A stretch of DNA of 64,000 bases from Litchfieldia alkalitelluris. Its GTDB lineage: Bacteria > Bacillota > Bacilli > Bacillales > Salisediminibacteriaceae. The position numbers were made by a program, and so were the translations under genes. Under the pieces are notes generated by a model. It worked only from the letters and a program-made list of their open reading frames with translations, made no database searches and had not been told where the DNA came from. Of this stretch, positions 1 through 64,000 are shown one piece after another (positions within the stretch are counted from its first letter, which is position 1; each line of letters starts with the position of its first letter). The stretch is from the NCBI RefSeq assembly GCF_002153425.1, contig NZ_KZ119600.1, forward strand, positions 2,593,920-2,657,919, in the 5' to 3' direction.

Positions 1-21
1 TACCATCAACTTTAAAATCGT

Positions 22-140
22 GAGTGCCATGCGAGTGCCCATTTTAATAAATTTATTTGATACTAAAAATACTAGACGTCACAGAAACCTTATTATATAG
101 CACTTTATAGCATTCTATGACACTATTTATCACGGTCAAA
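22..140. repeat. 120-bp direct repeat, copy 1
   Basis: This block starts GAGTGCCATGCGAGTGCC and ends in GGTCAAA. It recurs with a few substitutions and indels at 6846-6965 in the same orientation. The second copy lies directly against a tRNA-Sec fragment, so the repeat probably belongs to the end of an integrated element. After GGTCAAA the two copies diverge completely. An open frame overlaps this copy from 117 but has no ribosome binding site and is not called. The rest of the first 500 bases shows no supported gene. Confidence 0.8.
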
Positions 141-500
141 TCTTTCGCATTACGGGGTACCTCAATTACATACCTACCGCCTTATTTAATACGAAGCATT
201 GAATTAAGGGAGCAGTTTGGCGATTCTCTTTCAATGATCATGTGGGAAACCGTTGATAAGGTTGGACATTCTTACTTTCCAAAACATAACAAGTCATGTT
301 GGAAGGGATGGCATCTGTCTTCACGTATACAAAGCTTGCACAAACAACGGAAACTAAGTAATCTAGCTAATTGTGAAATATCATTTTCTATTGAATAGTA
401 TATTTGTACTACGCAGTATATGGATCTATTGTTTTTTCGTCTTTCTTCTTCACTTTATTCTCCGAGAGAGTTGATAAAAGAGATTGTTTAACATTGTTAC

Positions 501-528
501 AACCTAATAAAAGAAGTTAGGTTTTTTA
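501..528 (+). terminator. Rho-independent terminator
   Basis: AACCTAA pairs with TTAGGTT across a nine-base loop and runs into TTTTTT. It ends a plus-strand transcript coming from the left, for which no convincing gene is visible in the window. Confidence 0.6.
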
Positions 529-605
529 TCTCCTAAACGGAACTCCTGAATATCCATTTTCTTTTCGCCTATTCTAATTAAATAGTCGTGAAAGGAGAAT
601 ATATA

Positions 606-770
606 ATGAATCTATATGATAAATGGGATATTGTTGAAGTAAAGTTAAAGTGTATCCGATTACTTAGTTTTTTAGAATATGATGAAATCTATACTAAAAA
701 ACATGCTGCAAAAGAACTGAGAGAAATCATAACAATGTTAGACGAAATGGACGAAGAATTGTGTTTATGA
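606..770 (+). CDS. Small hypothetical protein (54 aa)
   Basis: The start at 606 is chosen because AAAGGAG lies about eight bases upstream; an in-frame ATG at 588 has no such site. The product is charged and probably helical, with a C-terminal acidic stretch ending DEMDEELCL. It has no signal peptide or membrane segment, and I recognise no family. It sits between a terminator and a broken transposase in decayed accessory DNA, so it may be island cargo. Confidence 0.5.
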   Translation: MNLYDKWDIVEVKLKCIRLLSFLEYDEIYTKKHAAKELREIITMLDEMDEELCL

Positions 771-804
771 TAAAAAGCAAATTCCCATAATTTTATTGGG
801 GTAA

Positions 805-1566
805 TTATTAAGAAGCCTGTATCGTAGAATACGTTCTTTGGTAGATGATGATGCAAGAGTAGGTCGGAAAAGTAAATCCCAAAGTTTCTATGGATACAAG
901 ACTGAATTTGTCATGACAACAGAGGAGCGCATAATTACTTCTGTCCGAACAGCCGATGGTTCTTACATGGATGGTAACTATGCAAAAGAAATGTTAGAGG
1001 AGACAAAAGGTGCTGGAATTAAACTAGAAGAAGTGTTTGGAGATAAAGCTTATTTTAGAAAGTCCATTTTGGATGTGATAGAGGAAATAAAGGCAACGCC
1101 TTACGTACCAGTTAGCTCCTTAGTGTACAGAATCGTTGAAAGTAAATATACCTATAACAAAGATGCCGATGAGTGGCAGTGTGATCAAGGGAATAATACT
1201 GTAAACAAAAAGTATTTTTCAACAAATACAAAAAGTGGACAATTTCAAGGTTATAGATATTATTTTGAATTAAACCAATGTAAGGCATGTCCATTACATG
1301 ATGAATGTACTGGAAAAAGTGCTAGAAAAATTATGAAGGTTGGAAAAAATACAACCGAGTTCTATGAAATATCTCAATTTCAAAAATCAGAAGAGTTCAA
1401 AGAGAAATATAAGAAAAGAGCTTCGATTGAAGGGAAAAATGCAGAACTCAAAAGGTTTCATGGCCTATCTCGAGCCAAGGGGTATGGTCTATTAAGTGTG
1501 TCGAAACAATCAAAATTAGCTGTAATCGCAGTTAATTTAAAGAGAATAGCAGCACTGATATCATAA
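805..1566 (+). pseudogene. IS1182-family transposase, 5'-truncated
   Basis: The frame opens in mid-protein with SLVDDDARVGRKSKS and continues through FYGYKTEF, typical of the central DDE region of IS1182-type transposases. The zinc-like segment CKACPLHDEC and the C-terminal block with GKNAELKRFHGL follow. The N-terminal helix-turn-helix half is absent: the frame closes at a TAA at 802 and no upstream homology is visible. This is therefore the right-hand remnant of an insertion sequence. The family assignment rests on recalled motif order, not on a search. Confidence 0.8.
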
Positions 1567-1864
1567 AAAAAGAGAGAGGATACTAGCAATCCCCCCTCAC
1601 CTACCATATATATGGTAAAACTGACTTTTATAAAATTACTTTTGAGAATTTTTCTGTAATTACAGAAGGCGAAGAAATATAAATGGACTTTTTCACTAGT
1701 CTCGAACCGTCCCCGTTTGCCTCTATGTAACCAATTAAAACCCATTTAGTTTCCATTTCCCTCGAAGAAATCTGTTTATTTGTAATAATTATACAATAAT
1801 TGTTTTATTTTGGTAGTTTTCAATGTACAATTACTTTTATACTAATATATAGGAGAGATTAAAG
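1567..1864. other. Gene-free stretch, probable IS right end
   Basis: About 300 bases without a gene. The motif GAACCGTCCCCGTTTGC at 1704-1720 belongs to a dispersed repeat also seen at 56899, 57649 and 60516. The short palindrome ACCATATATATGGT lies near 1602. No terminal inverted repeat can be paired, because the left end of the insertion sequence is missing. Confidence 0.4.
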
Positions 1865-3033
1865 ATGAGAAAATTACAGACCGGAATTATTTTTGCAAAT
1901 TATTATTAGTAACTTCCTTTTTTACTTTTTTTGGCGAAAGTTCTGCGGAAAAAGATTTCACTACAGAGTACCTTGAAAGGTCAAATAGAGGTGTTAATCT
2001 ATATGAGGTACTTGCAAACAATTTGGAAAAAAACCCAAACTTTTCAGGTGTTTATATTGATGATAAAGGGTTTCTCAATTTAGGATTTAACGATAGAGTT
2101 CCTGAAAATAAGGCTGTCATTATGAATACAGTTAATACAGAGGATATTAAATTTTTCAAAGGTAGATATAGTATTAAAGAACTAAGAGATATAGAGGATA
2201 AATTTAATAAGAAGTGGGACATTCTTAGAGAGAAAGACATTGAAGTAATAGAAACTTATGTAAAAAATCAGGATAACATCTTTTATATAAGTGTTAATGA
2301 ACTCAATATAGAAAAAGAAAAAATAATATTGGAAATGGTTGGAGATCATCCAGCAGTAAAAGTTGTTGAAGGGTATTCTATTGAAGAAACAAATAGATAC
2401 AACCCCCATGACCCTCTTATAGGTGGTGTTAAAGTCTCACTTAATAGTAACGGTACAGGTACTAGTACATTAGGGTTTACAGCTGTCGACCGTGATGGAA
2501 AAGTTGGTTTTGTATCTCATGGACATGGTAGTTGGTATAATAATACGGGTGCTAATGTTTATCAACCAAGTGGCACAAGAGTTGGTTATATATTTAGAAA
2601 CCCGACTAGTAACCGTCAAAGTGATTCATCCTTTGTTCTCAGAGTAAATAACAGACAATTAAACGGAAGATTATATGGTTCTAGACCGATAAATGGTATA
2701 GTAAGACTTCGAAATCAGATTGAAGGTATGCATGTCACTCAACATGGAGTTGCTAGTGGCATAACTAATGGAAAAATTGATTGGATAGGGAGTGTAAAAA
2801 GTAATACCTATGGTACTCTCCCTAATCAAGTGAGAACTACTTATTATACAAAAATGGGAGACAGTGGTGCTGCAGTAACTAATAGATATTCCGATAATAA
2901 CGAGTGGTATATATACGGAATACATTGGGGTATGAGTACCAGTAGCAATTATATATCCTACTATAGTCCAATAGATGGTGTAATGGCAGATTTAAACCTA
3001 AGTAGACCTTTATATTTTTATGAGACTAGATAA
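1865..3033 (+). pseudogene. Secreted trypsin-like serine protease, frameshifted in the signal peptide
   Basis: The mature part resembles chymotrypsin-fold proteases of the alpha-lytic/streptogrisin type. The histidine lies in GFVSHGHG, the aspartate probably in QSDSSFVLRV and the serine in MGDSGAAV. About 130 residues of propeptide-like sequence precede this domain. An ATG at 1865 follows the site GGAGAG and encodes MRKLQTGIIF before stopping at TAG. Restoring one T in the TTTTT run near 1890 gives a continuous signal peptide (KLLLVTSFFTFF) joined in frame to the rest. This is either a single-base deletion or a sequencing error. Translation could also begin at a TTG at 2023, but that product would not be exported. 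Confidence 0.75.
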
Positions 3034-3360
3034 GACTGTTTTTAAAGAGTTTATATTCTAAGTTTTAATTGGTGGTTTGATAGCTATCGCGAAAAAACAT
3101 ATTGAACTTTAAATCGGTACTACGAAAAATGTATTTATAATATAGCGAAACAAAATTAATCAAAAGTATTAATACTCCTAAAGAGATGCAACGTTGCCGA
3201 TTTTAAGATTTGGAAAAGGTCGGGGATTTAAGGGCATTAGTAGTTACGATGTCCTTAAATTAATTATCTTTAGTTATTGTATAGACTCATGTCTTATAAT
3301 TTTAATAACTATTTGTAACACTGTAAGTTCTCTTATATTAATAATAAAGGGGAAATTATT
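3034..3360. other. Gene-free stretch between protease and lipoprotein
   Basis: AT-rich spacer of 327 bases with no supported gene. TATAAT at about 3294 lies upstream of the lipoprotein gene and may be its -10 box, but no good -35 box stands at the right distance. Confidence 0.3.
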
Positions 3361-3708
3361 ATGAAGCTGAACAATTTTTTATTACTTTTATCACTAATGT
3401 TTCTTGCAGGTTGTGGAACAATAAATGGATCAGATGAAGAGATTTTAAGTGGAACAGTTGTAGAGACTTTCACCTATGGGAATATGAATTTAACTATTGA
3501 GGGTGATTTTTCAAAGATTGGTATACAAAGTAATCTATTAGTACTTATTGTTACAGAAGCTGATATTTTTGACCAAAGCGGTAAAATAATCAATCTAGAA
3601 TCTGTGAGTGTTGGAGATACAATTGAGGCTGTCCTTCCAGATGACAGTATAATACTTACTGAGGACCCACCACTAATAGCTGTTGAAAAACTAACAATTA
3701 TAGATTAG
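3361..3708 (+). CDS. Putative lipoprotein (115 aa)
   Basis: The start at 3361 follows AAAGGGGAAATTATT. The N-terminus is a classic lipoprotein signal, with lysine, a hydrophobic core and the lipobox FLAGC around residue 18. The remainder looks like a small beta-barrel carrying repeated threonine/valine strands and ends VEKLTIID. Its size and the way it treats a short extracellular domain recall the DUF3221/YobA-like lipoproteins, but that is only an impression. It is monocistronic. Confidence 0.7.
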   Translation: MKLNNFLLLLSLMFLAGCGTINGSDEEILSGTVVETFTYGNMNLTIEGDFSKIGIQSNLLVLIVTEADIFDQSGKIINLESVSVGDTIEAVLPDDSIILTEDPPLIAVEKLTIID

Positions 3709-3740
3709 TTAATTCGGCGTGCGGCAAATGGGATGTTGTT

Positions 3741-3926
3741 CTAACGGACACCAGAGACCCTTACTCCCTTAATTTCTTCGGTTCTACTAACTTAACGGAC
3801 TCAGATGACCTTTAGCCACTAAAACCGAGGCTGATCCACCGCTTTCTGGCGTGTAAGCGTCATCTGAGTCCCTTAACTGCACAAAAATAGTGTTTTACAT
3901 ACAATTAGAGTCTCCTGAGTCCGTTA
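3741..3926. repeat. Cluster of GGACNCAGNNGACC motifs forming nested inverted repeats
   Basis: A perfect 13-base inverted pair, GGACTCAGATGAC at 3797-3809 and GTCATCTGAGTCC at 3859-3871, encloses 49 bases. It is flanked outside by weaker versions, CTAACGGACACCAGAGACC at 3741 and GAGTCTCCTGAGTCCGTTA at 3908, again inverted to each other. The arrangement could fold into a cruciform or a long RNA hairpin. No gene lies between 3709 and 4378. Confidence 0.7.
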
Positions 3927-4174
3927 CATATTCTGCAGCAGCTCTATGAACTTCCCACCGCTTCTTTACTTCTAAACTTACTTATCTGACTATAACTTAC
4001 CACCTAAATAGCATCCCCTGTGTTTGAATCACATTTAATAAAGTATTCTAGTGTTCACTCTATATCATTTCAAATACGCTGTCCTTACGGACTGTTTATT
4101 AGTTAACGTACTTGCGCTATGCCTTTGAATCCATCACAGACAGCTTTCTTTTTATTAATTCGTTATTATACCTC

Positions 4175-4222
4175 AAAACCAGTAAGAACTACTTTTCGTA
4201 GTTTCTTACTGGTTTTATTTTT
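4175..4222 (+). terminator. Rho-independent terminator
   Basis: AAAACCAGTAAGAACTAC pairs, with one bulge, with GTAGTTTCTTACTGGTTTT over a five-base loop, followed by ATTTTT. It is well placed to end plus-strand transcription from the lipoprotein region before the permease pseudogene. Confidence 0.75.
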
Positions 4223-4378
4223 AAATGTATTGTCCTGCCCAATTCCTCTGATTACTAATATTTCAATTTATCCATCGATCAAAGTACGTTTAAAAGTTAA
4301 AGTGCGTAACCTAATCTAAATAAGACAATTTTATTAATCGAGCTTAATTATTAATTTTTACACCATGAGGTGATCACA

Positions 4379-5648
4379 TTGGCTGAAGATATGAATGTTT
4401 CAAAAGGAAAACTACAGAGGGATCTAGGCCTTCTAGATGCAGTGGGGATTGGAGTAGGTGCTGTCATAGGTGCCGGTATTTTTGTCGTAACGGGAGTTGC
4501 TGCTGGCGTTGCTGGTCCTGCCTTTTTAATTGGTTTACTAATCGCTGGTTTCGCAGCTACATGTAATGGCTTAAGCTTGCCCAATTAGCTTCTGTCTATC
4601 CTCAATCAGGCGGTACCTACGAGTATGGTTACCAGGTGCTATCTCCCTGGTTGGGATTTAGCGCTGGGTGGATGTTCTTAGCGAGTAAAATATCTGCCGG
4701 TGGAGTTGTTGCCATTGGCTTCGGAAGTTATCTATCACAATTACTTCCCATGATTCCTGAAAAAGCAGGTGCTATTGGTGCGGCCTTGTTATTAACGGCC
4801 GCTAATTATTTTGGAATAAAAAAGGTAGGTAAAATAAACTTATTTATTGTGGGAGTGACCTTTCTCTCTTTATTATATTTCATTATATCAGGCATACCAT
4901 CCTTCGATATTGCTAATTTAACCCCCTTTGCGCCAACCGGGTTTTTCGGAGTCGCTGAATCCGCAGCTTTATTGTTTTTTGCTTTTACAGGTTATGCACG
5001 GATTACTACTCTAGGAGAAGAAGTGAAAAATCCAAGAAAAACAATTCCAAAAGCCGTAATAGCGACATTAACATTATCGGTACTTTTATACTCTCCATTG
5101 CTCTAGTCGCAGCTGGAGGAGTTGGCTCAGAAGCATTAAGTGAAACTTCCTCTCCTCTTAGTGTTGCAGCTTCACAGTTCACTTTTCCAGGTGTCGTTTT
5201 TATCATCGCTCTAGGAGCTACAACGGCGATGCTTGGAGTATTATTAAGTCAAATCATTGGAATTAGCCGGATGATGTTTGCCATGTCAAGAAAAAATGAT
5301 TTTCCAACTTTTCTTAGCAACATTCATCCAAAATATAATGTCCCTCATATTGGGATACTTTTAAGTGGATTTATCATCGTTTTACTTAGTATATTTGGAA
5401 CGCTCGAGTTTATCGTTTCCGCTGCTTCCTTTACTATTCTTTTGTATTATAGTATTGCTAACCTCGCAGCAATGAAAATGAAAGAAGAAGATAAACTTTA
5501 TCCAAACTGGATTCCTATTCTTGGCTTAATTACATGTCTATCAATGGCTGTATCTCTTGAATTCATGACAATTATTTCTGGAATTTCATTACTTGTCGCT
5601 GGCTTTGCACTTAGGTGGGGTGTTCAAAAGCTTTCTATCCGTTCTTAA
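4379..5648 (+). pseudogene. APC-family amino acid permease with two frameshifts
   Basis: Three consecutive open pieces together make one cationic amino-acid transporter-like permease of the YfnA type. The first piece starts at TTG 4379 after GAGGTG and carries GLLDAVGIGVGAVIGAG. It breaks at about 4575-4582, where the frame should continue AQLASVYPQSGGTYEYG. The second piece breaks at about 5095-5105, where it should continue IALVAAGGVGSE. The third runs to 5648. Each break is explained by one missing base. About twelve membrane segments are expected in the intact family. The gene is non-functional if the sequence is correct. Confidence 0.85.
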
Positions 5649-5701
5649 ATGGAGACAAGTTGCATACTCTCTTACAAATTCATTTTAAGGGGGGATCCAA
5701 T

Positions 5702-6088
5702 TTGTATCCATTATTACTGATCAGGATTGCCGTAGGGACTGTGTTCTTTTTTGAAGGTATATTTAAATGGATTCAGCCTGAACTAGGTGTACTTAGATTT
5801 CAATCCATTGGTTTTCCATTTCCTGAAATATTTGCGTTGTTCATAGGTACAGTAGAGATTGTGTTCGGTTCACTACTGTTAATCAATCATCAAGTTAAAT
5901 ATGCAGTGGCTCCCCTTTTCTGTATTTCACTAGGTGCTATAATTACTACAAAAATACCGATTTTCTTTGAATTCGGCTTTATTAAAGTTTTCCATGAAGG
6001 GAGATTAGACTTTGTTTTATTAATGGCTACTTTATTCCTCTGGATGAAACAAAGTAAAATTACAAAGAAGTTTCCGTTGCCTACTTAG
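5702..6088 (+). CDS. DoxX-like membrane protein (128 aa)
   Basis: A four-helix membrane protein. The start is set at TTG 5702 because AAGGGGGG lies seven bases upstream; an earlier in-frame ATG at 5615 lies inside the permease reading frame. It begins LYPLLLIRIAVGTVFFFEG and carries the G-x-x-F/E-x-x-x-K pattern of the DoxX/MauE superfamily (FFEGIFKW). It closely follows the permease remnant, possibly in the same transcript. Its function is not known. Confidence 0.7.
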   Translation: MYPLLLIRIAVGTVFFFEGIFKWIQPELGVLRFQSIGFPFPEIFALFIGTVEIVFGSLLLINHQVKYAVAPLFCISLGAIITTKIPIFFEFGFIKVFHEGRLDFVLLMATLFLWMKQSKITKKFPLPT

Positions 6089-6845
6089 GGTACTTTCATA
6101 AATAAAATGTAAAGACTGAAAGGACTATACCGTAGTTTCTAGTATTTTCTGTGGAACTCTATATCAAGTGACAGAATGCTTATAATTGCTTTTAGAAAGA
6201 GTTAAGACATTTATTTGAAAATAATATTAAAATGCCATTTATATCAACAAGCACTACAATACATTCTTTTCAAGTATAGAGAGGTTACTTATTCCACAAT
6301 ACCACTTTTGACCTGGTTACTGATCTATCCGCATAAAGAAAAGTCAAATCATGGTTAAATACATTCTTAAAAAAAAGAAATCCCTGTTGCGCAGTATAAC
6401 GTCTACTACGTAATACAAGTAGTTTGTCTGGACCATTTGCAGAAGACTACACCTTATTGAAAATGAATCAAATTTCTATAGCACTTTTCCTTCTCCAAGA
6501 TATGCGTTAATATCTTTCAACAAGGAGGATTGCAGCGGTAAAACAGTCTGTGGTAAAAAGTATGTAATTCTTTAGTAAACCTTTTGTCAATAGGTGGTAA
6601 CTGTTATGTCAGAAGTGGTACATTTTAATAACTGTAATCACTTCAACTTTCAAAAGCTCTCTTTAACATAGTCAATTATACGTTGTATTTATTTCGTCTT
6701 TAATCCCTGTTGATATCCGTAAAATCACCTTTAATTTTTCCATCTCCATACTAGTTAAATAGGATAAAAATACGTGTACCCTTTCGTTAAAACGAATATA
6801 TAACTTCAAAAAAAATAACCCAATTCTACAAGGATTATTTCTAAA
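6089..6845. other. 750-bp stretch without a supported gene
   Basis: AT-rich DNA between the DoxX gene and the second 120-bp repeat. A 64-codon frame on the minus strand (6672-6866) lacks a ribosome binding site and overlaps the repeat. I see no RNA gene or clear terminator. It reads as decayed sequence at the edge of the accessory region. Confidence 0.4.
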
Positions 6846-6965
6846 GAGTGCCATGCGAGTGCCCATTTTAAATAAATTATATGATACTAAAAAATACTAT
6901 ACGTCACAGAAACCTTATTATATAGCACTTTAAAGCATTATATGACACTATATATAACGGTCAAA
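6846..6965. repeat. 120-bp direct repeat, copy 2
   Basis: Matches 22-140 in the same orientation, from GAGTGCCATGCGAGTGCC to GGTCAAA. Five bases after it ends, the tRNA-Sec fragment begins. The two copies bound 6.8 kb of cargo and could recombine. Confidence 0.8.
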
Positions 6966-6970
6966 CCATA

Positions 6971-7035
6971 ACTTCAAAACCTTCAGGGAGGCGCGTGTCG
7001 TCTCCGGTGGGTTCGATTCCCACACGGTCCCGCCA
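6971..7035 (+). tRNA. selC: 3' half of a selenocysteine tRNA (tRNA-Sec, UCA)
   Basis: The fragment starts in the anticodon loop CTTCAAA (6972-6978, anticodon TCA). Next comes a long variable arm in which GGAGGC pairs with GTCTCC. Then follow the T arm GTGGG-TTCGATT-CCCAC and the 3' acceptor strand ACGGTCCC, discriminator G and encoded CCA. Eight acceptor bases plus a five-base-pair T stem is the arrangement unique to bacterial tRNA-Sec; ordinary tRNAs have seven. The bases before 6971 cannot pair with the anticodon stem strand, and no GGGACCGT 5' acceptor strand is seen upstream. The gene is therefore split at the anticodon loop, a usual crossover site for tyrosine integrases. An intact copy may be regenerated left of the window. 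Confidence 0.85.
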
Positions 7036-7161
7036 AACCTATACATACCAAGATTTATTTCTTTCAGATCGTAAATCGTTTCAATAAACTAATAGATAAT
7101 AAAAAATCCTTGGTAAATGTCATAAAGACATTAACAAGGTTTTTTCATTGAAGAGACTTAT

Positions 7162-8094
7162 CTATAAAAACTGCATTACTAAATTTACTACTACAGGGCC
7201 AAGAAGAACTATAAATAAGGTTGGAAAAATAAATAGAACCATCGGAATGAGCATTTTTACTGGTGCCTTCATCGCCTGTTCTTTTGCACTGAATCGTTGC
7301 TTTTCTCTGATTCGTTGTGTTTGTGTTCTCAATACTTTACTTATTCCCAGGCCCATTTGATCCGCTTGAATAAGAGAGCTCATGACACTTTTAAAAAACT
7401 CTGATGGGACACGGTCTCTTAGTTCCTTAAAAGCTTCCTTTCTTGATTTTCCTAGCTTCATATCCTCTAAAGCAGATAAAAATTCCTTTGATAATGGTGA
7501 ATCCATTTGACTACAGACTTTTTTTAACGCACTGTCCAAACCCATTCCCGCTTCAATGGAGACATTCAACATATCAAAAAAATCAGGCATCCCTTTTTCA
7601 ATTAGTTTTGTCCGTTGTTTACTCTTTGCCGATAAATAATAATTCATATAACCGTATACAAAAACAGCTACAAAACCGGCTAACGTAATGATTTTAACCG
7701 TTTCCTCCGACGTTGGTGCAAACAAAATCATAAATAATAAAAATATACTAACAGGCAAGGTCATTTGTAATAAAATAAAATCTCCAGCCCCTAAACGTAA
7801 CGGTTGCCCTGCTGCTTGAAGCTTTTTTTCGATTTCATTCATCTTATGTTTTGGCATTTTTCCTAATACAAACTGACGTGCTTTTATAACCAATGGTTGA
7901 AACAGGCGAATATATAGAGACTTATTCTCTAGTACCTCTTTTGAGTCTGACAGATTTTGTTGTTTTTGCGTCGATAAAAAAGGTGCTATTCTTTTCCCAA
8001 TCTCTATTCTATTTTTATATATTCGCATGAGTAGGAGTAAGCCAATAGAAGTAAAAAAGATGAACGAACATATCCATAAACTAAATAGTACCAT
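7162..8094 (-). CDS. tadC: Tad pilus inner-membrane platform protein TadC
   Basis: A type II secretion F-domain protein that, with TadB, forms the membrane platform on which Flp pilin subunits are assembled. The start ATG at 8094 (MVLFSLWICSF) follows GAGGTG; longer frames overlap tadB. An N-terminal membrane helix is followed by a linker, then the GspF-type domain with EAGMGLDSAL and QADQMGLGISKVLRTQ, and a C-terminal helix ending VVVNLVMQFL. It is the last gene of the operon. Confidence 0.9.
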   Translation of the reverse strand: MVLFSLWICSFIFFTSIGLLLLMRIYKNRIEIGKRIAPFLSTQKQQNLSDSKEVLENKSLYIRLFQPLVIKARQFVLGKMPKHKMNEIEKKLQAAGQPLRLGAGDFILLQMTLPVSIFLLFMILFAPTSEETVKIITLAGFVAVFVYGYMNYYLSAKSKQRTKLIEKGMPDFFDMLNVSIEAGMGLDSALKKVCSQMDSPLSKEFLSALEDMKLGKSRKEAFKELRDRVPSEFFKSVMSSLIQADQMGLGISKVLRTQTQRIREKQRFSAKEQAMKAPVKMLIPMVLFIFPTLFIVLLGPVVVNLVMQFL

Positions 8095-8098
8095 TTTT

Positions 8099-9073
8099 TT
8101 ACACCTCGATTGTGACAACCTTTTGTATGAAAATCCAGCCTAACAGCCCTGAACAAGATCCGCCTGCTAACAACACCCAACCTAAAGGATGTGAGAACAT
8201 TGGTGTAAAATAATCAGGATTCATAACATTTAATAGCAACCCTAAAACAACAGGTAATAATGTAATTACCAACGCAGACATTCTCCCCTGGGATGTGAGT
8301 GCTTTTAACTCGTCCTTTAATCTGACTCTGTCTGATATCGTATCTTGTATCGTTTCTAAAATAGTTGCAAGATTACCGCCTGTTGAACGTTGAATTAATA
8401 CAGCATTAACTACTATTTCTAAATCTTTATTCGGCAACCGTTGTAACAGATTCTGAAAAGATGTTTCTGTCGGAATTCCCAAGTTTATTTCTTTAATGGT
8501 CCGTTGAAACTCAATTCCTATCGGGTCAGGAAGTTCTTTTGAAACAAGTTGCATCGCTTGCATAAAGCTAAATCCCGATTTCATTGCACTTGCCATTGTT
8601 TCTAATGCTTGTGGTAATTGTGAAGCAGATGCTGCTATTCTCGTTTCTTTCTTCCTTTTCACATAAAAATTGGGTAGGATCCACCCAATTAAACTAATAA
8701 CTATAGATACTGTTAATGAAACGCCAATGATCATTAAAAATATAAAGGCAACTCCAAATATTATAATCCTTATGGCAATAAACTCTTCTACCTTTAAAGG
8801 AAGTCCCGCACTTTCTAATTCTAGCCCTAACTTACTTCTCTTTTGTTCTGATGTTTTTATATTTTTTGAGAAATGCTCAAAGGTATTTTTAAACATAGAA
8901 TTTTTCGCTATTTTCGTTGGAACCACATTCTGTTTTGTGACAGAAATCGTTCCATGCTGTGGAAAAAACTTTTCAATTCGTTTCTTTACATTTTGTTTCT
9001 TCCTAAGAAAATATAGGGACGTGAAGGCGAAACTAAGTGTTGAAAGTATAAAAATGACTGCAATCATCGCCAT
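8099..9073 (-). CDS. tadB: Tad pilus inner-membrane platform protein TadB
   Basis: The partner of TadC. The start ATG at 9073 (MAMIAVIFIL) is picked because GGAGG from the end of tadA stands five bases before it, and the tadA stop TAA is separated by only one base, so the genes are translationally coupled. The GspF-type domain carries MASAMKSGFSFMQAM and QRSTGGNLATIL. Predicted membrane helices lie at the N-terminus, near residue 100-140 and at the C-terminus. Confidence 0.9.
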   Translation of the reverse strand: MAMIAVIFILSTLSFAFTSLYFLRKKQNVKKRIEKFFPQHGTISVTKQNVVPTKIAKNSMFKNTFEHFSKNIKTSEQKRSKLGLELESAGLPLKVEEFIAIRIIIFGVAFIFLMIIGVSLTVSIVISLIGWILPNFYVKRKKETRIAASASQLPQALETMASAMKSGFSFMQAMQLVSKELPDPIGIEFQRTIKEINLGIPTETSFQNLLQRLPNKDLEIVVNAVLIQRSTGGNLATILETIQDTISDRVRLKDELKALTSQGRMSALVITLLPVVLGLLLNVMNPDYFTPMFSHPLGWVLLAGGSCSGLLGWIFIQKVVTIEV

Positions 9074-9074
9074 A

Positions 9075-10427
9075 TTAGCCTCCATTAAACAAATGAGATG
9101 GTAATTCATATCCATACTGCTCTAGCTTTTCGGAGCAATATGGACGGATTCCCGTTGCGGTATGCACTCCAATGACTTTTCCATCCACATCAGTTCCTTT
9201 TTGCTTGTAAACAAATAAATCCTGTAAGACGATGGTGTCTCCTTCCATACCAATTACTTCCGTTATATTTACTATTTTTCGACTCCCATCCTTCAATCGT
9301 GACTGCTGAATAATGAGATCAACTGCACCAGCAATCTGTTCTCTTATTGCACGAATTGGCAAATCCATCCCTGCCATTAACACCATCGTTTCTAAGCGAG
9401 ACAGCATTTCACGTGGTGAATTAGAGTGCCCTGTCGCTAATGAACCGTCATGCCCAGTATTCATTGCTTGAAGCATGTCCAATGCTTCTCCACCTCGAAC
9501 CTCTCCGATAACAATTCTATCAGGTCTCATCCGCAATGAATTTTTTACTAAATCTCGGATAGCAATAGCCCCTTTACCTTCAATATTTGGTGGACGGGTT
9601 TCTAAAGACACAACATGATCTTGTAATAACTGTAGTTCTGCTGCATCTTCAATCGTGACAATTCTTTCATCATGCGGAATAAACGATGACATGATGTTTA
9701 GTAAACTAGTTTTACCACTACCAGTCCCACCGCTTATAAAGATGTTTAAACGTCCTTTTACACATGCGTCCAGAAACTGTGCCATTTCTTCTGTGACGGA
9801 ACCAAATCGGATAAGGTCTTGAATTTGCAAGCGATTTTGTGGAAACTTCCGGATCGTAATTACTGGTCCTACTAGCGATAATGGTGGAATAATTGCATTC
9901 ACCCTTGAACCATCAGGGAGGCGAGCATCAACCATTGGACTGCTCTCATCTATTCTTCTACCAAGTGGAGAAACTATTTTCTCAATCACTTGTAATACGT
10001 GGTCATCATCACGGAAGAAATTAGAACTAAGGCTTAATTTCCCATTTTTTTCAATATATATTTGATCCGGACCATTTACCATAATCTCGGATACCTCAGA
10101 GTCATTTAACAGTGGAGTGATTGGACCGAATCCAATCAATTCATGCGACACCCTATCAATTAGCTCTCTTTTTCCTTCGAAAGTTGATCGATCATTTTTA
10201 TCATTTAAGAATTTCATCGCTTCAATATCAATGAGTTCTTTTTGTTCCTTATCAGTTAATTCTGGCTTCTTTTTTAACTCTGTGATTAAATAATTTTGAA
10301 GTTCAATTTTCAGCTCAGAATCCTTTGGTTTTACAGCTTCCCTAATCTGAGATATACTATCGGGCTGCCCATTCCCTTTCAAGGAAGAAGCCGCATTTTT
10401 TTCATTGATTCTTTTCAATAATGACAT
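9075..10427 (-). CDS. tadA: Tad pilus assembly ATPase TadA/CpaF
   Basis: The cytoplasmic secretion ATPase that powers pilus assembly. It has the CpaF N-terminal region with [16 protein letters not shown] Walker A box GGTGSGKT lies near residue 235. The Asp box [12 protein letters not shown], the arginine/Walker B region [19 protein letters not shown] and the histidine box [14 protein letters not shown] follow. At 450 residues it is full length for the family. The start follows GGGGGG with five bases of spacing. Confidence 0.95.
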
Positions 10428-10438
10428 TTCTTCCCCCC

Positions 10439-11638
10439 CTATTTACGCTTAGCAAAGAAAAACATTCCTTTTTTCTTCTTCTTCCTTGTTGTTGGTGGAT
10501 CATTTTCATTTTCAGAGAAATGATGGATTAGCTGATTTCCGATATTCAACACTGCTTTGGCAACAGCGGATCTAGAGGAAATCTCTACAAACGGTTCTCC
10601 TTTATTGATTGAGCTTATGACGGTTTTGTAGTCACTTGGAATTGTAGCATGAACATTCATCCCTAAGACATCCTCTGTTAAATCCTTGGTCATCCCTTCC
10701 GTTTCTGCGTCTCGATTTAAAATAACACGAATATTATCTTTAAGTCCTAGTAAATTTAATGTATCGATCGCGAGTTTCCCATTTTTTAACGCAGGTAAGT
10801 CCAACGATGCAATTAATAAGATGACATCAGAATGTTCAAGGGCAATTAAGCTCGTTTCTACAAACGCTGGAGGTGTATCAACGATAATGATGTCATACTT
10901 TTTTTTCAATTCTTCTAACAAGTAGCTAATGTGTTCCCCTGTAATCAGTTCAGCAAATTCCGGAAGAGGAGGTGCTGCGAATATATCAATCCCCGATTTA
11001 TGTTTCAGTACAAAGTCTTCAATTGATTTGTCACCATGTTCATATGACCCCTTGACCCAATCATAGATCGTTCGGGACGGTTGTTGGTCAAATAAAAGGG
11101 CCACATCACCAAATTGGAGATCTAAGTCTATAACCACTACTTTCAAATGATGTTTATTTAGTGCGACAGCTGTATTTACGCTAATCGTTGTCTTTCCGAC
11201 GCCACCTTTTGTACTGCAGACCGTAATAATTTTGGCAGTATTATCATTTTTCGCAGAAAGGTCCCCTTCAAGTTTTAAGCTGACAACTTTTTCAGCTTTT
11301 TTGATCGAGTCGATTACCTCTTGCTCATCACTCTCGATATCCAGAACATCAACGGCACCTGAGAACATGGCTTTTTTATAATCAATATCTTCTCGTTGTA
11401 AAAGTAAAATAACAGCTGTTTGTGGAAAAAGTCGTGTGACCTCCTGACATATATCATAGGGGTTTTGGATAGAGTTTGGACCAAGCACTACAATGTTCCC
11501 TTTTGAATTCGTTAATTCTACTTTTAATTCAGAATAAGTATTGAAGGTTTTACTCCGAATTTTCAACTCGTATAGCATACTTTGCACTGCAGTAGAGTAC
11601 ATATTTTTTTCAGACAAAATGTAATAATTTAGTTTCAT
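10439..11638 (-). CDS. tadZ: Tad pilus localisation ATPase TadZ/CpaE
   Basis: A MinD/ParA-like ATPase that positions the pilus machine. A receiver-like N-terminal domain of about 120 residues lacks obvious phosphorylation sites. A deviant Walker A box, [16 protein letters not shown], begins near residue 145, and the switch region [11 protein letters not shown] follows. The tail is strongly basic (KKKKKG). The start ATG overlaps the cpaB stop as ATGA. Confidence 0.9.
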
Positions 11639-12183
11639 TTCGGCATCTTTCCTTTGATGAGTTCTTCTAAGGAAATTTGGACATTTGAAGATACTTCTTT
11701 GTCTTCTTCTCCTCTCAACATCAATGTTATAGAACCAATTTCTTTTGCAAACGCAAGAGAAGTACCTTGTTCGGGAGTAACTTCAAGTGTAACCATTTCA
11801 TTAAGCTGGTTGAGTTCATATTGTTCATCATTAAACGTTTTTCCAACTGCTAACACTTTAATTCCTTGTAATAGAATTTGAGAGGATGTAATTTCACTCA
11901 CAGGTATTGGTAAAATCGCAACAACATCTACATAAGAGCCTGGCGTAACGAAACCTGACACATTTTGAACTTCAGTAACTGAAATTGATATTGCTCTTTT
12001 ACCAGATTCAATTTCTATCGTGTGTCCGTGTTCTACATCACTAACTGCTTCTGCCTCTTCAACAATTGTTGTTGTATTAACCGTCTGGTTAGTATCCCCA
12101 GGGTTGGCTGCTAATATATAAACAAATAAAGACATTATCATTCCGAATATGATAGCTAACATCCAAATTTTTTTCGTATTCAT
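11635..12183 (-). CDS. cpaB: Flp pilus assembly protein CpaB/RcpC
   Basis: A single N-terminal membrane anchor (IWMLAIIFGMIMSLFVYIL) is followed by an extracellular SAF-like domain with GFVTPGSYVDVVAILP. It stabilises the pilus outside the membrane in related systems. The start ATG at 12183 has AAAGGTG six bases upstream; the GTG at 12192 would overlap that site. It overlaps tadZ by four bases. Confidence 0.85.
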   Translation of the reverse strand: MNTKKIWMLAIIFGMIMSLFVYILAANPGDTNQTVNTTTIVEEAEAVSDVEHGHTIEIESGKRAISISVTEVQNVSGFVTPGSYVDVVAILPIPVSEITSSQILLQGIKVLAVGKTFNDEQYELNQLNEMVTLEVTPEQGTSLAFAKEIGSITLMLRGEEDKEVSSNVQISLEELIKGKMPK

Positions 12184-12224
12184 TGGCATCACCTTTATGT
12201 TCTTTCCCTGTTTTATGATGGATC

Positions 12225-13130
12225 TTATTGTGTTAATCCATATCCAAATGTTCCATAATTAGATTGAGCTGGCGCAGCCTGTCCCGAACTAGACGCTTGG
12301 ATAAAGCGCCCTGTTACTTCAGCACCGTCTCTTGTTGACGACACGCTTTCTAAAAAGAAAGTAGCAAAGCCTACAACCCGTACTTGTTTTATTTGATTCT
12401 GTTCTGTTTGAACAGGAGTATAGACTGGAATTAGAACAACCCTTGCGCAGTTTGGCGGGTAGTTTAAGTAGGTTGCATCCGGACAGCTAGCAATTCGATC
12501 ATTTACCGCACGTTGTGTAGGTCCAGCAATCTGACCTGTTTGCGTATTTAAAGTAGTGTTGACTTTTAATTCATAATTAAAGCCATTTCGTAAATCGTTT
12601 TCATAATTATTTGCACCTGAACCTGTTAGAGCAATCGCCCCAAAGTTTCCACTAGCGGATTCACTTACTTTTATCGTTTGTAACGATCCGAATGCTAGAT
12701 TATGTGATGGTTGGATACCTAATGGAATTGATCCAGTACCTGATTGCAACGGTTTAAGTTCAACAACAGCTCTAGCAGAAATGGTTGGCTCCTTTATTCC
12801 TATCGCCTTACCAAAAAATAGCGTCCCTTGTTTACTACCTGTCACTTCAAGCAAGGTATTGCCTTGGTTTGTCAAGCTTCGAAAATTGCTTGGATCGCCA
12901 CTATTTAAGAGAATTGTATGGTGAACTTGTTGTTGTGCCCTTGAAAAATTACTTGGAAGCTCTTGGGCTCCAGCTAAAGCTGCAGCATCTGCGATTTTCT
13001 GCATACGATTTTTTTCTAGATACAGTGAACCGAAATCAATTACTAAAGCTAGCATGGCAATAAATATAGACATGCTAAATGCAACTAATATAATCACCGC
13101 TCCATCTTCTTTTTTTAGCAAGTTTTTCAT
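12225..13130 (-). CDS. TadG-like pilus protein (301 aa)
   Basis: The N-terminus has a charged segment (KKEDGAV) and one hydrophobic helix followed by DFGSLYLEKNRMQKIADAAA, the signature of TadG/TadE-like pseudopilins. The rest is an extracellular glycine- and serine-rich domain with two cysteines (ASCPD and PPNCA). It lacks the von Willebrand domain of longer TadG proteins. The start follows GAGG that is part of the end of tadE, so the two are coupled. Confidence 0.8.
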   Translation of the reverse strand: MKNLLKKEDGAVIILVAFSMSIFIAMLALVIDFGSLYLEKNRMQKIADAAALAGAQELPSNFSRAQQQVHHTILLNSGDPSNFRSLTNQGNTLLEVTGSKQGTLFFGKAIGIKEPTISARAVVELKPLQSGTGSIPLGIQPSHNLAFGSLQTIKVSESASGNFGAIALTGSGANNYENDLRNGFNYELKVNTTLNTQTGQIAGPTQRAVNDRIASCPDATYLNYPPNCARVVLIPVYTPVQTEQNQIKQVRVVGFATFFLESVSSTRDGAEVTGRFIQASSSGQAAPAQSNYGTFGYGLTQ

Positions 13131-13131
13131 A

Positions 13132-13515
13132 TCATTCTATCCTCATGACCGTATTCGCTTTTATCTCCAATGATTCAGGTAATACATTATTGATTATTGG
13201 AACTGAAGGTGTTATCGGATAAGATAATTGTACCGTTACATAATTCCCTCTTGAGCGATTTACTCGTGAAGGTGTTTGTGAAATGGAAATTTGATTTGTA
13301 TTAAGTGATCCAGCAGATGTTCTAACTCGCTCAACGACATCGGCATCAGTTCCCCCAACACTAGCAATTCTCGCCCCTTCTCGGCTCGCATGCTCTAGTG
13401 TTAAGTACACATGAAAAATTCGACCAAAATCGATGATTACAAATAAAATAAACACAAGAATCGTCAATGTTAAGGCTAATTCGACCGTTGCTTGCCCTTT
13501 TTCTGATTTAATCAC
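13132..13515 (-). CDS. tadE: TadE-like pseudopilin
   Basis: The short TadE domain is complete: KGQATVELALTLTILVFI, then DFGRIFHVYLTLEHASREGAR, which marks the prepilin cleavage and helix region. The GTG start at 13515 overlaps the prepilin peptidase stop as GTGA, showing translational coupling; a longer frame to 13539 would lie inside the upstream gene. The product is 127 residues. Confidence 0.85.
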   Translation of the reverse strand: MIKSEKGQATVELALTLTILVFILFVIIDFGRIFHVYLTLEHASREGARIASVGGTDADVVERVRTSAGSLNTNQISISQTPSRVNRSRGNYVTVQLSYPITPSVPIINNVLPESLEIKANTVMRIE

Positions 13516-14003
13516 AGGAACATCACTCCCGAATAACAAACTGTTCCTAGTACGATCGCCACACCATAAGGAAACGCATGGTGTAATTCATTTTTGTTTA
13601 ATCCATCCAATGATCTAAACTGAGCAGAGAACAAGATCCGCCTTATAGTACAAATCAACTCTTTTTGTTTAACTAAAATAAGAAATGCAATCATCCCTCC
13701 AATAATGGCTATATATAAGAAGGAACCTAACGTAAAAGCTGCACCTTGTAGTGCGCCTATAGCCATTAGAAGCTTCACATCTCCAGCTGCCATTCCGCCT
13801 AAGGCATATGGTATAATTAACAAAGCTAACCCCGTTAATAGACCTAATAAACTAAATAAAAAACCGTCCCACCCATAAGTAATCGTATTCAAAGTAAGTC
13901 CCGCTATCATGGCAGGAAAAGTGACGATATTTAATATTTTTCTATCTTTTATATCTGTGAATATAGAAATAGCAAGAGCAATAAATAAAACTACAATTGT
14001 CAT
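13512..14003 (-). CDS. tadV: Prepilin peptidase TadV/CpaA (family A24)
   Basis: A multi-helix membrane aspartyl protease that processes Flp and TadE pilins. The two catalytic aspartates are in FTDIKDRKI and GMAAGDVKLL, the latter being the GxGD-like motif with alanine at the second position. Size, 163 residues, fits the short TadV type without a methyltransferase domain. The ATG at 14003 has GAGGTG six bases upstream. Confidence 0.88.
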   Translation of the reverse strand: MTIVVLFIALAISIFTDIKDRKILNIVTFPAMIAGLTLNTITYGWDGFLFSLLGLLTGLALLIIPYALGGMAAGDVKLLMAIGALQGAAFTLGSFLYIAIIGGMIAFLILVKQKELICTIRRILFSAQFRSLDGLNKNELHHAFPYGVAIVLGTVCYSGVMFL

Positions 14004-14076
14004 GGTTGTCACCTCTTTTTACGTGAAATAGATCTCTATACGAGATTAAACCACTTTTAACTTCTTTTTTTATTTT

Positions 14077-14118
14077 AAAAAAACCCTACTTTCTAAAATA
14101 AATTTGAAAGTAGGATTT
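14077..14118 (-). terminator. Terminator after the pilin genes
   Basis: On the minus strand CCTACTTTC pairs with GAAAGTAGG and is followed by seven T. It lies between the two pilin genes and the assembly genes, so part of the transcripts would stop here. That would make pilin mRNA more abundant than mRNA for the machine. Confidence 0.75.
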
Positions 14119-14158
14119 AGTATCTTAGGAAAATAAACAGTTAATGAATATTTATTAG

Positions 14159-14326
14159 TTAATTGCCAAAAACAGAGTTTCTTACTTCGTTAACTTTATC
14201 AATTAAGGCACCGCCGAATGCTGTAAATGCTGCAATTGCTCCAATTGCAATTACTCCTAAAATTAAACCATACTCAGTCATACCTTGACCTTTTTCTTCT
14301 TGCATAAATCTTTTAATTTGTTTCAT
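14159..14326 (-). CDS. flp: Flp-type pilin, second copy (55 aa)
   Basis: Translated directly from the minus strand. After a short basic leader comes QEEKGQGMTEYGLILGVIA, the Flp prepilin cleavage motif (G-Q-G-M-TEY) followed by the hydrophobic helix. It ends VRNSVFGN. It is 85% or so similar by eye to the copy at 14412 and would be cut by the TadV peptidase. The major pilus subunit or a minor variant. Confidence 0.92.
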   Translation of the reverse strand: MKQIKRFMQEEKGQGMTEYGLILGVIAIGAIAAFTAFGGALIDKVNEVRNSVFGN

Positions 14327-14411
14327 TCTATTTTATCCCCTTTTTTAATATATTGTATTTATATATTTAACGGACGTTGTGAACTGAAAGTTTATAACTA
14401 TGAAAATATAC

Positions 14412-14582
14412 TTAATTTGAAGAGAATACAGAATCTTTCACTTCATTAATTTTATCAATTAAAGCCCCACCAAAAGCGGTAAATGCAGCAACTGCTCCAA
14501 TTGCAATTACTCCTAAAATTAAGCCATACTCAGTCATACCTTGACCTGTTTCTTCGTTCATAAATTTTTTGAATTGTTTCAT
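14412..14582 (-). CDS. flp: Flp-type pilin, first copy (56 aa)
   Basis: First gene of the Tad operon, preceded by AAGGTGG eleven bases or so upstream of the ATG. It contains EETGQGMTEYGLILGVI and ends KDSVFSSN. The differences from its neighbour are concentrated at the leader and the C-terminus, while the helix is nearly identical, as expected after tandem duplication. Confidence 0.92.
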   Translation of the reverse strand: MKQFKKFMNEETGQGMTEYGLILGVIAIGAVAAFTAFGGALIDKINEVKDSVFSSN

Positions 14583-14620
14583 TATTTGTGACCACCTTTT
14601 TATTTTTTTGTTTTATTGCA

Positions 14621-14666
14621 TAAAAAAATACTACACCCGAAGAATAGTATAATAGTGATCACTATT
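14621..14666 (-). terminator. Expression platform of the riboswitch: terminator and competing palindrome
   Basis: Minus-strand ATACTA pairs with TAGTAT and runs into TTTTTTT (14621-14650), forming an intrinsic terminator. Directly upstream lies a perfect 16-base palindrome, AATAGTGATCACTATT (14651-14666). It abuts the 3' end of the c-di-GMP aptamer, and its ACTATT half is repeated in the terminator stem. Alternative pairing between these pieces offers an antiterminator, so ligand binding would control read-through into the pilin genes. Confidence 0.7.
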
Positions 14667-14748
14667 TTCGGTAACTGGCTGGCATATCGTTTTGACTTAG
14701 CCCCTAAAGCTTTGCGTCCCATAGTTTCCTATGGTTTGCCTTTATCAT
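14664..14748 (-). ncRNA. Cyclic di-GMP-I riboswitch (GEMM-I)
   Basis: The minus strand carries the hallmarks of the class. AAAGGCAAACC opens the first hairpin, which closes with GGGACGCAAAGC. Then come GGGGCTAAG and a second hairpin with GCCAGCCAG and TTACCG. These are the most conserved bases of the aptamer and its tetraloop-receptor contact. It stands in the 5' leader of the Flp pilin and Tad assembly operon, which ties pilus production to the second messenger. Identification is from recalled consensus; a covariance-model search would settle it. Confidence 0.9.
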
Positions 14749-14796
14749 ATTTTTAAACAACGTTCGATGTCGTATTTTGTCGTTGTTTGTAATGCG

Positions 14797-14823
14797 ATTA
14801 TAGCACGCGTTTTATTCAAGCAA
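14797..14823 (-). promoter_or_regulatory. Probable promoter of the Tad operon
   Basis: TATAAT with an extended TG (TGCTATAAT) is at 14797-14802 on the minus strand. TTGCTT stands fifteen bases upstream, a short spacing that the extended -10 can offset. The aptamer starts about 50 bases downstream. Confidence 0.6.
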
Positions 14824-14915
14824 CAATATCAAAATGTTACAATATATACATAAATATGGAAATTTATATTTTTTTTAATAACTAGGATATTTAAGATCAC
14901 TAAGGACGTGAAAAA

Positions 14916-15254
14916 ATGCAAGTCATTACAGAATCTAACATAAGACAAGTTCAAATTACTATTCATCGATATGATACGTTCTTTCTAAGGTTAAAAGGCT
15001 TAATGTTTCGTTTTAGTCCAATTAAAAATGAAGGAATACTACTATACCCCTGTAATTCCATTCATATGTTTTTTATGTTTTTTCCGATTGATGTCATTTT
15101 TTTGAATGCCAAAAATGAAGTTATATTGACGAAAGAAGCTGTAAAACCATGGAAGGTTATATTTCCTGTTAAACAAGCAATAGCCGTCTTAGAGCTTCCA
15201 GTTGGGAGTATCTCACAGTATGAAATTCAAGCAGGGTCCGTCATAAATGTTTAA
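14916..15254 (+). CDS. DUF192 family protein (112 aa)
   Basis: A small cytoplasmic-type DUF192 protein with FLRLKGLMFR, GILLYPCNSIHMFFMFFPIDVIFL and VLELPVGS, the three conserved blocks of the family. The reading is complete. It is divergent from the Tad operon. DUF192 genes often sit next to Tad loci in bacilli, to my recollection, but no biochemical role is established. Confidence 0.85.
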   Translation: MQVITESNIRQVQITIHRYDTFFLRLKGLMFRFSPIKNEGILLYPCNSIHMFFMFFPIDVIFLNAKNEVILTKEAVKPWKVIFPVKQAIAVLELPVGSISQYEIQAGSVINV

Positions 15255-15395
15255 ATTAGTTGTTATGCTAACTAATTGAAAATTAATCCTAAACAAACAT
15301 CCACTAATGCTTTAACTCCAGTACTATACCCTAACGGCCTGTAACTTGAAAATCCTTCAGTCGAAATAGTAACTGAAGGATTTCCAATGTAATTA

Positions 15396-15935
15396 TCAGT
15401 AGCATTGAAATGATGATATTTGTCTTAAATCCACTCCAAAGTATAACCAGAAAAATCCATTCCAACGATAGCCCGCAATCGAGTTTCTTCCAACAAATAC
15501 TGGATAGAACCAAAACTGTTGTCTATTATTTAACCAAATATACGTATAACGGTACAAACAACGACGAATGCCACCTGGGTCAACTGCCATCACACCTATT
15601 CCCCCAACTCCACCTGGTTGTGATGATGGTATAAATGATGGTGGTGGACTACTTGGCGGACCTTCTTGAGGTGATTGTCCCGGCCCAAAACCTGGTGGTG
15701 GACCAAAACCGGGTGGTCCTGAAGGTGGTTGTCCGGGTCCAGATGGTGGACCAAATGGCGGCCTCCCCCCTGGTGGACCAAAAATACCAGTTAATCCACC
15801 TACTATCGGGCCTAAGCCAATAGGTTGAAACTGTCTTTGTTCATATGTTCCTTCCCACATTCCATTATCTACTTGATCATTGTATGTTTGTCTGTAGTCC
15901 AATTCTAGTTCATTATTATGGTTTGGATACACCAT
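15396..15935 (-). CDS. Proline/glycine-rich protein with a C-terminal aromatic domain
   Basis: The first 45 residues are polar. A collagen-like low-complexity stretch of GPP and PPG repeats spans residues 50-110. The last 70 residues are rich in tyrosine, tryptophan and arginine (RRCLYRYTYIWL, GYRWNGFFWLYFG) and look like a compact domain conserved in Bacillus proteins of unknown role. No signal peptide is visible. The start lies close behind GGGAGGGG, so the GTG at the second codon is an alternative. Surface or spore-layer location is a guess. Confidence 0.75.
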   Translation of the reverse strand: MVYPNHNNELELDYRQTYNDQVDNGMWEGTYEQRQFQPIGLGPIVGGLTGIFGPPGGRPPFGPPSGPGQPPSGPPGFGPPPGFGPGQSPQEGPPSSPPPSFIPSSQPGGVGGIGVMAVDPGGIRRCLYRYTYIWLNNRQQFWFYPVFVGRNSIAGYRWNGFFWLYFGVDLRQISSFQCY

Positions 15936-16210
15936 AACCCCTCCCTTTATTAGGTATAAACCTGTAGGCTATTTTCCATATTTATACTATGCAGATTCAC
16001 AAGCGAATCAACTTGTACTTATGTAAATAGGCAAACGACGTGGGTTATTAAGGAAATGGATAAAAGACGACGGAATGAATGCTAGAATTGGAGAATAACA
16101 TTCCTTTTTAGTCCCATCACTTAATTATTAAGTTTAATATTTATTTCGGTTTTTGCTTTCTTATAAACTACTTTTATCGACTTCACTAGCTAATTCTAGT
16201 AAAACACATA

Positions 16211-16240
16211 AAATAACCCCTAGCTTTGCTAGAGGTTATC
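16211..16240 (-). terminator. Rho-independent terminator
   Basis: On the minus strand AACCTCTAGC pairs with GCTAGGGGTT around AAA, followed by ATTTTAT. No protein gene lies upstream on this strand until the stop of the LysM gene at 17031. The terminator therefore fits the end of the structured block at 16245-16714. Confidence 0.6.
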
Positions 16241-16244
16241 AGAG

Positions 16245-16714
16245 GTTAACACCTTAGGGGACCCAACCACTTACATCACACTATTGTACATTCCATGCCA
16301 TTGTCTCAATCTTTAATTGAAATTGACAATAACAGTCAAGAGCGATGTGTGTTTATTCCGTTTTGGGTACAGTAACGATTTCCTAGTTATTCATTAAAAA
16401 TAACTTGTAATCTCGTTTTGCATATCCTTATGCTACTTATTAACATACTAAATTTGATCTTTAACAAAGTTTAACATAAGCTTACTTCAGTTATCTTTGT
16501 AACTTCAGTTTACTTCCGCTCACTTCGGTTAACTTTCTAACTTTAGTTTACTTCGCTCACTTCAGTTAACTTTCTAACTTTAGTTGCTTCGACTAACTCA
16601 GATCATTTTTAGTTACAGCTAAAACTCAGACATAAGGTGAGACTGTCAACCGGTTTGTTTCATTGGTTTGGAAACGGAACCAACTTTTATGGTTGAGTCT
16701 CCTACGGTGTTAAC
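16245..16714 (-). other. 470-bp block with 24-bp inverted ends: large structured RNA or MITE
   Basis: The outer nine bases, GTTAACACC (16245-16253) and GGTGTTAAC (16706-16714), pair perfectly. Pairing continues inward through AGG/CCT, GAC/GTC and CAACC/GGTTG, 20 of 24 positions. Inside, near the right end, is a second long hairpin in which GAGACT pairs with AGTCTC. A roughly 36-base unit containing AGTTAACT and GAAGTGAGC is repeated about 2.5 times. An extended -10 promoter and a terminator flank the block on the minus strand, as for a transcribed RNA of about 540 nt. Alternatively the ends are terminal inverted repeats with duplicated TTAA. I see no open frame and no known class. Confidence 0.6.
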
Positions 16715-16754
16715 AGATTTTTTATTGTGTGCTTCTCTCTCTTTCTTTAATTAG

Positions 16755-16765
16755 ATTATAGCATA
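16755..16765 (-). promoter_or_regulatory. Extended -10 promoter
   Basis: The minus strand reads TATGCTATAAT, a perfect extended -10 (TRTGN plus TATAAT). No good -35 is visible. Transcription would start about 35 bases before the GTTAACACC arm of the structured block. Confidence 0.55.
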
Positions 16766-17030
16766 GCTTTCAGGTTATTTTTTTGAACATTCTATGAATT
16801 TAAAAAATAACCCGTTATACATACATTAACGTCATTTTTTCAGGTATTTACTTTCACTTAAGAATTCTTAAAAACAAATACTATATAGCTAAAAATCCCA
16901 ATGAAGAAGCTTAAACCAACCACAGTTAGTTTAAGCTCTCTATATTTAAGATATTTGGTAACCATCTAATTTTCAGTACCCAGTTAAAAGAAACAAGCTG
17001 CTGTCTAATAAGTATATTTTTTCATATTAA

Positions 17031-18875
17031 TCACCTAGAAATAGTTCTTCCCGCAGCGATTTCAATTTGTCTATGCATCGAATCCTGGACTAGTCCGTCA
17101 CTATGTCTCGTACTATTAGCAAAATGAATACAAAAGTGACCGTTATAATTATTATCTCTAATCACTTGGTCACCATGTGGCATTGAATGCATAGCTGCTG
17201 CTAAGTTTCTTCCATCGACCGATACAATGATTGCCCTAGGCGTCCAAGAAAAACTTCCTCCCCAAATTTCTCTCATAATTTGAGCGTCCCTTGCAGTGAG
17301 AGGTTCAGAATCTGCATGATTCCCCCCCATCGTATGTCTCACCTGAAACTGTTTGCCAGTTTGAAAATCAGTAATCGTCGCTACTTTTCCAGTTGAAAAA
17401 ACATATCTTGCTTCAGTCCACCAGTCAAGGACTTCACCATGTCGAGCAGAAACAACAGGGCGGACAGGCACTTGATATTGTGGAACTTGAATAATCTGAC
17501 CGATGCTTAACATACTTCTTTCAGTCATGTTATTGTGTCTTAATAAATCAAGGTATGGAACGCCATATTGTTGGCTTAAATTCCACATGTTATCCCCTGA
17601 ACGTACTGTATGTTGAGTATTCGTGACTGTTACAGGATCCAGTGACCCATTTTGTACTGGTGGCATAGTTGTTTCAGAACTAGTTGTGTCAGAACTAGTT
17701 GTTCCTATAGCAATAGTGAGTGTTAGTCCAAGTTGCAAGACATCTGACGTTAAATTATTTGCCCTTCTCAATGCATCAACAGTTGTTCCATAATGATTAG
17801 CGATCCTCCACAAATTATCCCCTGAAATGACCGTATGTTCTGTAGTTGTTGGTTTGGTAGTAGATGCTTGATTTGGTGTCGTTCCATTAGTCGGTATCGT
17901 TAATGTTTGTCCTACCCGAATTACATCAGATGAGAGATTATTTGTTACTCGAAGATCCGTAACTGTAGTTCCGAATCGATTTGCAATTACAGATAGACTA
18001 TCTCCTGAAACCACCGTATATGTTACTGGTGTAGGTGCCGGCTCAGGAGTTGGTTGATTAGGCGGGACTAAATCTGTGTTTCCATTAGGAATTACTAGTT
18101 TCTGTCCAAGCTGCAAAACATCCGTTTTCAAATTATTCGCATCTCGTATAGCATTTACTGATGTACCGAACCTTTGGGCAATAGAAAACAAATTATCTCC
18201 TGCAACAACAGTGTAATTCGAATCAATGATTTGTGCATTTGGTGTAGATGGCATGTTGGATTTAGGAATCGCTCCACTATCATTATTAATAACTGCTGGA
18301 ATAATTAAGATCTGACCGACACTTATTAGATCGGTCGTTAACCTATTTGCTTCACGTAATAATGCAGGTGTTGAATGGTGATTTCTTGCTATCGAAAATA
18401 GCGTATCTCCTGACTTGACGGTATAAAATGCTGTAGGTATAACTAGGATTTGATTTGGTTGTAGAATATCTGTTGTTAAATGGTTACCACGCCTAATATT
18501 ATCCACAGTAGTATTGAATTGCCTTGAAATACTCCACAGAGTATCTCCTTGTGATACTCTATAAAAAATAGACGACATGTGCTCAGTTTGAGTAGTACCA
18601 GTATTTGAAGCTGCTTCTACAGAGCCAGTGTTTGTAATATAAGGTATAGAGGTGACTAACAATCCTCCAACCATGACCTTAATGACAGATACTTTCGCCT
18701 TAGGATAATGGGTTTTAATTAAGCTTTTCGCTGTAAAAAGAATATCCCTTTTTTGTTCTGGTTCTCTACCTAATTCTGTAGCAAATTCAGTCCATTGATC
18801 ATTCAGATACAGGTATAAAGCAACCTCGTTTTCATTATTGTGAAGTTTCCTTATCTCAAACCTGTCGATATTCAT
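17031..18875 (-). CDS. Six-LysM cell-wall protein with a C-terminal His/Cys domain
   Basis: Starts at ATG 18875 behind GGAG. The first 75 residues are cytoplasmic-looking, then one membrane helix (VMVGGLLVTSIPYI). Six LysM domains follow between about residues 100 and 450, each with the pattern YTV-x-GD-x-L and QxLxIP, separated by Thr/Pro linkers. LysM binds peptidoglycan. The last 130 residues form a separate domain with RHTMGGNHADSEPL, MHSMPHGDQV and GHFCIHFANSTRHSDG. Its Cys and His residues recall L,D-transpeptidase-like wall enzymes, but the standard YkuD motif is absent and the function is unproven. Confidence 0.85.
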   Translation of the reverse strand: MNIDRFEIRKLHNNENEVALYLYLNDQWTEFATELGREPEQKRDILFTAKSLIKTHYPKAKVSVIKVMVGGLLVTSIPYITNTGSVEAASNTGTTQTEHMSSIFYRVSQGDTLWSISRQFNTTVDNIRRGNHLTTDILQPNQILVIPTAFYTVKSGDTLFSIARNHHSTPALLREANRLTTDLISVGQILIIPAVINNDSGAIPKSNMPSTPNAQIIDSNYTVVAGDNLFSIAQRFGTSVNAIRDANNLKTDVLQLGQKLVIPNGNTDLVPPNQPTPEPAPTPVTYTVVSGDSLSVIANRFGTTVTDLRVTNNLSSDVIRVGQTLTIPTNGTTPNQASTTKPTTTEHTVISGDNLWRIANHYGTTVDALRRANNLTSDVLQLGLTLTIAIGTTSSDTTSSETTMPPVQNGSLDPVTVTNTQHTVRSGDNMWNLSQQYGVPYLDLLRHNNMTERSMLSIGQIIQVPQYQVPVRPVVSARHGEVLDWWTEARYVFSTGKVATITDFQTGKQFQVRHTMGGNHADSEPLTARDAQIMREIWGGSFSWTPRAIIVSVDGRNLAAAMHSMPHGDQVIRDNNYNGHFCIHFANSTRHSDGLVQDSMHRQIEIAAGRTISR

Positions 18876-19018
18876 GATGTATTCACTCCTACGTTGTGTG
18901 GTTTGAATAATGGTTAAAGGCATCATTTATTTTTCCAAAGGAAGCTAAATAAATACAAAAACGATATGAAAACATCATGAGATACAATTGGAAAACTGAA
19001 GTTACGTAATGAGAGCAA

Positions 19019-19072
19019 TAAAAAAGCCTGTAAACAGGATTTTTAAGTAATCCTAGTTTACAGACTGTTTTT
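19019..19072 (-). terminator. Bidirectional terminator
   Basis: GCCTGTAAAC and GTTTACAGAC form the stem base, with an inner AGGATT/AATCCT pair. A-rich and T-rich tracts flank both sides, so it works on either strand. It ends the minus-strand NUDIX unit. Confidence 0.75.
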
Positions 19073-19158
19073 AAAGGCTTTTTCCTCAAATCGGTTAGTC
19101 GCATCAAAAATCATATTCACTACCACCCAAATAATAGCCTGTATCAAGTAATGTTTTA

Positions 19159-19782
19159 TCAAACCTGTTCCTGTATCTTTTGAATAACCTCTTTGTAAAA
19201 AAGAACTTGATGTGGGACAAACTTATCTCTAGCAACATATTCTTTAATAATTTGCTTGTTTCCATTTTCATTTATTTTAAATCCATTGATTTCAATTTTG
19301 TCTTTATCACCAAACCAAAGTTGAGCAAAATCAATCAATTTAGCTTTTACTATCCCTGAGACCTCTTCCACTTGCAAGGTAAAATCATCAAAATTATATT
19401 TGCTCTTATATAAAAAAACGTTTGCTAATTCTTTGTCAATAAAATCTTCTTGCTCAACACAGTATTCAATTACCCCTAAACTTATTAACTCCTTAAATGC
19501 TACATCTATTCCGATCTCTTCTTTAATTTCCCTTACTCCATCTTCGACTGTTTCATCAACTAATAAATGTCCAGCAGCAGTGATATCCAATAGATTAGGG
19601 TAGTCTTTTTTATTTTTACTACGTAGTTGTAAATAGATATAATCTATTCCGTCCTCATTACTGATGAACCAACAATGAAACACCTCATGCCAGTATCCAA
19701 TCCTATGTACATCACTCCGAGAAGCGACACCCAATACGTTTCTATTATCATCAAAAAACTTTAATTGTTCTTGCTCGCCCAT
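19159..19782 (-). CDS. NUDIX hydrolase (IDI/YfcD-like)
   Basis: A 207-residue NUDIX protein with the box GHLLVDETVEDGVREIKEEIG, near residues 70-90, which fits G-x5-E-x7-REUxEExGU. The preceding RIGYWHEVFHCWFI and IYLQLRSKNKKDYPN resemble the isopentenyl-diphosphate isomerase-like subgroup that includes YfcD. The substrate is unknown. The start follows AGGAGG by five bases. Confidence 0.88.
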   Translation of the reverse strand: MGEQEQLKFFDDNRNVLGVASRSDVHRIGYWHEVFHCWFISNEDGIDYIYLQLRSKNKKDYPNLLDITAAGHLLVDETVEDGVREIKEEIGIDVAFKELISLGVIEYCVEQEDFIDKELANVFLYKSKYNFDDFTLQVEEVSGIVKAKLIDFAQLWFGDKDKIEINGFKINENGNKQIIKEYVARDKFVPHQVLFYKEVIQKIQEQV

Positions 19783-19828
19783 AAGTGCCTCCTCAATTCA
19801 AAATCCGTACCACTAATTACCTTTATAA

Positions 19829-20392
19829 TTACTGTAATTTAATTTCGTCGATCTTCCACTCGTCCTCTTTAACCATAACGAATCCATACCAGTGCCTAAT
19901 TCCACGATCGGCACTATAAGTAAGTATTAATTGGTCATCGGCAATTGTAAATTCCCTTAGTTCTTCAATCGCATTTGGTCTCCAATCGATTAGATTATCA
20001 TTAAAAACAATGACATTATGTTCCTCTTCAAATTGAGCCATTCCCACATTACTGGAAAAATACTTCATCGCCTCTTCAAAGTCTTCTGCTTGTTTATAAG
20101 ATTCAACCGTCTCTATTGCATCAGAAAAAACGCGATAATCGATCATTAGAGGAGTATCATTAAGATCAGCAATTACATCTGCCTGCTCTTTATTTTCCTT
20201 CTGCAACTCATTAACGAGAGCGCTTGACTCTGTTAATGCATCTTCTAATCTTCCATTCTCGTTTATTAAGTAATCCATCTGTTGCTGTAGTTCCTCCAAC
20301 TGAATGGACTCTTGACTGGGCTCGCGAAAAATAAAGAAGGTAACAATAACTAAGAGTACTATTACCCCAAATCCTATATAATTGTTTTTCAA
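19829..20392 (-). CDS. Membrane-anchored coiled-coil protein, unknown function
   Basis: The TTG start at 20392 follows GGAGG by seven bases. One N-terminal helix (GFGVIVLLVIVTFFIF) anchors the protein. A coiled coil follows at residues 30-75 (EELQQQMDYLINENGRLEDAL), then an extracellular domain of about 110 residues ending in WYGFVMVKEDEWKIDEIKL, a NTF2-like-looking strand pattern. I do not recognise the family. It begins a run of three minus-strand envelope genes of unknown role. Confidence 0.7.
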   Translation of the reverse strand: MKNNYIGFGVIVLLVIVTFFIFREPSQESIQLEELQQQMDYLINENGRLEDALTESSALVNELQKENKEQADVIADLNDTPLMIDYRVFSDAIETVESYKQAEDFEEAMKYFSSNVGMAQFEEEHNVIVFNDNLIDWRPNAIEELREFTIADDQLILTYSADRGIRHWYGFVMVKEDEWKIDEIKLQ

Positions 20393-20479
20393 ATTAGAAC
20401 CTCCAATATAATGATGCGATTGCTTGATTTTATACTATGATATCGTATTCCCTATTATTTCTACAATTGTACAAGGGCT

Positions 20480-21046
20480 TTAGTCAAGGGGAAACATTAC
20501 TAAATGACTATCAAAATATTCATTTTTTGCTTCTTGCATCATGATAATCCCTGTTGGTGTGGTTGGAACTGGCGACAACGATCCTGGTACAGGTACACAA
20601 TTTTTCAAATCAAAGTACATTCTATTTTTATCAGCATCTTCTTCATAGGATAAGCTTGAGCAAATACTAGTATATGATTGTATTTTATTTCCTTGTAGCT
20701 CCAACTGAATAGTTTTATGCTTTATTTTATCTCCATCAAAAAACACGTGTCTAATGGACTCGCCATTGTATATATCTATAGCAGCTTTTTCTCCACCATT
20801 TACATCTTCATAAAACTGAAATACCCTATCTCTACTTTCATCTATTCTGTCACTTCGAGTAAGTATGATATATCCTCGTTCCTGAAAATCAGTTATATCA
20901 TAGTCAAACTTATCATCAGAATACATTTCATATGCGATTTGTTGATTCTCCTTGTAGTCCTGGTACAACATAATCCCTACATAAGAAAGAACCTGAATCA
21001 CCAATATAGAAGATAATAGTATGGTTAATTTATGCAAGTTCATCAT
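20480..21046 (-). CDS. Membrane-anchored extracytoplasmic protein, unknown function
   Basis: An N-terminal signal anchor (LTILLSSILVIQVLSYVGIML) is followed by a 160-residue extracytoplasmic domain with two cysteines (SICSSL, KNCVPV) that could pair. The domain is rich in acidic and aromatic residues. AAGGGGAG stands just before the start, which may be either of two adjacent ATG codons. It lies 61 bases after a lipoprotein gene and likely shares its transcript. Confidence 0.7.
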   Translation of the reverse strand: MMNLHKLTILLSSILVIQVLSYVGIMLYQDYKENQQIAYEMYSDDKFDYDITDFQERGYIILTRSDRIDESRDRVFQFYEDVNGGEKAAIDIYNGESIRHVFFDGDKIKHKTIQLELQGNKIQSYTSICSSLSYEEDADKNRMYFDLKNCVPVPGSLSPVPTTPTGIIMMQEAKNEYFDSHLVMFPLD

Positions 21047-21107
21047 CTCCCCTTATAAGTAAAAGTAAGATTCTACTTTTACAAAGACGTACTTTTACTC
21101 ATATTTA

Positions 21108-21617
21108 TTAACTGTTCGCATATCCCCCAACTGGCTCAGGGAGCTCCTGATATTCTTCTTTATGAAAAAGCATTTCGTGTATATAGTCCTCTAAATCTGA
21201 TAGATTTTTTAAATCATCAGAGGAATTCTTACAAACACTACCGTATCCAATGGATTGACTTTCTCCGTTCATTTCTATATACCAAACGGATATAGTCCCT
21301 GGTATAGACCCACAATTCTGTTCTTCTGGTATATCTAAGTCTCCCATGATGTCAATATCCATCATTTTTGTATAGATCTCTTCCATTTCTTCTTCTGTAA
21401 AACTTATATCTGCTTCTATTCTACCGGCGCTAACAAGATCCTTTACTATGGTTCCATCAAAAGTATCAATTTTCCTTTTGCCATCTACCCCATAACTCAA
21501 GCTAAAATTAAAGTCTTCTGGCATTCCAACATCATTACTTACTAGACTGGAACACCCCACAATTAGGAGAGCTATGCTCAAAGAAAAAAAGGTAATCATT
21601 GGAATTCTACAATGCAA
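21108..21617 (-). CDS. Putative lipoprotein, paralogue of the one at 55096
   Basis: The start is placed at TTG 21617 because GGGGTG lies six bases upstream; this gives a proper lipoprotein signal with lipobox LIVGC. The mature part shares MPEDFNFSLSYGV, IVKDLV, YTKMMDI and HKEEYQELPEPVGGYA with the protein at 55096-55602. Two cysteines (EQNCGS, GSVCKN) are conserved in both. The shared GGYA ending and cysteines point to a defined, unnamed family. Confidence 0.75.
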   Translation of the reverse strand: MHCRIPMITFFSLSIALLIVGCSSLVSNDVGMPEDFNFSLSYGVDGKRKIDTFDGTIVKDLVSAGRIEADISFTEEEMEEIYTKMMDIDIMGDLDIPEEQNCGSIPGTISVWYIEMNGESQSIGYGSVCKNSSDDLKNLSDLEDYIHEMLFHKEEYQELPEPVGGYANS

Positions 21618-21920
21618 AAAATCACCCCAATTCAATTTTAACATAAATATCCAAACCTTTGTTTTTCATATTCAAATATACTATTTCAATCATAATTGAC
21701 CCTAAATAAAGAACCATTTTTATGTTTTTACAATTCAAAATCTCTTCACACACTCATCCATTATTTTCTTTAAAATCAACCATTCTATGAAACTTCCAAT
21801 TTTTCACTACTAGGCAATTACAAATAAATGATTACAATTAACCTTAGCGCTTCTTTTTGTGTGACGCGTGTTTGTCCAAAAGACAACTAACAATACAGAC
21901 ATCATGAGAGGAGTTATTAT

Positions 21921-23090
21921 ATGTTAAAGAACAAAATTACTATTGCAGTTATCATTATTTCTTTTCTTAGTTTAGGAGTTTTCCAGTCTCCTTTCATTGT
22001 TAACGGACAGACCACAGAGGCAACAGCTTCTACGCAGTTTCGACCACTTCCGTTCGAAAATGCAGAATTAGGAAGAAACTCTCATGCTTATTTAGGTAGA
22101 ATCCAAGCACCTTCTGAACAAGAAAAAGAAGAATTTGTTAATCAAATTACAGAGTTTGGAATTAATGCAAGTAAACAATATGGCATGCCAGCTAGTGCAA
22201 TTATCGGTATGTCAATTATAGAAAGTGGTTATGGTACAACAAGAACAGCCCACTTTGCTAATAACCTTTTCGGAATTAAAGTATGGGGCTACAATCCACC
22301 GAACGCATGGCAATTAAAAGGACAACCTGATGAAGATTTCGACAGGGAAATTCCTGTACTTGCTAATTATGGACCAGATCGCATTGTTTTTGATGAAACA
22401 CAAAGAAGAGATAATTGGTATCGTCAATTCGATTCGTATCAGCATGCTGTTCATTTCTTGACAGGAACTCTATTAGTGAATCAACGGTATGGTTTTGCAA
22501 TCCAAAACTATCAAACTAGAATTGCTAACGGATGGGATCTAAAAGATGCTTCAAAGGAATATCTTTATGAGATTGCTAATGCCGGATACAATCATTTAGG
22601 CGGAGATTATTATAAAGATGTAGTCGGTAAACTCATGGATCAATGGGATTTATACCGTCATGATATTATTGAAAAAGAAGAAGATACAACTCCCCCCATA
22701 ACTGGGATTTATCACACTGTAGTTTCAGGTGACACATTGTGGAGATTATCAATTGTGTATGGAACGACTGTCGATACAATTAAGACGATGAACAACCTAA
22801 CATCTGACATGCTATTTATCGGACAAGTTTTATTTATTCCTGTTAATCAACCTGTCTCAGAACCAATCATTGAAGAGCCTGTTACAAGTGAACCGGTTAT
22901 CGAACCTCAACCTGAACCTATTGGAGAAGAGCCTGTTGTTGAACCTCAACCTGCACCAATCGTTGAGGAACCTGTGGTTGAAGTAGCTCCAATCCAAGAG
23001 ACTGTCGTTCAGCAACCAGCAAAAGGGAACGGGAATAACAACGGTGGAGGAAACAATGGTGGTAACGGTGGCGGACCTAAGAAAAGATAA
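21921..23090 (+). CDS. Secreted glucosaminidase with a LysM domain
   Basis: A peptidoglycan hydrolase of the mannosyl-glycoprotein endo-beta-N-acetylglucosaminidase (FlgJ/AcmA) family. A signal peptide is followed by the catalytic domain at about residues 55-240, with GMPASAIIGMSIIESGYG carrying the catalytic glutamate and FGIKVWG. A LysM domain with YHTVVSGDTLWRLS lies near 265-310. Then comes a Pro/Glu/Val-rich spacer of repeated EEPVVEPQP units and a Gly/Asn tail ending GPKKR. The start follows AGAGGAG. It is monocistronic and ends at a good terminator. Confidence 0.9.
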   Translation: MLKNKITIAVIIISFLSLGVFQSPFIVNGQTTEATASTQFRPLPFENAELGRNSHAYLGRIQAPSEQEKEEFVNQITEFGINASKQYGMPASAIIGMSIIESGYGTTRTAHFANNLFGIKVWGYNPPNAWQLKGQPDEDFDREIPVLANYGPDRIVFDETQRRDNWYRQFDSYQHAVHFLTGTLLVNQRYGFAIQNYQTRIANGWDLKDASKEYLYEIANAGYNHLGGDYYKDVVGKLMDQWDLYRHDIIEKEEDTTPPITGIYHTVVSGDTLWRLSIVYGTTVDTIKTMNNLTSDMLFIGQVLFIPVNQPVSEPIIEEPVTSEPVIEPQPEPIGEEPVVEPQPAPIVEEPVVEVAPIQETVVQQPAKGNGNNNGGGNNGGNGGGPKKR

Positions 23091-23102
23091 TTAACTTATT
23101 TT

Positions 23103-23132
23103 AAGAAGATAGCCCAGTGGCTATCTTCTTTA
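23103..23132 (+). terminator. Bidirectional terminator
   Basis: AAGAAGATAGCC pairs perfectly with GGCTATCTTCTT around a CAGT loop. It lies between the convergent glucosaminidase and alcohol dehydrogenase genes and serves both. Confidence 0.8.
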
Positions 23133-23160
23133 TATTCTCCACAATACACCATTCCTCACG

Positions 23161-24297
23161 TTAAGGCTGTAAAACGACTTTAATACAATCTTCCATTTTC
23201 GTATCGAAAATTTCATATCCATATTTCGCTTTTTCTAATGGAAGTTTATGTGTGATAATATCACTCAAATCTACCTTACCATCTGCAATGAGATCATGTA
23301 AGTAAGGCATATAATGGACTACTGGAGCTTGCCCTGTCCTGATATTAACATTCCTTTGAAAAATGTCTCCAAACGGGAAGGCGTTGTATCTAGCAGCATA
23401 AACACCTGTGACTTGAATGTTGCCGCCTTTCCTAACTGCTTGACTAGCCATGACCAGTGCCCCCATCGAACCCCCTTGAAGCTTCAGACCAGTTGCTAAA
23501 AATTCTAGATCCGTCATCTTTCCATCCATCCCAACACAATCAATGACAACATCCGCACCACCTTTTGTCATGTCATGAAGAAAAGATCCTACATTTTCAT
23601 AGTCCTCAAAATTAACGATTTCCACTTGATTTGTCCGCTTCGCGTGTTCTAGACGATAACCTATGTAATCGACAGCAATTACTCGATTTGCGCCCTTTAG
23701 CCATGCAAACTTTTGCGCTAACAACCCTACAGGTCCACAACCTAAAATGATGACCGTATCCCCTTCTTTCATTCCTGAATTATCCACACTCCAATAAGCA
23801 GTTGTTCCAGCATCAGAAATGAGGACTAAATTGTCATCGTCCACTTCACTATTTTCAGGGATTTTATAAGGGGTGAAATTCCCATATGGTACACGCATAT
23901 ACTCCGCTTGTCCCCCAGGATAGCCACCAGTTGTGCCAGAATATCCAAAGTATGCACCCATCTCACCATTATCATTGGCTTCATCACATTGGCTTTCTAA
24001 TTCGTTTTCGCAGAACCAACATTTCCCACAACTTACATTAAAGGGAACAACAACACGATCCCCCTTCTTTACTTTTGTTACTTCAGGACCTGTCTCTTCC
24101 ACAATTCCCATTGGTTCATGGCCAATGATATAGTTTTCTTGAATGTTCGGAATCATTCCATGAATGAGGTGTAAATCAGATCCACATATAGCTGTATTAG
24201 TTAACTTAACGATAATATCATCTGGCTTTTGTATACTTGGGGCTTCCACATCTTTTACAACAATATTTTTTACTCCTTGATAAGTAACAGCTTTCAT
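23161..24297 (-). CDS. Zinc-dependent alcohol/formaldehyde dehydrogenase
   Basis: A medium-chain dehydrogenase of 378 residues. The catalytic zinc site is in TAICGSDLHLIHG and GHEPMGIVEE. The four structural-zinc cysteines lie in NVSCGKCWFCENELESQC. The NAD-binding turn is in ILGCGPVGLLA, and VDYIGYRLEHA supplies the ribose-binding aspartate. The pattern matches glutathione-independent formaldehyde dehydrogenase-like proteins. It starts behind AGGAGG and heads a minus-strand set with coat genes upstream. Confidence 0.9.
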   Translation of the reverse strand: MKAVTYQGVKNIVVKDVEAPSIQKPDDIIVKLTNTAICGSDLHLIHGMIPNIQENYIIGHEPMGIVEETGPEVTKVKKGDRVVVPFNVSCGKCWFCENELESQCDEANDNGEMGAYFGYSGTTGGYPGGQAEYMRVPYGNFTPYKIPENSEVDDDNLVLISDAGTTAYWSVDNSGMKEGDTVIILGCGPVGLLAQKFAWLKGANRVIAVDYIGYRLEHAKRTNQVEIVNFEDYENVGSFLHDMTKGGADVVIDCVGMDGKMTDLEFLATGLKLQGGSMGALVMASQAVRKGGNIQVTGVYAARYNAFPFGDIFQRNVNIRTGQAPVVHYMPYLHDLIADGKVDLSDIITHKLPLEKAKYGYEIFDTKMEDCIKVVLQP

Positions 24298-24316
24298 TAA
24301 TTTTCTCTCCTCCTCA

Positions 24317-24679
24317 TTATTGTGGTGGGGTTGGAAATAACCCTTTTCGATTTGTGTTTTCTGGGAAGAGCTTGAGATTAGCTATGTCAATCGCTGTTTG
24401 TGCAGCTTTTAAGTCAAGTACTTGCTGCTCACTTATATCATAAGGATGAAACCATTTCTTTTCGATCATTAAGTCAATTACCTCTGCTTGGTAGTCCAAT
24501 GCTGCCTCCATTTGGTTTCTAATGACCGTACGTACCTCAGGACTCGCTGCCTCCGTTAAAGCAACAGAGTAGTTTCGAACCGCTTCTTTAACAGTAATTA
24601 ATAAATCGAGGGCTATAGCTGAATCAACTTGCTCTGGCATTCCAATAGAATTAATAGGGTCTAAGTAATCATTCATCAT
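24317..24679 (-). CDS. CotF-like spore coat protein
   Basis: A 120-residue helical protein with the ferritin-like coat pattern: MPEQVDSAIALDLLITVKEAVRNYSVALTEA, then a paired helix with DYQAEVIDLMIEKKWFHPYD. It closely parallels the product of 25326-25622. Its start overlaps the end of the upstream small gene, so the two are co-translated. Packaging in the spore coat is inferred from the CotF family. Confidence 0.85.
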   Translation of the reverse strand: MMNDYLDPINSIGMPEQVDSAIALDLLITVKEAVRNYSVALTEAASPEVRTVIRNQMEAALDYQAEVIDLMIEKKWFHPYDISEQQVLDLKAAQTAIDIANLKLFPENTNRKGLFPTPPQ

Positions 24680-24899
24680 TATTACCTTCTTTGTTGTCAG
24701 TTTTTGAATAATGATAGAGTCGTTGAAGCTCCTTTACATCAACGATAGACATTTGTACGTTTTTTTCTAATAAATGACGTAAGTCTTGATCAAAGACAAT
24801 TCCCTGCATCATCTTTGACTTTAATAGAGCAACAGTTTTTAGATTTAATAGTTCATGCGTATCCATCATTTCATGGTATGCTAAATCTTCCTGTCCCAC
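24669..24899 (-). CDS. Small coat-associated partner protein (76 aa)
   Basis: The GTG at 24899 is chosen because AGGAGG ends six bases before it; an upstream in-frame ATG would place that site inside the gene. The product carries HELLNLKTVALLKSKMM and is a paralogue of the 25123-25329 product (HEILTFKNLCLTKATTM). Both precede a CotF-like gene, which suggests a fixed two-gene module. Confidence 0.75.
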   Translation of the reverse strand: MGQEDLAYHEMMDTHELLNLKTVALLKSKMMQGIVFDQDLRHLLEKNVQMSIVDVKELQRLYHYSKTDNKEGNNDE

Positions 24900-25122
24900 A
24901 GAATACCTCCTCATATTTCGTTTTCAAAATAAGAGCTATTATTAATGAAAATTTTAAAATGCGTTTTAAAATGGAATTGTTAAACTAAAGATATTTTCCC
25001 ACTAATACGGTTACCTATGCATAATCTATAATTTTAAATAGCATATAGAAAGTCGTATAATAATGCATAGATTACGTAAGCTAAAAAAAGATAATAGAAT
25101 AAATAAAGTAGGAGTGAGAAAA

Positions 25123-25329
25123 ATGGCCGATAATTTAGCTCTCCATGAACGGCTAGAACTACATGAAATTCTTACATTCAAAAACCTCTGTTTAACAAAA
25201 GCTACTACTATGAAGGGATTAGTTGGGTGTGAGCAATTAAAAGATATTCTTTCTGATGATGTAAAAGCGGGGAAACAGCACATAAAACAATTATCAAACT
25301 TATTAGAGAAAGGAGATGTATCCCAGTGA
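25123..25329 (+). CDS. Small coat-associated partner protein (68 aa)
   Basis: The ATG at 25123 follows AGGAG by eight bases. The protein is helical and related to its divergent counterpart at 24669-24899. The stop overlaps the GTG start of the next gene, so translation is coupled. Confidence 0.78.
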   Translation: MADNLALHERLELHEILTFKNLCLTKATTMKGLVGCEQLKDILSDDVKAGKQHIKQLSNLLEKGDVSQ

Positions 25330-25622
25330 CTAACATGCTACAAAAAGTGGCTGGAATGGGTGGAATGACTGATCAAGTCATTGCAACTGACTTTCTAATT
25401 ACGACAAAATCGGCAGTTAGGAACATCACCTTTGCATTAACAGAATGTGTATCTCCTGATGTAAGGAAAGTCTTACGGTCTCAACTTACCTATGCCATTG
25501 AAGCCCATGAGAAAATCAGTCAATATATGATAGAAAAAGGCTATTACCATCCAGATAATCTTAAAGAGCAATTAACTGTTGATTTAAAAGCCTCAAAGAC
25601 CGCCTTAAGTTTAGCTGATTAA
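25326..25622 (+). CDS. CotF-like spore coat protein
   Basis: The GTG start overlaps the preceding stop. It carries MTDQVIATDFLITTKSAVRN, TFALTECVSPDVRKVLRSQL and the end MIEKGYYHPDNL, matching block by block the protein at 24317-24679. The two modules are divergent and separated by a 220-bp control region, as after an inverted duplication. Confidence 0.85.
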   Translation: MTNMLQKVAGMGGMTDQVIATDFLITTKSAVRNITFALTECVSPDVRKVLRSQLTYAIEAHEKISQYMIEKGYYHPDNLKEQLTVDLKASKTALSLAD

Positions 25623-25648
25623 AAAGAGATATCCTATCTCTAAACAAC

Positions 25649-25686
25649 GTGCCCCTAGAATAAATACATCATACTCCTAGGGGCAC
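25649..25686. terminator. Stem-loop after the coat genes
   Basis: GTGCCCCTAG and CTAGGGGCAC form a perfect ten-base stem with an 18-base loop. No strong T-run follows on either strand, so it may be a transcript-end stabiliser more than an efficient terminator. Confidence 0.5.
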
Positions 25687-25740
25687 ACAAAATACCTTTA
25701 TAAAGGAAACCTACTGTTACGTATGTTTCTGCTTTTATTG

Positions 25741-26463
25741 TTAATCCTTCCTCTCTTCATTTAGTAGTTCAGAAACAGTCAAAAATGTATATCCCTGTTC
25801 TTTTAATTTCTTTATGATACCATCTACTGAATGGAGCGATTCTTTTCTACTTTCATACATAACATGTAGCAATATTATAGATCCCGGCTCTATATTTTCA
25901 ACAACATACTCAACAATATATTTGGAGTCAGATGCTATCTCAGGATATGTTTCAGGCTCAATATTCCACATGATTGTATCTCTTTTATTTTTTGATAGAT
26001 AGTGTGGTAAAAAAAATAATTTTCTTCCGAAAGGTGGTCGAAAAGTAATATCTCCTTCATACCCAATATCTCGTATTAAATCATCTGTTCTTTCAATTTC
26101 ATCTTTAATAAAGCTTGGAGATTTGAAAACCATTCGCGGATGAGAATATGTATGATTTCCAATTTCGTGCCCCTCTTGCACTATTTTTACTCCGTCCTCA
26201 AAACTACTCTCTATCTCTTTACCAGTTAAATAAAAAGTAGCCTTCACATCATTCCTATTCAATATATCTAAAATTGCTTGTGTATTGACACCAGGTCCAT
26301 CATCAAACGTTAATGCCACTACCTTTTCATTTGTTTCTACACTTGAAACTAAACCACCATAAAGTTGAAAGGTTCTTGCACTAGATAATTCATCTAATAA
26401 AAAAACGGTAGCAAACAATAAAAACATTGATACACTAAAACTTATTATAATCTTTTTCATATT
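25741..26463 (-). CDS. Polysaccharide deacetylase (NodB domain)
   Basis: The ATG at 26463 follows AGGGGG. An N-terminal helix anchors or exports the protein. The carbohydrate esterase 4 motifs are present: TFDDGPGVNT with the catalytic aspartate and a metal aspartate, HEIGNHTYSHPRM with the two metal histidines, and RPPFGRK with the arginine. The late motif IILLHVMYESR holds the leucine-histidine. It resembles PdaA/PdaB-type peptidoglycan deacetylases; the precise target is not visible. Confidence 0.88.
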   Translation of the reverse strand, partial: NMKKIIISFSVSMFLLFATVFLLDELSSARTFQLYGGLVSSVETNEKVVALTFDDGPGVNTQAILDILNRNDVKATFYLTGKEIESSFEDGVKIVQEGHEIGNHTYSHPRMVFKSPSFIKDEIERTDDLIRDIGYEGDITFRPPFGRKLFFLPHYLSKNKRDTIMWNIEPETYPEIASDSKYIVEYVVENIEPGSIILLHVMYESRKESLHSVDGIIKKLKEQGYTFLTVSELLNEERKD

Positions 26464-26556
26464 TCCCCCTAAAAACATAGTAACTCATTCTATCATACTA
26501 TACTTATCAGATGGGGGAGACAGGTTTTTCAACCCTAGTTTTTTGTAGATGCTTGC

Positions 26557-26595
26557 ATAAAAAAGAGGCACCAAACACTGTTATGTCGGTGCCCC
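26557..26595 (-). terminator. Rho-independent terminator
   Basis: On the minus strand GGCACC pairs with GGTGCC and is followed by TCTTTTTT. It lies 25 bases after the YhgE/Pip gene stop. Confidence 0.75.
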
Positions 26596-26617
26596 CATAT
26601 ACACTAGGTCAATCTAT

Positions 26618-29398
26618 TTATACTTCTGCCATCTCCCGCTCCATGTTAGATTCCGAGAACGATGTTCCCCTGTTTTTAACAAAGATAGTTAAGAGTGTTA
26701 ACAAGGCAAACAATCCGAAGAATCCAAGTAATACTAGAGCGTTTTGCAATACATACCCTAGGTTTGAAAATGAAATAGCTGTATTAAACCCTGCAATAGA
26801 ATACGTGAAAGGTACAAACGGACTTATACTTTGTAACCCTTCAGGTAATAAAACAATTGGCAGTGGTCCTCCAGTTATACCTAACTGTAAGACAAGCAAT
26901 GCAAAAGCAATGATTCTACCAAGATTTCCAGCTAATGTGACCAAGAATAAAATAATCATCGCAAATGTTAAACTTGCAATTATTGTGAAAATCACAAATT
27001 GTAAACCATTTAATATATCTAATCGTAGAATGAACATCACTATAAATGATACGAGTAGCGCTTGTGCTACTGCTAATATTCCAGTTAACAAAAATTTACT
27101 GAAGAACCATGAGAATGCTGATCTTGGTTCATGTTCTGGCTTTGCAAAATTTATGAAGAGTGACATTACCAACATACCGATAAACAAAGCAATAGATATA
27201 TGATATGGAGCAGTTGAGTTACGATATTGTGAATATGGATTCGCAACTTCCCCGATTGCTTCTACAGGCGTTGCAAACATATCATAGTTTGCCTCTCCCA
27301 CATTCACTGCACCAGTTTCCTCTGCCCCAGCTGCTAAGCTTGTATGCAGCTCTTCACTTCCCTCTTTCAATTGGTCTGCACCAATGTTTAGTTCCATTAC
27401 ACCTTCCGTCAATGTTCCCCAGCCTGTTTCTACGGCAGCGGTTCCCTCTTGAATTTGTCCTGAACCGTTATTTAACTGAATAACACCTTCCGTAAGGGCT
27501 CCCCAGCCTGTTTCTACGCTAGCCGTTCCTTCGCGAATCTCACCTGAGCCAGCATGTAGTTCACTAGCTCCTTCTGTAAGGGCTCCCCAGCCTGTTTCTA
27601 CACTTGCTGTACCTTCGCGGATTTCACTAGATCCAGCGTGAAGATCACCTGCTCCCTCTGTGAGAGCTACCCAGCCTGTTTCTACACTGGCAGTTCCTTC
27701 GCGGATCTCACTTGAGCCAGCATGCAGTTCGCCTGCACCTTCAGTGAGGGCCTGCCAGCCTCCCAGTAACGAGCCTGCACCTTCTTTTAACTGACCAGTT
27801 CCATCTTTTAACTCACTAGTACCAGCAATTAGTTCTTTCCAGCCTCTGTTAACAGACGCTGTTCCTCCCGCTAGTTCCTGTGAGCCAGCAACTAATTGAG
27901 TAGATCCTTCATGGACTGCAGTTTGACCAACTACTAACATGCCTAATCCATCATCTAAATCATCAATACCTTGTTTTGCGTCGCCGAGTCCTGCTGCAAT
28001 CAGATCAGCACCATTTTTCATATCAGCTACGCCATTTGATAAATCGTCTAACATATTTAAATCTAGCTCTATACCTATTGCTTCTAATAGTCCACCTAAT
28101 AGATCAGGTGGCAGAGCAGCCAATTCAAGTAACGGTCCAATACTCCCAGAAAACTCTTCCATGCCAGCTGCCAATTGCTGACTTCCTTCCTCTAATTCAC
28201 CTAATCCATTTCGGAGTTCACTTGACCCTTCTTTTGCACCCTGTAAGCCCACTAATACTTCTCCAATCCCATCATGCAAATCTTGATTTCCTTCTGCAAC
28301 ATCTTTGCCCCCTGCAGCCATTCTTTCAACGTCATCTTCACTGGCTAGTAAGTTTTGTAAAAGGAAATCTGTGCCTTCATCTACTTCCACCGTACCACCG
28401 GCTAATCTCGAGACATCTGGAGCCCCGTTCTTCAATTCAGTATAAATTTGATTGGTACCTTGATTTAATTCCACAGCACCATCGGCCAGTCGCGATATAT
28501 CTGAGGCGCCATTTCTTAGCTCCATATAAATTTGATTCGTTCCATTATTTAATTCAACAGCACCGTTAGCTAATCTCGATATATCTGGGGAACCATTCCT
28601 CAGCTCAGTTAAAATTTGATTTGCCCCATTATTCAAATCGACAGCTCCATTAGCTAATCTCGATATATCTGGAGCCCCATTCCTTAACTCAGTTAATACC
28701 TGGGAGGTTCCTTCATTTAACTCCTCTGCTCCAGAAGCCAACTCGGATATACTTGGTGATTGTTCCTGTAGAGACTCCAACATTTCACTTGTACCGTCAA
28801 AAACCTGAATAGTACCATCATGAATTTGTTTCGATCCATCTGCAGCTTGCTCAAATCCTACTGCAACCTCACCAATTGTATCAAATACGGTTTGTGCATA
28901 CTGCTGTGTTATTGTAGCTGAAAGAGTTGATTTAATCTGTTCTAACCCCGTAGACGTTACAGTTGCCCCGATAAAACTTAGACCTTCATTTTGAATATAG
29001 TTCAACTCTAGTTTTTGTGGATTTTCTTCAAGTACGGTTGGAACATTTGCAGAAAAATTCTCTGGAATTTCTATTACCAAATAATAGTCTAGGTTTTCTA
29101 ATCCTTTTAGCGCCTCTTCAGCAGTAACAAACTCCCAGCCTAATCCTGGGGTGCTCTTTAATTCCTCAATCAAGTCTTCCCCAACGTTAAGAGCTTCTTC
29201 ACCAAACACTGCTCCCTGATCATTATTTACTACAGCAACTGGCAAATTTTCAACATGGTCTTGTGGACCAAATGTTGCAGATAGTTGTATGGATGCATAT
29301 ATGACAGGAATTAATAACGCCCCAATCGCTGAAAAAAGCACGGCTTTCCGCTTCGTAAGTGCTGCTAAATCTGCAAGTAGTAATGAAATCGCTTTCAA
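26618..29398 (-). CDS. YhgE/Pip-type membrane protein with long 28-residue repeats
   Basis: A 926-residue protein of the YhgE/Pip family, whose members accompany type VII secretion or act as phage receptors. One N-terminal helix (LFSAIGALLIPVIYASI) is followed by an extracellular domain with VAVVNNDQGA. Two tandem arrays come next: about five units like ISRLANGAVELNNGTNQ, then about five like EIREGTASVETGWGALTEGA, both with a 28-residue period. Six C-terminal helices of ABC-2 transporter type end the protein. No type VII genes are nearby. The repeats suggest a long helical rod outside the cell. Confidence 0.85.
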   Translation of the reverse strand: MKAISLLLADLAALTKRKAVLFSAIGALLIPVIYASIQLSATFGPQDHVENLPVAVVNNDQGAVFGEEALNVGEDLIEELKSTPGLGWEFVTAEEALKGLENLDYYLVIEIPENFSANVPTVLEENPQKLELNYIQNEGLSFIGATVTSTGLEQIKSTLSATITQQYAQTVFDTIGEVAVGFEQAADGSKQIHDGTIQVFDGTSEMLESLQEQSPSISELASGAEELNEGTSQVLTELRNGAPDISRLANGAVDLNNGANQILTELRNGSPDISRLANGAVELNNGTNQIYMELRNGASDISRLADGAVELNQGTNQIYTELKNGAPDVSRLAGGTVEVDEGTDFLLQNLLASEDDVERMAAGGKDVAEGNQDLHDGIGEVLVGLQGAKEGSSELRNGLGELEEGSQQLAAGMEEFSGSIGPLLELAALPPDLLGGLLEAIGIELDLNMLDDLSNGVADMKNGADLIAAGLGDAKQGIDDLDDGLGMLVVGQTAVHEGSTQLVAGSQELAGGTASVNRGWKELIAGTSELKDGTGQLKEGAGSLLGGWQALTEGAGELHAGSSEIREGTASVETGWVALTEGAGDLHAGSSEIREGTASVETGWGALTEGASELHAGSGEIREGTASVETGWGALTEGVIQLNNGSGQIQEGTAAVETGWGTLTEGVMELNIGADQLKEGSEELHTSLAAGAEETGAVNVGEANYDMFATPVEAIGEVANPYSQYRNSTAPYHISIALFIGMLVMSLFINFAKPEHEPRSAFSWFFSKFLLTGILAVAQALLVSFIVMFILRLDILNGLQFVIFTIIASLTFAMIILFLVTLAGNLGRIIAFALLVLQLGITGGPLPIVLLPEGLQSISPFVPFTYSIAGFNTAISFSNLGYVLQNALVLLGFFGLFALLTLLTIFVKNRGTSFSESNMEREMAEV

Positions 29399-30023
29399 TT
29401 TAGTATTGCACCCCCTTAAGTAAACATTAAAATCCTCATGTTAATAACCAAACCAAATCACCTTATAAAAAATAGTATTATCTTGAAACAAAATCCCCCC
29501 TCTCAAAGAATACAACCTTTGTTCTAGTACAGCCATACTAACTAGAATAGTCATCTCTCTGATTACAAAGTTCTTTCACCTCTTTTTTGCTGAATAGATA
29601 TAAAATAAACAGAAAATTTAGAACTTATTATCCAATGATATGTAATAGGGTTACTTTAAACAACCCCACTAAATATCGTGTATGTTTCAGCTTGTATTTT
29701 TCACCCTACATATGTAGGGGTTGTGTTATGTAACACATTTAACTCTATTGGAAAATAGTAAAGAGAGCCAAGAGAGAAAGTAGGGAGTTGTGAGTTGTGT
29801 AATAAGGAGTATCTATCATTACCATGTTGACGTGGTTTAATAGAGAAATCAAAAAACTGCAGGCGATTTGCATGCAGATCTTTAAAAATAGTTAATAGTA
29901 CTAAGGCAAAAGTATCATAATGTTTAATCAATGATTTAGGCAATGTGGTTCTTGATATATTTAGGCATTATGCTAAAATTAGTTAGAAAATTCAAAATTA
30001 TCCATCGGTGAGGTGTACATAGG
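29399..30023. other. 625-bp stretch without a supported gene
   Basis: This is the divergent region between the YhgE/Pip gene and the OmpA-like gene. An 80-codon minus-strand frame at 29701-29943 has no ribosome binding site and is not called. I see no clear operator, RNA or terminator. Confidence 0.35.
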
Positions 30024-31540
30024 GTGAAGGTAATGAAATCTTTATTGTTGATTTCTCTTTTTATAATTTATTTTGTTGCTTGTGATAAGGAGGATCTCGA
30101 GTCAATAGCTGAAAATGAAGCTAATGGTAATGATCAGCTTGATAGTCCTGTGGCAGATCAAGAAGTTGATGAACAAGAGGGTGAGGCTGCGATTGAAGAT
30201 GACGAAGGTGATACGGAAGAAACAATGGCCAAAGTGGATGAACATCAAGAGATTACACCAAACATTTTCTTTTCTGGAAAACTAACCTTAACGGATGAAA
30301 AAGTCATAGTTGACGCTCAATCTAATTTACCTGCAGATGTGCATGTTGAGTTACGTGCCTCCGCTTCCCCATATGGAGGAAGGCCAACTACAACTTCTTT
30401 AGCTTATGAAAAAATTGAAGTAGATGAAGAAGGAAACATTAGAGGTTCTGCTTCATTTGACGAATCATTCTTCGATTCGAATATAAATGAACTTATCACG
30501 CTTGAACTACGTTTTGACCCTGCTAGAATCTCTTCTCTTCATGATCAAGCAAAAGAGATGCGATCTATTTATGGGGGGAAAAAGGTGAGAATTTAGACGG
30601 ACCATTTGTTGTGGAAACTTATAAAACTTATCATATAGAACCTATTTTCTATGTATCAGCAGCAGGAGTTGTGCCTGTAAACAATGGAGAAGTATATACA
30701 ATTGAAGTGCCAGACTTTGATGAACCACCTATCGATTACGGTGAAACGAATGTTTGGATAGATGGTGAAATTGTGGATATCGATCATAGGTATGTTTACG
30801 TTGAAGGGTCATCAAATTTAATAGAAGGAATGCTACTTCGCGGTAATATCAAGAGTAGTGAAGATGCTATGCATAATCAGAATCCATTTAACTTTACTAC
30901 AACAATAAAAAAAGATGGAACATATACAATACCAATAGAATATAAATCCCTAACTGATGAAGGCTTTATTATCATTAATTCTATTGCAGGTTTAAATCAC
31001 CCTCGCGGTAGAGTAATCTTAGATACTTATGGTGAAGAGTTTGAGAATATGCAAGGTGATCTTGTAAGAGAAAGATATGCTGGAAAAACAGAACAGCTAA
31101 TTGAGTTAATTATCCCCTTGAATCCCGAGTATGAAGATGCTCCAGATCAAGTTGACGTGACTAGAGATGGAGATGAAACGAAGCTCCTATTATCAGATGA
31201 TATATTATTTGAGTTTGGAAAAAGTGACATTACTGAGGACGGTAATCGTGTTATTCAAGAAATAGCAACTTGGCTTGAAACTCAAGAATACGGTGGCCAA
31301 ATAAAAATCTATGGTCACACTGATAATATTGGTGGTGATGATATTAATCAACCCTTATCTGAAAATAGAGCTGAGAATGTCTATCAGTCATTACTTTCCC
31401 ACCTAGAAGAAACAACCTTTTTTGATTTTGAAGTGAAAGGTTTCGGAAAAAATGAACCCATTGCAACGAATGAGGATGAAGAAGGAAGACAGCGTAATAG
31501 GAGAGTTGAGATTATTCTAGGGGAATCTAGTGAAAATTAA
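30024..31540 (+). pseudogene. OmpA-family lipoprotein, frameshifted
   Basis: The GTG at 30024 follows GAGGTG and begins a lipoprotein signal with lipobox YFVAC. An acidic linker follows, then a 100-residue domain. The frame breaks at GGGGGGAAAAA near 30573-30585. Adding one base joins GGKKGENLDGPFVVETYKTY and the rest of the protein. The C-terminal 110 residues are an OmpA peptidoglycan-binding domain: LSDDILFEFGKSDITEDG, GHTDNIG and LSENRAENV with RQRNRRVEI. In Bacillaceae such proteins tether to the wall. The single homopolymer shift could be a sequencing error. Confidence 0.82.
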
Positions 31541-31561
31541 TATTAATAAATAGATGAAGCC

Positions 31562-31601
31562 AAAAGCCCAATGTAGCATAGCGCAGCTACATTGGGCTTT
31601 T
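31562..31601. terminator. Bidirectional terminator
   Basis: AAAAGCCCAATGTAGC and GCTACATTGGGCTTTT form a perfect 16-base stem with terminal A and T runs. It separates the convergent OmpA-like and VKOR genes. Confidence 0.85.
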
Positions 31602-31620
31602 GAACAAACTTTTGAAGCTA

Positions 31621-32253
31621 TTATCCACCTGGAGCTGGGATAATTGTTGCAATCCAAAAGCTAAGCACAGGAAGTACAGATACCATAAACATGAGGAATA
31701 ACCATGTCAGGCCTCTTCTATCCACGACAGACTTAACATCAGGCAAAAATTCTCGAAGTGGTGGTAACTTACTCATACGCAACATAATTAACTCAAGTAT
31801 GAAGAGCAATGTGGAAGCTGCTGCTGACACCATACAAAATGGACAAATAGCGCCAATTACAAATAATTGTAAATAAACAAAGAATGATGAAGCTATAACA
31901 CCTGTTGCTGAAATTGGCGTTAAAATTTTTAGCACTAAGGGATTGCGAGAGTATAGCCATAATCCTGAAAATAATAATACTGTAAGGTAATAAAATGCCC
32001 CTAATAATGCCAATGGAATTCCTAACACATATGCCCACTCACTGGTCATAACTGCCCAAGGTGTTCCTGTTACATCAAAACCTGCTGGTAATGGTAATAC
32101 CCAAAAGTGAATACCAGTCAAGAAGACACTTACTGCCCAACCGATTGCAGCAATTACAGTGAATATCACAAACAGTTTAGGTACAACTGATCCATAATTA
32201 TATGATGGATCATTAGGTGACTCTTGTTTTACTTTTCTTCTGATTTCTTTCAT
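31621..32253 (-). CDS. Vitamin K epoxide reductase (VKOR)-type thiol oxidase
   Basis: A 210-residue membrane protein with five likely helices. The redox motif ICPFC lies in the fourth helix, with the conserved serine/tryptophan region FDVTGTPWAVMTSEWAY upstream, as in bacterial VKOR proteins that reoxidise DsbA-like partners. The start follows GGAGGGG. A perfect promoter overlaid by inverted repeats lies just upstream. No partner thioredoxin gene is adjacent. Disulfide formation outside the membrane is the family role; the physiological partner here is unknown. Confidence 0.88.
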   Translation of the reverse strand: MKEIRRKVKQESPNDPSYNYGSVVPKLFVIFTVIAAIGWAVSVFLTGIHFWVLPLPAGFDVTGTPWAVMTSEWAYVLGIPLALLGAFYYLTVLLFSGLWLYSRNPLVLKILTPISATGVIASSFFVYLQLFVIGAICPFCMVSAAASTLLFILELIMLRMSKLPPLREFLPDVKSVVDRRGLTWLFLMFMVSVLPVLSFWIATIIPAPGG

Positions 32254-32283
32254 TTATAACCCCTCCAAATTATTTCCTCTTTA

Positions 32284-32335
32284 TATACCCCCTTAGGTAT
32301 ATTTGAATTATAATATACGGTATGGGGTATGTCAA
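32284..32335 (-). promoter_or_regulatory. Consensus promoter with two CsoR/CstR-like operators
   Basis: On the minus strand TTGACA (32330-32335), a 17-base spacer and TATAAT (32307-32312) make a perfect vegetative promoter. The spacer holds ATACCCCATACCGTAT. Just downstream, at the expected start of transcription, lies the 18-base TATACC-TAAGGG-GGTATA (32284-32301). Such ATACC...GGTAT palindromes are bound by CsoR-family repressors, which sense copper, persulfide or formaldehyde. Regulation is inferred; no csoR-type gene is in the window. Confidence 0.7.
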
Positions 32336-32517
32336 GAGGTTGTTAAAATTAACCTTTATGTTCAGGGAATTGGGATGATTTGTCATATTGTTCTCAATAT
32401 ACATAGATTAGTTTCTGTGGCTCACTCCTCTCAGAAGGTACTGAATTGTTGTGTTAAAATATACTTGAAGCAACGACATTGAACGAGTAAACCATAGTAA
32501 AGTTGGAGGAAAAATTA

Positions 32518-33483
32518 ATGCACTTTATAGAAGTAAGACATTCATTGCTTTCAAATAAAACAATTGAATATTTATTGAGGTTCTATGACATTGGTAATAT
32601 ACTAAATTGTTCATTTTTAACTAGGGGGTTAAATGATACTTACTTCATTCTTACTGAGAGGAAGAAGTATATATTTCGAATTTATAGAAAAGGTTGGAGA
32701 GAAAAATCCGATATTCTCTTTGAGCTTGATGCAATCAATCATACTTCAGAAAATGGTATATCTGTATCCAAACCATTGATCCGAAAGGATGGGCTATGGC
32801 TAACTGAAATACCTACACCAGAGGGAACTCGATACGGAGTTTTATTTCATTATACAGAAGGTGATAGACCTGAAATTAACGAAGAGAATTGCTTTATTAT
32901 CGGAAAAACATTAGGAAATATTCATCAAGCAACTGACTCTTTCACTTCAAGTTATGAGAGAGATGTTGAATTAAACCTTTCCCATTTATTAGATAGGCCT
33001 GTAGATATAATTACGCCTATATTACGGGAATTTAGTAGTAAGAAAGAAGCTACCTTCAATACGATCATATCAAATATAAAAAACTACTTATATGAGAAAA
33101 ACAGTCTTGATTATGGTTTCTGTCACGGTGATTTCCATAATTTTAATATGCACATAGATAACAAGAAGCTTGAGGTTTTTGATTTCGATTGTTGTGGTTT
33201 TGGATATCGTGCATATGATGTATCTGTATTTTTGTGGAACTTAAAGCAGAACTACCCTAGTCTAGAACAATCATGCTGGGACTCTTTCATGAATGGTTAC
33301 CTGAGTCAAAAGAGCATGAGTAAAAATGATATGAAAGAGATAATAAAATTCGTTACCCTAAGGCGCATTTGGTTTATGGGGATTTTAATAAAAAATGACG
33401 ATATTTGGGGAACGATTTGGAGAAACGGAAGCAATTTTGAGCATTTCATTTCACAACTAGAGCAGGACGCAGAACATTATTAA
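32518..33483 (+). CDS. Aminoglycoside/choline-kinase-like phosphotransferase
   Basis: The ATG at 32518 follows GGAGG by eight bases. The protein kinase-like fold is clear: the phosphate-binding segment LTRGLNDTYFI, KYIFRIYRKG with the likely ATP-binding residue, the catalytic loop FCHGDFHNFNMHID and the metal site VFDFDCCGFG. Bacterial members phosphorylate homoserine, fructosamine, antibiotics or unknown small molecules, and the substrate cannot be read here. It is a single gene ending at a terminator. Confidence 0.85.
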   Translation: MHFIEVRHSLLSNKTIEYLLRFYDIGNILNCSFLTRGLNDTYFILTERKKYIFRIYRKGWREKSDILFELDAINHTSENGISVSKPLIRKDGLWLTEIPTPEGTRYGVLFHYTEGDRPEINEENCFIIGKTLGNIHQATDSFTSSYERDVELNLSHLLDRPVDIITPILREFSSKKEATFNTIISNIKNYLYEKNSLDYGFCHGDFHNFNMHIDNKKLEVFDFDCCGFGYRAYDVSVFLWNLKQNYPSLEQSCWDSFMNGYLSQKSMSKNDMKEIIKFVTLRRIWFMGILIKNDDIWGTIWRNGSNFEHFISQLEQDAEHY

Positions 33484-33520
33484 TTTTTTTATTCATACTT
33501 AAAGAGTACAAATAAAACAT

Positions 33521-33556
33521 AGAGGTTGGGGCAGTTCACCCCAACCTCTTATTCTT
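33521..33556 (+). terminator. Rho-independent terminator
   Basis: AGAGGTTGGGG pairs perfectly with CCCCAACCTCT and runs into TATTCTTT. It lies between the convergent kinase and rsgA genes. Confidence 0.75.
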
Positions 33557-33577
33557 TAATTGAATATCATCATTTGA

Positions 33578-34657
33578 TTATCCCCATTTTTTCTTTTGCT
33601 TGATCCACTTGGCATGTTGCTTCCCTCTTTGTTTTTCTACTATTCTTGCCTTTCCTTCTGCCTTTTTCTCTATATAAGCAAGTTCTCGCTGCAGCTTTTT
33701 ATAGCTTTCAAACCTGCTTTGATCAAGATCACCCGTTTCTATCGCTAACTGAATGGCACAACCTGGTTCATCATTATGCATACAATCCCTAAATCTACAG
33801 TTACGTCCGAACCCTTCAATATCAACAAAACTATGTTGGAAGCCGTATCCTTCGTCACTACCCCAAAGCTGAAGCTCCCGCATCCCTGGAGTATCAACTA
33901 ATATACCTCCTTCAGGAAGAACAAATAGCTCCCTATGAGTTGTCGTATGTCTCCCTTTTGCATCGTCTTCCCGTATATCCTTTACCTCTTGTACTTCTTC
34001 CCCTAGTAAGGCATTAATGATTGTTGACTTCCCAACTCCAGAAGAACCTAGGAGTGCTACTGATTTCCCCTCACCAATATAGAGTTCCACTAACTGATCC
34101 AGCCCCTCATTCTTAACTACGCTCACCACATGAACAGGGACACCATAAGCTACCCCTTCAACTTCTAGTATCTTTTCATCTAGATCCTCGCATAAGTCGG
34201 CTTTACTTAGAATAATAACTGGATTAGCACCGCTCTCCCAGGACATGGTCATGTATCTTTCAAGCCTACGAACATTAAAATCCTGGTTTAAGGCCATGAC
34301 GAGGAAAACCGTGTCAATATTTGCTGCTACTATTTGTTCATTCGTTACTGTTCCTGCTTCTTTCCTAGAAAAACAGCTTTTTCTAGGTAATAGCTTGTGA
34401 ATGGTTGCTTTACCCTCATTAGTTCGTGGCGCTAAGAGAACCCAGTCCCCTACAGCAGGATAGTCCCTCCGCTCCACTGCATCAAAACGATACTTTCCTG
34501 ATACCTCTGAAAGCATTGCCCCTTCTTCTGTCCAAACCTGATACAAACCTTTATGCTCTCGCGTGACTCTGCCAGCCACTAATTCTTTTTCCTGTGAAAA
34601 ATAAGCTGATGCCTTTACTTCCCACTCTTCATCCCAACCATATTTGATTAATGACAA
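33578..34657 (-). CDS. rsgA: Ribosome small-subunit GTPase RsgA
   Basis: A circularly permuted GTPase that checks maturation of the 30S subunit. An OB-fold N-terminal region is followed by the G4 motif ILSKADL, then P-loop GSSGVGKST, the threonine segment GRHTTTHRE and DTPGMREL. The C-terminal zinc site is CRFRDCMH with EPGC. The TTG start follows AGGAGG. Its length, 359 residues, is longer than the usual 290-300, so it may be the second, YjeQ-like RsgA copy often seen in bacilli. Confidence 0.92.
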   Translation of the reverse strand: MSLIKYGWDEEWEVKASAYFSQEKELVAGRVTREHKGLYQVWTEEGAMLSEVSGKYRFDAVERRDYPAVGDWVLLAPRTNEGKATIHKLLPRKSCFSRKEAGTVTNEQIVAANIDTVFLVMALNQDFNVRRLERYMTMSWESGANPVIILSKADLCEDLDEKILEVEGVAYGVPVHVVSVVKNEGLDQLVELYIGEGKSVALLGSSGVGKSTIINALLGEEVQEVKDIREDDAKGRHTTTHRELFVLPEGGILVDTPGMRELQLWGSDEGYGFQHSFVDIEGFGRNCRFRDCMHNDEPGCAIQLAIETGDLDQSRFESYKKLQRELAYIEKKAEGKARIVEKQRGKQHAKWIKQKKKWG

Positions 34658-34730
34658 TTCTAATTCCTCCTAAAAAGATAGTTTGCTTCAACCGCTCCCT
34701 TGCGCAAGTAACGGTTTTCTCCAACACAAA

Positions 34731-34765
34731 AAACCATGAGCTACTGTTTGCACAGCCCATGGTTT
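34731..34765 (-). terminator. Rho-independent terminator
   Basis: On the minus strand AAACCATGGGCT pairs with AGCTCATGGTTT and is followed by TTTT. It ends the short transcript carrying the 26-codon frame at 34839-34919. Confidence 0.7.
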
Positions 34766-34838
34766 ATCTTATTAGAAGTCAAGGATTGTCATTGTAGTAC
34801 TCTAAAGAAACGTAAATACATCTATATAAGACGTTATT

Positions 34839-34919
34839 TTACGAACAAAATACATCCTCCACGGGCTGTGCATATGCAATTAGCTGACCATATGAGAAAA
34901 CACTTTTTACGTTACGCAT
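34839..34919 (-). CDS. Possible 26-residue peptide gene
   Basis: The frame starts at ATG 34919 with AAGGAGGG six bases upstream and encodes MRNVKSVFSYGQ then LIAYAQPVEDVFCS. It has a promoter about 40 bases before the start and an intrinsic terminator about 75 bases after the stop, so a complete small unit is present. The peptide has no membrane helix and one cysteine next to the end. I do not recognise it. It could be a leader or regulatory peptide, and the strength of the call is the context, not the sequence. Confidence 0.5.
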   Translation of the reverse strand: MRNVKSVFSYGQLIAYAQPVEDVFCS

Positions 34920-34955
34920 ATACAACCCTCCTTGGAAAAATATTATTACCTATCC

Positions 34956-34984
34956 ATTATATTCCTTTATCCTATTAAAAACAA
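34956..34984 (-). promoter_or_regulatory. Promoter of the small peptide unit
   Basis: TTGTTT (34979-34984), a 17-base spacer and a perfect TATAAT (34956-34961) on the minus strand. The next frame downstream is the 26-codon gene. Confidence 0.6.
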
Positions 34985-35204
34985 GTACAATTCATTTTAT
35001 TCCGCATTTACTGTCTAACCTTCATTAACTATGAGACCTTACAACCCAGTCTCTGGAAATCTCGGTAAATAAGGCTAATAGGTTTTTTACCCGTTTCCAT
35101 TGTTTCCTAATTTAATTCTTGACTTTAATAAAGTTAAAGTATATCTTTAATATAATTTAAATAATTATTTAATTGTAATTCACTTTTATGAAAGGGTGTA
35201 TTGT

Positions 35205-35504
35205 ATGACACGTGACGCAATCCCAGATTGGTTAGCATCTTTAGATGATGAGGATCTCAGTTTTATTAAAAAATTTATATTATCATCAGGGTCACTCAAA
35301 GAAGTTGCAAGTATTTATGGAGTGACTTATCCTACTGTTCGATTAAGGTTAGACCGTTTAATTCAGAAAATACAAATAGCAGAAGACACATCTAACGACC
35401 CCTATGTTTCACTGATTAAAAGATTAGCAGTAAATGAAAAACTAGACTTTCATACAGCAAAGATTCTAATATCTGAATATAAAAAAACAAAACCTGGAGA
35501 GTGA
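35205..35504 (+). CDS. DUF2089 family DNA-binding-like protein
   Basis: The ATG at 35205 follows AAAGGGTG by six bases. A helix-turn-helix is visible in LKEVASIYGVTYPTVRLRLDRLIQKI, preceded by PDWLASLDDEDLSFIKKFIL, the DUF2089 pattern. The C-terminal 35 residues form a separate helical part. The next gene starts six bases after the stop. It probably controls its own operon, which is inference. Confidence 0.85.
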   Translation: MTRDAIPDWLASLDDEDLSFIKKFILSSGSLKEVASIYGVTYPTVRLRLDRLIQKIQIAEDTSNDPYVSLIKRLAVNEKLDFHTAKILISEYKKTKPGE

Positions 35505-35509
35505 TTTTA

Positions 35510-35809
35510 ATGGAAGAGTTGATTTTATTAACGATTGTATTAGTTGTAATAGTTGGTACGGTACTTCTTCAAATATTTTTATCTAAAAAGGAGAATAAAT
35601 CGTTTGGTTTAATCCTACCAATGATAAGCGTGTTTTTTTCTATAATTGTTGTACTGAATTTATTAAGTCCAACATTTGCTGAAGTTCTGGTAACTTTTTT
35701 GTTGGCCAACATCCCAACAGCCGTACTTATGGCAATATATTATGCTTTCAGGAGTAAATGGAAGAAAAATAAGCAAATTGAAAAAATGAATATCCAAGAC
35801 TTAGATTAA
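35510..35809 (+). CDS. Small membrane protein (99 aa)
   Basis: The ATG at 35510 has GGAGAG eight bases upstream, inside the end of the DUF2089 gene. Three hydrophobic helices are predicted, followed by a basic, coiled tail (RSKWKKNKQIEKMN). It is probably co-transcribed with the DUF2089 gene, an arrangement seen in other bacilli. Function unknown. Confidence 0.75.
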   Translation: MEELILLTIVLVVIVGTVLLQIFLSKKENKSFGLILPMISVFFSIIVVLNLLSPTFAEVLVTFLLANIPTAVLMAIYYAFRSKWKKNKQIEKMNIQDLD

Positions 35810-35853
35810 TGGTTATTTATGATGTATCATTAAGAATAAAGGGGGGATTTTGT

Positions 35854-36540
35854 ATGAAATTGAAACCACTTTTTAATCAAATAAAACTATTAATTTTTGA
35901 TAGACTTCATTTTTTAAAGGAAACTGAATTGAACTTATCAGATGGAGTAATGAGAGAGTTTGATGAAATATATGAGCAGTACGTTTTGAATGGTAACGGA
36001 AGTGTATTGCCTTTTAACAGCAAGCAGTCAAAATATCTGTTTCTAAACTACATCATAGAAAATAAGAATGTACTTGTTCATGGTTCAAACAACTCAGAAA
36101 TTGATCGCTTTGAACCTCGTGAGCAATTATTGGCGAATAATAAACCAGTAAAAGCTGTATTCGCTGCGTCTGATAGTATTTGGTCAATGTTCTTTGCTGT
36201 CATAAACAAAACCGAACTAGCTTCTATAAGGAATATTTGCTTATCTATTCCAACTAAAAAAGGTATTAAACGCTACTATTACTTTTCAGTAGATAAAGAC
36301 TTCAAGGGGAAATTATGGAGAGACGGCATGATATATATACTGCCTAACAAGTCCTTTAAACCAGGGGGTGTCAAGGATGAATGGATTTGTGAAAGCACCG
36401 TTAACCCCCTTGCTAAAGTATCAGTAACACCAAAAGACTTTCCCTTTCAAAATAAAGTACATAAACATGACCAAGGGGAAGCTGTTATAAAAACAATTTT
36501 TAAAGTAGTTGTATTAAATAAAAGCTCTGTTAATGTTTAA
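35854..36540 (+). CDS. Hypothetical protein with an ADP-ribosyltransferase-like segment
   Basis: The ATG at 35854 follows GGGGGG by seven bases. Residues 70-110 read VLVHGSNNSEIDRFEPREQ, then KAVFAASDSIWSMFFAV. This H-G-S...F-P...V-F-A pattern resembles the NAD-binding start of ART-like folds. I cannot see a full catalytic set, so this is a weak structural analogy only. It is third in the DUF2089 operon. Confidence 0.55.
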   Translation: MKLKPLFNQIKLLIFDRLHFLKETELNLSDGVMREFDEIYEQYVLNGNGSVLPFNSKQSKYLFLNYIIENKNVLVHGSNNSEIDRFEPREQLLANNKPVKAVFAASDSIWSMFFAVINKTELASIRNICLSIPTKKGIKRYYYFSVDKDFKGKLWRDGMIYILPNKSFKPGGVKDEWICESTVNPLAKVSVTPKDFPFQNKVHKHDQGEAVIKTIFKVVVLNKSSVNV

Positions 36541-36620
36541 ATTGCTAATTTACATTTTAAGCATCATTAACATTTTCAACTAGGGATTTTCTCTTTAGAG
36601 TAAAGTTACCACTTGAAGAT

Positions 36621-36992
36621 CTATTCTCTCCAAAAAGTTGTGCAGTTTGCTTTATCCTGTATATTAAATGTGATCATTTTTTCTAGTAATTCGTAATTAA
36701 CAGGCTTGTTCCACGGAATTCGAAACAATCCTTTTGTAGAACTGTAACCAGCCTCTGTAATGTCATCAGAAAAATGAGCAATCCCTACTTCTTCAGGTGA
36801 TACACTCATATGATGCTTAGCAGTGGACAAACCAATGATATATGTACCGTGATCGGAAAACATTGGTGTATTCCATTTCAATTGTGGCTCTAAATTCGGA
36901 AAAGTATCAATAATCCATGTTAATATTTCTTCTGTTCGGTTGCGATTGTCTGGGTTATCGATACCTTCTAAATACTTTGCAAAAACTTCCAT
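36621..36992 (-). CDS. DUF1801/YdhG-type protein
   Basis: A 123-residue protein with [28 protein letters not shown] and [14 protein letters not shown], typical of the YdhG/DUF1801 family, which includes the frataxin-like iron chaperone Fra of B. subtilis. The start follows AGGAGG by nine bases. It stands alone. Confidence 0.85.
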
Positions 36993-37089
36993 ATGCTATT
37001 TCCTCCTAAAGTTCTCAAACTAATTTTTTTCCGATACAAATCAATGAATTTTATACCCTTTTGCTAAGACCTCAATGATTTAGTTCTAT

Positions 37090-37548
37090 TTAATTATACT
37101 TAATTAAGTCTTTCAAGTCATTTTCAGAAAGATTCTTAATAAAATGATCTAATTCCTTCGATGGAAACCAATCAATTTCAGATCCTTCTCCACCATATTT
37201 AATCGTATGAATAATTGTATGAGGAGATAAAAATAAATTGTGATGAACAAACGGCTTTACAAAGATGCTTTCTCCGTCCTTCAAAAAACGGAAGTCAACG
37301 TCTTCGTTCAAGCCTATTTCTGCATAAACAATCCAGCCGGACTGAATCACATAAAATTCTGTCACTCTTTTGTGATAATGACTATTTTGCCAAGCACCAG
37401 TCTCTGCAGCAACGGTTCGGCAATAATAACTGCCATCAGAGCTCATCAGCCTATAACGTTTTTCTCCATTCTCCATTTTCTCGAAATCAATATTTATACC
37501 GGATAAACGAGCATCTTCCAGACTAATTTTTGTCCGACTTGATGACAT
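37090..37548 (-). CDS. Cupin-domain protein (152 aa)
   Basis: A single cupin barrel. The motif HYHKRVTEFYVIQSGWI supplies the metal-binding histidines and glutamate, and HTIKYGGEGSEIDWF lies in the second part. It resembles sugar-epimerase-like or small-molecule-binding cupins. The start follows GGGGG by six bases. Substrate unknown. Confidence 0.8.
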   Translation of the reverse strand: MSSSRTKISLEDARLSGINIDFEKMENGEKRYRLMSSDGSYYCRTVAAETGAWQNSHYHKRVTEFYVIQSGWIVYAEIGLNEDVDFRFLKDGESIFVKPFVHHNLFLSPHTIIHTIKYGGEGSEIDWFPSKELDHFIKNLSENDLKDLIKYN

Positions 37549-37594
37549 ATATTTCCCCCTACTTTTATTTATGATCTCTTTATTTTATCATCAA

Positions 37595-38416
37595 TCATTG
37601 AGGAATCCATATTGCCTTTGTATATGCTAGACCTAACCCTGCCCTTTCCATATTATTCTGACTGACAGAGCCAAATTTTGCTTGTCCCACTATTAAATCG
37701 CATTTTTCTAAAAGAGCTTTATTAATCCGTCTCTTAATTAGTGTGCTATGTATTCCCCTATTTCTATATTCAGGTATGGTTGTTGAAGCAGATAAAGTGG
37801 CTACTCTATCTTGAATGTAAATTACCCCTACTCCAGCTGGTACATCATTATAGAAGGCTATATAAAATGTCCAATTTTTCTTTTTAAATAATACTGCATT
37901 ATTTTGAGCTACCCCATCTCTCAAAAATTCTGGCATTTGGAATCCTTTAGTGTAAATATCTGCAAAAATATCGAATTCGTGACTTTCTAATTTGCGAATA
38001 GTAATATCACCATGTGATTCATTACTTGTTTCATTATAAGTTGATATATAAGCATAAAGAGTTGAATGAAAATCATGATGATAAAATCCAGCCTCCATTA
38101 GACTGGCTAATAATTTTGGAGAAGTATGTGCTGGCGATATTTCAAAGCGTACGGGAATATCTTTTGACTTGTAAAATTCTATAATCCTTTCTATCTGCGC
38201 TTCATCGCCTTCTTGTAAGCCCTTTACTGTATTAAATGAGGGACCAGGGATATTCTTTATTGAAAATGCTGTAGCATTTCCAAACTTCTTAATATCAACA
38301 CCCATTGGGTTTTCGTCCATACTCTGTATTAGTGTTAGTCTTGACATTAAAGTATTAATTTCTGATTCTTCTAATTTAAAAGCTAATTCTTTATTCACAA
38401 CTAAGCTGATAGTCAC
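37595..38416 (-). CDS. GNAT-family N-acetyltransferase (273 aa)
   Basis: The GNAT signature is near the C-terminus: PAGVGVIYIQDRVATLSASTTIPEYRNRGIHSTLI with the acetyl-CoA loop RNRGIH, followed by NNMERAGLGLAY. The GTG at 38416 behind AGGGGG is preferred to a GTG at 38449, but the short spacing leaves the start uncertain. The N-terminal half resembles a second, degenerate acetyltransferase domain. Confidence 0.82.
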   Translation of the reverse strand: MTISLVVNKELAFKLEESEINTLMSRLTLIQSMDENPMGVDIKKFGNATAFSIKNIPGPSFNTVKGLQEGDEAQIERIIEFYKSKDIPVRFEISPAHTSPKLLASLMEAGFYHHDFHSTLYAYISTYNETSNESHGDITIRKLESHEFDIFADIYTKGFQMPEFLRDGVAQNNAVLFKKKNWTFYIAFYNDVPAGVGVIYIQDRVATLSASTTIPEYRNRGIHSTLIKRRINKALLEKCDLIVGQAKFGSVSQNNMERAGLGLAYTKAIWIPQ

Positions 38417-38455
38417 GCACCCCCTAAAGATCTTATTTTTAAACTTCACTTACCC

Positions 38456-38581
38456 CTAATCTTTTTCATTTAACCTTTTTAGTAAATCTATTATTTCATC
38501 ATTTTGTTTTGTAGTTTTCCTAAGTTTTGCTTCAATAGAAAAAAGAGTTACAAACAATGCAATAAATGCAAAAATCGCCAT
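38456..38581 (-). CDS. Small single-helix membrane protein (41 aa)
   Basis: Translated directly from the minus strand. It starts at ATG 38581 with GGAGGT six bases upstream. A hydrophobic N-terminal helix (AIFAFIALFVTLFSI) is followed by a charged amphipathic tail (KQNDEIIDLLKRLNEK). This architecture matches the many short DUF4083-like membrane proteins of bacilli, but membership is a guess. It lies between a GNAT and a SUKH gene. Confidence 0.75.
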   Translation of the reverse strand: MAIFAFIALFVTLFSIEAKLRKTTKQNDEIIDLLKRLNEKD

Positions 38582-38632
38582 GGATAGACCTCCACTACTA
38601 TTATATTAACTAATGCTTATCTACCTTAAACC

Positions 38633-39181
38633 TTACCTTAATTTTCGGTGAAATACTTTTGAACGCCATTCCCAATATAAATTTCCCTGAACGGTTATCA
38701 TTCTGTCCAGCCATGTTTTAAAGTCACACTCACAATCAACAATGTCTGTGTCAATAATAAAAACAGATTCTCTATCCTTTGATGAAAAATGAGAATACAC
38801 TAATACTACTTGTCCAATATCTGTTACATATCCAATAGGTATCCACTTTTCCTTCTGCAAAAAATCAATATGAGACAGAGACTTATTAAGCAAATTATAT
38901 TGATTCGTTAGTTCTTCTATTGGATATAACTCAAACGCTGAACCAAATTCATATGTGAAGAATTTACCACCATTATGTAAAGATAAAAAATCAATATAGT
39001 CTGTAGGGAAGGACCAGCCAGTCTTAGACATCAATTTTTCCAACTCATTTGGATTAACTGGACTATTTAGTCTAATTCCCTTTTTAGGATAGAGGCCACT
39101 CCAATCATGAACAGCTATTAGATTATCATTGTCAAGTTGTCGTTTTAAGCTTCTCAATATGTTTTTTATAGTAAAATCCAT
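38633..39181 (-). CDS. SMI1/KNR4 (SUKH) family protein
   Basis: The SUKH pattern is clear: LEKLMSKTGWSFPTDYIDFLSLHNGGKF near residues 45-75, then WIPIGYVTDIGQVVLVY and VFIIDT. Bacterial members act as immunity proteins against contact-dependent and polymorphic toxins. An ART-like gene lies 0.8 kb away in the opposite direction, but no toxin with a delivery domain is adjacent, so an immunity role remains open. Confidence 0.82.
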   Translation of the reverse strand: MDFTIKNILRSLKRQLDNDNLIAVHDWSGLYPKKGIRLNSPVNPNELEKLMSKTGWSFPTDYIDFLSLHNGGKFFTYEFGSAFELYPIEELTNQYNLLNKSLSHIDFLQKEKWIPIGYVTDIGQVVLVYSHFSSKDRESVFIIDTDIVDCECDFKTWLDRMITVQGNLYWEWRSKVFHRKLR

Positions 39182-39223
39182 GCTTTATGTAACCTCCATT
39201 TGATTTGGCTTCTAGTTCTTCTC

Positions 39224-39763
39224 CTATTTCTCAGAATTATTAAATCTGAAAACAAGCTTGTATCCATCAAAGGTATCCTCTTCTTTTTCTACATAAACCC
39301 CATTCGTATAGTTAGCAACCGTTTTCCTCCAGAACTTTTTTCCTACAATATTTTTTTCAGAAGGGTTAGTAAATAACTCCCAATTTCCTTTATGATGTTG
39401 AAATACCATTTTAGCCGCTTTTTCTGCAACCCCCTTCCCCCTAAGTGATTGAAGTAAAAAGAATTCGTTAATAAAAAAATCAATCCCTTTATTACAATGA
39501 GGTGGTGTGGCAATAAGAATAAAGCCTACCGGAATATCATTGACTGAGATCAAGTATGGGAATAATGTATTCGGTTTTTCCCATCAAACTTGTTGTACAT
39601 CATATTGATCACTCAGAGTTTTGAACTCATTTCCCTCTTCATAAATACCGTGTATATTAGGTAAAAGGTCATAATGATTAGCAAGATCGTATAAACACAA
39701 CGGGTATAGGTTCTTGATAATATAAGCTTTGTTTTTGTCCGTTAACTTTACTTCAATTTTCAT
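39224..39763 (-). pseudogene. GNAT acetyltransferase with an in-frame TGA
   Basis: The start ATG at 39763 follows AAGGAG by seven bases. The frame reads to TLSDQYDVQQV, meets TGA at 39584-39586, and continues without shift as WEKPNTLFPYLISVND to the end, including the acetyl-CoA loop LRGKGVAEKA. The stop stands where relatives have an aromatic residue, so a TGG-to-TGA change is the simplest explanation. The following stem (TGGGAA with TTCCCA) lacks a SECIS-like loop. The full length of 179 codons fits a GNAT protein. Confidence 0.78.
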
Positions 39764-39973
39764 TGTAAGTCTCCTTTTTGATTTTTGATAAACGAACGCC
39801 TCTATATAACAGATTCCTTTTTTACCCATAAAAATCCTTTTTGGTGCATGAAGAATTCGTGAATTACTGCAAACTACCTCAATATATCGCAAATAATGTC
39901 AGAAGGTGCGCTTGTCCGGGAAATATTAATGTTGAGTAGCATTTTAGGGAAATGTAATGTAGGAGGTTTTTGT

Positions 39974-40546
39974 ATTATCGCGTATTTTGGTGCAATGAAA
40001 AAAATTGATGAATTTCATAAAGAATTAGCTGTTCAAAACAAAAGTATAAATGAGAATATTGCTTCAATCGGGTTTTGGCTAACTTCTGACATAGTTGCTG
40101 CAAAGCCATATGCTGTCGGAACAGAAATGATTGCTGTAAATTCAGAAACGGACTTTTGGGAAGATGGAGAACCTAAGGTTATTCATATTGAGAAGCCTGT
40201 GATTGGGTACATCTATAAAGTTTATATGCATGAACCTCATTTGAAAATTTATGGTTCAGGACATGATACCGCGTTTGAAGCGTTTATGAAGGAACGGGAC
40301 AATTACTGTGATTATTTTAGCAAGAAAATAAAGAAGCCTACATGGAAGGATAAAGGGATATTATTAAATAAAGAGGAAGCCAATACAAATTTCCGTAAAA
40401 GTTTAAAAAAGAAAGGATATGAAGGCTTCCTACTACAAAACTGCACATGGAATAATAGTGTGACAGATCTCTATTGTCTCTTTACAGGTGATGCCCTCCA
40501 AATAGCCGATATCATTTCTGTGAGTCAATTAGATAGGGAGAAGTGA
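39974..40546 (+). CDS. ART-like hypothetical protein, probable ATT start
   Basis: The domain begins IIAYFGAMKKIDEF and continues with SIGFWLTSDIVAAKPYAVG, KVYMHEPHLKIYGS and KKGYEGFLLQN. The order resembles small ADP-ribosyltransferase-like proteins whose first strand is YHGT and which carry a GFWFT block. Here phenylalanine replaces the usual histidine. AGGAGG at 39961-39966 is followed after seven bases by ATT (39974), while the first in-frame ATG lies 28 bases away and would cut the first strand. An AUU start is therefore likely. Function unproven. Confidence 0.6.
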   Translation: MIAYFGAMKKIDEFHKELAVQNKSINENIASIGFWLTSDIVAAKPYAVGTEMIAVNSETDFWEDGEPKVIHIEKPVIGYIYKVYMHEPHLKIYGSGHDTAFEAFMKERDNYCDYFSKKIKKPTWKDKGILLNKEEANTNFRKSLKKKGYEGFLLQNCTWNNSVTDLYCLFTGDALQIADIISVSQLDREK

Positions 40547-40607
40547 GAATCAATCCATTTGAATAGGCTGCCGAAAAACGACAGCCCACCCTTGTTTCAT
40601 TACATTT

Positions 40608-42563
40608 TTAACCCCAGATTTTCACTTTGTTTTTCCCAGGTTTTAAATCAGAGATTGGTCCTAGGATGCTTGCCGCACCTTTTTGTTTTCCTAAATAATC
40701 TGTATCTATGACTACATCTGTTCCATCAGAATTCTCAAACTCTGCATCTACAATTCTTACCCGTTCTAGCGTTTCGGTAGAATGGACTTTACCCAAAACT
40801 ACTCCTATTGTTTCAGGCATCTCACATGTGAGGTAGACGTCATCTCCTTCCTCCACGATTGTAACATTCGGGTTAAAATGGTCGTCTACCAAACTTTCTT
40901 CCTCTCTCTCGAAGGAAACTGCGCCGTTTAAATAGGCATTCTGATTAATGTAAACAGGCTGGTCATTATCTAAATATATCTCCACATCTCCAGGTTTTTT
41001 ATGGACATTTTCCATGTACTCCCCTAGGGAAGTCGCATAGCCATTGTAATGGGCGGTACCAACGCCATGCAGCGATTCATTTTTACCAGGAACGATACCT
41101 TCCATATCTTCACGTCCAATGAAGATATTATTAAACCAACGGTCATCTCCACCATGAACGACAGAAAATCCTTTTATCTTCGTACTATGTGGAACATGAT
41201 AAGGTGTGGAACGATTGAGGATTTTACGGTGAACCATTTTTCCAAAAATAAGGTTATTAATATAAGCGCCACCTTGTGCATAATTATCTAACGCATAATC
41301 AGATGCTAAAATGTTATGATCTACAATAAACGGCCCATGGTTCACCTCAATATACATGTCACGATTATTATTGTAAAACAGGTTTCGGCTAATTTTTGTC
41401 CCTTGCGTCTGCCAGTCTAACCAAAGGCCTAAGGAGCAGTCATGAATCCGATTCGTATGTAATTGTACATCGATTGCCGCGTGAAGCTTAATACCTGCAA
41501 TCTCATGACCATAAAACTCTCGCTTAAGAGCAATATTATAAATGTGGTTATTATATATTTCACTAAAAATACAGCCTAAATGTCCCACAATAGCGTTTTG
41601 ACCGCAATCGTAAATGGTGTTATTTCGTATGATGTGTGACCCCACTTTTTCCTTACTCCACCCTGCTTCAAGTCCTAGAAAAACAGATTCGATCTGATAT
41701 TGATAACCAGGCTTATCCTTTCGCTTCGTACTAAAATTATCTCCTGTTGAAATCTCTTTCCCAATACTAATTCCGCTACATTTTGCATCGTGAATAATAT
41801 TGTCCTCGATAATCCACCCTTTACTCCAATGGGCACCAATTAATCCTGGTTGATCTGCTGTTGGTGGTGTCCACGGTGTCGCAGCATGCGCCATCTCAAA
41901 ACCTTTTACGGTAAGATAATCCATGCCACTGACTTCTGGGTAAAAACAACATTTGCGTACATTGATCTCCACATTCTCTTCATTTGGGTGATAGTAATGG
42001 AAATTAGCATAAATGGTCGTATTATACTCATCAACTTCAGCATACCAAACATACTTAGTTTGTTCTGGTTGATGAACTGGTACAATGTTTCTAGTCCAAT
42101 TATCTTTTATTTCTGTTCGAATACTTGGCTTTAGTAGCTCCTTATATGTCCCAGCCTCGTAAAAGGACATACCATTTAAATACACATCACCTAAATGTTT
42201 TTTAGACTCAGATTTAAAAAGCCAATCTCCAAACACTTCTTCTTGATACGGATTGAAATCCCCAAAGATTTCATTTGGTAAGACAGTCTTCCATACCGTC
42301 CCTTCAATTTCAACCCAATTTTGGATTCGTTCTGAACCTTTAATAACTACTTTTTCGCCATCTGCAGCTTTATATGTAATTCTTCGCTTTTCGCTTAAAC
42401 CAGGGTTTCTCGGCTTCACCCATTCTCGATATTCCCCTTCATGCACGATGATAGTATCACCAGCTATTGCCTCTGCTGCCGCTTTATTAATTGTTAAAAA
42501 AGGGGAATGCTTCGATCCTTCTCCAACGTCTGATCCATTTTTTGCAACATGATATTCCGTCAT
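40608..42563 (-). CDS. Glycoside hydrolase family 120 beta-xylosidase
   Basis: A 651-residue right-handed parallel beta-helix enzyme that matches, in my recollection, the XylC beta-xylosidase of Thermoanaerobacterium almost throughout (YHVAKNGSD, VYLNGMSFYE, GHEIAGIKLHAA). The catalytic aspartate and glutamate of that family fall in GLWLDWQTQGT and DMYIEVNHGP. No signal peptide is present, so it would act on imported xylo-oligosaccharides. The start follows AAGGAGG. No xylan regulator or transporter gene adjoins it. Confidence 0.88.
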   Translation of the reverse strand: MTEYHVAKNGSDVGEGSKHSPFLTINKAAAEAIAGDTIIVHEGEYREWVKPRNPGLSEKRRITYKAADGEKVVIKGSERIQNWVEIEGTVWKTVLPNEIFGDFNPYQEEVFGDWLFKSESKKHLGDVYLNGMSFYEAGTYKELLKPSIRTEIKDNWTRNIVPVHQPEQTKYVWYAEVDEYNTTIYANFHYYHPNEENVEINVRKCCFYPEVSGMDYLTVKGFEMAHAATPWTPPTADQPGLIGAHWSKGWIIEDNIIHDAKCSGISIGKEISTGDNFSTKRKDKPGYQYQIESVFLGLEAGWSKEKVGSHIIRNNTIYDCGQNAIVGHLGCIFSEIYNNHIYNIALKREFYGHEIAGIKLHAAIDVQLHTNRIHDCSLGLWLDWQTQGTKISRNLFYNNNRDMYIEVNHGPFIVDHNILASDYALDNYAQGGAYINNLIFGKMVHRKILNRSTPYHVPHSTKIKGFSVVHGGDDRWFNNIFIGREDMEGIVPGKNESLHGVGTAHYNGYATSLGEYMENVHKKPGDVEIYLDNDQPVYINQNAYLNGAVSFEREEESLVDDHFNPNVTIVEEGDDVYLTCEMPETIGVVLGKVHSTETLERVRIVDAEFENSDGTDVVIDTDYLGKQKGAASILGPISDLKPGKNKVKIWG

Positions 42564-42647
42564 AATTATACCTCCTTCATCACACTCTCCCCATTATAGT
42601 AAAGTTCCAACCTTGGATCTAGTTTTTGTAGGGAAGTTAGGATTATG

Positions 42648-44267
42648 TCATCTACGTTGTTCATGCATGTATTTCATCCACTTTTTCACCTTATAACTGT
42701 AGATAAAGTATCCGATACTTGAAATTACAGAGACTCCGATAGAAAGCTGCAAAATAAGTTGATGATTTGTAAAAGTTCCTAACCCTATCCCTAAAATTCC
42801 TAGGAGGTTTAACTGAAACAAATTTTTTTTATAGTTTTCATATATAGTAAATTGAAATTGTCTTCGCTGTTCTATTTCCTTTAAACTCTCTAGTTTTTGA
42901 GGGAGCTTTAGGAATTCATTAAAGGAATGGACTGTCTTAAATAAAGGTTGTGACTGCAGCCAGAACCAGATAAACGACCACTTGTTATTCTCCTGTTTCC
43001 TGAGCCAATTCATAAATACTGGTTTTAAAACATGATGGAGATCGTCTTCTGAGACCAGACTCATAACTATCCCCTCCATCGTTATGAATGATCGGCCTAA
43101 GAAGACAAATCTAGTTGGCACCTGAATCGGGAGTGCTTGAATCATATCGTTCAACTCCAATTTTAAAGCAATAAGGTCCATTTCTTTCAAATCGGCAGGT
43201 TGAAAAGACATTAATTCAGCCAAGAGTCTTTCCATCGTCCTAGGGTCTGCTTCTGGAAGCAAGAAACCTAAATAAGTTAAGCTTTCCACAGCTTTCGGGT
43301 AATTTTTTGATAATAAACTCTCAATTAGCGCTTGAAAGTATGTCGCATCCTTTTTTGAAATTTCTCCTACCATTCCGAAATCTAGTAAAATAATTTCCCC
43401 TTCCTTTGAAACTAGTACGTTACCTGAGTGGGGATCAGCATGGAACATACCTGGTTCTAGCCACTGTGGAAGAAAAACTTCAATGAGACGCTTAGCTAGC
43501 TCACTTTTATTTGTTTCCAATTGACTAATGGATGCTTCATCAGTAAGTTTAATTCCATTCATCCACTCCATAACCAATATCTTCTCTGTACTCAACTCGG
43601 AATACACGTCTGGAATTTTCACGCCTTCAGTATCCTTAAAACGTTCTTGGAAAAAAAGTAGACTGTTTTTTTCCAACGAAAAGTCTAGCTCACGTTCAAT
43701 AACTTCCTTGAGTTCTTTATATAAAACCTTTAAATTAATAAATCCCTTTGGTAATGGAACAAAGTGATGTGCAAACCAAATAATAATACTTAAAGTACGA
43801 AAGTCCGTTTGAATGATAGATTGAATATTTGGTCGCTGTACTTTAATGGCAACTGTTTTGCCATCCTTTAGTATAGCTTTATACACTTCACCAATAGAGG
43901 CAGAAGCTACAGCTTTTTTCTCTATAGAAATTAAGGAATTCTCCAGTGGCCCACCCCATTCAGTTATAAGGGTTCTCTCAATTTCCTCCCATTCAGAAGG
44001 GGGTACTTGATCGGTCAAATCTTGAATTTGACGAATAAATCCATTAGGGAGCAAGTCTGCACGTATACTCAGTAATTGTCCTACCTTAATAAGTAGGCCT
44101 TCTAAATCAAATAATGTCCTTCTAAATCTTCCCCCTATTTTTTCCCACAGCTTTTCCCAATCCGCTGCCGATTTTTTGCTTAACTTATACCAATAAATTT
44201 GAATGAAGATGATAAACGCCATTGATAATACCTTTGACATTCTTTTAAATTTACTCTTCGTTTTCAT
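42648..44267 (-). CDS. UbiB/AarF/ABC1-type atypical kinase
   Basis: Conserved motifs are all present: the KxGQ segment LIKVGQLLSIRADLLP, the alanine-rich loop VASASIGEVYKA, the lysine in TVAIKVQRP, the catalytic HADPHSGNVLV and the metal LLDFGMVGEI. Two C-terminal helices anchor it. The family influences quinone or lipid metabolism. ATG at 44267 is preferred to TTG at 44291, on the basis of AAAGAG upstream. Confidence 0.88.
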   Translation of the reverse strand: MKTKSKFKRMSKVLSMAFIIFIQIYWYKLSKKSAADWEKLWEKIGGRFRRTLFDLEGLLIKVGQLLSIRADLLPNGFIRQIQDLTDQVPPSEWEEIERTLITEWGGPLENSLISIEKKAVASASIGEVYKAILKDGKTVAIKVQRPNIQSIIQTDFRTLSIIIWFAHHFVPLPKGFINLKVLYKELKEVIERELDFSLEKNSLLFFQERFKDTEGVKIPDVYSELSTEKILVMEWMNGIKLTDEASISQLETNKSELAKRLIEVFLPQWLEPGMFHADPHSGNVLVSKEGEIILLDFGMVGEISKKDATYFQALIESLLSKNYPKAVESLTYLGFLLPEADPRTMERLLAELMSFQPADLKEMDLIALKLELNDMIQALPIQVPTRFVFLGRSFITMEGIVMSLVSEDDLHHVLKPVFMNWLRKQENNKWSFIWFWLQSQPLFKTVHSFNEFLKLPQKLESLKEIEQRRQFQFTIYENYKKNLFQLNLLGILGIGLGTFTNHQLILQLSIGVSVISSIGYFIYSYKVKKWMKYMHEQRR

Positions 44268-44381
44268 AACATCACTCTTTTCTTTTTCCAAAGGACTATT
44301 TAGTAACGATGCAAACTAAGTGAAGCTATATCAATGAATAGGATCGCGTCATAATGCTCCCTTACTACAATAAATTCCACA

Positions 44382-45140
44382 TTACCCTTCAAATAAATGA
44401 TGAAGCAGGCGATCCTTGTTTTCAAAGAATTGCTTCATTAATGAGTAGTGAGTCGTATCTTCCAAACGCACCTCCGTGAGACCCTCTTCCGTCAACTGAA
44501 TAATAGTTGCATGTGGATAAGCCATAATGATAGGAGAATGAGTTGAAATAATAAATTGGGAGCCTTGGTTCACCAGCTCATTAATTCTAGCAAGCATAGA
44601 CAACTGCCTTAATGGAGATAGTGCCGCTTCTGGCTCGTCTAATATATACAAACCATTACCTTGAAATCGTTCTGTAAATGCAGCGAAAAAGGATTCACCG
44701 TGGGATTGTTCGTGCAAGGACGTACCACCAAAGGAATCAATGATTTTTCCTCCCAATCCTGGCTCACTATCCATTTTTTCTATATTTGTGGCGACATTAT
44801 AAAAAGTTTCTGCTCGAAAGAAGAAGTTGTCCTTCGCTCTCTGTACGCCTTTTGATATGCGGAGATATTGATCGAGATTAGAATGGGAATCATAGCTTGA
44901 AAAATTAAAATTTAAAGTACCACCCTCTGGATTAAAACCTAATAGGAGTGCAATACCTTCAAGTAAGGTTGATTTTCCCATGCCGTTTTCACCGATAATG
45001 TAGGTCACATTTGGATGCAATTTGATTTTATTAAAATGCCTGATAACAGGTAGATTAAGTGGAAATTGATCATATGAAGTAATCTGTTCCCGCTTCAAGT
45101 GGACTTCTTTCAGGTATTGTGTTTCACGCGTCAATCTCAT
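44382..45140 (-). CDS. AAA/ABC-type ATPase (COG3910-like)
   Basis: A stand-alone 252-residue ATPase with Walker A GENGMGKST, signature SHGESFFAAF, Walker B LYILDEPEAALS and the switch histidine ISTHSPI. It resembles small SMC/RecF-like predicted ATPases. The start follows AGGAGG by seven bases. The 51-bp repeat array begins about 110 bases upstream of its start, so the array could affect its transcription. Role unknown. Confidence 0.88.
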   Translation of the reverse strand: MRLTRETQYLKEVHLKREQITSYDQFPLNLPVIRHFNKIKLHPNVTYIIGENGMGKSTLLEGIALLLGFNPEGGTLNFNFSSYDSHSNLDQYLRISKGVQRAKDNFFFRAETFYNVATNIEKMDSEPGLGGKIIDSFGGTSLHEQSHGESFFAAFTERFQGNGLYILDEPEAALSPLRQLSMLARINELVNQGSQFIISTHSPIIMAYPHATIIQLTEEGLTEVRLEDTTHYSLMKQFFENKDRLLHHLFEG

Positions 45141-45250
45141 ACCCTCACCTCCTATTTCCTTTAGGTTAGCATGAAAATGGCTTTGTTGAGTTGGAATGCG
45201 ATTTGATATATTGCTTTTTACATGATGTTCACCAAGTTGATTTGGTGCTC

Positions 45251-46168
45251 GATCGGGTATGAGATTCTACTTTTCCTCATTCTCATACCTGATCGGCCCT
45301 TGATCGGGTATGAGATTCTATATTTCTTCATTCTCATACCTGATCGGCCCTTGATCGGGTATGAGATTCTACTTTTCTTCATTCTCATACCTGATCGGGC
45401 CTTGATCTGGTATGAGATTCCACATTTCTTCATTCTCATACCTGATCGGCCCTTGATCGGGTATGAGATTCTACTTTTCTTCATTCTCATACCTGATCGG
45501 GCCTTGATCTGGTATGAGATTCCATATTTCTTCATTCTCATACCTGATCTGCACTTGATCTGGTATGAGATTCCACTTTTCTTCATTCTCATACCTGATC
45601 GGGCCTTGATCTGGTATGAGATTATACATTTTCTCATTCTCGTACCTGATCGGGCCTTGATCTGGTATGAGATTCCACATTTCTTCATTCTCGTACCTGA
45701 TCGGCCCTTGATCGGGTATGAGATTCTATATTTCTTCATTCTCATACCTGATCGGGCCTTGATCTGGTATGAGATTCTACTTTTCTTCATTCTCATACCT
45801 GATCGCCCCTTGATCGGGTATGAGATTATACATTTTCTCATTCTCGTACCTGATCGAGCCTTGATCGGGTATGAGATTCTATATTTCTTCATTCTCATAC
45901 CTGATCGGGCCTTGATCTGGTATGAGATTCCACTTTTCTTCATTCTCATACCTGATCGGGCCTTGATCGGGTATGAGATTCTACTTTTCTTCATTCTCAT
46001 ACCTGATCGGGCCTTGATCGGGTATGAGATTCGGGTTTTCTTCATTCTCATACCTGATCGGGCCTTGATCGGGTATGAGATTCCACTTTTCTTCATTCTC
46101 ATACCTGATCGCCCCTTGATCTGGTATGAGATTCGGGTTTTCTTCATTCTCATACCTGATCAGCCCTT
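45251..46168. repeat. Array of 18 hairpin-forming 51-bp tandem repeats
   Basis: Eighteen units follow without interruption. Each holds a 14-base inverted repeat, GATC(G/T)GGTATGAGA and TCTCATACCTGATC, around a 16-base centre. The arms are almost invariant, while the centre varies among about seven types (for example TTCTACTTTTC, TTCCACATTTC, TTATACATTTTC, TTCGGGTTTTC). Because 51 is a multiple of three, both strands stay open for over 300 codons, but the frames lack start signals and are not genes. It lies between two minus-strand genes. Confidence 0.92.
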
Positions 46169-46205
46169 GATATCCATAACTCCTTAATTCACCTACTACA
46201 ATTCA

Positions 46206-46568
46206 CTAAATGATAAAAACAACGCTAAAAATCATTAAAAATATAAACGAACTTGCTAATATCCAATATACATTTATTATCAAGAAAGTAACCAATACAC
46301 TATGTTCCTGTGTTTCTTCTGCTACATTGGATGCAACTTTAAGATTAATAGGGATAAAGTACAATGAAAATAAAAATCCCACAGACAGAGTTATGCCAAG
46401 AGTTATAATAAAAGTATTTGAGGTTACTTTTGCGATGGCACTCCCAATAAAGAAAATGGGAATACCCGTCCATATGAAAAAAGTTATTCCTAATAGAACC
46501 AATGCTACAATTACTAACATAAAATTCTTTTTAAGTACTTTTGCATAGTTATATACATAAAAACTCAC
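46206..46568 (-). CDS. Small membrane protein (120 aa)
   Basis: Three to four hydrophobic helices with little else (LVIVALVLLGITFFIW, LGITLSVGFLFSLYFI). The GTG start at 46568 follows AGGTGG. No recognised family. It is just upstream of the 51-bp array on the same strand. Confidence 0.65.
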   Translation of the reverse strand: MSFYVYNYAKVLKKNFMLVIVALVLLGITFFIWTGIPIFFIGSAIAKVTSNTFIITLGITLSVGFLFSLYFIPINLKVASNVAEETQEHSVLVTFLIINVYWILASSFIFLMIFSVVFII

Positions 46569-46792
46569 ACTACCCCACCTAACATCGCATTATTCACTCC
46601 GTTACTGTTAATTAAAGTTTATCATATGATTCCGTATTTTCATTAAACTTCTACGACAATTCTAGGCTACCAACTATCATCAAAAAGGTAGTAATTATAC
46701 TTCGTCCTTGTTAAAATAAACGTTGCATGAAGAAAGTCATATTAAAGTAGATATGAAAGTTATTCAATTTACATAAAAGTTGGTGTGAGACG

Positions 46793-47998
46793 ATGAAAAC
46801 AGAAGATAATAAACAAGAAGAAAAGTATAGTAAAGGATCCTTACTAGAAGTATTTTTAGTGGCTTTCAGGTTAGGATTGACATCCTTTGGAGGCCCCATC
46901 GCCCACTTAGGTTACTTCCATCATGAGTATGTCAGGAAACGAAAATGGCTAGATGAACGTAGCTATGCAGATTTAGTTGCGTTGTGTCAATTTTTACCAG
47001 GACCTGCAAGTAGTCAAGTAGGTATTGGTATTGGTGTTATACGCTCAGGATTATTAGGTGGGATTATGGCTTTTCTAGGCTTTACCCTCCCTTCTGTTTT
47101 GGCATTAACCATTTTTGCCCTATTTGTACAAGGTTTTGACATTAGTAGTGCTGGTTGGATACAAGGACTGAAAATTGTGGCTGTTGCTGTTGTTGCACAC
47201 GCCATTTTAGGTATGGCTTCAAAACTTACACCAGACAATAAAAGAAAAACGATCGCATTATTTGCAGTTATTATTACATTGTTGTGGCAAGCGGTCATAA
47301 CACAGGTCGTTATCATCGTTGCTGCTGGGCTCGTTGGTTTTTGGATATACCGAGAACAAAAAGCACCGGAAATATCACACATTCATGTACCAATAAGTAA
47401 GCGTTTTGCTGTCATTTGTTTATCCATCTTTTTCGGACTCCTTTTCCTGCTTCCTTTTTTAAGGGAATTGACGTCTATTCATTGGATTGCTATGTTTGAC
47501 AGCTTTTACCGAGCAGGATCCCTCGTATTTGGTGGTGGTCATGTTGTTTTACCACTTCTTGAGCGAGAAATCGTTCCAGTTGGTTGGATGACGGAAGAAG
47601 CATTTTTAGCAGGATATGGGGCTACACAAGCCGTACCTGGACCGCTTTTTACTTTCGCAGCATACTTAGGGGCCATCATGAACGGTTGGGGAGGTGCTCT
47701 ACTAGCAACAGTAGCCATTTTCCTCCCAGCCTTCCTTCTTATTCTAGGGACACTACCATTTTGGGGTGCATTAAGAAGTAATCCACATATTCAAGGTGCT
47801 CTATTCGGAGTGAATGCGGCTGTAGTTGGAATTTTAGTTGCAGCACTCTATCATCCGATCTGGACTAGTTCCATATTATCACCTGTTGATTTTGCGTTAG
47901 CGGCTGTATTATTTGGAATGCTTGTGTTTTGGAAGTTACCACCTTGGACAATAGTTTTAGCAGGAGCAATCGGTGGAACCTTGATTAACTTGATATAA
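46793..47998 (+). CDS. chrA: Chromate transporter ChrA family
   Basis: A 401-residue two-domain CHR transporter with duplicated halves. The first has GLTSFGGPIAHLGYF and LPGPASSQVGIGIG. The second repeats VFGGGHVVLPLLEREIV and GYGATQAVPGPLFTFAAYLG. About ten helices are expected. Chromate efflux is the name-giving role; many homologues are untested. The gene stands alone and ends without a clear terminator before the phosphatase gene. Confidence 0.93.
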   Translation: MKTEDNKQEEKYSKGSLLEVFLVAFRLGLTSFGGPIAHLGYFHHEYVRKRKWLDERSYADLVALCQFLPGPASSQVGIGIGVIRSGLLGGIMAFLGFTLPSVLALTIFALFVQGFDISSAGWIQGLKIVAVAVVAHAILGMASKLTPDNKRKTIALFAVIITLLWQAVITQVVIIVAAGLVGFWIYREQKAPEISHIHVPISKRFAVICLSIFFGLLFLLPFLRELTSIHWIAMFDSFYRAGSLVFGGGHVVLPLLEREIVPVGWMTEEAFLAGYGATQAVPGPLFTFAAYLGAIMNGWGGALLATVAIFLPAFLLILGTLPFWGALRSNPHIQGALFGVNAAVVGILVAALYHPIWTSSILSPVDFALAAVLFGMLVFWKLPPWTIVLAGAIGGTLINLI

Positions 47999-48037
47999 TT
48001 TTACGTCTGTCAGAGTGTTCTGTTTCATCTATACAGT

Positions 48038-48067
48038 TTGTACCTACTTGGTATCTTTGTATATAAA
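48038..48067 (+). promoter_or_regulatory. Possible promoter of the phosphatase gene
   Basis: TTGTAC, an 18-base spacer and TATAAA stand 31 bases before the GTG start. The match is moderate. Confidence 0.45.
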
Positions 48068-48097
48068 ATATAATCACAATATTAAGGGCGTGTTCAA

Positions 48098-48532
48098 GTG
48101 GAAAATAAACAATATCATCATCTATTAGAGCGCATGTTCATTGGTGCTGCCGAAGATGCTATGTCTATGGTATCTGAGGAAAAAGCAAATGTAATCGTTG
48201 ACCTACGAAGCGAAGCAGAAAGTTGTTCCGTATCTGATCCAGAAGTCCAGTGTATTCGTGTTCCCATAACAGATGCCATTTCTGGTCAAAAAGAGGAACT
48301 TAAGCGAGCAATTGATACTGTTGTAGAAGCCTTTCATGCTGGAAAAGTAGTAGGATTTCACTGAGGTGGGGGAAAAAGCCGCGCAGGTAGCGTGGCAATA
48401 GGTGTACTTCTAACACTAGGAATATGTAATACTGTTGATAAGGGAGAACAATATATTCAGCAAATTCGACCACAAGTAAAGGTCCACCCCCTTTTAAAAG
48501 AGGAGCTTAGGAAGATATTCCCTTATTCCTAA
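48098..48532 (+). CDS. Tyrosine/dual-specificity phosphatase with UGA at the catalytic cysteine (candidate selenoprotein)
   Basis: The frame starts at GTG 48098 and reads as a bacterial dual-specificity phosphatase: MFIGAAEDA, VIVDLRSEAE and then KVVGFH. The next codon is TGA (48362-48364), residue 89. The frame continues unbroken for 55 further codons as GGGKSRAGSVAIGVLLTLG to TAA at 48530-48532. The motif is thus H-[UGA]-GGGKS-R-A, a perfect HCX5R signature with UGA in place of cysteine. A SECIS-like hairpin follows at 13 nt. Read through with selenocysteine it gives 144 residues. A TGC/TGT-to-TGA nonsense mutation is the alternative. Relatives known to me have ordinary Cys here. Confidence 0.75.
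48378..48396 (+). promoter_or_regulatory. SECIS-like stem-loop
   Basis: GCCGCGC and GCGTGGC form seven pairs, one of them G-U, closing the five-base loop AGGTA. The stem begins 13 nt after the UGA and the loop GG lies 21-22 nt after it. Bacterial SECIS elements need an apical loop with G in the first two positions 16-37 nt after UGA; E. coli fdhF has loop AGGUCU at a similar distance. The stem is far richer in GC than the surrounding gene. Confidence 0.7.
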
Positions 48533-48560
48533 TATGAATGGTTGATAACTTAACATTTAG

Positions 48561-48600
48561 GGACCCAAGTGTCTTCCCTATACTTGGGTCCTTCTTTTAA
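48561..48600 (+). terminator. Rho-independent terminator
   Basis: GGACCCAAGT pairs with ACTTGGGTCC and is followed by TTCTTTT. It ends the phosphatase transcript 30 bases past the TAA, which shows that the natural 3' end of the unit lies beyond the region after the UGA. Confidence 0.8.
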
Positions 48601-48637
48601 TAACTTTCGGTAAAAAATAGAAACATAGATAACAAAT

Positions 48638-49000
48638 CTAAAGCTCTTTAATGATCTCTACTCTATTACCAAATGGATCCCTAAACTCAAATCTTTCAAA
48701 ATTAGGGATTGGGACAGAATCTATTATTTCTATGCCATTTTCCTCTAGCTTGTTCCTCCAATATGAAACGTCTTCTACTTGGTATGCTAAATGTGCTTTT
48801 GTTTGAAGACGGTCAAATCCTGCTTCTGTTCCTACATGAACTGATATGTCACCAACTTGTAACCAAAATCCTCCTCTTCCTTTAAGAGAGTCAGGTTTTT
48901 CTATCTCAGGTAAACCTAAAACATTACAATAAAAATCTTTCCCTTCCGCCTCAGTACCCTTTGGTATTGTTATTTGTGCATGGTGAAGTCCAATAATCAT
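48638..49000 (-). CDS. VOC-family glyoxalase-like protein
   Basis: A 120-residue single vicinal-oxygen-chelate domain: HHAQITIPKGTE, DFYCNVLGLPEIEKP, GFWLQVGDISVHVGTEA and FEFRDPFGNRVEIIK. The metal-site histidine and glutamate positions are retained. Substrate is unknown. The start follows AGGAGA. Confidence 0.87.
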   Translation of the reverse strand: MIIGLHHAQITIPKGTEAEGKDFYCNVLGLPEIEKPDSLKGRGGFWLQVGDISVHVGTEAGFDRLQTKAHLAYQVEDVSYWRNKLEENGIEIIDSVPIPNFERFEFRDPFGNRVEIIKEL

Positions 49001-49053
49001 AAAAAATCATCTCCTATATACGTAATATCATTTTTTCCACATAAATTGTACCT

Positions 49054-50115
49054 TTATTTTACTTGATTAATTTCGGCCACAAGGGTTTGTAATGCTTCCC
49101 CTTTTTGCGACTCTTTCATTCTTTGTATAAATTCATACTTGTTTTTATAGATCGTGTTAACGTATTCCATCAAGGAATGGCGATTAAGTTTATCTTCTTC
49201 CAAAGTAAGAGAATATCCTTTTTCTTCAAATGCCTTAGCATTCAAGATCTGATCTCCCCTACTTTGATTTAGTCCTAGTGGAATAATGATCATTGGTATC
49301 TTTAAGGCTAGAAACTCAAATATGGAGTTAGAGCCACCCCTTGTTATGACGATATCCGTCGCAGCTAGTATATCTGGTAGCTCATCATGAACATATTCAT
49401 ACTGTCTATACCTCGGATGATTAGACAACTTATCATCAATGTTATTTCTACCACACAAATGTACCACTTGATAATCCATAGTTAAGACGTTCAGAGATTG
49501 ACGGACTACTTCATTAATTTTTTTTGCACCTAGACTCCCACCCATGATCGTCAGGATTGGTGTATTACTGTCATATTTAAGAAACTCCCTTCCAAAATCA
49601 GGAGAACCATTAAATATCTCTCCCCTAATTGGGGAACCAATCACTTTCGTTTTATGCTTCGGGAAAAAATTAGTCGTTTCTTCAAAAGAGGTATATATTT
49701 TCGATGAAAATCTTTGGGAAATTTTATTTGCTAGTCCTGGTGTCATATCACTTTCATGCATGTAGATAGGTATATTTAAAGATTTTGCAGCTAAAATAAC
49801 AGGAACGGAAACAAATCCACCTTTAGAAAAAACGAGACTAGGCTTTATCTCTTTTAAAATACGCCTTGCTTCAAAGCAACCTTTTATCACTCTGAACATA
49901 TCCCATACATTGTTTATATCAATATATCGTCTTAGTTTTCCACTACTTATCCCATAATAAGGAATGCTAATTTTCTCGATTAACTCTTTTTCGATCCCAC
50001 TTTTTGAGCCGATATAATAGATTTTCCATTCATCTAGTTCATTCATCAGTGCAATGTTGGGTGTTACATGCCCAGCAGAGCCACCACCTGTAAATACAAT
50101 TCCCTTTCTTGTCAT
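49054..50115 (-). CDS. murG: MurG-type N-acetylglucosaminyltransferase
   Basis: The ATG at 50115 has AAGGAGG five bases upstream. The product of 353 residues transfers GlcNAc to lipid I in peptidoglycan synthesis in this family. Motifs: FTGGGSAGHVTPNIAL near the start, IYMHESDMTPG, MGGSLGAKKINEVV and the UDP-binding TRGGSNSIFEFLALKIP. It stands apart from any division cluster, which suggests a second murG copy as found in some bacilli. Confidence 0.9.
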   Translation of the reverse strand: MTRKGIVFTGGGSAGHVTPNIALMNELDEWKIYYIGSKSGIEKELIEKISIPYYGISSGKLRRYIDINNVWDMFRVIKGCFEARRILKEIKPSLVFSKGGFVSVPVILAAKSLNIPIYMHESDMTPGLANKISQRFSSKIYTSFEETTNFFPKHKTKVIGSPIRGEIFNGSPDFGREFLKYDSNTPILTIMGGSLGAKKINEVVRQSLNVLTMDYQVVHLCGRNNIDDKLSNHPRYRQYEYVHDELPDILAATDIVITRGGSNSIFEFLALKIPMIIIPLGLNQSRGDQILNAKAFEEKGYSLTLEEDKLNRHSLMEYVNTIYKNKYEFIQRMKESQKGEALQTLVAEINQVK

Positions 50116-50185
50116 ACTTTCCTCCTTGTACATCAACAATATGTTTATTCAATAGAATCAGGTTAAGCATGCACGTCAACACTTT

Positions 50186-50626
50186 CTAACTATCCGTTTC
50201 CTCGTCTAAAAACACATATATGTATTGGTCGATGTCGATAAAATTATCTATACTAATTGCAAATTTCATTACATCTATTGGTATGACATAGGAAGGAGAA
50301 TCTTCATTAACTACATGTGTAACTACTCGCAAAGCAGTTTCGATTCCAAGTTCTCTTTTTAACTCATTAATAACCTCAACTTTATCTCTAAACGTATCAA
50401 CAATCTTCCCAATAACCATTTCAAAATCCCATGTTTCAATAAGACCTGTACTATATCTCCATTCTGTCGTAACATATTGCCTCTTTTGGTTTGCCCAATC
50501 TCCTATTTTTTCAAGATTCGTTGGTGTTACTCCCAATCTGCCCGTTACTGTTTCTAGTGGAAAATCCCAGTGTGGTTCATTTTTGAAAAAGCATAAATAT
50601 GCTTCAATGGTTGTTTCCTTGTACAA
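50186..50626 (-). CDS. DUF4279 protein
   Basis: The TTG at 50626 has GGAGGGG six bases upstream. The sequence WDFPLETVTGRLGVTPTNLEKIGDW with WRYSTGLIETWDFE fits the DUF4279 pattern. Function unknown; such genes often occur among immunity-like clusters. Confidence 0.78.
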   Translation of the reverse strand: MYKETTIEAYLCFFKNEPHWDFPLETVTGRLGVTPTNLEKIGDWANQKRQYVTTEWRYSTGLIETWDFEMVIGKIVDTFRDKVEVINELKRELGIETALRVVTHVVNEDSPSYVIPIDVMKFAISIDNFIDIDQYIYVFLDEETDS

Positions 50627-50742
50627 AAAAATCCCCTCCAATCTAGATGGTTGAATGCGTATTCGTTTACTTTACGTGGAAATGGCTCACCCAACAAGAT
50701 GAAAGCAAGTGTGCTACGGGGCTTTAACTATTGAAAACAACC

Positions 50743-51051
50743 TTATATTTTAACATCATGTTCATAACCTGTGATAAATAAATATAATCCGTATATCGCT
50801 AATCCAAGTCCGACATAAAACGTCCAAGGATTATCTTCTCTGACCTTATCGAATGTTCTTATTGTTAATAGTCCAAAAAGAATAGTTACGATAGGTATGA
50901 TGACAAACCGTGGACCGAATAGAAACGATGTGAGCCCCATCAGCATCACTATTAGTCCATAGGGATTCTGTTTTTTGATCTTGTTCAATTCTTCTTTTTC
51001 CTCAATGGACAAATCGTCTAACCCATTCTTCCACTTAGCCCTGTTACTCAA
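50743..51051 (-). CDS. Small membrane protein (102 aa)
   Basis: An acidic/basic N-terminal part (SIEEKEELNKIKKQNPYG) and three helices. The start appears to be TTG at 51051 with a weak site. It is near similar small membrane genes at 51644 and 52210, a run without named functions. Confidence 0.68.
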   Translation of the reverse strand: MSNRAKWKNGLDDLSIEEKEELNKIKKQNPYGLIVMLMGLTSFLFGPRFVIIPIVTILFGLLTIRTFDKVREDNPWTFYVGLGLAIYGLYLFITGYEHDVKI

Positions 51052-51093
51052 TATAATCCAACCTTCCTAAGAATAATGGTAGGTGATTCAAAA

Positions 51094-51558
51094 TTAATTA
51101 GGGTAATAAACCATAGGTTCTGTACAATGAACGTAACCATTTTTCCTATAATAATTTTCCGCATCTTCACTTGGCCATACAATAACGAATTCGTATTCAT
51201 TCACTTTTATCCATGAGTTGATTGAGCTCAATAATTCACTCCCAACCCCAGCATTTCTAGACTCTGGTTTCGTATAAACGTTAGTCATGTATGCGAATGG
51301 TTTCGTAATTCTACCAGGTCTCGGAACCTTATGTATTAATTCAACATATATATGTGAGGAGATTTCCCCCGTTTCATCCTCTGCAATCCAAATAAACCAC
51401 TCACTACTATTTAGTGCTTTCTGTAAAAATATATAACATTCCGTTGCAAATTTTTCATAATCTTCTCCTTCTTTGCTTACGTCGAACTCTATTGTGTTAT
51501 CCCACCTCATTTTGATTAACTGCTCAATGTCTTTTTCTTCAGCTAGTCGAATATTCAA
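51094..51558 (-). CDS. GNAT-family N-acetyltransferase (154 aa)
   Basis: The TTG at 51558 has GGGGGTG six bases upstream. The acetyl-CoA motif is PESRNAGVGSELLSSIN, and the family ending AENYYRKNGYVHCTEPMVYY is present. Substrate unknown. Confidence 0.85.
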   Translation of the reverse strand: MNIRLAEEKDIEQLIKMRWDNTIEFDVSKEGEDYEKFATECYIFLQKALNSSEWFIWIAEDETGEISSHIYVELIHKVPRPGRITKPFAYMTNVYTKPESRNAGVGSELLSSINSWIKVNEYEFVIVWPSEDAENYYRKNGYVHCTEPMVYYPN

Positions 51559-51643
51559 TATATACACCCCCACTATTCTCTGTTTGTCATCTCATTTTTT
51601 TCCAGAATAACCATAAAAAGAACCGTTCGTAATTTATATGAAA

Positions 51644-52120
51644 CTATCGAAAAGGCCTATAGAAATCTTCTTCTAGCTGATATACATCTCCATTAGACGG
51701 GTTTATCATGTAATATAAATCATCTCCTGAAGCCTGAACCTCATAATGATAGTAAAAGTTTTCTAACAGCCAAGAAGAATTATCAGTCGTTTGTATCGTT
51801 TTGAACTCCGTTGAAATAAAGGATACTTCATCATGGGTGATTTCATTTTGGAGAATTTCTTTTCCACCTTCATAGGTTGTTGTCGGTAAAGCGATGATGA
51901 AAACAATTGGCATGATAATTAATAATGCAATATTTGCTATAAAATCCTTACCTTTGCCCGATTGCTGCACGCCCAAAAAGAGTATAAATTGTAAAATGAT
52001 CGTTAAATCAAAAATCCATGTTTTTATCACACCGTAGAAAAGCATGTTTATTATATGTATTGCTAACAGTTCGATTGCAAAAATGCCAACCAATAATCCT
52101 GCTAAACCTTTGTTACTCAT
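51644..52120 (-). CDS. Membrane protein with a C-terminal extracellular tail
   Basis: Three hydrophobic helices (residues 5-85) are followed by about 70 residues outside, containing WLLENFYYHYEVQASGDDLYYMINPSNGDVYQL. The start follows GGGGGG by eight bases. Family not recognised. Confidence 0.7.
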   Translation of the reverse strand: MSNKGLAGLLVGIFAIELLAIHIINMLFYGVIKTWIFDLTIILQFILFLGVQQSGKGKDFIANIALLIIMPIVFIIALPTTTYEGGKEILQNEITHDEVSFISTEFKTIQTTDNSSWLLENFYYHYEVQASGDDLYYMINPSNGDVYQLEEDFYRPFR

Positions 52121-52209
52121 ATCTTATACCCCCCACAATTATTTTCTGTTCTCTTATTCTATAAAATATAAATTACGATAAACATTACTATATATTTGAT
52201 CCAAACTCC

Positions 52210-52554
52210 TTAGTTTATAAGGGTTAATAATAAGGGAAATATACCTATAATGATAAAACTTGAGAGGAGAACTCGCTGCAACAAGGATTTGTTTTCATTT
52301 TTAATACTATCTTTCTTTATTTCCAACCATAAAACAAAGATCAAAGCTGCTACAACTCCAAAGGTACTCGCTTCAATATCAAGTCTGCTATATATGTAAG
52401 ACAACGTACTGCTTACTAATACCCCTATAATGAGGAGGAGGACAAATCTAACAATCTTATTTGGTATTAATGACTCTGATAAAAATTTTCTGCTAAAAAG
52501 ATAAATAATCCAAGCTGATACAAACAGAATAATTATAAATGCAATAACGTACAT
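52210..52554 (-). CDS. Small membrane protein (114 aa)
   Basis: The ATG at 52554 (MYVIAFIIILF) has AAGGAGG five bases upstream; longer frames put this site inside the gene. Four helices are predicted. No family recognised. Confidence 0.7.
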   Translation of the reverse strand: MYVIAFIIILFVSAWIIYLFSRKFLSESLIPNKIVRFVLLLIIGVLVSSTLSYIYSRLDIEASTFGVVAALIFVLWLEIKKDSIKNENKSLLQRVLLSSFIIIGIFPLLLTLIN

Positions 52555-52612
52555 AAAAGCCTCCTTTCGTTTCATATTAACATTAATTCTCTGAACTTTG
52601 GAATAATTCCCC

Positions 52613-52649
52613 AAAAAAGCGTTTCTGTTTTTTCACAGAAACGCTTTTT
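52613..52649 (-). terminator. Bidirectional terminator
   Basis: AAAAAAGCGTTTCTGT pairs with ACAGAAACGCTTTTT around six T bases. It ends the FAD dehydrogenase transcript and isolates the next gene. Confidence 0.85.
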
Positions 52650-52709
52650 CGCATCTTGAAGATATTGACTTATTTTTAAATTTTTATATATAGGGTCTTT
52701 CCGTTTCTC

Positions 52710-54365
52710 TTACTTCATTTCTTCGGCAATTGCACGCCCAGCTACTCTTCCTGTAAAAAGACAACCTCCCAAAAACGTCCCTTCTAATGAACGGTATCCA
52801 TGTACACCGCCTCCACCAAATCCGGAAACTTCTCCAGCTGCGTATAATCCTGGAACTGGCTTTCCTGTTTCATTCAAAACTCTCCCTGATAAATCTGTTT
52901 GTAATCCCCCCAATGTTTTCCGACTCAAAATATTGAGGCGAACTGCAATGAGAGGACCATTCTTTGGATCGAGTATTTTGTGAGGGGAGGCCACGCGTAC
53001 AATTTTATCTCCACGATAATATCTTGCACCTCGCATCGCTGTAATCTGGAGATCCTTCGTAAACTTATTATCTATTTCCCGATCTCTCGCAATGATTTGT
53101 CTTTCTATATCAGCTAAATCCAACAGGTTTTCTCCAGATAGTTGATTCATTCCCGCAACAAGGTCAGCCAAATTATCACTAACTACAAAATCTTCTCCTT
53201 TTTCCATGAAAGCTTTGACTGGAGCAGGCGCACCTTTTAATGCCCTTCCTAGTACTTTACGAATACTTTTCCCCGTTAAATCGGGATTTTGTTCTGAACC
53301 AGAAAGGGCAAATTCCTTTTCTATAATTTTTTGTGAGAGAATAAACCAAGAATAGTCATACCCTGTCTTTTTGATAGCATCTAGAGTAGCTAGCGTATCA
53401 AAGCCAGGATAGTTCGGGGCTTGAAAACGCTTACCTTTGGCATCTAACCAAATAGACGAAGGTCCAGGTAGAATACGAATACCATGATTTTTCCATATAG
53501 GTGCCCAGTTTTTAATGCCTTCCGTGTAATGCCACATCCGATCGCGATTCACAATTCTGCCTCCTGCTTTTTCAGTAATTGCAAGCATCCGCCCATCAAC
53601 ATGTTCAGGAACACCTGAAATCATTTGTTTTGGTGGGGCGCCAAGTCTGCTTGGCCAATTCTTTCGTATCAAATCAAAATTCGCTCCAATTCCACCACTT
53701 GAAACTAATACTTTTTGTGCACGATATTCAAAATCACCAATTACCTCTTTACTACTCCCCTCTCCACGAGCAGCATCACTTGGAACAAGCACAGCCCCAC
53801 TTGCACCGACAACAGCTCCATTACTTGTAATTAATTGATTCACGCGATGGCGCGGAAGAAATTTCACTACCCCATTTTTCATATGCTCACGTACACGTCG
53901 TTCAAATGGTGCTACAATTCCTGGTCCCGTCCCCCATACAATATGAAATCGTGGCACGGAGTTTCCTGGGCCATCAGCTAGGTGACCACCTCGTTCTGCC
54001 CAACCAACAACTGGAAAAATACGTACCCCCATATCATACAACCAAGAACGTTTCTCTTCTGCAGCAAACTCTACGTAAGCTTCCGCCCATTTACGCCCCC
54101 AATAATCTTCGTCATTCTCCCTATCAAAACCAGCAGTCCCAAGCCAATCCTGCCACGCCAAGTCTTTAGAATCCTTAATCCCCATTCTTCGCTGTTCAGG
54201 TGAATCAATAAGGAATAGCCCACCAAAGGACCACCAAGCCTGTCCCCCCATTGAAGCTTCTGGTTCTTGGTCTAACAATAATACTTTTTTTCCCGCGTCC
54301 CCCAATTCTGCTGTAGCTACCAACCCAGCTAATCCAGCTCCTACTACAATAACATCATATTCCAT
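52710..54365 (-). CDS. FAD-binding dehydrogenase (KstD/fumarate reductase-like)
   Basis: A 551-residue flavoprotein of the COG3573 type. The N-terminal dinucleotide-binding motif VVGAGLAGLVATAELGDAG, the conserved SMGGQAWWSFGGLFLID and the C-terminal GLYAAGEVSGFGGGGVHGYRSLEG that closes the FAD site are all visible. Relatives are annotated as 3-ketosteroid dehydrogenase-like, but the steroid-specific residues cannot be judged. It stands alone. Confidence 0.88.
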   Translation of the reverse strand: MEYDVIVVGAGLAGLVATAELGDAGKKVLLLDQEPEASMGGQAWWSFGGLFLIDSPEQRRMGIKDSKDLAWQDWLGTAGFDRENDEDYWGRKWAEAYVEFAAEEKRSWLYDMGVRIFPVVGWAERGGHLADGPGNSVPRFHIVWGTGPGIVAPFERRVREHMKNGVVKFLPRHRVNQLITSNGAVVGASGAVLVPSDAARGEGSSKEVIGDFEYRAQKVLVSSGGIGANFDLIRKNWPSRLGAPPKQMISGVPEHVDGRMLAITEKAGGRIVNRDRMWHYTEGIKNWAPIWKNHGIRILPGPSSIWLDAKGKRFQAPNYPGFDTLATLDAIKKTGYDYSWFILSQKIIEKEFALSGSEQNPDLTGKSIRKVLGRALKGAPAPVKAFMEKGEDFVVSDNLADLVAGMNQLSGENLLDLADIERQIIARDREIDNKFTKDLQITAMRGARYYRGDKIVRVASPHKILDPKNGPLIAVRLNILSRKTLGGLQTDLSGRVLNETGKPVPGLYAAGEVSGFGGGGVHGYRSLEGTFLGGCLFTGRVAGRAIAEEMK

Positions 54366-54532
54366 GTAACTGATTCCCCCATACTTTATATTTACTTAAT
54401 ATTCTGATATTCAAAAGCGGATTATGTCTTAAGTATTAGTCCATCTATGCCGCATTATGAAAGACTTTTAATCTATTGATATGAAGATTCTTCATTTTAA
54501 CTTACAAAGCCCTTTTCTAAAATACAATCCTT

Positions 54533-55069
54533 CTATTCTATTTCATTTCCGTCCTTATCATAGTATGTATAATCAAACATATATCTTCCATCCGATTCTG
54601 GTAAAGGAATCCAAGTCACAGATTTTTCTTTTAACGGAAACTCTTGTTCAATTACTTCTCTATTTACGATCAACTCCATTTTAGCAATCTCATTTTCATT
54701 AGTTGTTACTACCCAAAACGCGGCTCCATCATATTCACCATTCCTTACATGCTCGAAAAATGCAGTAAAGGTTGGGTTTCCACTTCTTATGAATCTCCAC
54801 TCATAATTACCATCGAGGTTTTTTGTGAACTGTATAAATGTTGGCTGGTTATTATCTAAAAAGCTTACAAATCTGTCCTCTCCTAAATCTTTAATATCCA
54901 GTATTTCTATGGAACCCTCTCCATACCCATCTATGGACCTAATCACTTCCACAATAGATTCCTCATCGTTACCATATGTTCCTTCATTCTTTAAAAAAAT
55001 AGATGCAGAAACAATCATAACGATTAAAACAATAAATATAAGTACACTATATTTTTTCAACAAATACAA
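54533..55069 (-). CDS. Membrane-anchored protein, unknown function
   Basis: The TTG at 55069 follows GGAG. One N-terminal helix (VLIFIVLIVMIVSASIFL) precedes a soluble outer domain of about 150 residues with WRFIRSGNPTFTAFFEH and KSVTWIPLPESDGRYMFDY. It lies directly after a lipoprotein gene, as does the anchored protein at 20480. Confidence 0.72.
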   Translation of the reverse strand: MYLLKKYSVLIFIVLIVMIVSASIFLKNEGTYGNDEESIVEVIRSIDGYGEGSIEILDIKDLGEDRFVSFLDNNQPTFIQFTKNLDGNYEWRFIRSGNPTFTAFFEHVRNGEYDGAAFWVVTTNENEIAKMELIVNREVIEQEFPLKEKSVTWIPLPESDGRYMFDYTYYDKDGNEIE

Positions 55070-55095
55070 GCTTCACTCCTCCTTAAGTCATGATA

Positions 55096-55602
55096 TTATG
55101 CATAGCCACCAACTGTATCAGGCAACTCTTGATACTCCTCTTTATTGATAATAATTTCGTGTATAAACTTCTCCAATTCTGCAAGGTCTAACATGTAATC
55201 AGGATAATATTGGCATACACTACCATATCCCATTCTTTTCGTTTCTCCACCCATTTCAATCTTCCAAATTGATAGTGTTGCTGGAGAGCTCGCACAACTT
55301 AAGTCCTCATCTATATCTATCTCCATGATGTTGATGTCCATCATTTTATTATAAATTTCTTTCATTTCCTGATTAGATAAAGTAATGTTTACCTCTGCTA
55401 TGCCACTTTGTACTAGATCTTTCACTACAATGTTATGAAAAGTGTCCACTTTTTGATTACCACCCACTCCATAACTTAAACTAAAATTAAAGTCTTCCGG
55501 CATTTTATCTGGTTCACCAGTCGATGGAGAACAACCCACCATAACAATTAAAGTACCAATAACAAATGCCCCAAATGAGTAAATGAGTTTTTTTCTAATC
55601 AA
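55096..55602 (-). CDS. Putative lipoprotein, paralogue of the one at 21108
   Basis: The TTG at 55602 has AGGAGGTG five bases upstream. Lipobox IVMVGC. The mature chain shares MPEDFNFSLSYGV, NKMMDI and NKEEYQELP...GGYA with the 21108 product, and keeps both cysteines. Two copies, each followed by an anchored partner, suggest a duplicated two-gene locus. Confidence 0.77.
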   Translation of the reverse strand: MIRKKLIYSFGAFVIGTLIVMVGCSPSTGEPDKMPEDFNFSLSYGVGGNQKVDTFHNIVVKDLVQSGIAEVNITLSNQEMKEIYNKMMDINIMEIDIDEDLSCASSPATLSIWKIEMGGETKRMGYGSVCQYYPDYMLDLAELEKFIHEIIINKEEYQELPDTVGGYA

Positions 55603-55831
55603 CCAAACACCTCCTAGTCTCCTAACAGTATATTCTTCAAAAATCCTCAAACATGAGTCATTTATTAAACCTAATAATATCTAATACAATACACAAATAA
55701 TACAATAATTTCGAATAGTAGATTTCAATTTTATTGTAAAATTAATATTATACTAGTATTTGAAGTAATTTATTGGAATAACATTAAGATAGTGATTGAT
55801 TATAGGAAATAGATGAAAGGAGGTGATAAGA

Positions 55832-56176
55832 ATGACAACTCAAATTATACTTAATGCAACAAATGAAACGTCTGGACAACAACGGTCTTTTTTCGATGGT
55901 GGTTTATTTCAATTTATAGGTTGGTCTATTTTAGGTTGGATAGTAACTGTATTTACATTAGGAATTTGTTATCCTTGGGCAGTAACAATGGTATACAAAT
56001 GGGAAGTTGAGCACACAGTCATTAATGGAAAACGACTAAGATTTCATGGGACCGCCCTTGGATTATTTGGAAACTGGATCAAATGGTGGTTCCTTACTAT
56101 TATTACCTTAGGTATTTATGGGTTTTGGGTCTTTATATCAGTGAAGAAATGGAAAGCGAAACACACTACTTTTTAG
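55832..56176 (+). CDS. DUF898-like membrane protein (114 aa)
   Basis: The ATG at 55832 follows AGGAGGTG. The sequence FFDGGLFQFIGWSILGWIVTVFTLGICYPWA and KRLRFHGTALGLFGNWIKW repeat a two-helix unit as in DUF898/YjgN proteins, but the protein is shorter. A predicted four-helix membrane protein of unknown role. Confidence 0.78.
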   Translation: MTTQIILNATNETSGQQRSFFDGGLFQFIGWSILGWIVTVFTLGICYPWAVTMVYKWEVEHTVINGKRLRFHGTALGLFGNWIKWWFLTIITLGIYGFWVFISVKKWKAKHTTF

Positions 56177-56185
56177 TCAACAAAA

Positions 56186-56245
56186 GCCTGCCCCCAGGTG
56201 CTAAAACTGTTATTTCCCTTCTACATAGGGCAGGCAACTTTATTT
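56186..56245 (+). terminator. Rho-independent terminator
   Basis: GCCTGCCC and GGGCAGGC form the stem base of a long loop, followed by AACTTTATTT. It ends the DUF898-like gene. Confidence 0.55.
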
Positions 56246-56391
56246 ATTTCCAACAACTCTCACCCTTTATCCTCCCAACCACATTAAATATCTCACCTAA
56301 AACTCAATGTTTATCTTGATCAATTTGTCCAATCAGGAAGCCTCATTTTTCATATCGTAATTATTGAATGACTCGAAAGGAGGAATTCAAT

Positions 56392-56805
56392 ATGAGTAAA
56401 AAGTGGAACGCACTAGACCCAATTCATGATACGCAGGACGAAACACAACAAGCAGGTAACAAAAATAAAACGAAGCAACTAAATGAAGAGTATATCTATA
56501 TTAAAGATTCTTGTGACATTACTGTTACTTCAACAGACACGAAAGCATCTGTTAACCTTCAAGCTGGTCTACAGGCTGCAATTGCTGTTTTAATTAGCAT
56601 CTCTATCGCTGACTCTGACACTGCAGAAGATCTCACGCAGGAATTAATGCAAGCATCAAAAACAGAGCAAGTTTCTATTCAAAAAACAGTGATAGAAAAC
56701 TCTCGAGATGTTGAAGTGTCAACAACTGACACGCAAGTAGCAGCAAACATTCAAATCCTTCTCCAATTACTAATCGCACTAGCTGTAAAACTAGATATTC
56801 TTTAA
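56392..56805 (+). CDS. CotX-domain spore coat protein
   Basis: The ATG at 56392 follows AAGGAGG. Two similar modules are visible: IKDSCDITVTSTDTKASVNLQAGLQAAIAVLISISIA and IENSRDVEVSTTDTQVAANIQILLQLLIALAVKL. This repeat is typical of the coat protein X family, which forms the crust or insoluble coat. The first 40 residues are a polar leader. It ends at a terminator. Confidence 0.9.
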   Translation: MSKKWNALDPIHDTQDETQQAGNKNKTKQLNEEYIYIKDSCDITVTSTDTKASVNLQAGLQAAIAVLISISIADSDTAEDLTQELMQASKTEQVSIQKTVIENSRDVEVSTTDTQVAANIQILLQLLIALAVKLDIL

Positions 56806-56820
56806 TATAGAGGTTTAGAT

Positions 56821-56851
56821 AGTTCCCCTGTATAGTCAGGGGGACTTTCTT
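56821..56851 (+). terminator. Rho-independent terminator
   Basis: AGTTCCCCTG pairs with CAGGGGGACT, then TTCTT. It ends the coat gene. Confidence 0.6.
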
Positions 56852-56898
56852 GCCTTCTCCGTGCTGTAACAAAAAGAAGATAAATTCTTAAACCATAA

Positions 56899-56943
56899 GG
56901 CGGTTCTCCCAGTGTAAACGTGAGAACCGTTCCTACGTTCACC
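56899..56943. repeat. Dispersed GGACGGTTCT/AGAACCGTCC-type repeat
   Basis: GGCGGTTCTCCCAGTGTAAACG followed by TGAGAACCGTTCCTACGTT is an inverted pair of a motif also present at 1704, 57649 and 60516. It is a short palindromic intergenic repeat. Confidence 0.65.
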
Positions 56944-57010
56944 TTTCTTCTTGTTTAGGAGAATGGTATAATACACTCTTACATCCAAGTTTTGAAAGAG
57001 TGGTAATATT

Positions 57011-57691
57011 ATGAGCACTTCAACAAAAAAAGACTTTTATATTGCAATTAGCTTTTTAGTATTGTTTGTCTTCCTCTCGGTCTTATCATTACTAGATCAG
57101 TTAGTACTTTTCGATCAACGACTTATCTCCTTGGCTATGAGTGTAGCAACTCCTTCTATCATGTCAGCAATGGAACTAATAACGAAAATTGGTTCTGGAG
57201 AGATAATCATTGTACTTACAGTCTTAATTGGTATCACTTTAATGGTAAAAAAAATGTGGGCTTATACTATATTGTTATTTACACTTAATTTTGGTGGTAT
57301 AATATTAAACTTTTTGCTCAAGATTCTTTTCCAACGGGAAAGACCAGGGGAAATGAGTGTCATTGAAGTATTCGGTTACTCCTTGGAGATTTCCTCATAT
57401 AGTTTTCCAAGTGGGCATACTATGAGAGTTTCCATTTTATTTATTCTCATTATTTTCTTAAGTTTTCAACTTATAAGCAACACAATTGCAAAATATATCA
57501 TTGCACTCTCAGCCATATTCGTCATTTGTGCAATTGCATTAAGTCGAATCATTGTGGGAGCACATTTCCCTTCAGACATTTTTGCAGCGATTGCTATTTC
57601 CATATCCTGGTCATACCTTTGCTTCATGACCTTCCGCCACTTAACGCAGGGACGGTTCTCCCGTTCACGGGCATTATGGTTCATGAATTAA
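57011..57691 (+). CDS. PAP2-family phosphatase
   Basis: A membrane phosphatase of 226 residues with six helices. The three catalytic motifs are complete: KILFQRERPG, YSFPSGHTM and SRIIVGAHFPSDI. Typical substrates are undecaprenyl pyrophosphate or phosphatidyl lipids. The last twelve or so codons (from HLTQGRFSRSRALWFMN) are encoded by a copy of the dispersed GGACGGTTCT repeat at 57649-57672, so the natural tail was probably replaced. Confidence 0.9.
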   Translation: MSTSTKKDFYIAISFLVLFVFLSVLSLLDQLVLFDQRLISLAMSVATPSIMSAMELITKIGSGEIIIVLTVLIGITLMVKKMWAYTILLFTLNFGGIILNFLLKILFQRERPGEMSVIEVFGYSLEISSYSFPSGHTMRVSILFILIIFLSFQLISNTIAKYIIALSAIFVICAIALSRIIVGAHFPSDIFAAIAISISWSYLCFMTFRHLTQGRFSRSRALWFMN

Positions 57692-57703
57692 TGGCTAGAT
57701 AAC

Positions 57704-57763
57704 AAAAAACGCAGATGAGGTTCTCAAGTTTTGTAAAACCGTAGAAACCCCACCTGCGTTTTT
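57704..57763. terminator. Bidirectional terminator
   Basis: AAAAAACGCAG on the left and CTGCGTTTTT on the right close a stem extended by TGAGG/CCCCA. It lies between the convergent PAP2 and ModA-like genes; the right edge touches the ModA stop codon. Confidence 0.7.
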
Positions 57764-58520
57764 AATATGATGGTTTATCAAAACCGTACTCCTTTAAGAG
57801 CCCCTGTCCCTCATCACTTAAAATAAACTCCACAAACTGCCCAGCTAATTCCCTTTCCCCTGATTGGACAGGTATTCCTAAAGCTTGTAGGATCGTATCA
57901 TGGGAAGCATCATCAATCAGTTCATAGTAAAATCCCGTTCTATTCATAAGAGCCAGTGCAATCAACCCGACATCTGCATTTCCTGTTTCAACGTATTGAT
58001 ACGATTGTCTTATATTCTCCCCTAACACTAATTTAGGCTGAATTTCCTCCCAAATTCCCCAGTATTCCAATGTTTCTTTTGCTGCTTTACCATATGGAGC
58101 ATGTTCAGGATTAGCAATAGTAATTGTTTTAACATCTGAACTTAGCAAATAATCTACATCTAGATTAACCTCCTCTTCACTTGAGGACATAGCAACGAGT
58201 CTCCCAATGGCGTAATACTCTTTAGAATCCTCATGCACTGCACCATTTCTAATTAATTGGTCTATAAACGATTCATGCGCCGCCAAAAATAAATCAAATG
58301 GTGCTCCCTCTTGTATCTGTTGTGTCAAAAGTCCAGTTGATCCATATGTATATTCTATGTTCACATCATATTCTTCAGCAAAAGCATTGCCAATTTCAGT
58401 TAGTGCATGATATAGGTCAGAAGCTGCTGCAACATATAAAGTTCGCTCTTCCTCTTGGGCATTGTTGCATCCGAAAAGTAAGATAATAGGAAATAAAGCT
58501 AGTAAATATCTTTTTAACAT
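57762..58520 (-). CDS. modA: Molybdate-binding lipoprotein ModA
   Basis: A lipoprotein (lipobox LFGC) of the solute-binding family, with LYVAAASDLYHALTEIG, the conserved YGSTGLLTQQIQEGAPFDLFLAA and NADVGLIALAL. It should bind molybdate for an ABC transporter. No modB or modC gene follows or precedes; the neighbours are PAP2 and NhaC. It may serve a permease elsewhere. Confidence 0.9.
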   Translation of the reverse strand: MLKRYLLALFPIILLFGCNNAQEEERTLYVAAASDLYHALTEIGNAFAEEYDVNIEYTYGSTGLLTQQIQEGAPFDLFLAAHESFIDQLIRNGAVHEDSKEYYAIGRLVAMSSSEEEVNLDVDYLLSSDVKTITIANPEHAPYGKAAKETLEYWGIWEEIQPKLVLGENIRQSYQYVETGNADVGLIALALMNRTGFYYELIDDASHDTILQALGIPVQSGERELAGQFVEFILSDEGQGLLKEYGFDKPSY

Positions 58521-58773
58521 CAAAGTTAATTCCTTTCAACTCTGTTTTTTAAATCATAAAAAATTATACCACAATAGACATTAAGTCTGCCCCTTCTCCC
58601 TTTTTAAAATTCACATTTTCATATTGACTTCTCAGCATAAACATTATACAGTTATAATGTTACTTTATCGCATAAAAGCGTTTAAGTGTTTAAGTGGTTA
58701 AACGGTTAAATGCCCATTATTTCTAATATTTGTAAAAACAAAACTGTAAACGTCAGAAGAGGGAGTTGGCGAA

Positions 58774-60159
58774 ATGATAGATTTAAAAAGATGGGAATCA
58801 TTCCTGATCGTAGGAGTGATGCTTAGTATCATTGGTGTGTCCTTAATTCACTATAATGCACACCCTCATGTACCAATCTTTTTCGTCATCGTTTTTATAA
58901 TTGGATATGGATTTATTCGCCGAATAGCATGGTCTACCATGGAAGAAGGCATTATAAAAGGAGTAAAGTCTGGAATCATTCCCATTATCATTTTTATGTT
59001 AATTGGTGTGCTCATTGCAGTTTGGATGGAGTCAGGAACTATACCTACGTTGATAGCATACAGCCTGCAAATTGTATCAACTGACTATTTCTTACCAAGT
59101 GTGTTTATAACAACTGCTATCGTCGGTTTATCTATTGGAAGTGCATTTACAACAGTCTCAACTATTGGCGTAGCATTTATTTCAGTCGGGACGATCCTTG
59201 GTATTCCGTTACCAATGGTGGCAGGTGCAGTTATATCAGGGGCCCTAGTTGGAGACAAAATGTCGCCATTATCAGATACGACTAACCTTGCTTCCTCTGT
59301 TGCAAAAACAGATTTATTTGAACATATTAGGCATATGTTGTGGGTAGGCGTACCTGCATTTCTCATATCCCTTATTCTTTTTACCATCGTTGGACGAACA
59401 AATGGATCGGTGCAGCTTCATAATCTGAATGACATGCTCATATCCTTACAGGAAACAGCAATCGTCCATCCATTTGCACTATTACCAGCTTTTTGTATTG
59501 TGATCATGGCAATCTTGAAGAAGTCCGCAATACCAACGATGATTTTAGGGATTGTCGTAGGCTTAGTCACCTCGTTCGTTCTTCGCGGGGACGTCATGAT
59601 TGCAGATTGGATGACCTTGATTCAGAATGGTTATGTATCTGGTGCAGAGAATCCAGAACTTGCGAATATTCTGGATCGCGGTGGAATCCAGAGTATGATG
59701 TGGGCGGTGTCCCTTCTTTTATTAACATTAAGTATGGGTGGTTTATTGTCCGTTCTCGGTGTTATTGAAAAATTGATTGCCTCTATTCAAGGTGCTGTAA
59801 AAACAACTGGAAGACTTGTTTTGTCAACTGTTTTTTCAGCAATTGGAATTAATGTGAGTCTTGGGGAACAATATATGTCTGTTATTTTAACAGGTGAAGC
59901 ATACGAGAAGCGTTATCAAGAAATGGGGCACTCTGGAAAACAGCTATCTAAAGTCCTAGAGTCAGGAGGGACAGTTATTAACCCGTTAATTCCCTACGGC
60001 GTTAGTGGTGTATTTATGTCCAGCGTATTAGGTGTTCCTGTTCTTTCTTATCTACCATTTGTATTTTTCTGCCTACTGTGTCCAATTATTACAATTATCT
60101 ACGGATTCTCAGGAATTAGCTTTGGAAAAAATACGTTGCGTGAATCTAACGTAAGCTAA
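58774..60159 (+). CDS. nhaC: NhaC-family sodium/proton antiporter
   Basis: A 461-residue, roughly twelve-helix antiporter. Typical NhaC blocks: LIGVLIAVWMESGTIPTLIAY, TTVSTIGVAFI, SGALVGDKMSPLSDTTNLA and VSLGEQYMSVIL. It exchanges sodium and protons, consistent with life at high pH or salt. The intergenic region upstream carries four TTTAA-type repeats (58680-58712). The gene ends at a strong terminator. Confidence 0.93.
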   Translation: MIDLKRWESFLIVGVMLSIIGVSLIHYNAHPHVPIFFVIVFIIGYGFIRRIAWSTMEEGIIKGVKSGIIPIIIFMLIGVLIAVWMESGTIPTLIAYSLQIVSTDYFLPSVFITTAIVGLSIGSAFTTVSTIGVAFISVGTILGIPLPMVAGAVISGALVGDKMSPLSDTTNLASSVAKTDLFEHIRHMLWVGVPAFLISLILFTIVGRTNGSVQLHNLNDMLISLQETAIVHPFALLPAFCIVIMAILKKSAIPTMILGIVVGLVTSFVLRGDVMIADWMTLIQNGYVSGAENPELANILDRGGIQSMMWAVSLLLLTLSMGGLLSVLGVIEKLIASIQGAVKTTGRLVLSTVFSAIGINVSLGEQYMSVILTGEAYEKRYQEMGHSGKQLSKVLESGGTVINPLIPYGVSGVFMSSVLGVPVLSYLPFVFFCLLCPIITIIYGFSGISFGKNTLRESNVS

Positions 60160-60218
60160 TTTATATCAAGTTGATTATTTTAAATGTATCTAGCTACCCA
60201 TAGCGTGTCCCTATAGTA

Positions 60219-60260
60219 GAGGATGATCCAACCCGATATGGAATTGGAGCATCCTCTTTT
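60219..60260 (+). terminator. Rho-independent terminator
   Basis: GAGGATGATCCAA pairs with TTGGAGCATCCTC (one mismatch) and runs into TTTT. Confidence 0.75.
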
Positions 60261-60268
60261 CTTCTTAA

Positions 60269-60391
60269 TTAATAAGGGCTTCCCACAACTGCTGCTCCAA
60301 TGATTACTAGGAGTACAAAAATTACAACAATAAACGCGAAGGCACCTGCAAAACCTGGTGTGTGTGTGTGTTTGTGTGCGTGTGTCATCAT
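60269..60391 (-). CDS. YjcZ-type small sporulation protein
   Basis: Translated directly. Either of two adjacent ATG codons (60391 or 60388) follows GGGAGGG. After a histidine/threonine-rich segment (THAHKHTHT) comes GFAGAFAFIVVIFVLLVIIGAAVV, one membrane helix as in YjcZ/SscA-like proteins made during sporulation. The DNA over the His-rich part is a GT-repeat tract (60359-60380). Confidence 0.85.
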   Translation of the reverse strand: MMTHAHKHTHTPGFAGAFAFIVVIFVLLVIIGAAVVGSPY

Positions 60392-60515
60392 CCTACCCTC
60401 CCTTTCTCCTCTTACAATAATCACAACCCTACTGTTAAACTATGCGGCAAATAAATTTGTGTATAGGAATTGTCCTATATTCATAAAAAATCAGTTATTT
60501 ATCCCGTAAACATGG

Positions 60516-60588
60516 GTAAACATGGGGACGGTTCTTACGTTTACAATTGTCTGATAATTGTAAACGGCAGAACCGTCCCCATGTTTAC
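60516..60588. repeat. Large palindrome of the GGACGGTTCT repeat
   Basis: Arms of 33 bases (60516-60548 and 60556-60588), beginning GTAAACATGGGGACGG, are almost perfect inverted copies around a seven-base loop. It stands 16 bases past the trpS stop codon, so trpS mRNA would end in a very stable hairpin. There is no T-run, hence no classical terminator. Confidence 0.8.
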
Positions 60589-60603
60589 TCTCTTCTCAAC
60601 CTT

Positions 60604-61602
60604 TCACACAGTAATCCCAATTTTTCTCTTAATCTCATTAAGAAATGGCTTGCTAATTTCACGCGCTTCCATTGCTCCATCCTTTAAGATGTTATCAATA
60701 GTCTCAGGGTGAGCCATGAGCTCTTTGTACCTTTCCCTTGGACCTTCCAAGAACCTGTTCATAACAATAAATAACTGCCTCTTCGCCTCACCCCAACTAA
60801 TACCAATTGAATAAGCTTCCCTCATTTTTTCTACCTCAACAGGTGTTGCAAATTCTTTATAGATTGTAAAAATGATTGAAGTATCAGGATCTTTTGGTGC
60901 TTCTGGTGGTAATGAATCGGTTTTAATTTTATTTATTAATTGCTGTAATTTTTTTGGTTCTTCAAAAATCGGGATTGTATTATTATAGCTTTTACTCATC
61001 TTCCGTCCATCTAATCCTGGTAATACAGATGTTCCTTCTTGGATTTTATACTCTGGTAAATGAAAAGTTTCTCCATAGTAATTATTGAAGCTTTCAGCAA
61101 TATCTCTTGCAATCTCAACGTGCTGTACTTGGTCTTTTCCAACTGGTACTACCTCGGTTTTGAACATTAAGATATCTGCAGCCATCAAAACTGGGTACGT
61201 GAATAGACCAATATTTACTCCAGTGTCTTCGTCTTTCATCAAATTTACATTTTTATCAACCAGTGCTTTATAGGCGTGGGCTCGATTCATTAAGCCCTTA
61301 GTTGTAATACAACTTAGTATCCAGTTTAATTCGAATAGTTCTGGAACATCTGATTGTCTGTAAAAGATTGCTCTCTTTGGGTCAAGACCAAGTGCCAACC
61401 ATGCAGCTGCAATACCATATGTTAATTGCCGAAAGTCATTTGGTTGTTGCATTTTAGTTAATCCATGATAATCAGCAACAAAGTATGCTGGCTGATACTC
61501 CTTTCTAATTGCCAAATCTAGTGCAGGTTTAATTGCACCAATATAATTGCCTAAATGTATTTGGCCAGTTGGTTTAATACCTGTGAGAACTGTTTTTTTC
61601 AT
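60604..61602 (-). CDS. trpS: Tryptophanyl-tRNA synthetase
   Basis: Class I synthetase that charges tRNA-Trp. The HIGH-type motif is in TGIKPTGQIHLGNY and the KMSKS motif in DGRKMSKSYNNT. The start ATG at 61602 has GAAGGAGGG upstream; a longer frame runs back into the T-box leader and is not used. The 332 residues are full length. Confidence 0.97.
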   Translation of the reverse strand: MKKTVLTGIKPTGQIHLGNYIGAIKPALDLAIRKEYQPAYFVADYHGLTKMQQPNDFRQLTYGIAAAWLALGLDPKRAIFYRQSDVPELFELNWILSCITTKGLMNRAHAYKALVDKNVNLMKDEDTGVNIGLFTYPVLMAADILMFKTEVVPVGKDQVQHVEIARDIAESFNNYYGETFHLPEYKIQEGTSVLPGLDGRKMSKSYNNTIPIFEEPKKLQQLINKIKTDSLPPEAPKDPDTSIIFTIYKEFATPVEVEKMREAYSIGISWGEAKRQLFIVMNRFLEGPRERYKELMAHPETIDNILKDGAMEAREISKPFLNEIKRKIGITV

Positions 61603-61619
61603 TAGTAACCCTCCTTCTA

Positions 61620-61887
61620 AAAATACAAAAAGGGCTACTCCTCCCCTAATAAAGGACGAGTAACCCGTGGTGCCACCTTTGTTCGCTATTAACGCGCTCA
61701 TTCCGTACAGAAAATATTTTCGATACGTAGTCTCTTTTATCGGTGAGACATCCGGCAAACCTACTAATCGTTCAGTTTACAAGCTCAGAAGCCCATTCAA
61801 CTTTATTATGCACTGATTCACACCAACCATCAGCTCTCTGTACCACACATAAAGTTTACTATTCTTCATCAAAGCTCTTGAAATATT
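61620..61887 (-). ncRNA. T-box leader (tryptophan)
   Basis: The minus strand holds AAAGGTGGCACCACGGG (61664-61680), the T-box that binds the tRNA acceptor end. The specifier loop reads GAATGGGC with codon TGG at 61793-61795, matching tryptophan. A terminator, TACTCGTCC/GGAGGAGTA with GGGTT/AGCCC and TTTTT, follows. Uncharged tRNA-Trp should permit trpS transcription. Confidence 0.95.
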
Positions 61888-61893
61888 TCCTTA

Positions 61894-61922
61894 ATTGTAA
61901 ATTATGGATAATAAAAGATCAA
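61894..61922 (-). promoter_or_regulatory. Promoter of the trpS leader
   Basis: TTGATC (61917-61922), 17 bases and TACAAT (61894-61899) on the minus strand. Confidence 0.65.
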
Positions 61923-62034
61923 CATTTAATTTTTGCTATACACATGGAATTGTTCAAGATCACCGATAAAAACAAACACATGTTCTTGTTTTTGTTTTCT
62001 CTTTGGAGTATATTAGTCTTAGGAGGTTTTTGAG

Positions 62035-62370
62035 ATGGATATGAATAATAACAAGGATCGGGGAACGATTAAGTGGACTGCCATGATGTTGCCAGAGCAT
62101 GTTGGCATGTTGAGGGATCTAGAGCACAACCTCAAAAAACAACCAAAACCAGAGATTGATGAACAAAAACTAGAGGAATATGAATTTACTATTTGTGAAG
62201 CACTTGAATTTAATAAAGAACTAACATTCCATTATTGGAAAAACGGCTTTTTTGAAGACGTGACAGGTCATGTTCATTACATTGACCACATTACGAAAAG
62301 ACTCCATATAAAAAGTACATCAGGAGATGTAGAATACATTAAAATAGATTGTATAACCTCTATCAAATAA
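62035..62370 (+). CDS. YolD-like family protein
   Basis: The ATG follows AGGAGG by eight bases. The sequence DRGTIKWTAMMLPEHVGMLRDLE and the later HVHYIDHITKRLHI match the YolD-like family, which in bacilli often accompanies a Y-family DNA polymerase; none is adjacent here. 111 residues. Confidence 0.88.
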   Translation: MDMNNNKDRGTIKWTAMMLPEHVGMLRDLEHNLKKQPKPEIDEQKLEEYEFTICEALEFNKELTFHYWKNGFFEDVTGHVHYIDHITKRLHIKSTSGDVEYIKIDCITSIK

Positions 62371-62574
62371 TCAACTTTAGAGCTATAGCCATAAAAACCT
62401 TTGTTTCTACTGTGCTTCAAAGCTCAGTAGGACTCCTCTGAACTGACACAAGAAAACATTAACTTATTTTCATTCCCCGCCCCGGCATCTCCCCTATTTC
62501 AAAACAATTTTGAGTGTTTAAATTTAAATTTCCCACATATATCTCATAAAGAGGATACTCAAAGTTTTTATGAA

Positions 62575-62793
62575 ATGGGTGATAGCATGCTGTATAACGT
62601 GATTTTTTATGAAAAAGGGGAAATTATTTTAAGTCAAGTTCGAGAAAAGTTACCAGAGGAAGGGCAAGGTATTAAGGTTAAGGGGAGAAAAGGGAAAGTG
62701 CTACGTGTAGAAAAGTCGGATGACGAAAAGAGATATTACATTACAGTAGAAACAGTTAGCAAAAAAGCAGAGGACAGTAACAAGAAAAGATAG
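62575..62793 (+). CDS. Small hypothetical protein (68-72 aa)
   Basis: The frame opens at ATG 62575 with a second ATG at 62587; neither has a strong ribosome binding site. The basic product contains EKGEIILSQVREKLPEEGQGIKVKGRKGKVL, a small beta-rich pattern. A terminator follows directly, which supports a real gene. Confidence 0.6.
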   Translation: MGDSMLYNVIFYEKGEIILSQVREKLPEEGQGIKVKGRKGKVLRVEKSDDEKRYYITVETVSKKAEDSNKKR

Positions 62794-62795
62794 GA

Positions 62796-62833
62796 AAAAC
62801 GACAGGCGCCTATTTGGCATGACCTGTCGTTTT
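62796..62833. terminator. Bidirectional terminator
   Basis: AAAACGACAGG pairs perfectly with CCTGTCGTTTT. It lies between the small gene and the convergent SpoIID-like gene. Confidence 0.85.
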
Positions 62834-62838
62834 CTCTA

Positions 62839-64000
62839 TCATCTACTTACCCAAACGATTCTTCTCTTTGAATCCCAGTGAGTTCTAGCGTTTGTCGTTT
62901 CATTCAATGTTCGCATTGATACGTAGACCCTTGAGTTAGAAATAATTGGTGCATTGGTTAATTTTTTATTTTTCCCATTGACCGTTGCTGTTCTACTTTT
63001 TACAGTCATTCGGATATTCGAGCGTTTATCTCTCACAGTAATGCGATTAGTAGATCGATTCCATGTGTAGTTCATTTTTAGTGTGTCAGCGACACCTTTC
63101 ATTGGAACATAAATTGTGTTGTTACGCACGATTGGATTGCCTTGAACATTAGCAACTCGCCCATTGATCACAACTGCTGTTTGTCCATTTGCTGAAAGAC
63201 GCTGGTTAATGGTTAGTAGATCTACGTGTATAAACCCTCGCACCTTTCCAGCTTGCACTTCGTAAAAACTTCCTCTTCTACCTAGAATGTTAACATTTTG
63301 ATTGCGGGTAGCCTTTCCTACAATTTGAGATGATGTAGAATTAGACTTTCGGATATTGGCAACATTCACATTTACTCTTCCAGTAACACGAGTACCAACT
63401 TTCGCAACTGCAGGTGCTGTCGATTTAGGCTGCGTCACTGTTTGTGTAGCAGGTTGTGTCACTGGTGGTTGCGTTACCGATGGTTGTTGAATTGGTTGCG
63501 TCGTTGACTGTGTAACTGTTGGTTGCGTCACAATTGGTTGTGCTACCACTGGTTGCGTGCTTGGTTGTGATACTGGTTGCACCACTTCTGGCTGTTGTGG
63601 TTCAACATGCGTCAACGTGTGCTTAACAGTAGCAAGGTCCGTTTGACCACTATCCTTTGCCTCTATCGTAATGTCGTATGTGCCGTTAGGAATCGTTGTT
63701 ACTGTCCAAAACTGAGAAAGATTTCCTGACTTTCGATTTACGTCTCTTATTAATGTTGCTACTAATTTGTTCTCTGCATCTCGAACTGTGATCGTTACCT
63801 GTGCGTCTCTATTTAAGTGATATCGAACAATAACCTGGTGATTTTTCGCATCAAACTCCACGCGAGAATCCGTAATTTTTAGTACAGCTCTTTCCTCTTC
63901 TACAACAGGAGCTGGTGCCTGTGCTTGATATTGGATAAACGGTGTTAAGGTAGTCCCAGGGTAATAAAACTCCAAAATGTCCCGGACTTTAAAACCTTTA
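62839..64000 (-). CDS. SpoIID/LytB-like protein with FlgD-like, SH3 and copper amine oxidase-like domains (5' end outside window)
   Basis: The frame is open to the window edge and continues beyond it. The first residues, KGFKVRDILEFYYPGTTL, match the end of a SpoIID/LytB domain, so the missing N-terminus is probably that glycan-strand lytic or activator domain. Then follow a FlgD-like beta domain (NGTYDITIEA), a Gln/Pro/Thr linker of repeated TQP units, a bacterial SH3 domain (NVANIRKSNSTSSQIVGKA) and a copper amine oxidase N-terminal-type domain ending in VYVSMRTLNE. The apparent TTG start at 63975 lies inside the gene. Confidence 0.8.
   Translation of the reverse strand, partial: KGFKVRDILEFYYPGTTLTPFIQYQAQAPAPVVEEERAVLKITDSRVEFDAKNHQVIVRYHLNRDAQVTITVRDAENKLVATLIRDVNRKSGNLSQFWTVTTIPNGTYDITIEAKDSGQTDLATVKHTLTHVEPQQPEVVQPVSQPSTQPVVAQPIVTQPTVTQSTTQPIQQPSVTQPPVTQPATQTVTQPKSTAPAVAKVGTRVTGRVNVNVANIRKSNSTSSQIVGKATRNQNVNILGRRGSFYEVQAGKVRGFIHVDLLTINQRLSANGQTAVVINGRVANVQGNPIVRNNTIYVPMKGVADTLKMNYTWNRSTNRITVRDKRSNIRMTVKSRTATVNGKNKKLTNAPIISNSRVYVSMRTLNETTNARTHWDSKRRIVWVSR

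Follow-up and report, generated by a model that had tools for sequence, protein, structure and literature searches.

The selenoproteins characterised so far are mostly proteins of thioredoxin-like fold that carry a redox motif (PMC13188914). Table 1 of that paper (2026), in which the families credited to Haft and co-workers (its references 63 and 64) are included, holds 119 prokaryotic selenoprotein families or subfamilies, and no dual-specificity or tyrosine phosphatase stands among the entries of the table. The word 'phosphatase' has no occurrence in the text of the paper, and none in the consulted passages of the deep-Sep paper (PMC12013277). The GOS paper describes a PP2C-type domain fused to a selenocysteine (Sec) peroxiredoxin, which is a different thing (PMC2398784). 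Our literature searches, which covered titles and abstract openings among the matches listed and had most subscription papers outside their scope, returned no Sec phosphatase, and in NCBIfam (June 2026) the protein described here has a single match, far below the cut-off. The ars1 genes of Bacillus CDB3 include orf8, a putative dual-specificity phosphatase that confers arsenate resistance on E. coli but does not substitute for arsC, according to the passage of PMC4562236 that cites Zheng 2013; from its operon position, orf8 is probably a Cys-containing relative of the family described here.

We analysed a 64,000-nt stretch of the Litchfieldia alkalitelluris genome (contig NZ_KZ119600.1, positions 2,593,920 to 2,657,919), referred to as the window, in which a sequence-only reading had picked out the frame of a dual-specificity phosphatase with TGA at the codon of its catalytic nucleophile. 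To that reading no Sec phosphatase was known among the bacterial selenoprotein families, and it left two options, a new selenoprotein class or a recent nonsense mutation. The features around the gene are the following.

48084 to 48088, forward strand: Shine-Dalgarno-like AAGGG, 9 nt before the GTG start (sequence inspection)
48098 to 48532, forward strand: candidate selenoprotein gene, 144 residues, dual-specificity-phosphatase-like, with a GTG start and a TAA stop
48272 to 48274, forward strand: Asp59, which the window protein retains as candidate general acid (profile alignment to DUSP10, column counts)
48359 to 48382, forward strand: phosphate-binding loop (P-loop) H-U-G-G-G-K-S-R, residues 88 to 95, with H88, G91, G92 and R95 invariant
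48362 to 48364, forward strand: UGA predicted to be read as Sec (residue 89), the catalytic nucleophile of HCX5R (homologue alignment)
48378 to 48396, forward strand: SECIS-like hairpin with a 7-bp stem and loop AGGUA, starting 13 nt after the UGA (pairing, folding, covariance)
48559 to 48593, forward strand: terminator-like hairpin past the full-length TAA (hairpin search)

The positions and counts given for the interruption, TGA at the nucleophile of H-U-GGGKS-R with 55 codons after it, were reproduced, and the TGA at 48362-48364, residue 89, is the only one in the frame from 48098 to 48532. A product ending at this codon would have 88 residues, the last of them the P-loop His, and would be without the remaining loop. 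The terminator that had been placed after the full-length TAA is matched by the hairpin at 48559-48593, which on its own is weak evidence, terminator-like sites averaging 1.4 per shuffled region. From the comparisons that follow, we consider it very probable that 48098-48532 is a selenoprotein gene in which Sec is inserted at the UGA at 48362, and the family it represents appears, as far as our searches go, to be undescribed.

The sequence-only reading had proposed looking for other genomes with UGA at this codon, and such genomes exist. Among 150 related genomes 33 have a homologue, 12 of which carry one internal TGA. Further draws of 397 genomes from the order, 398 from the phylum, 35 from the family and 398 from the class, which overlap each other and the initial set of 150, gave matches in 76, 12, 13 and 52 genomes, respectively. 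In total, 21 genomes, some of the window's order and some from outside it, carry the TGA form, at 22 loci, and at each locus it is the codon after the P-loop His; in the window's family 10 of the 35 genomes have it. Because the sole TGA match among the 398 genomes of the phylum draw was that of the window genome, the UGA form may not extend outside the class. Opposite the UGA of residue 89, all 49 Cys homologues have TGC or TGT.

Nineteen of the UGA copies are intact. The copy in genome G039 is a pseudogene with several frameshifts, the one in G021 is broken just after the UGA and has lost the hairpin, and G850 has a second UGA copy with a split close to the N terminus. Among the family matches listed, in-frame stops besides this TGA occur only in the G039 pseudogene, and in the matches read there is no TAA or TAG at the nucleophile codon. 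Searches of phages and viral contigs gave no match to the Sec form (88 pattern matches in one search are unconfirmed), while plasmid searches gave 44 and 43 records matching the family, of which six regions were opened, all with Cys forms. Five genomes (G018, G163, G926, G936 and G955) hold a Sec copy together with a second, stop-free copy, and the Sec and Cys forms are therefore not simple replacements of each other. A Cys-type domain is also seen in long open frames of 463-546 codons in G1002, G1026, G1152, G910 and G941, possibly as fusions with another domain.

The genome encodes selA (C1:2555860-2556987), selD (C1:2558363-2559289), selB (C1:2568660-2570519) and, adjoining selB, a tRNA-Sec (C1:2571330-2571422), and the phosphatase gene lies at C1:2642017, about 70 kb from these sel genes. 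All four genes that the sequence-only reading had proposed to look for, selA, selB, selD and selC, are thus present, and the objection that the machinery might be absent therefore does not hold. In 14 well-known control genomes, selA, selB and selD each scored above the cut-off in 2 and tRNA-Sec in 5; the tRNA-Sec model is the least specific of the four, and its match in the window genome is the one that adjoins selB. The selD gene of this genome (locus L070) likewise contains an in-frame TGA, at 1531, in the motif GUGCKIG. By eye, CGCAG-GUG-CUGCG after that UGA resembles the apex of the phosphatase hairpin, about 11 nt farther from the UGA, but the computed fold of the stretch pairs differently.

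Across genomes, the UGA form goes together with the Sec genes. A selA above the cut-off was found in 21 of 21 UGA genomes (16/16 plus 5/5), vs a full-length selA in 10 of the 21 Cys-only genomes of the 150-genome search, one of which (G005) is only 76% complete (p = 1.6e-4; the p values on sel genes and on the gene neighbours below ignore the relatedness of the genomes). Counting any selA match above the cut-off, weak partials included, raises the Cys-only figure to 13 of 21 (p = 0.003). For selB, 12 of 12 UGA genomes scored above the cut-off vs 10 of the 21 Cys-only genomes (p = 0.002), and with G021 added the former count becomes 13 of 13 (p = 0.0018).

We turn to the RNA. The hairpin had been claimed to have a 7-bp stem, an AGGUA loop and a distance of 13 nt from the UGA, and coordinates and folding alike bear this out. 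The stem arms, 48378-48384 and 48390-48396, enclose the loop at 48385-48389, and this hairpin is precisely what the 46 nt from 48362 to 48407 fold into (-13.7 kcal/mol, z = -3.5); none of 200 dinucleotide shuffles is as stable. A spacing of 13 nt and a G-containing loop fit bacterial SECIS elements. All seven stem pairs form in 19 of 21 UGA forms and six of the seven in the other two, the broken 22nd copy (G021) being uncounted; in the first set of 15 UGA sequences (14 intact plus the G039 pseudogene), 14 had seven pairs and one (L078) had six. By contrast, the 38 Cys forms compared have 2-5 pairs, with a mean of 3.3. After synonymous recoding, carried out for each UGA gene, 3.2-3.4 pairs remain on average (p = 0.0005-0.0095 for the individual genes), and the mean fold z is -2.1 for UGA vs -0.5 for Cys sequences, with one UGA form (L126) at only -0.8.

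The same constraint is visible in the choice of codons. The Arg codon is CGC in 21 of 21 Sec forms (15 of 15 in the first set) vs 8 of 49 Cys forms, and the Val codon is GTG in 20 of 21 (again 15 of 15 in the first set) vs 12 of 49, against a background, in long frames of the window, in which CGC makes up 7% of Arg codons and GTG 16% of Val codons. Past the stem, the codons of the Sec forms vary freely. The sequence-only reading would have counted it against a selenoprotein if the hairpin were conserved no further than the amino acids; the recoding test and the retention of rare codons show that conservation goes beyond them. The covariation it proposed to look for was found in part. One stem pair is A-U in 13, G-C in 7 and G-U in 1 of the 21 sequences, its 5' base deciding between Thr and Ala and its 3' base being a silent Ser position, but this is the only pair that changes on both sides, and three stem pairs are invariant. 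Over the 21 sequences 98.6% of cells pair, and 0 of 500 shuffles match that figure or the covariation score, while 491 of 500 reach the count of pairs changed on both sides together with the count of pair types; in the first 15 rows covariation was weaker, with 17 of 500 shuffles as high. By parsimony on a 19-row tree, the covarying pair accounts for four changes, with only two independent pairs on well-supported branches. A covariance model made from 15 sequences gives the window 73.6 bits (next best, 12.7), and it found the hairpin in six of six later loci, themselves obtained by protein search, at 60.7-67.3 bits (next best, 14.3). A chance hairpin is ruled out by the recoding test, the 0 of 200 shuffles and the model matches in later loci.

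These observations bear on how the UGA should be read. A nonsense mutation in a Cys phosphatase, which would make the gene a young pseudogene with a fortuitous hairpin, takes only one base from TGC or TGT, and broken copies do occur in two other genomes; yet UGA stands at the same codon in 21 genomes with neither TAA nor TAG there in the matches read, the 55 downstream codons are conserved with rare synonymous codons kept, and selA accompanies the UGA in 21 of 21 genomes. We therefore reject this half of the sequence-only reading's alternative as barely credible, and a sequencing error is untenable when 21 genomes share the UGA at this position. It is only slightly less improbable that the UGA is read through without the Sec machinery, a near-cognate tRNA inserting Trp or Cys with the aid of the hairpin, or that the 88-residue product is functional. 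UGA is a leaky stop in bacilli, which would favour readthrough, but the UGA form is found only in selA genomes (21 of 21, vs a full-length selA in 10 of the 21 Cys-only genomes), the hairpin is SECIS-like in its spacing and its G-containing loop, and an 88-residue product would stop at the P-loop His without the rest of the loop. Insertion of Sec, and with it the option of a new selenoprotein class, is supported by the UGA in 21 genomes, the sel genes and the conservation of the hairpin at the RNA level. In the mechanism we propose, SelA, SelB, SelD and tRNA-Sec would decode the UGA at 48362, directed by the hairpin 13 nt downstream, to give a dual-specificity-phosphatase-like protein with Sec replacing the catalytic Cys.

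Scanned against Pfam with C put for U, the window protein exceeded the cut-off for PF22785 (30.4 bits; cut-off 27), PF22784 (29.5; 27) and PF13350 (24.7; 22.2), and fell below it for DSPc (31.9; 33.5) and PF14566 (22.9; 27). The best PDB matches by sequence profile are dual-specificity phosphatases, DUSP10 first (E = 5e-9), and in the profile alignment Sec89 lies opposite the P-loop Cys of DUSP10. The family keeps H-x-X5-R, with UGA/Sec at the position of the Cys nucleophile of HCX5R, and H88, G91, G92, R95, D35 and R37 do not vary in the 19 intact Sec and 49 Cys rows compared. Cys occupies position 16 in 14 of the 19 intact Sec rows and in 0 of the 49 Cys rows, 48 of which have Gly. Position 59 is D in 11, N in 5, S in 2 and A in 1 of the Sec rows, vs D in 46 and E in 3 of the Cys rows. 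The window protein itself has D59 and lacks Cys16. The three Sec rows that have S or A at 59 all show D or E one residue earlier, a possible substitute for the general acid. The extra Cys and the frequent loss of the general acid in Sec forms suggest redox or oxyanion chemistry over ordinary phosphate-ester hydrolysis. An AlphaFold2 model of the window protein as a single sequence had a mean pLDDT of 47, too poor for use.

The gene immediately upstream in the window encodes a candidate partner.

46793 to 47998, forward strand: ChrA-type chromate transporter, 401 aa, 99 bp upstream of the Sec gene (PF02417, 263.5 bits)

Of 16 Sec loci, 9 have a ChrA homologue no more than about 2 kb from the Sec gene, vs 0 of 17 Cys loci (p = 3e-4), the latter hand-picked as 16 Cys matches from the 150-genome and order searches plus the G018 copy, and with six later Sec loci the comparison becomes 10 of 22 vs 0 of 17 (p = 0.002). 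The converse holds for arsC and other ars genes, which occur in 0 of 16 Sec stretches, each of 12-20 kb, vs 12 of 17 Cys stretches (p = 2e-5; with the six later loci, 0 of 22 vs 12 of 17, p = 2e-6). ChrA was not found near 12 of the 22 Sec loci (L075-L078, L081, L084, L126 and L186-L190), of which L186-L190 were searched for ChrA and ars genes only, with short stretches at L186 and L189 where contigs end. When the frames near 16 Sec loci were grouped, ChrA alone recurred in more than three loci; one group was present in three (L085, L126 and L127, the L126 member being a UvrD-like helicase) and the others in at most two. No shared neighbour was found for the seven ChrA-less loci L075-L078, L081, L084 and L126, and a scan of 20 neighbour proteins, the window's ChrA included, revealed no common partner for ChrA-less loci. 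On plasmids, the first five regions opened, from 44 matching records, are ars operons with the Cys form, and the sixth, from Citrobacter arsenatis, has a Cys form with ArsC about 2 kb away.

Other elements of the window were noted in passing. Upstream of chrA, a 51-bp tandem array of 18.1 copies occupies 45251-46171, with both strands open (311 and 321 aa). On the reverse strand there are a c-di-GMP-I riboswitch at 14667-14750 (79.6 bits) and a T-box leader at 61649-61881 (133 bits).

Phylogenies in large part separate the two forms. One branch splits Sec from Cys in a 36-row tree (14 Sec, 22 Cys; support 96/88) and again in a 67-row tree (19 Sec, 48 Cys; 98/94), both built without the divergent Cys copy L086. 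Adding L086 (68 rows) makes two changes of the Sec label necessary, and a single Sec clade then has a p-AU of 0.0685; when five distant outgroup rows are included, the number of changes is three (p-AU 0.435). The window protein clusters with L186 and L187, beside Cys forms. The trees omit the broken L085 (G039), L129 (G021) and L191 (the second copy of G850) as well as duplicate Cys sequences, and, having no usable root, they are compatible with a change from Cys to Sec as well as with the reverse. L086, from G018, has no ars neighbours and sits on a long branch among Sec forms; it is possibly a Sec-to-Cys reversal, or else a long-branch or tree artefact.

Given the ars-operon Cys forms, the ChrA-flanked Sec forms, Cys16 and the variable general acid, we use 'phosphatase' as a label for the sequence family and its P-loop, the activity being predicted only. 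With ChrA beside Sec forms and ars genes beside Cys forms, the likeliest role for the Sec protein, which we favour tentatively, would be the handling of a toxic oxyanion such as chromate, or of a product formed from it. The P-loop (H-U-X5-R) would bind the tetrahedral oxyanion and the selenolate would attack it. In most members, a Cys16-Sec89 selenenylsulfide may then form and be recycled by a thiol system. We envisage recycling by Cys16 or by an outside thiol, with the enzyme acting as a partner of ChrA; the window protein has the Asp and is without Cys16. The most specific form of this proposal is that the protein is the first natural HCX5R member with a Sec nucleophile and acts together with ChrA, its substrate being chromate or a related oxyanion, which the selenolate would reduce or transfer, the Cys16 selenenylsulfide being recycled in most members. 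As a whole, this is rather unlikely to be right; if it is, a redox detoxification enzyme would have arisen from a classical phosphatase whose Cys relatives are at work in arsenic operons.

Next in likelihood, and possible if doubtful, is a true phosphatase with Sec for Cys, which would hydrolyse a phospho-substrate, Sec raising its reactivity or allowing it to survive and recover from oxidation by chromate or peroxide. In its favour stand the invariant His, both glycines and Arg of the P-loop, the dual-specificity phosphatases that head the PDB sequence matches, and Asp59, which the window protein and 11 of the 19 intact Sec forms retain, with a preceding Asp or Glu that might serve in the S/A59 forms. 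It is harder to reconcile with the replacement of Asp59 in 8 of 19 intact Sec forms when 49 of 49 Cys forms have Asp or Glu, with Cys16 in 14 of 19 Sec vs 0 of 49 Cys forms, and with the probable Cys relative, CDB3 orf8, which is reported to give arsenate resistance without replacing arsC (PMC4562236).

Whether the substrate is an oxyanion or a phosphoester, Sec in a phosphotransfer P-loop would widen nature's uses of selenium. A natural Sec/Cys pair within one enzyme family, with different operon partners, would also serve as a testbed for the advantage of Sec over Cys. Gene callers that stop at UGA would leave an 88-residue fragment, so that genes of this kind have likely been missed in databases.

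Placed beside known systems, the locus resembles bacterial SECIS selenoproteins in having a UGA opposite the Cys of homologues, an in-frame hairpin downstream and selABCD in the genome. With dual-specificity phosphatases such as DUSP10 it shares the P-loop, the invariant Arg and, in the window protein, an Asp at the aligned general-acid column; it differs from them in having Sec for the catalytic Cys and in that the Asp is not kept across the Sec group. ArsC of the LMW-PTP fold likewise belongs to arsenic operons and is a small thiol enzyme with a P-loop, broadly similar in mechanism, but it is encoded by a separate gene beside the Cys homologues, and the window protein has no ArsC match in Pfam or NCBIfam. 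The arsenate reductases listed in Table 1 of PMC13188914 (TIGR00014 and NF041106) are other models, and the window protein matches neither in NCBIfam. Closest are the Cys proteins of ars operons, named 'dual specificity protein phosphatase family protein', on plasmids of Sporosarcina, Cytobacillus, Peribacillus, Paenibacillus and Comamonas. They are homologous to the window protein over nearly its full length, with about 42-45% identity, and differ from the Sec forms in their Cys nucleophile, the lack of a hairpin, their ars neighbours and the Gly at position 16.
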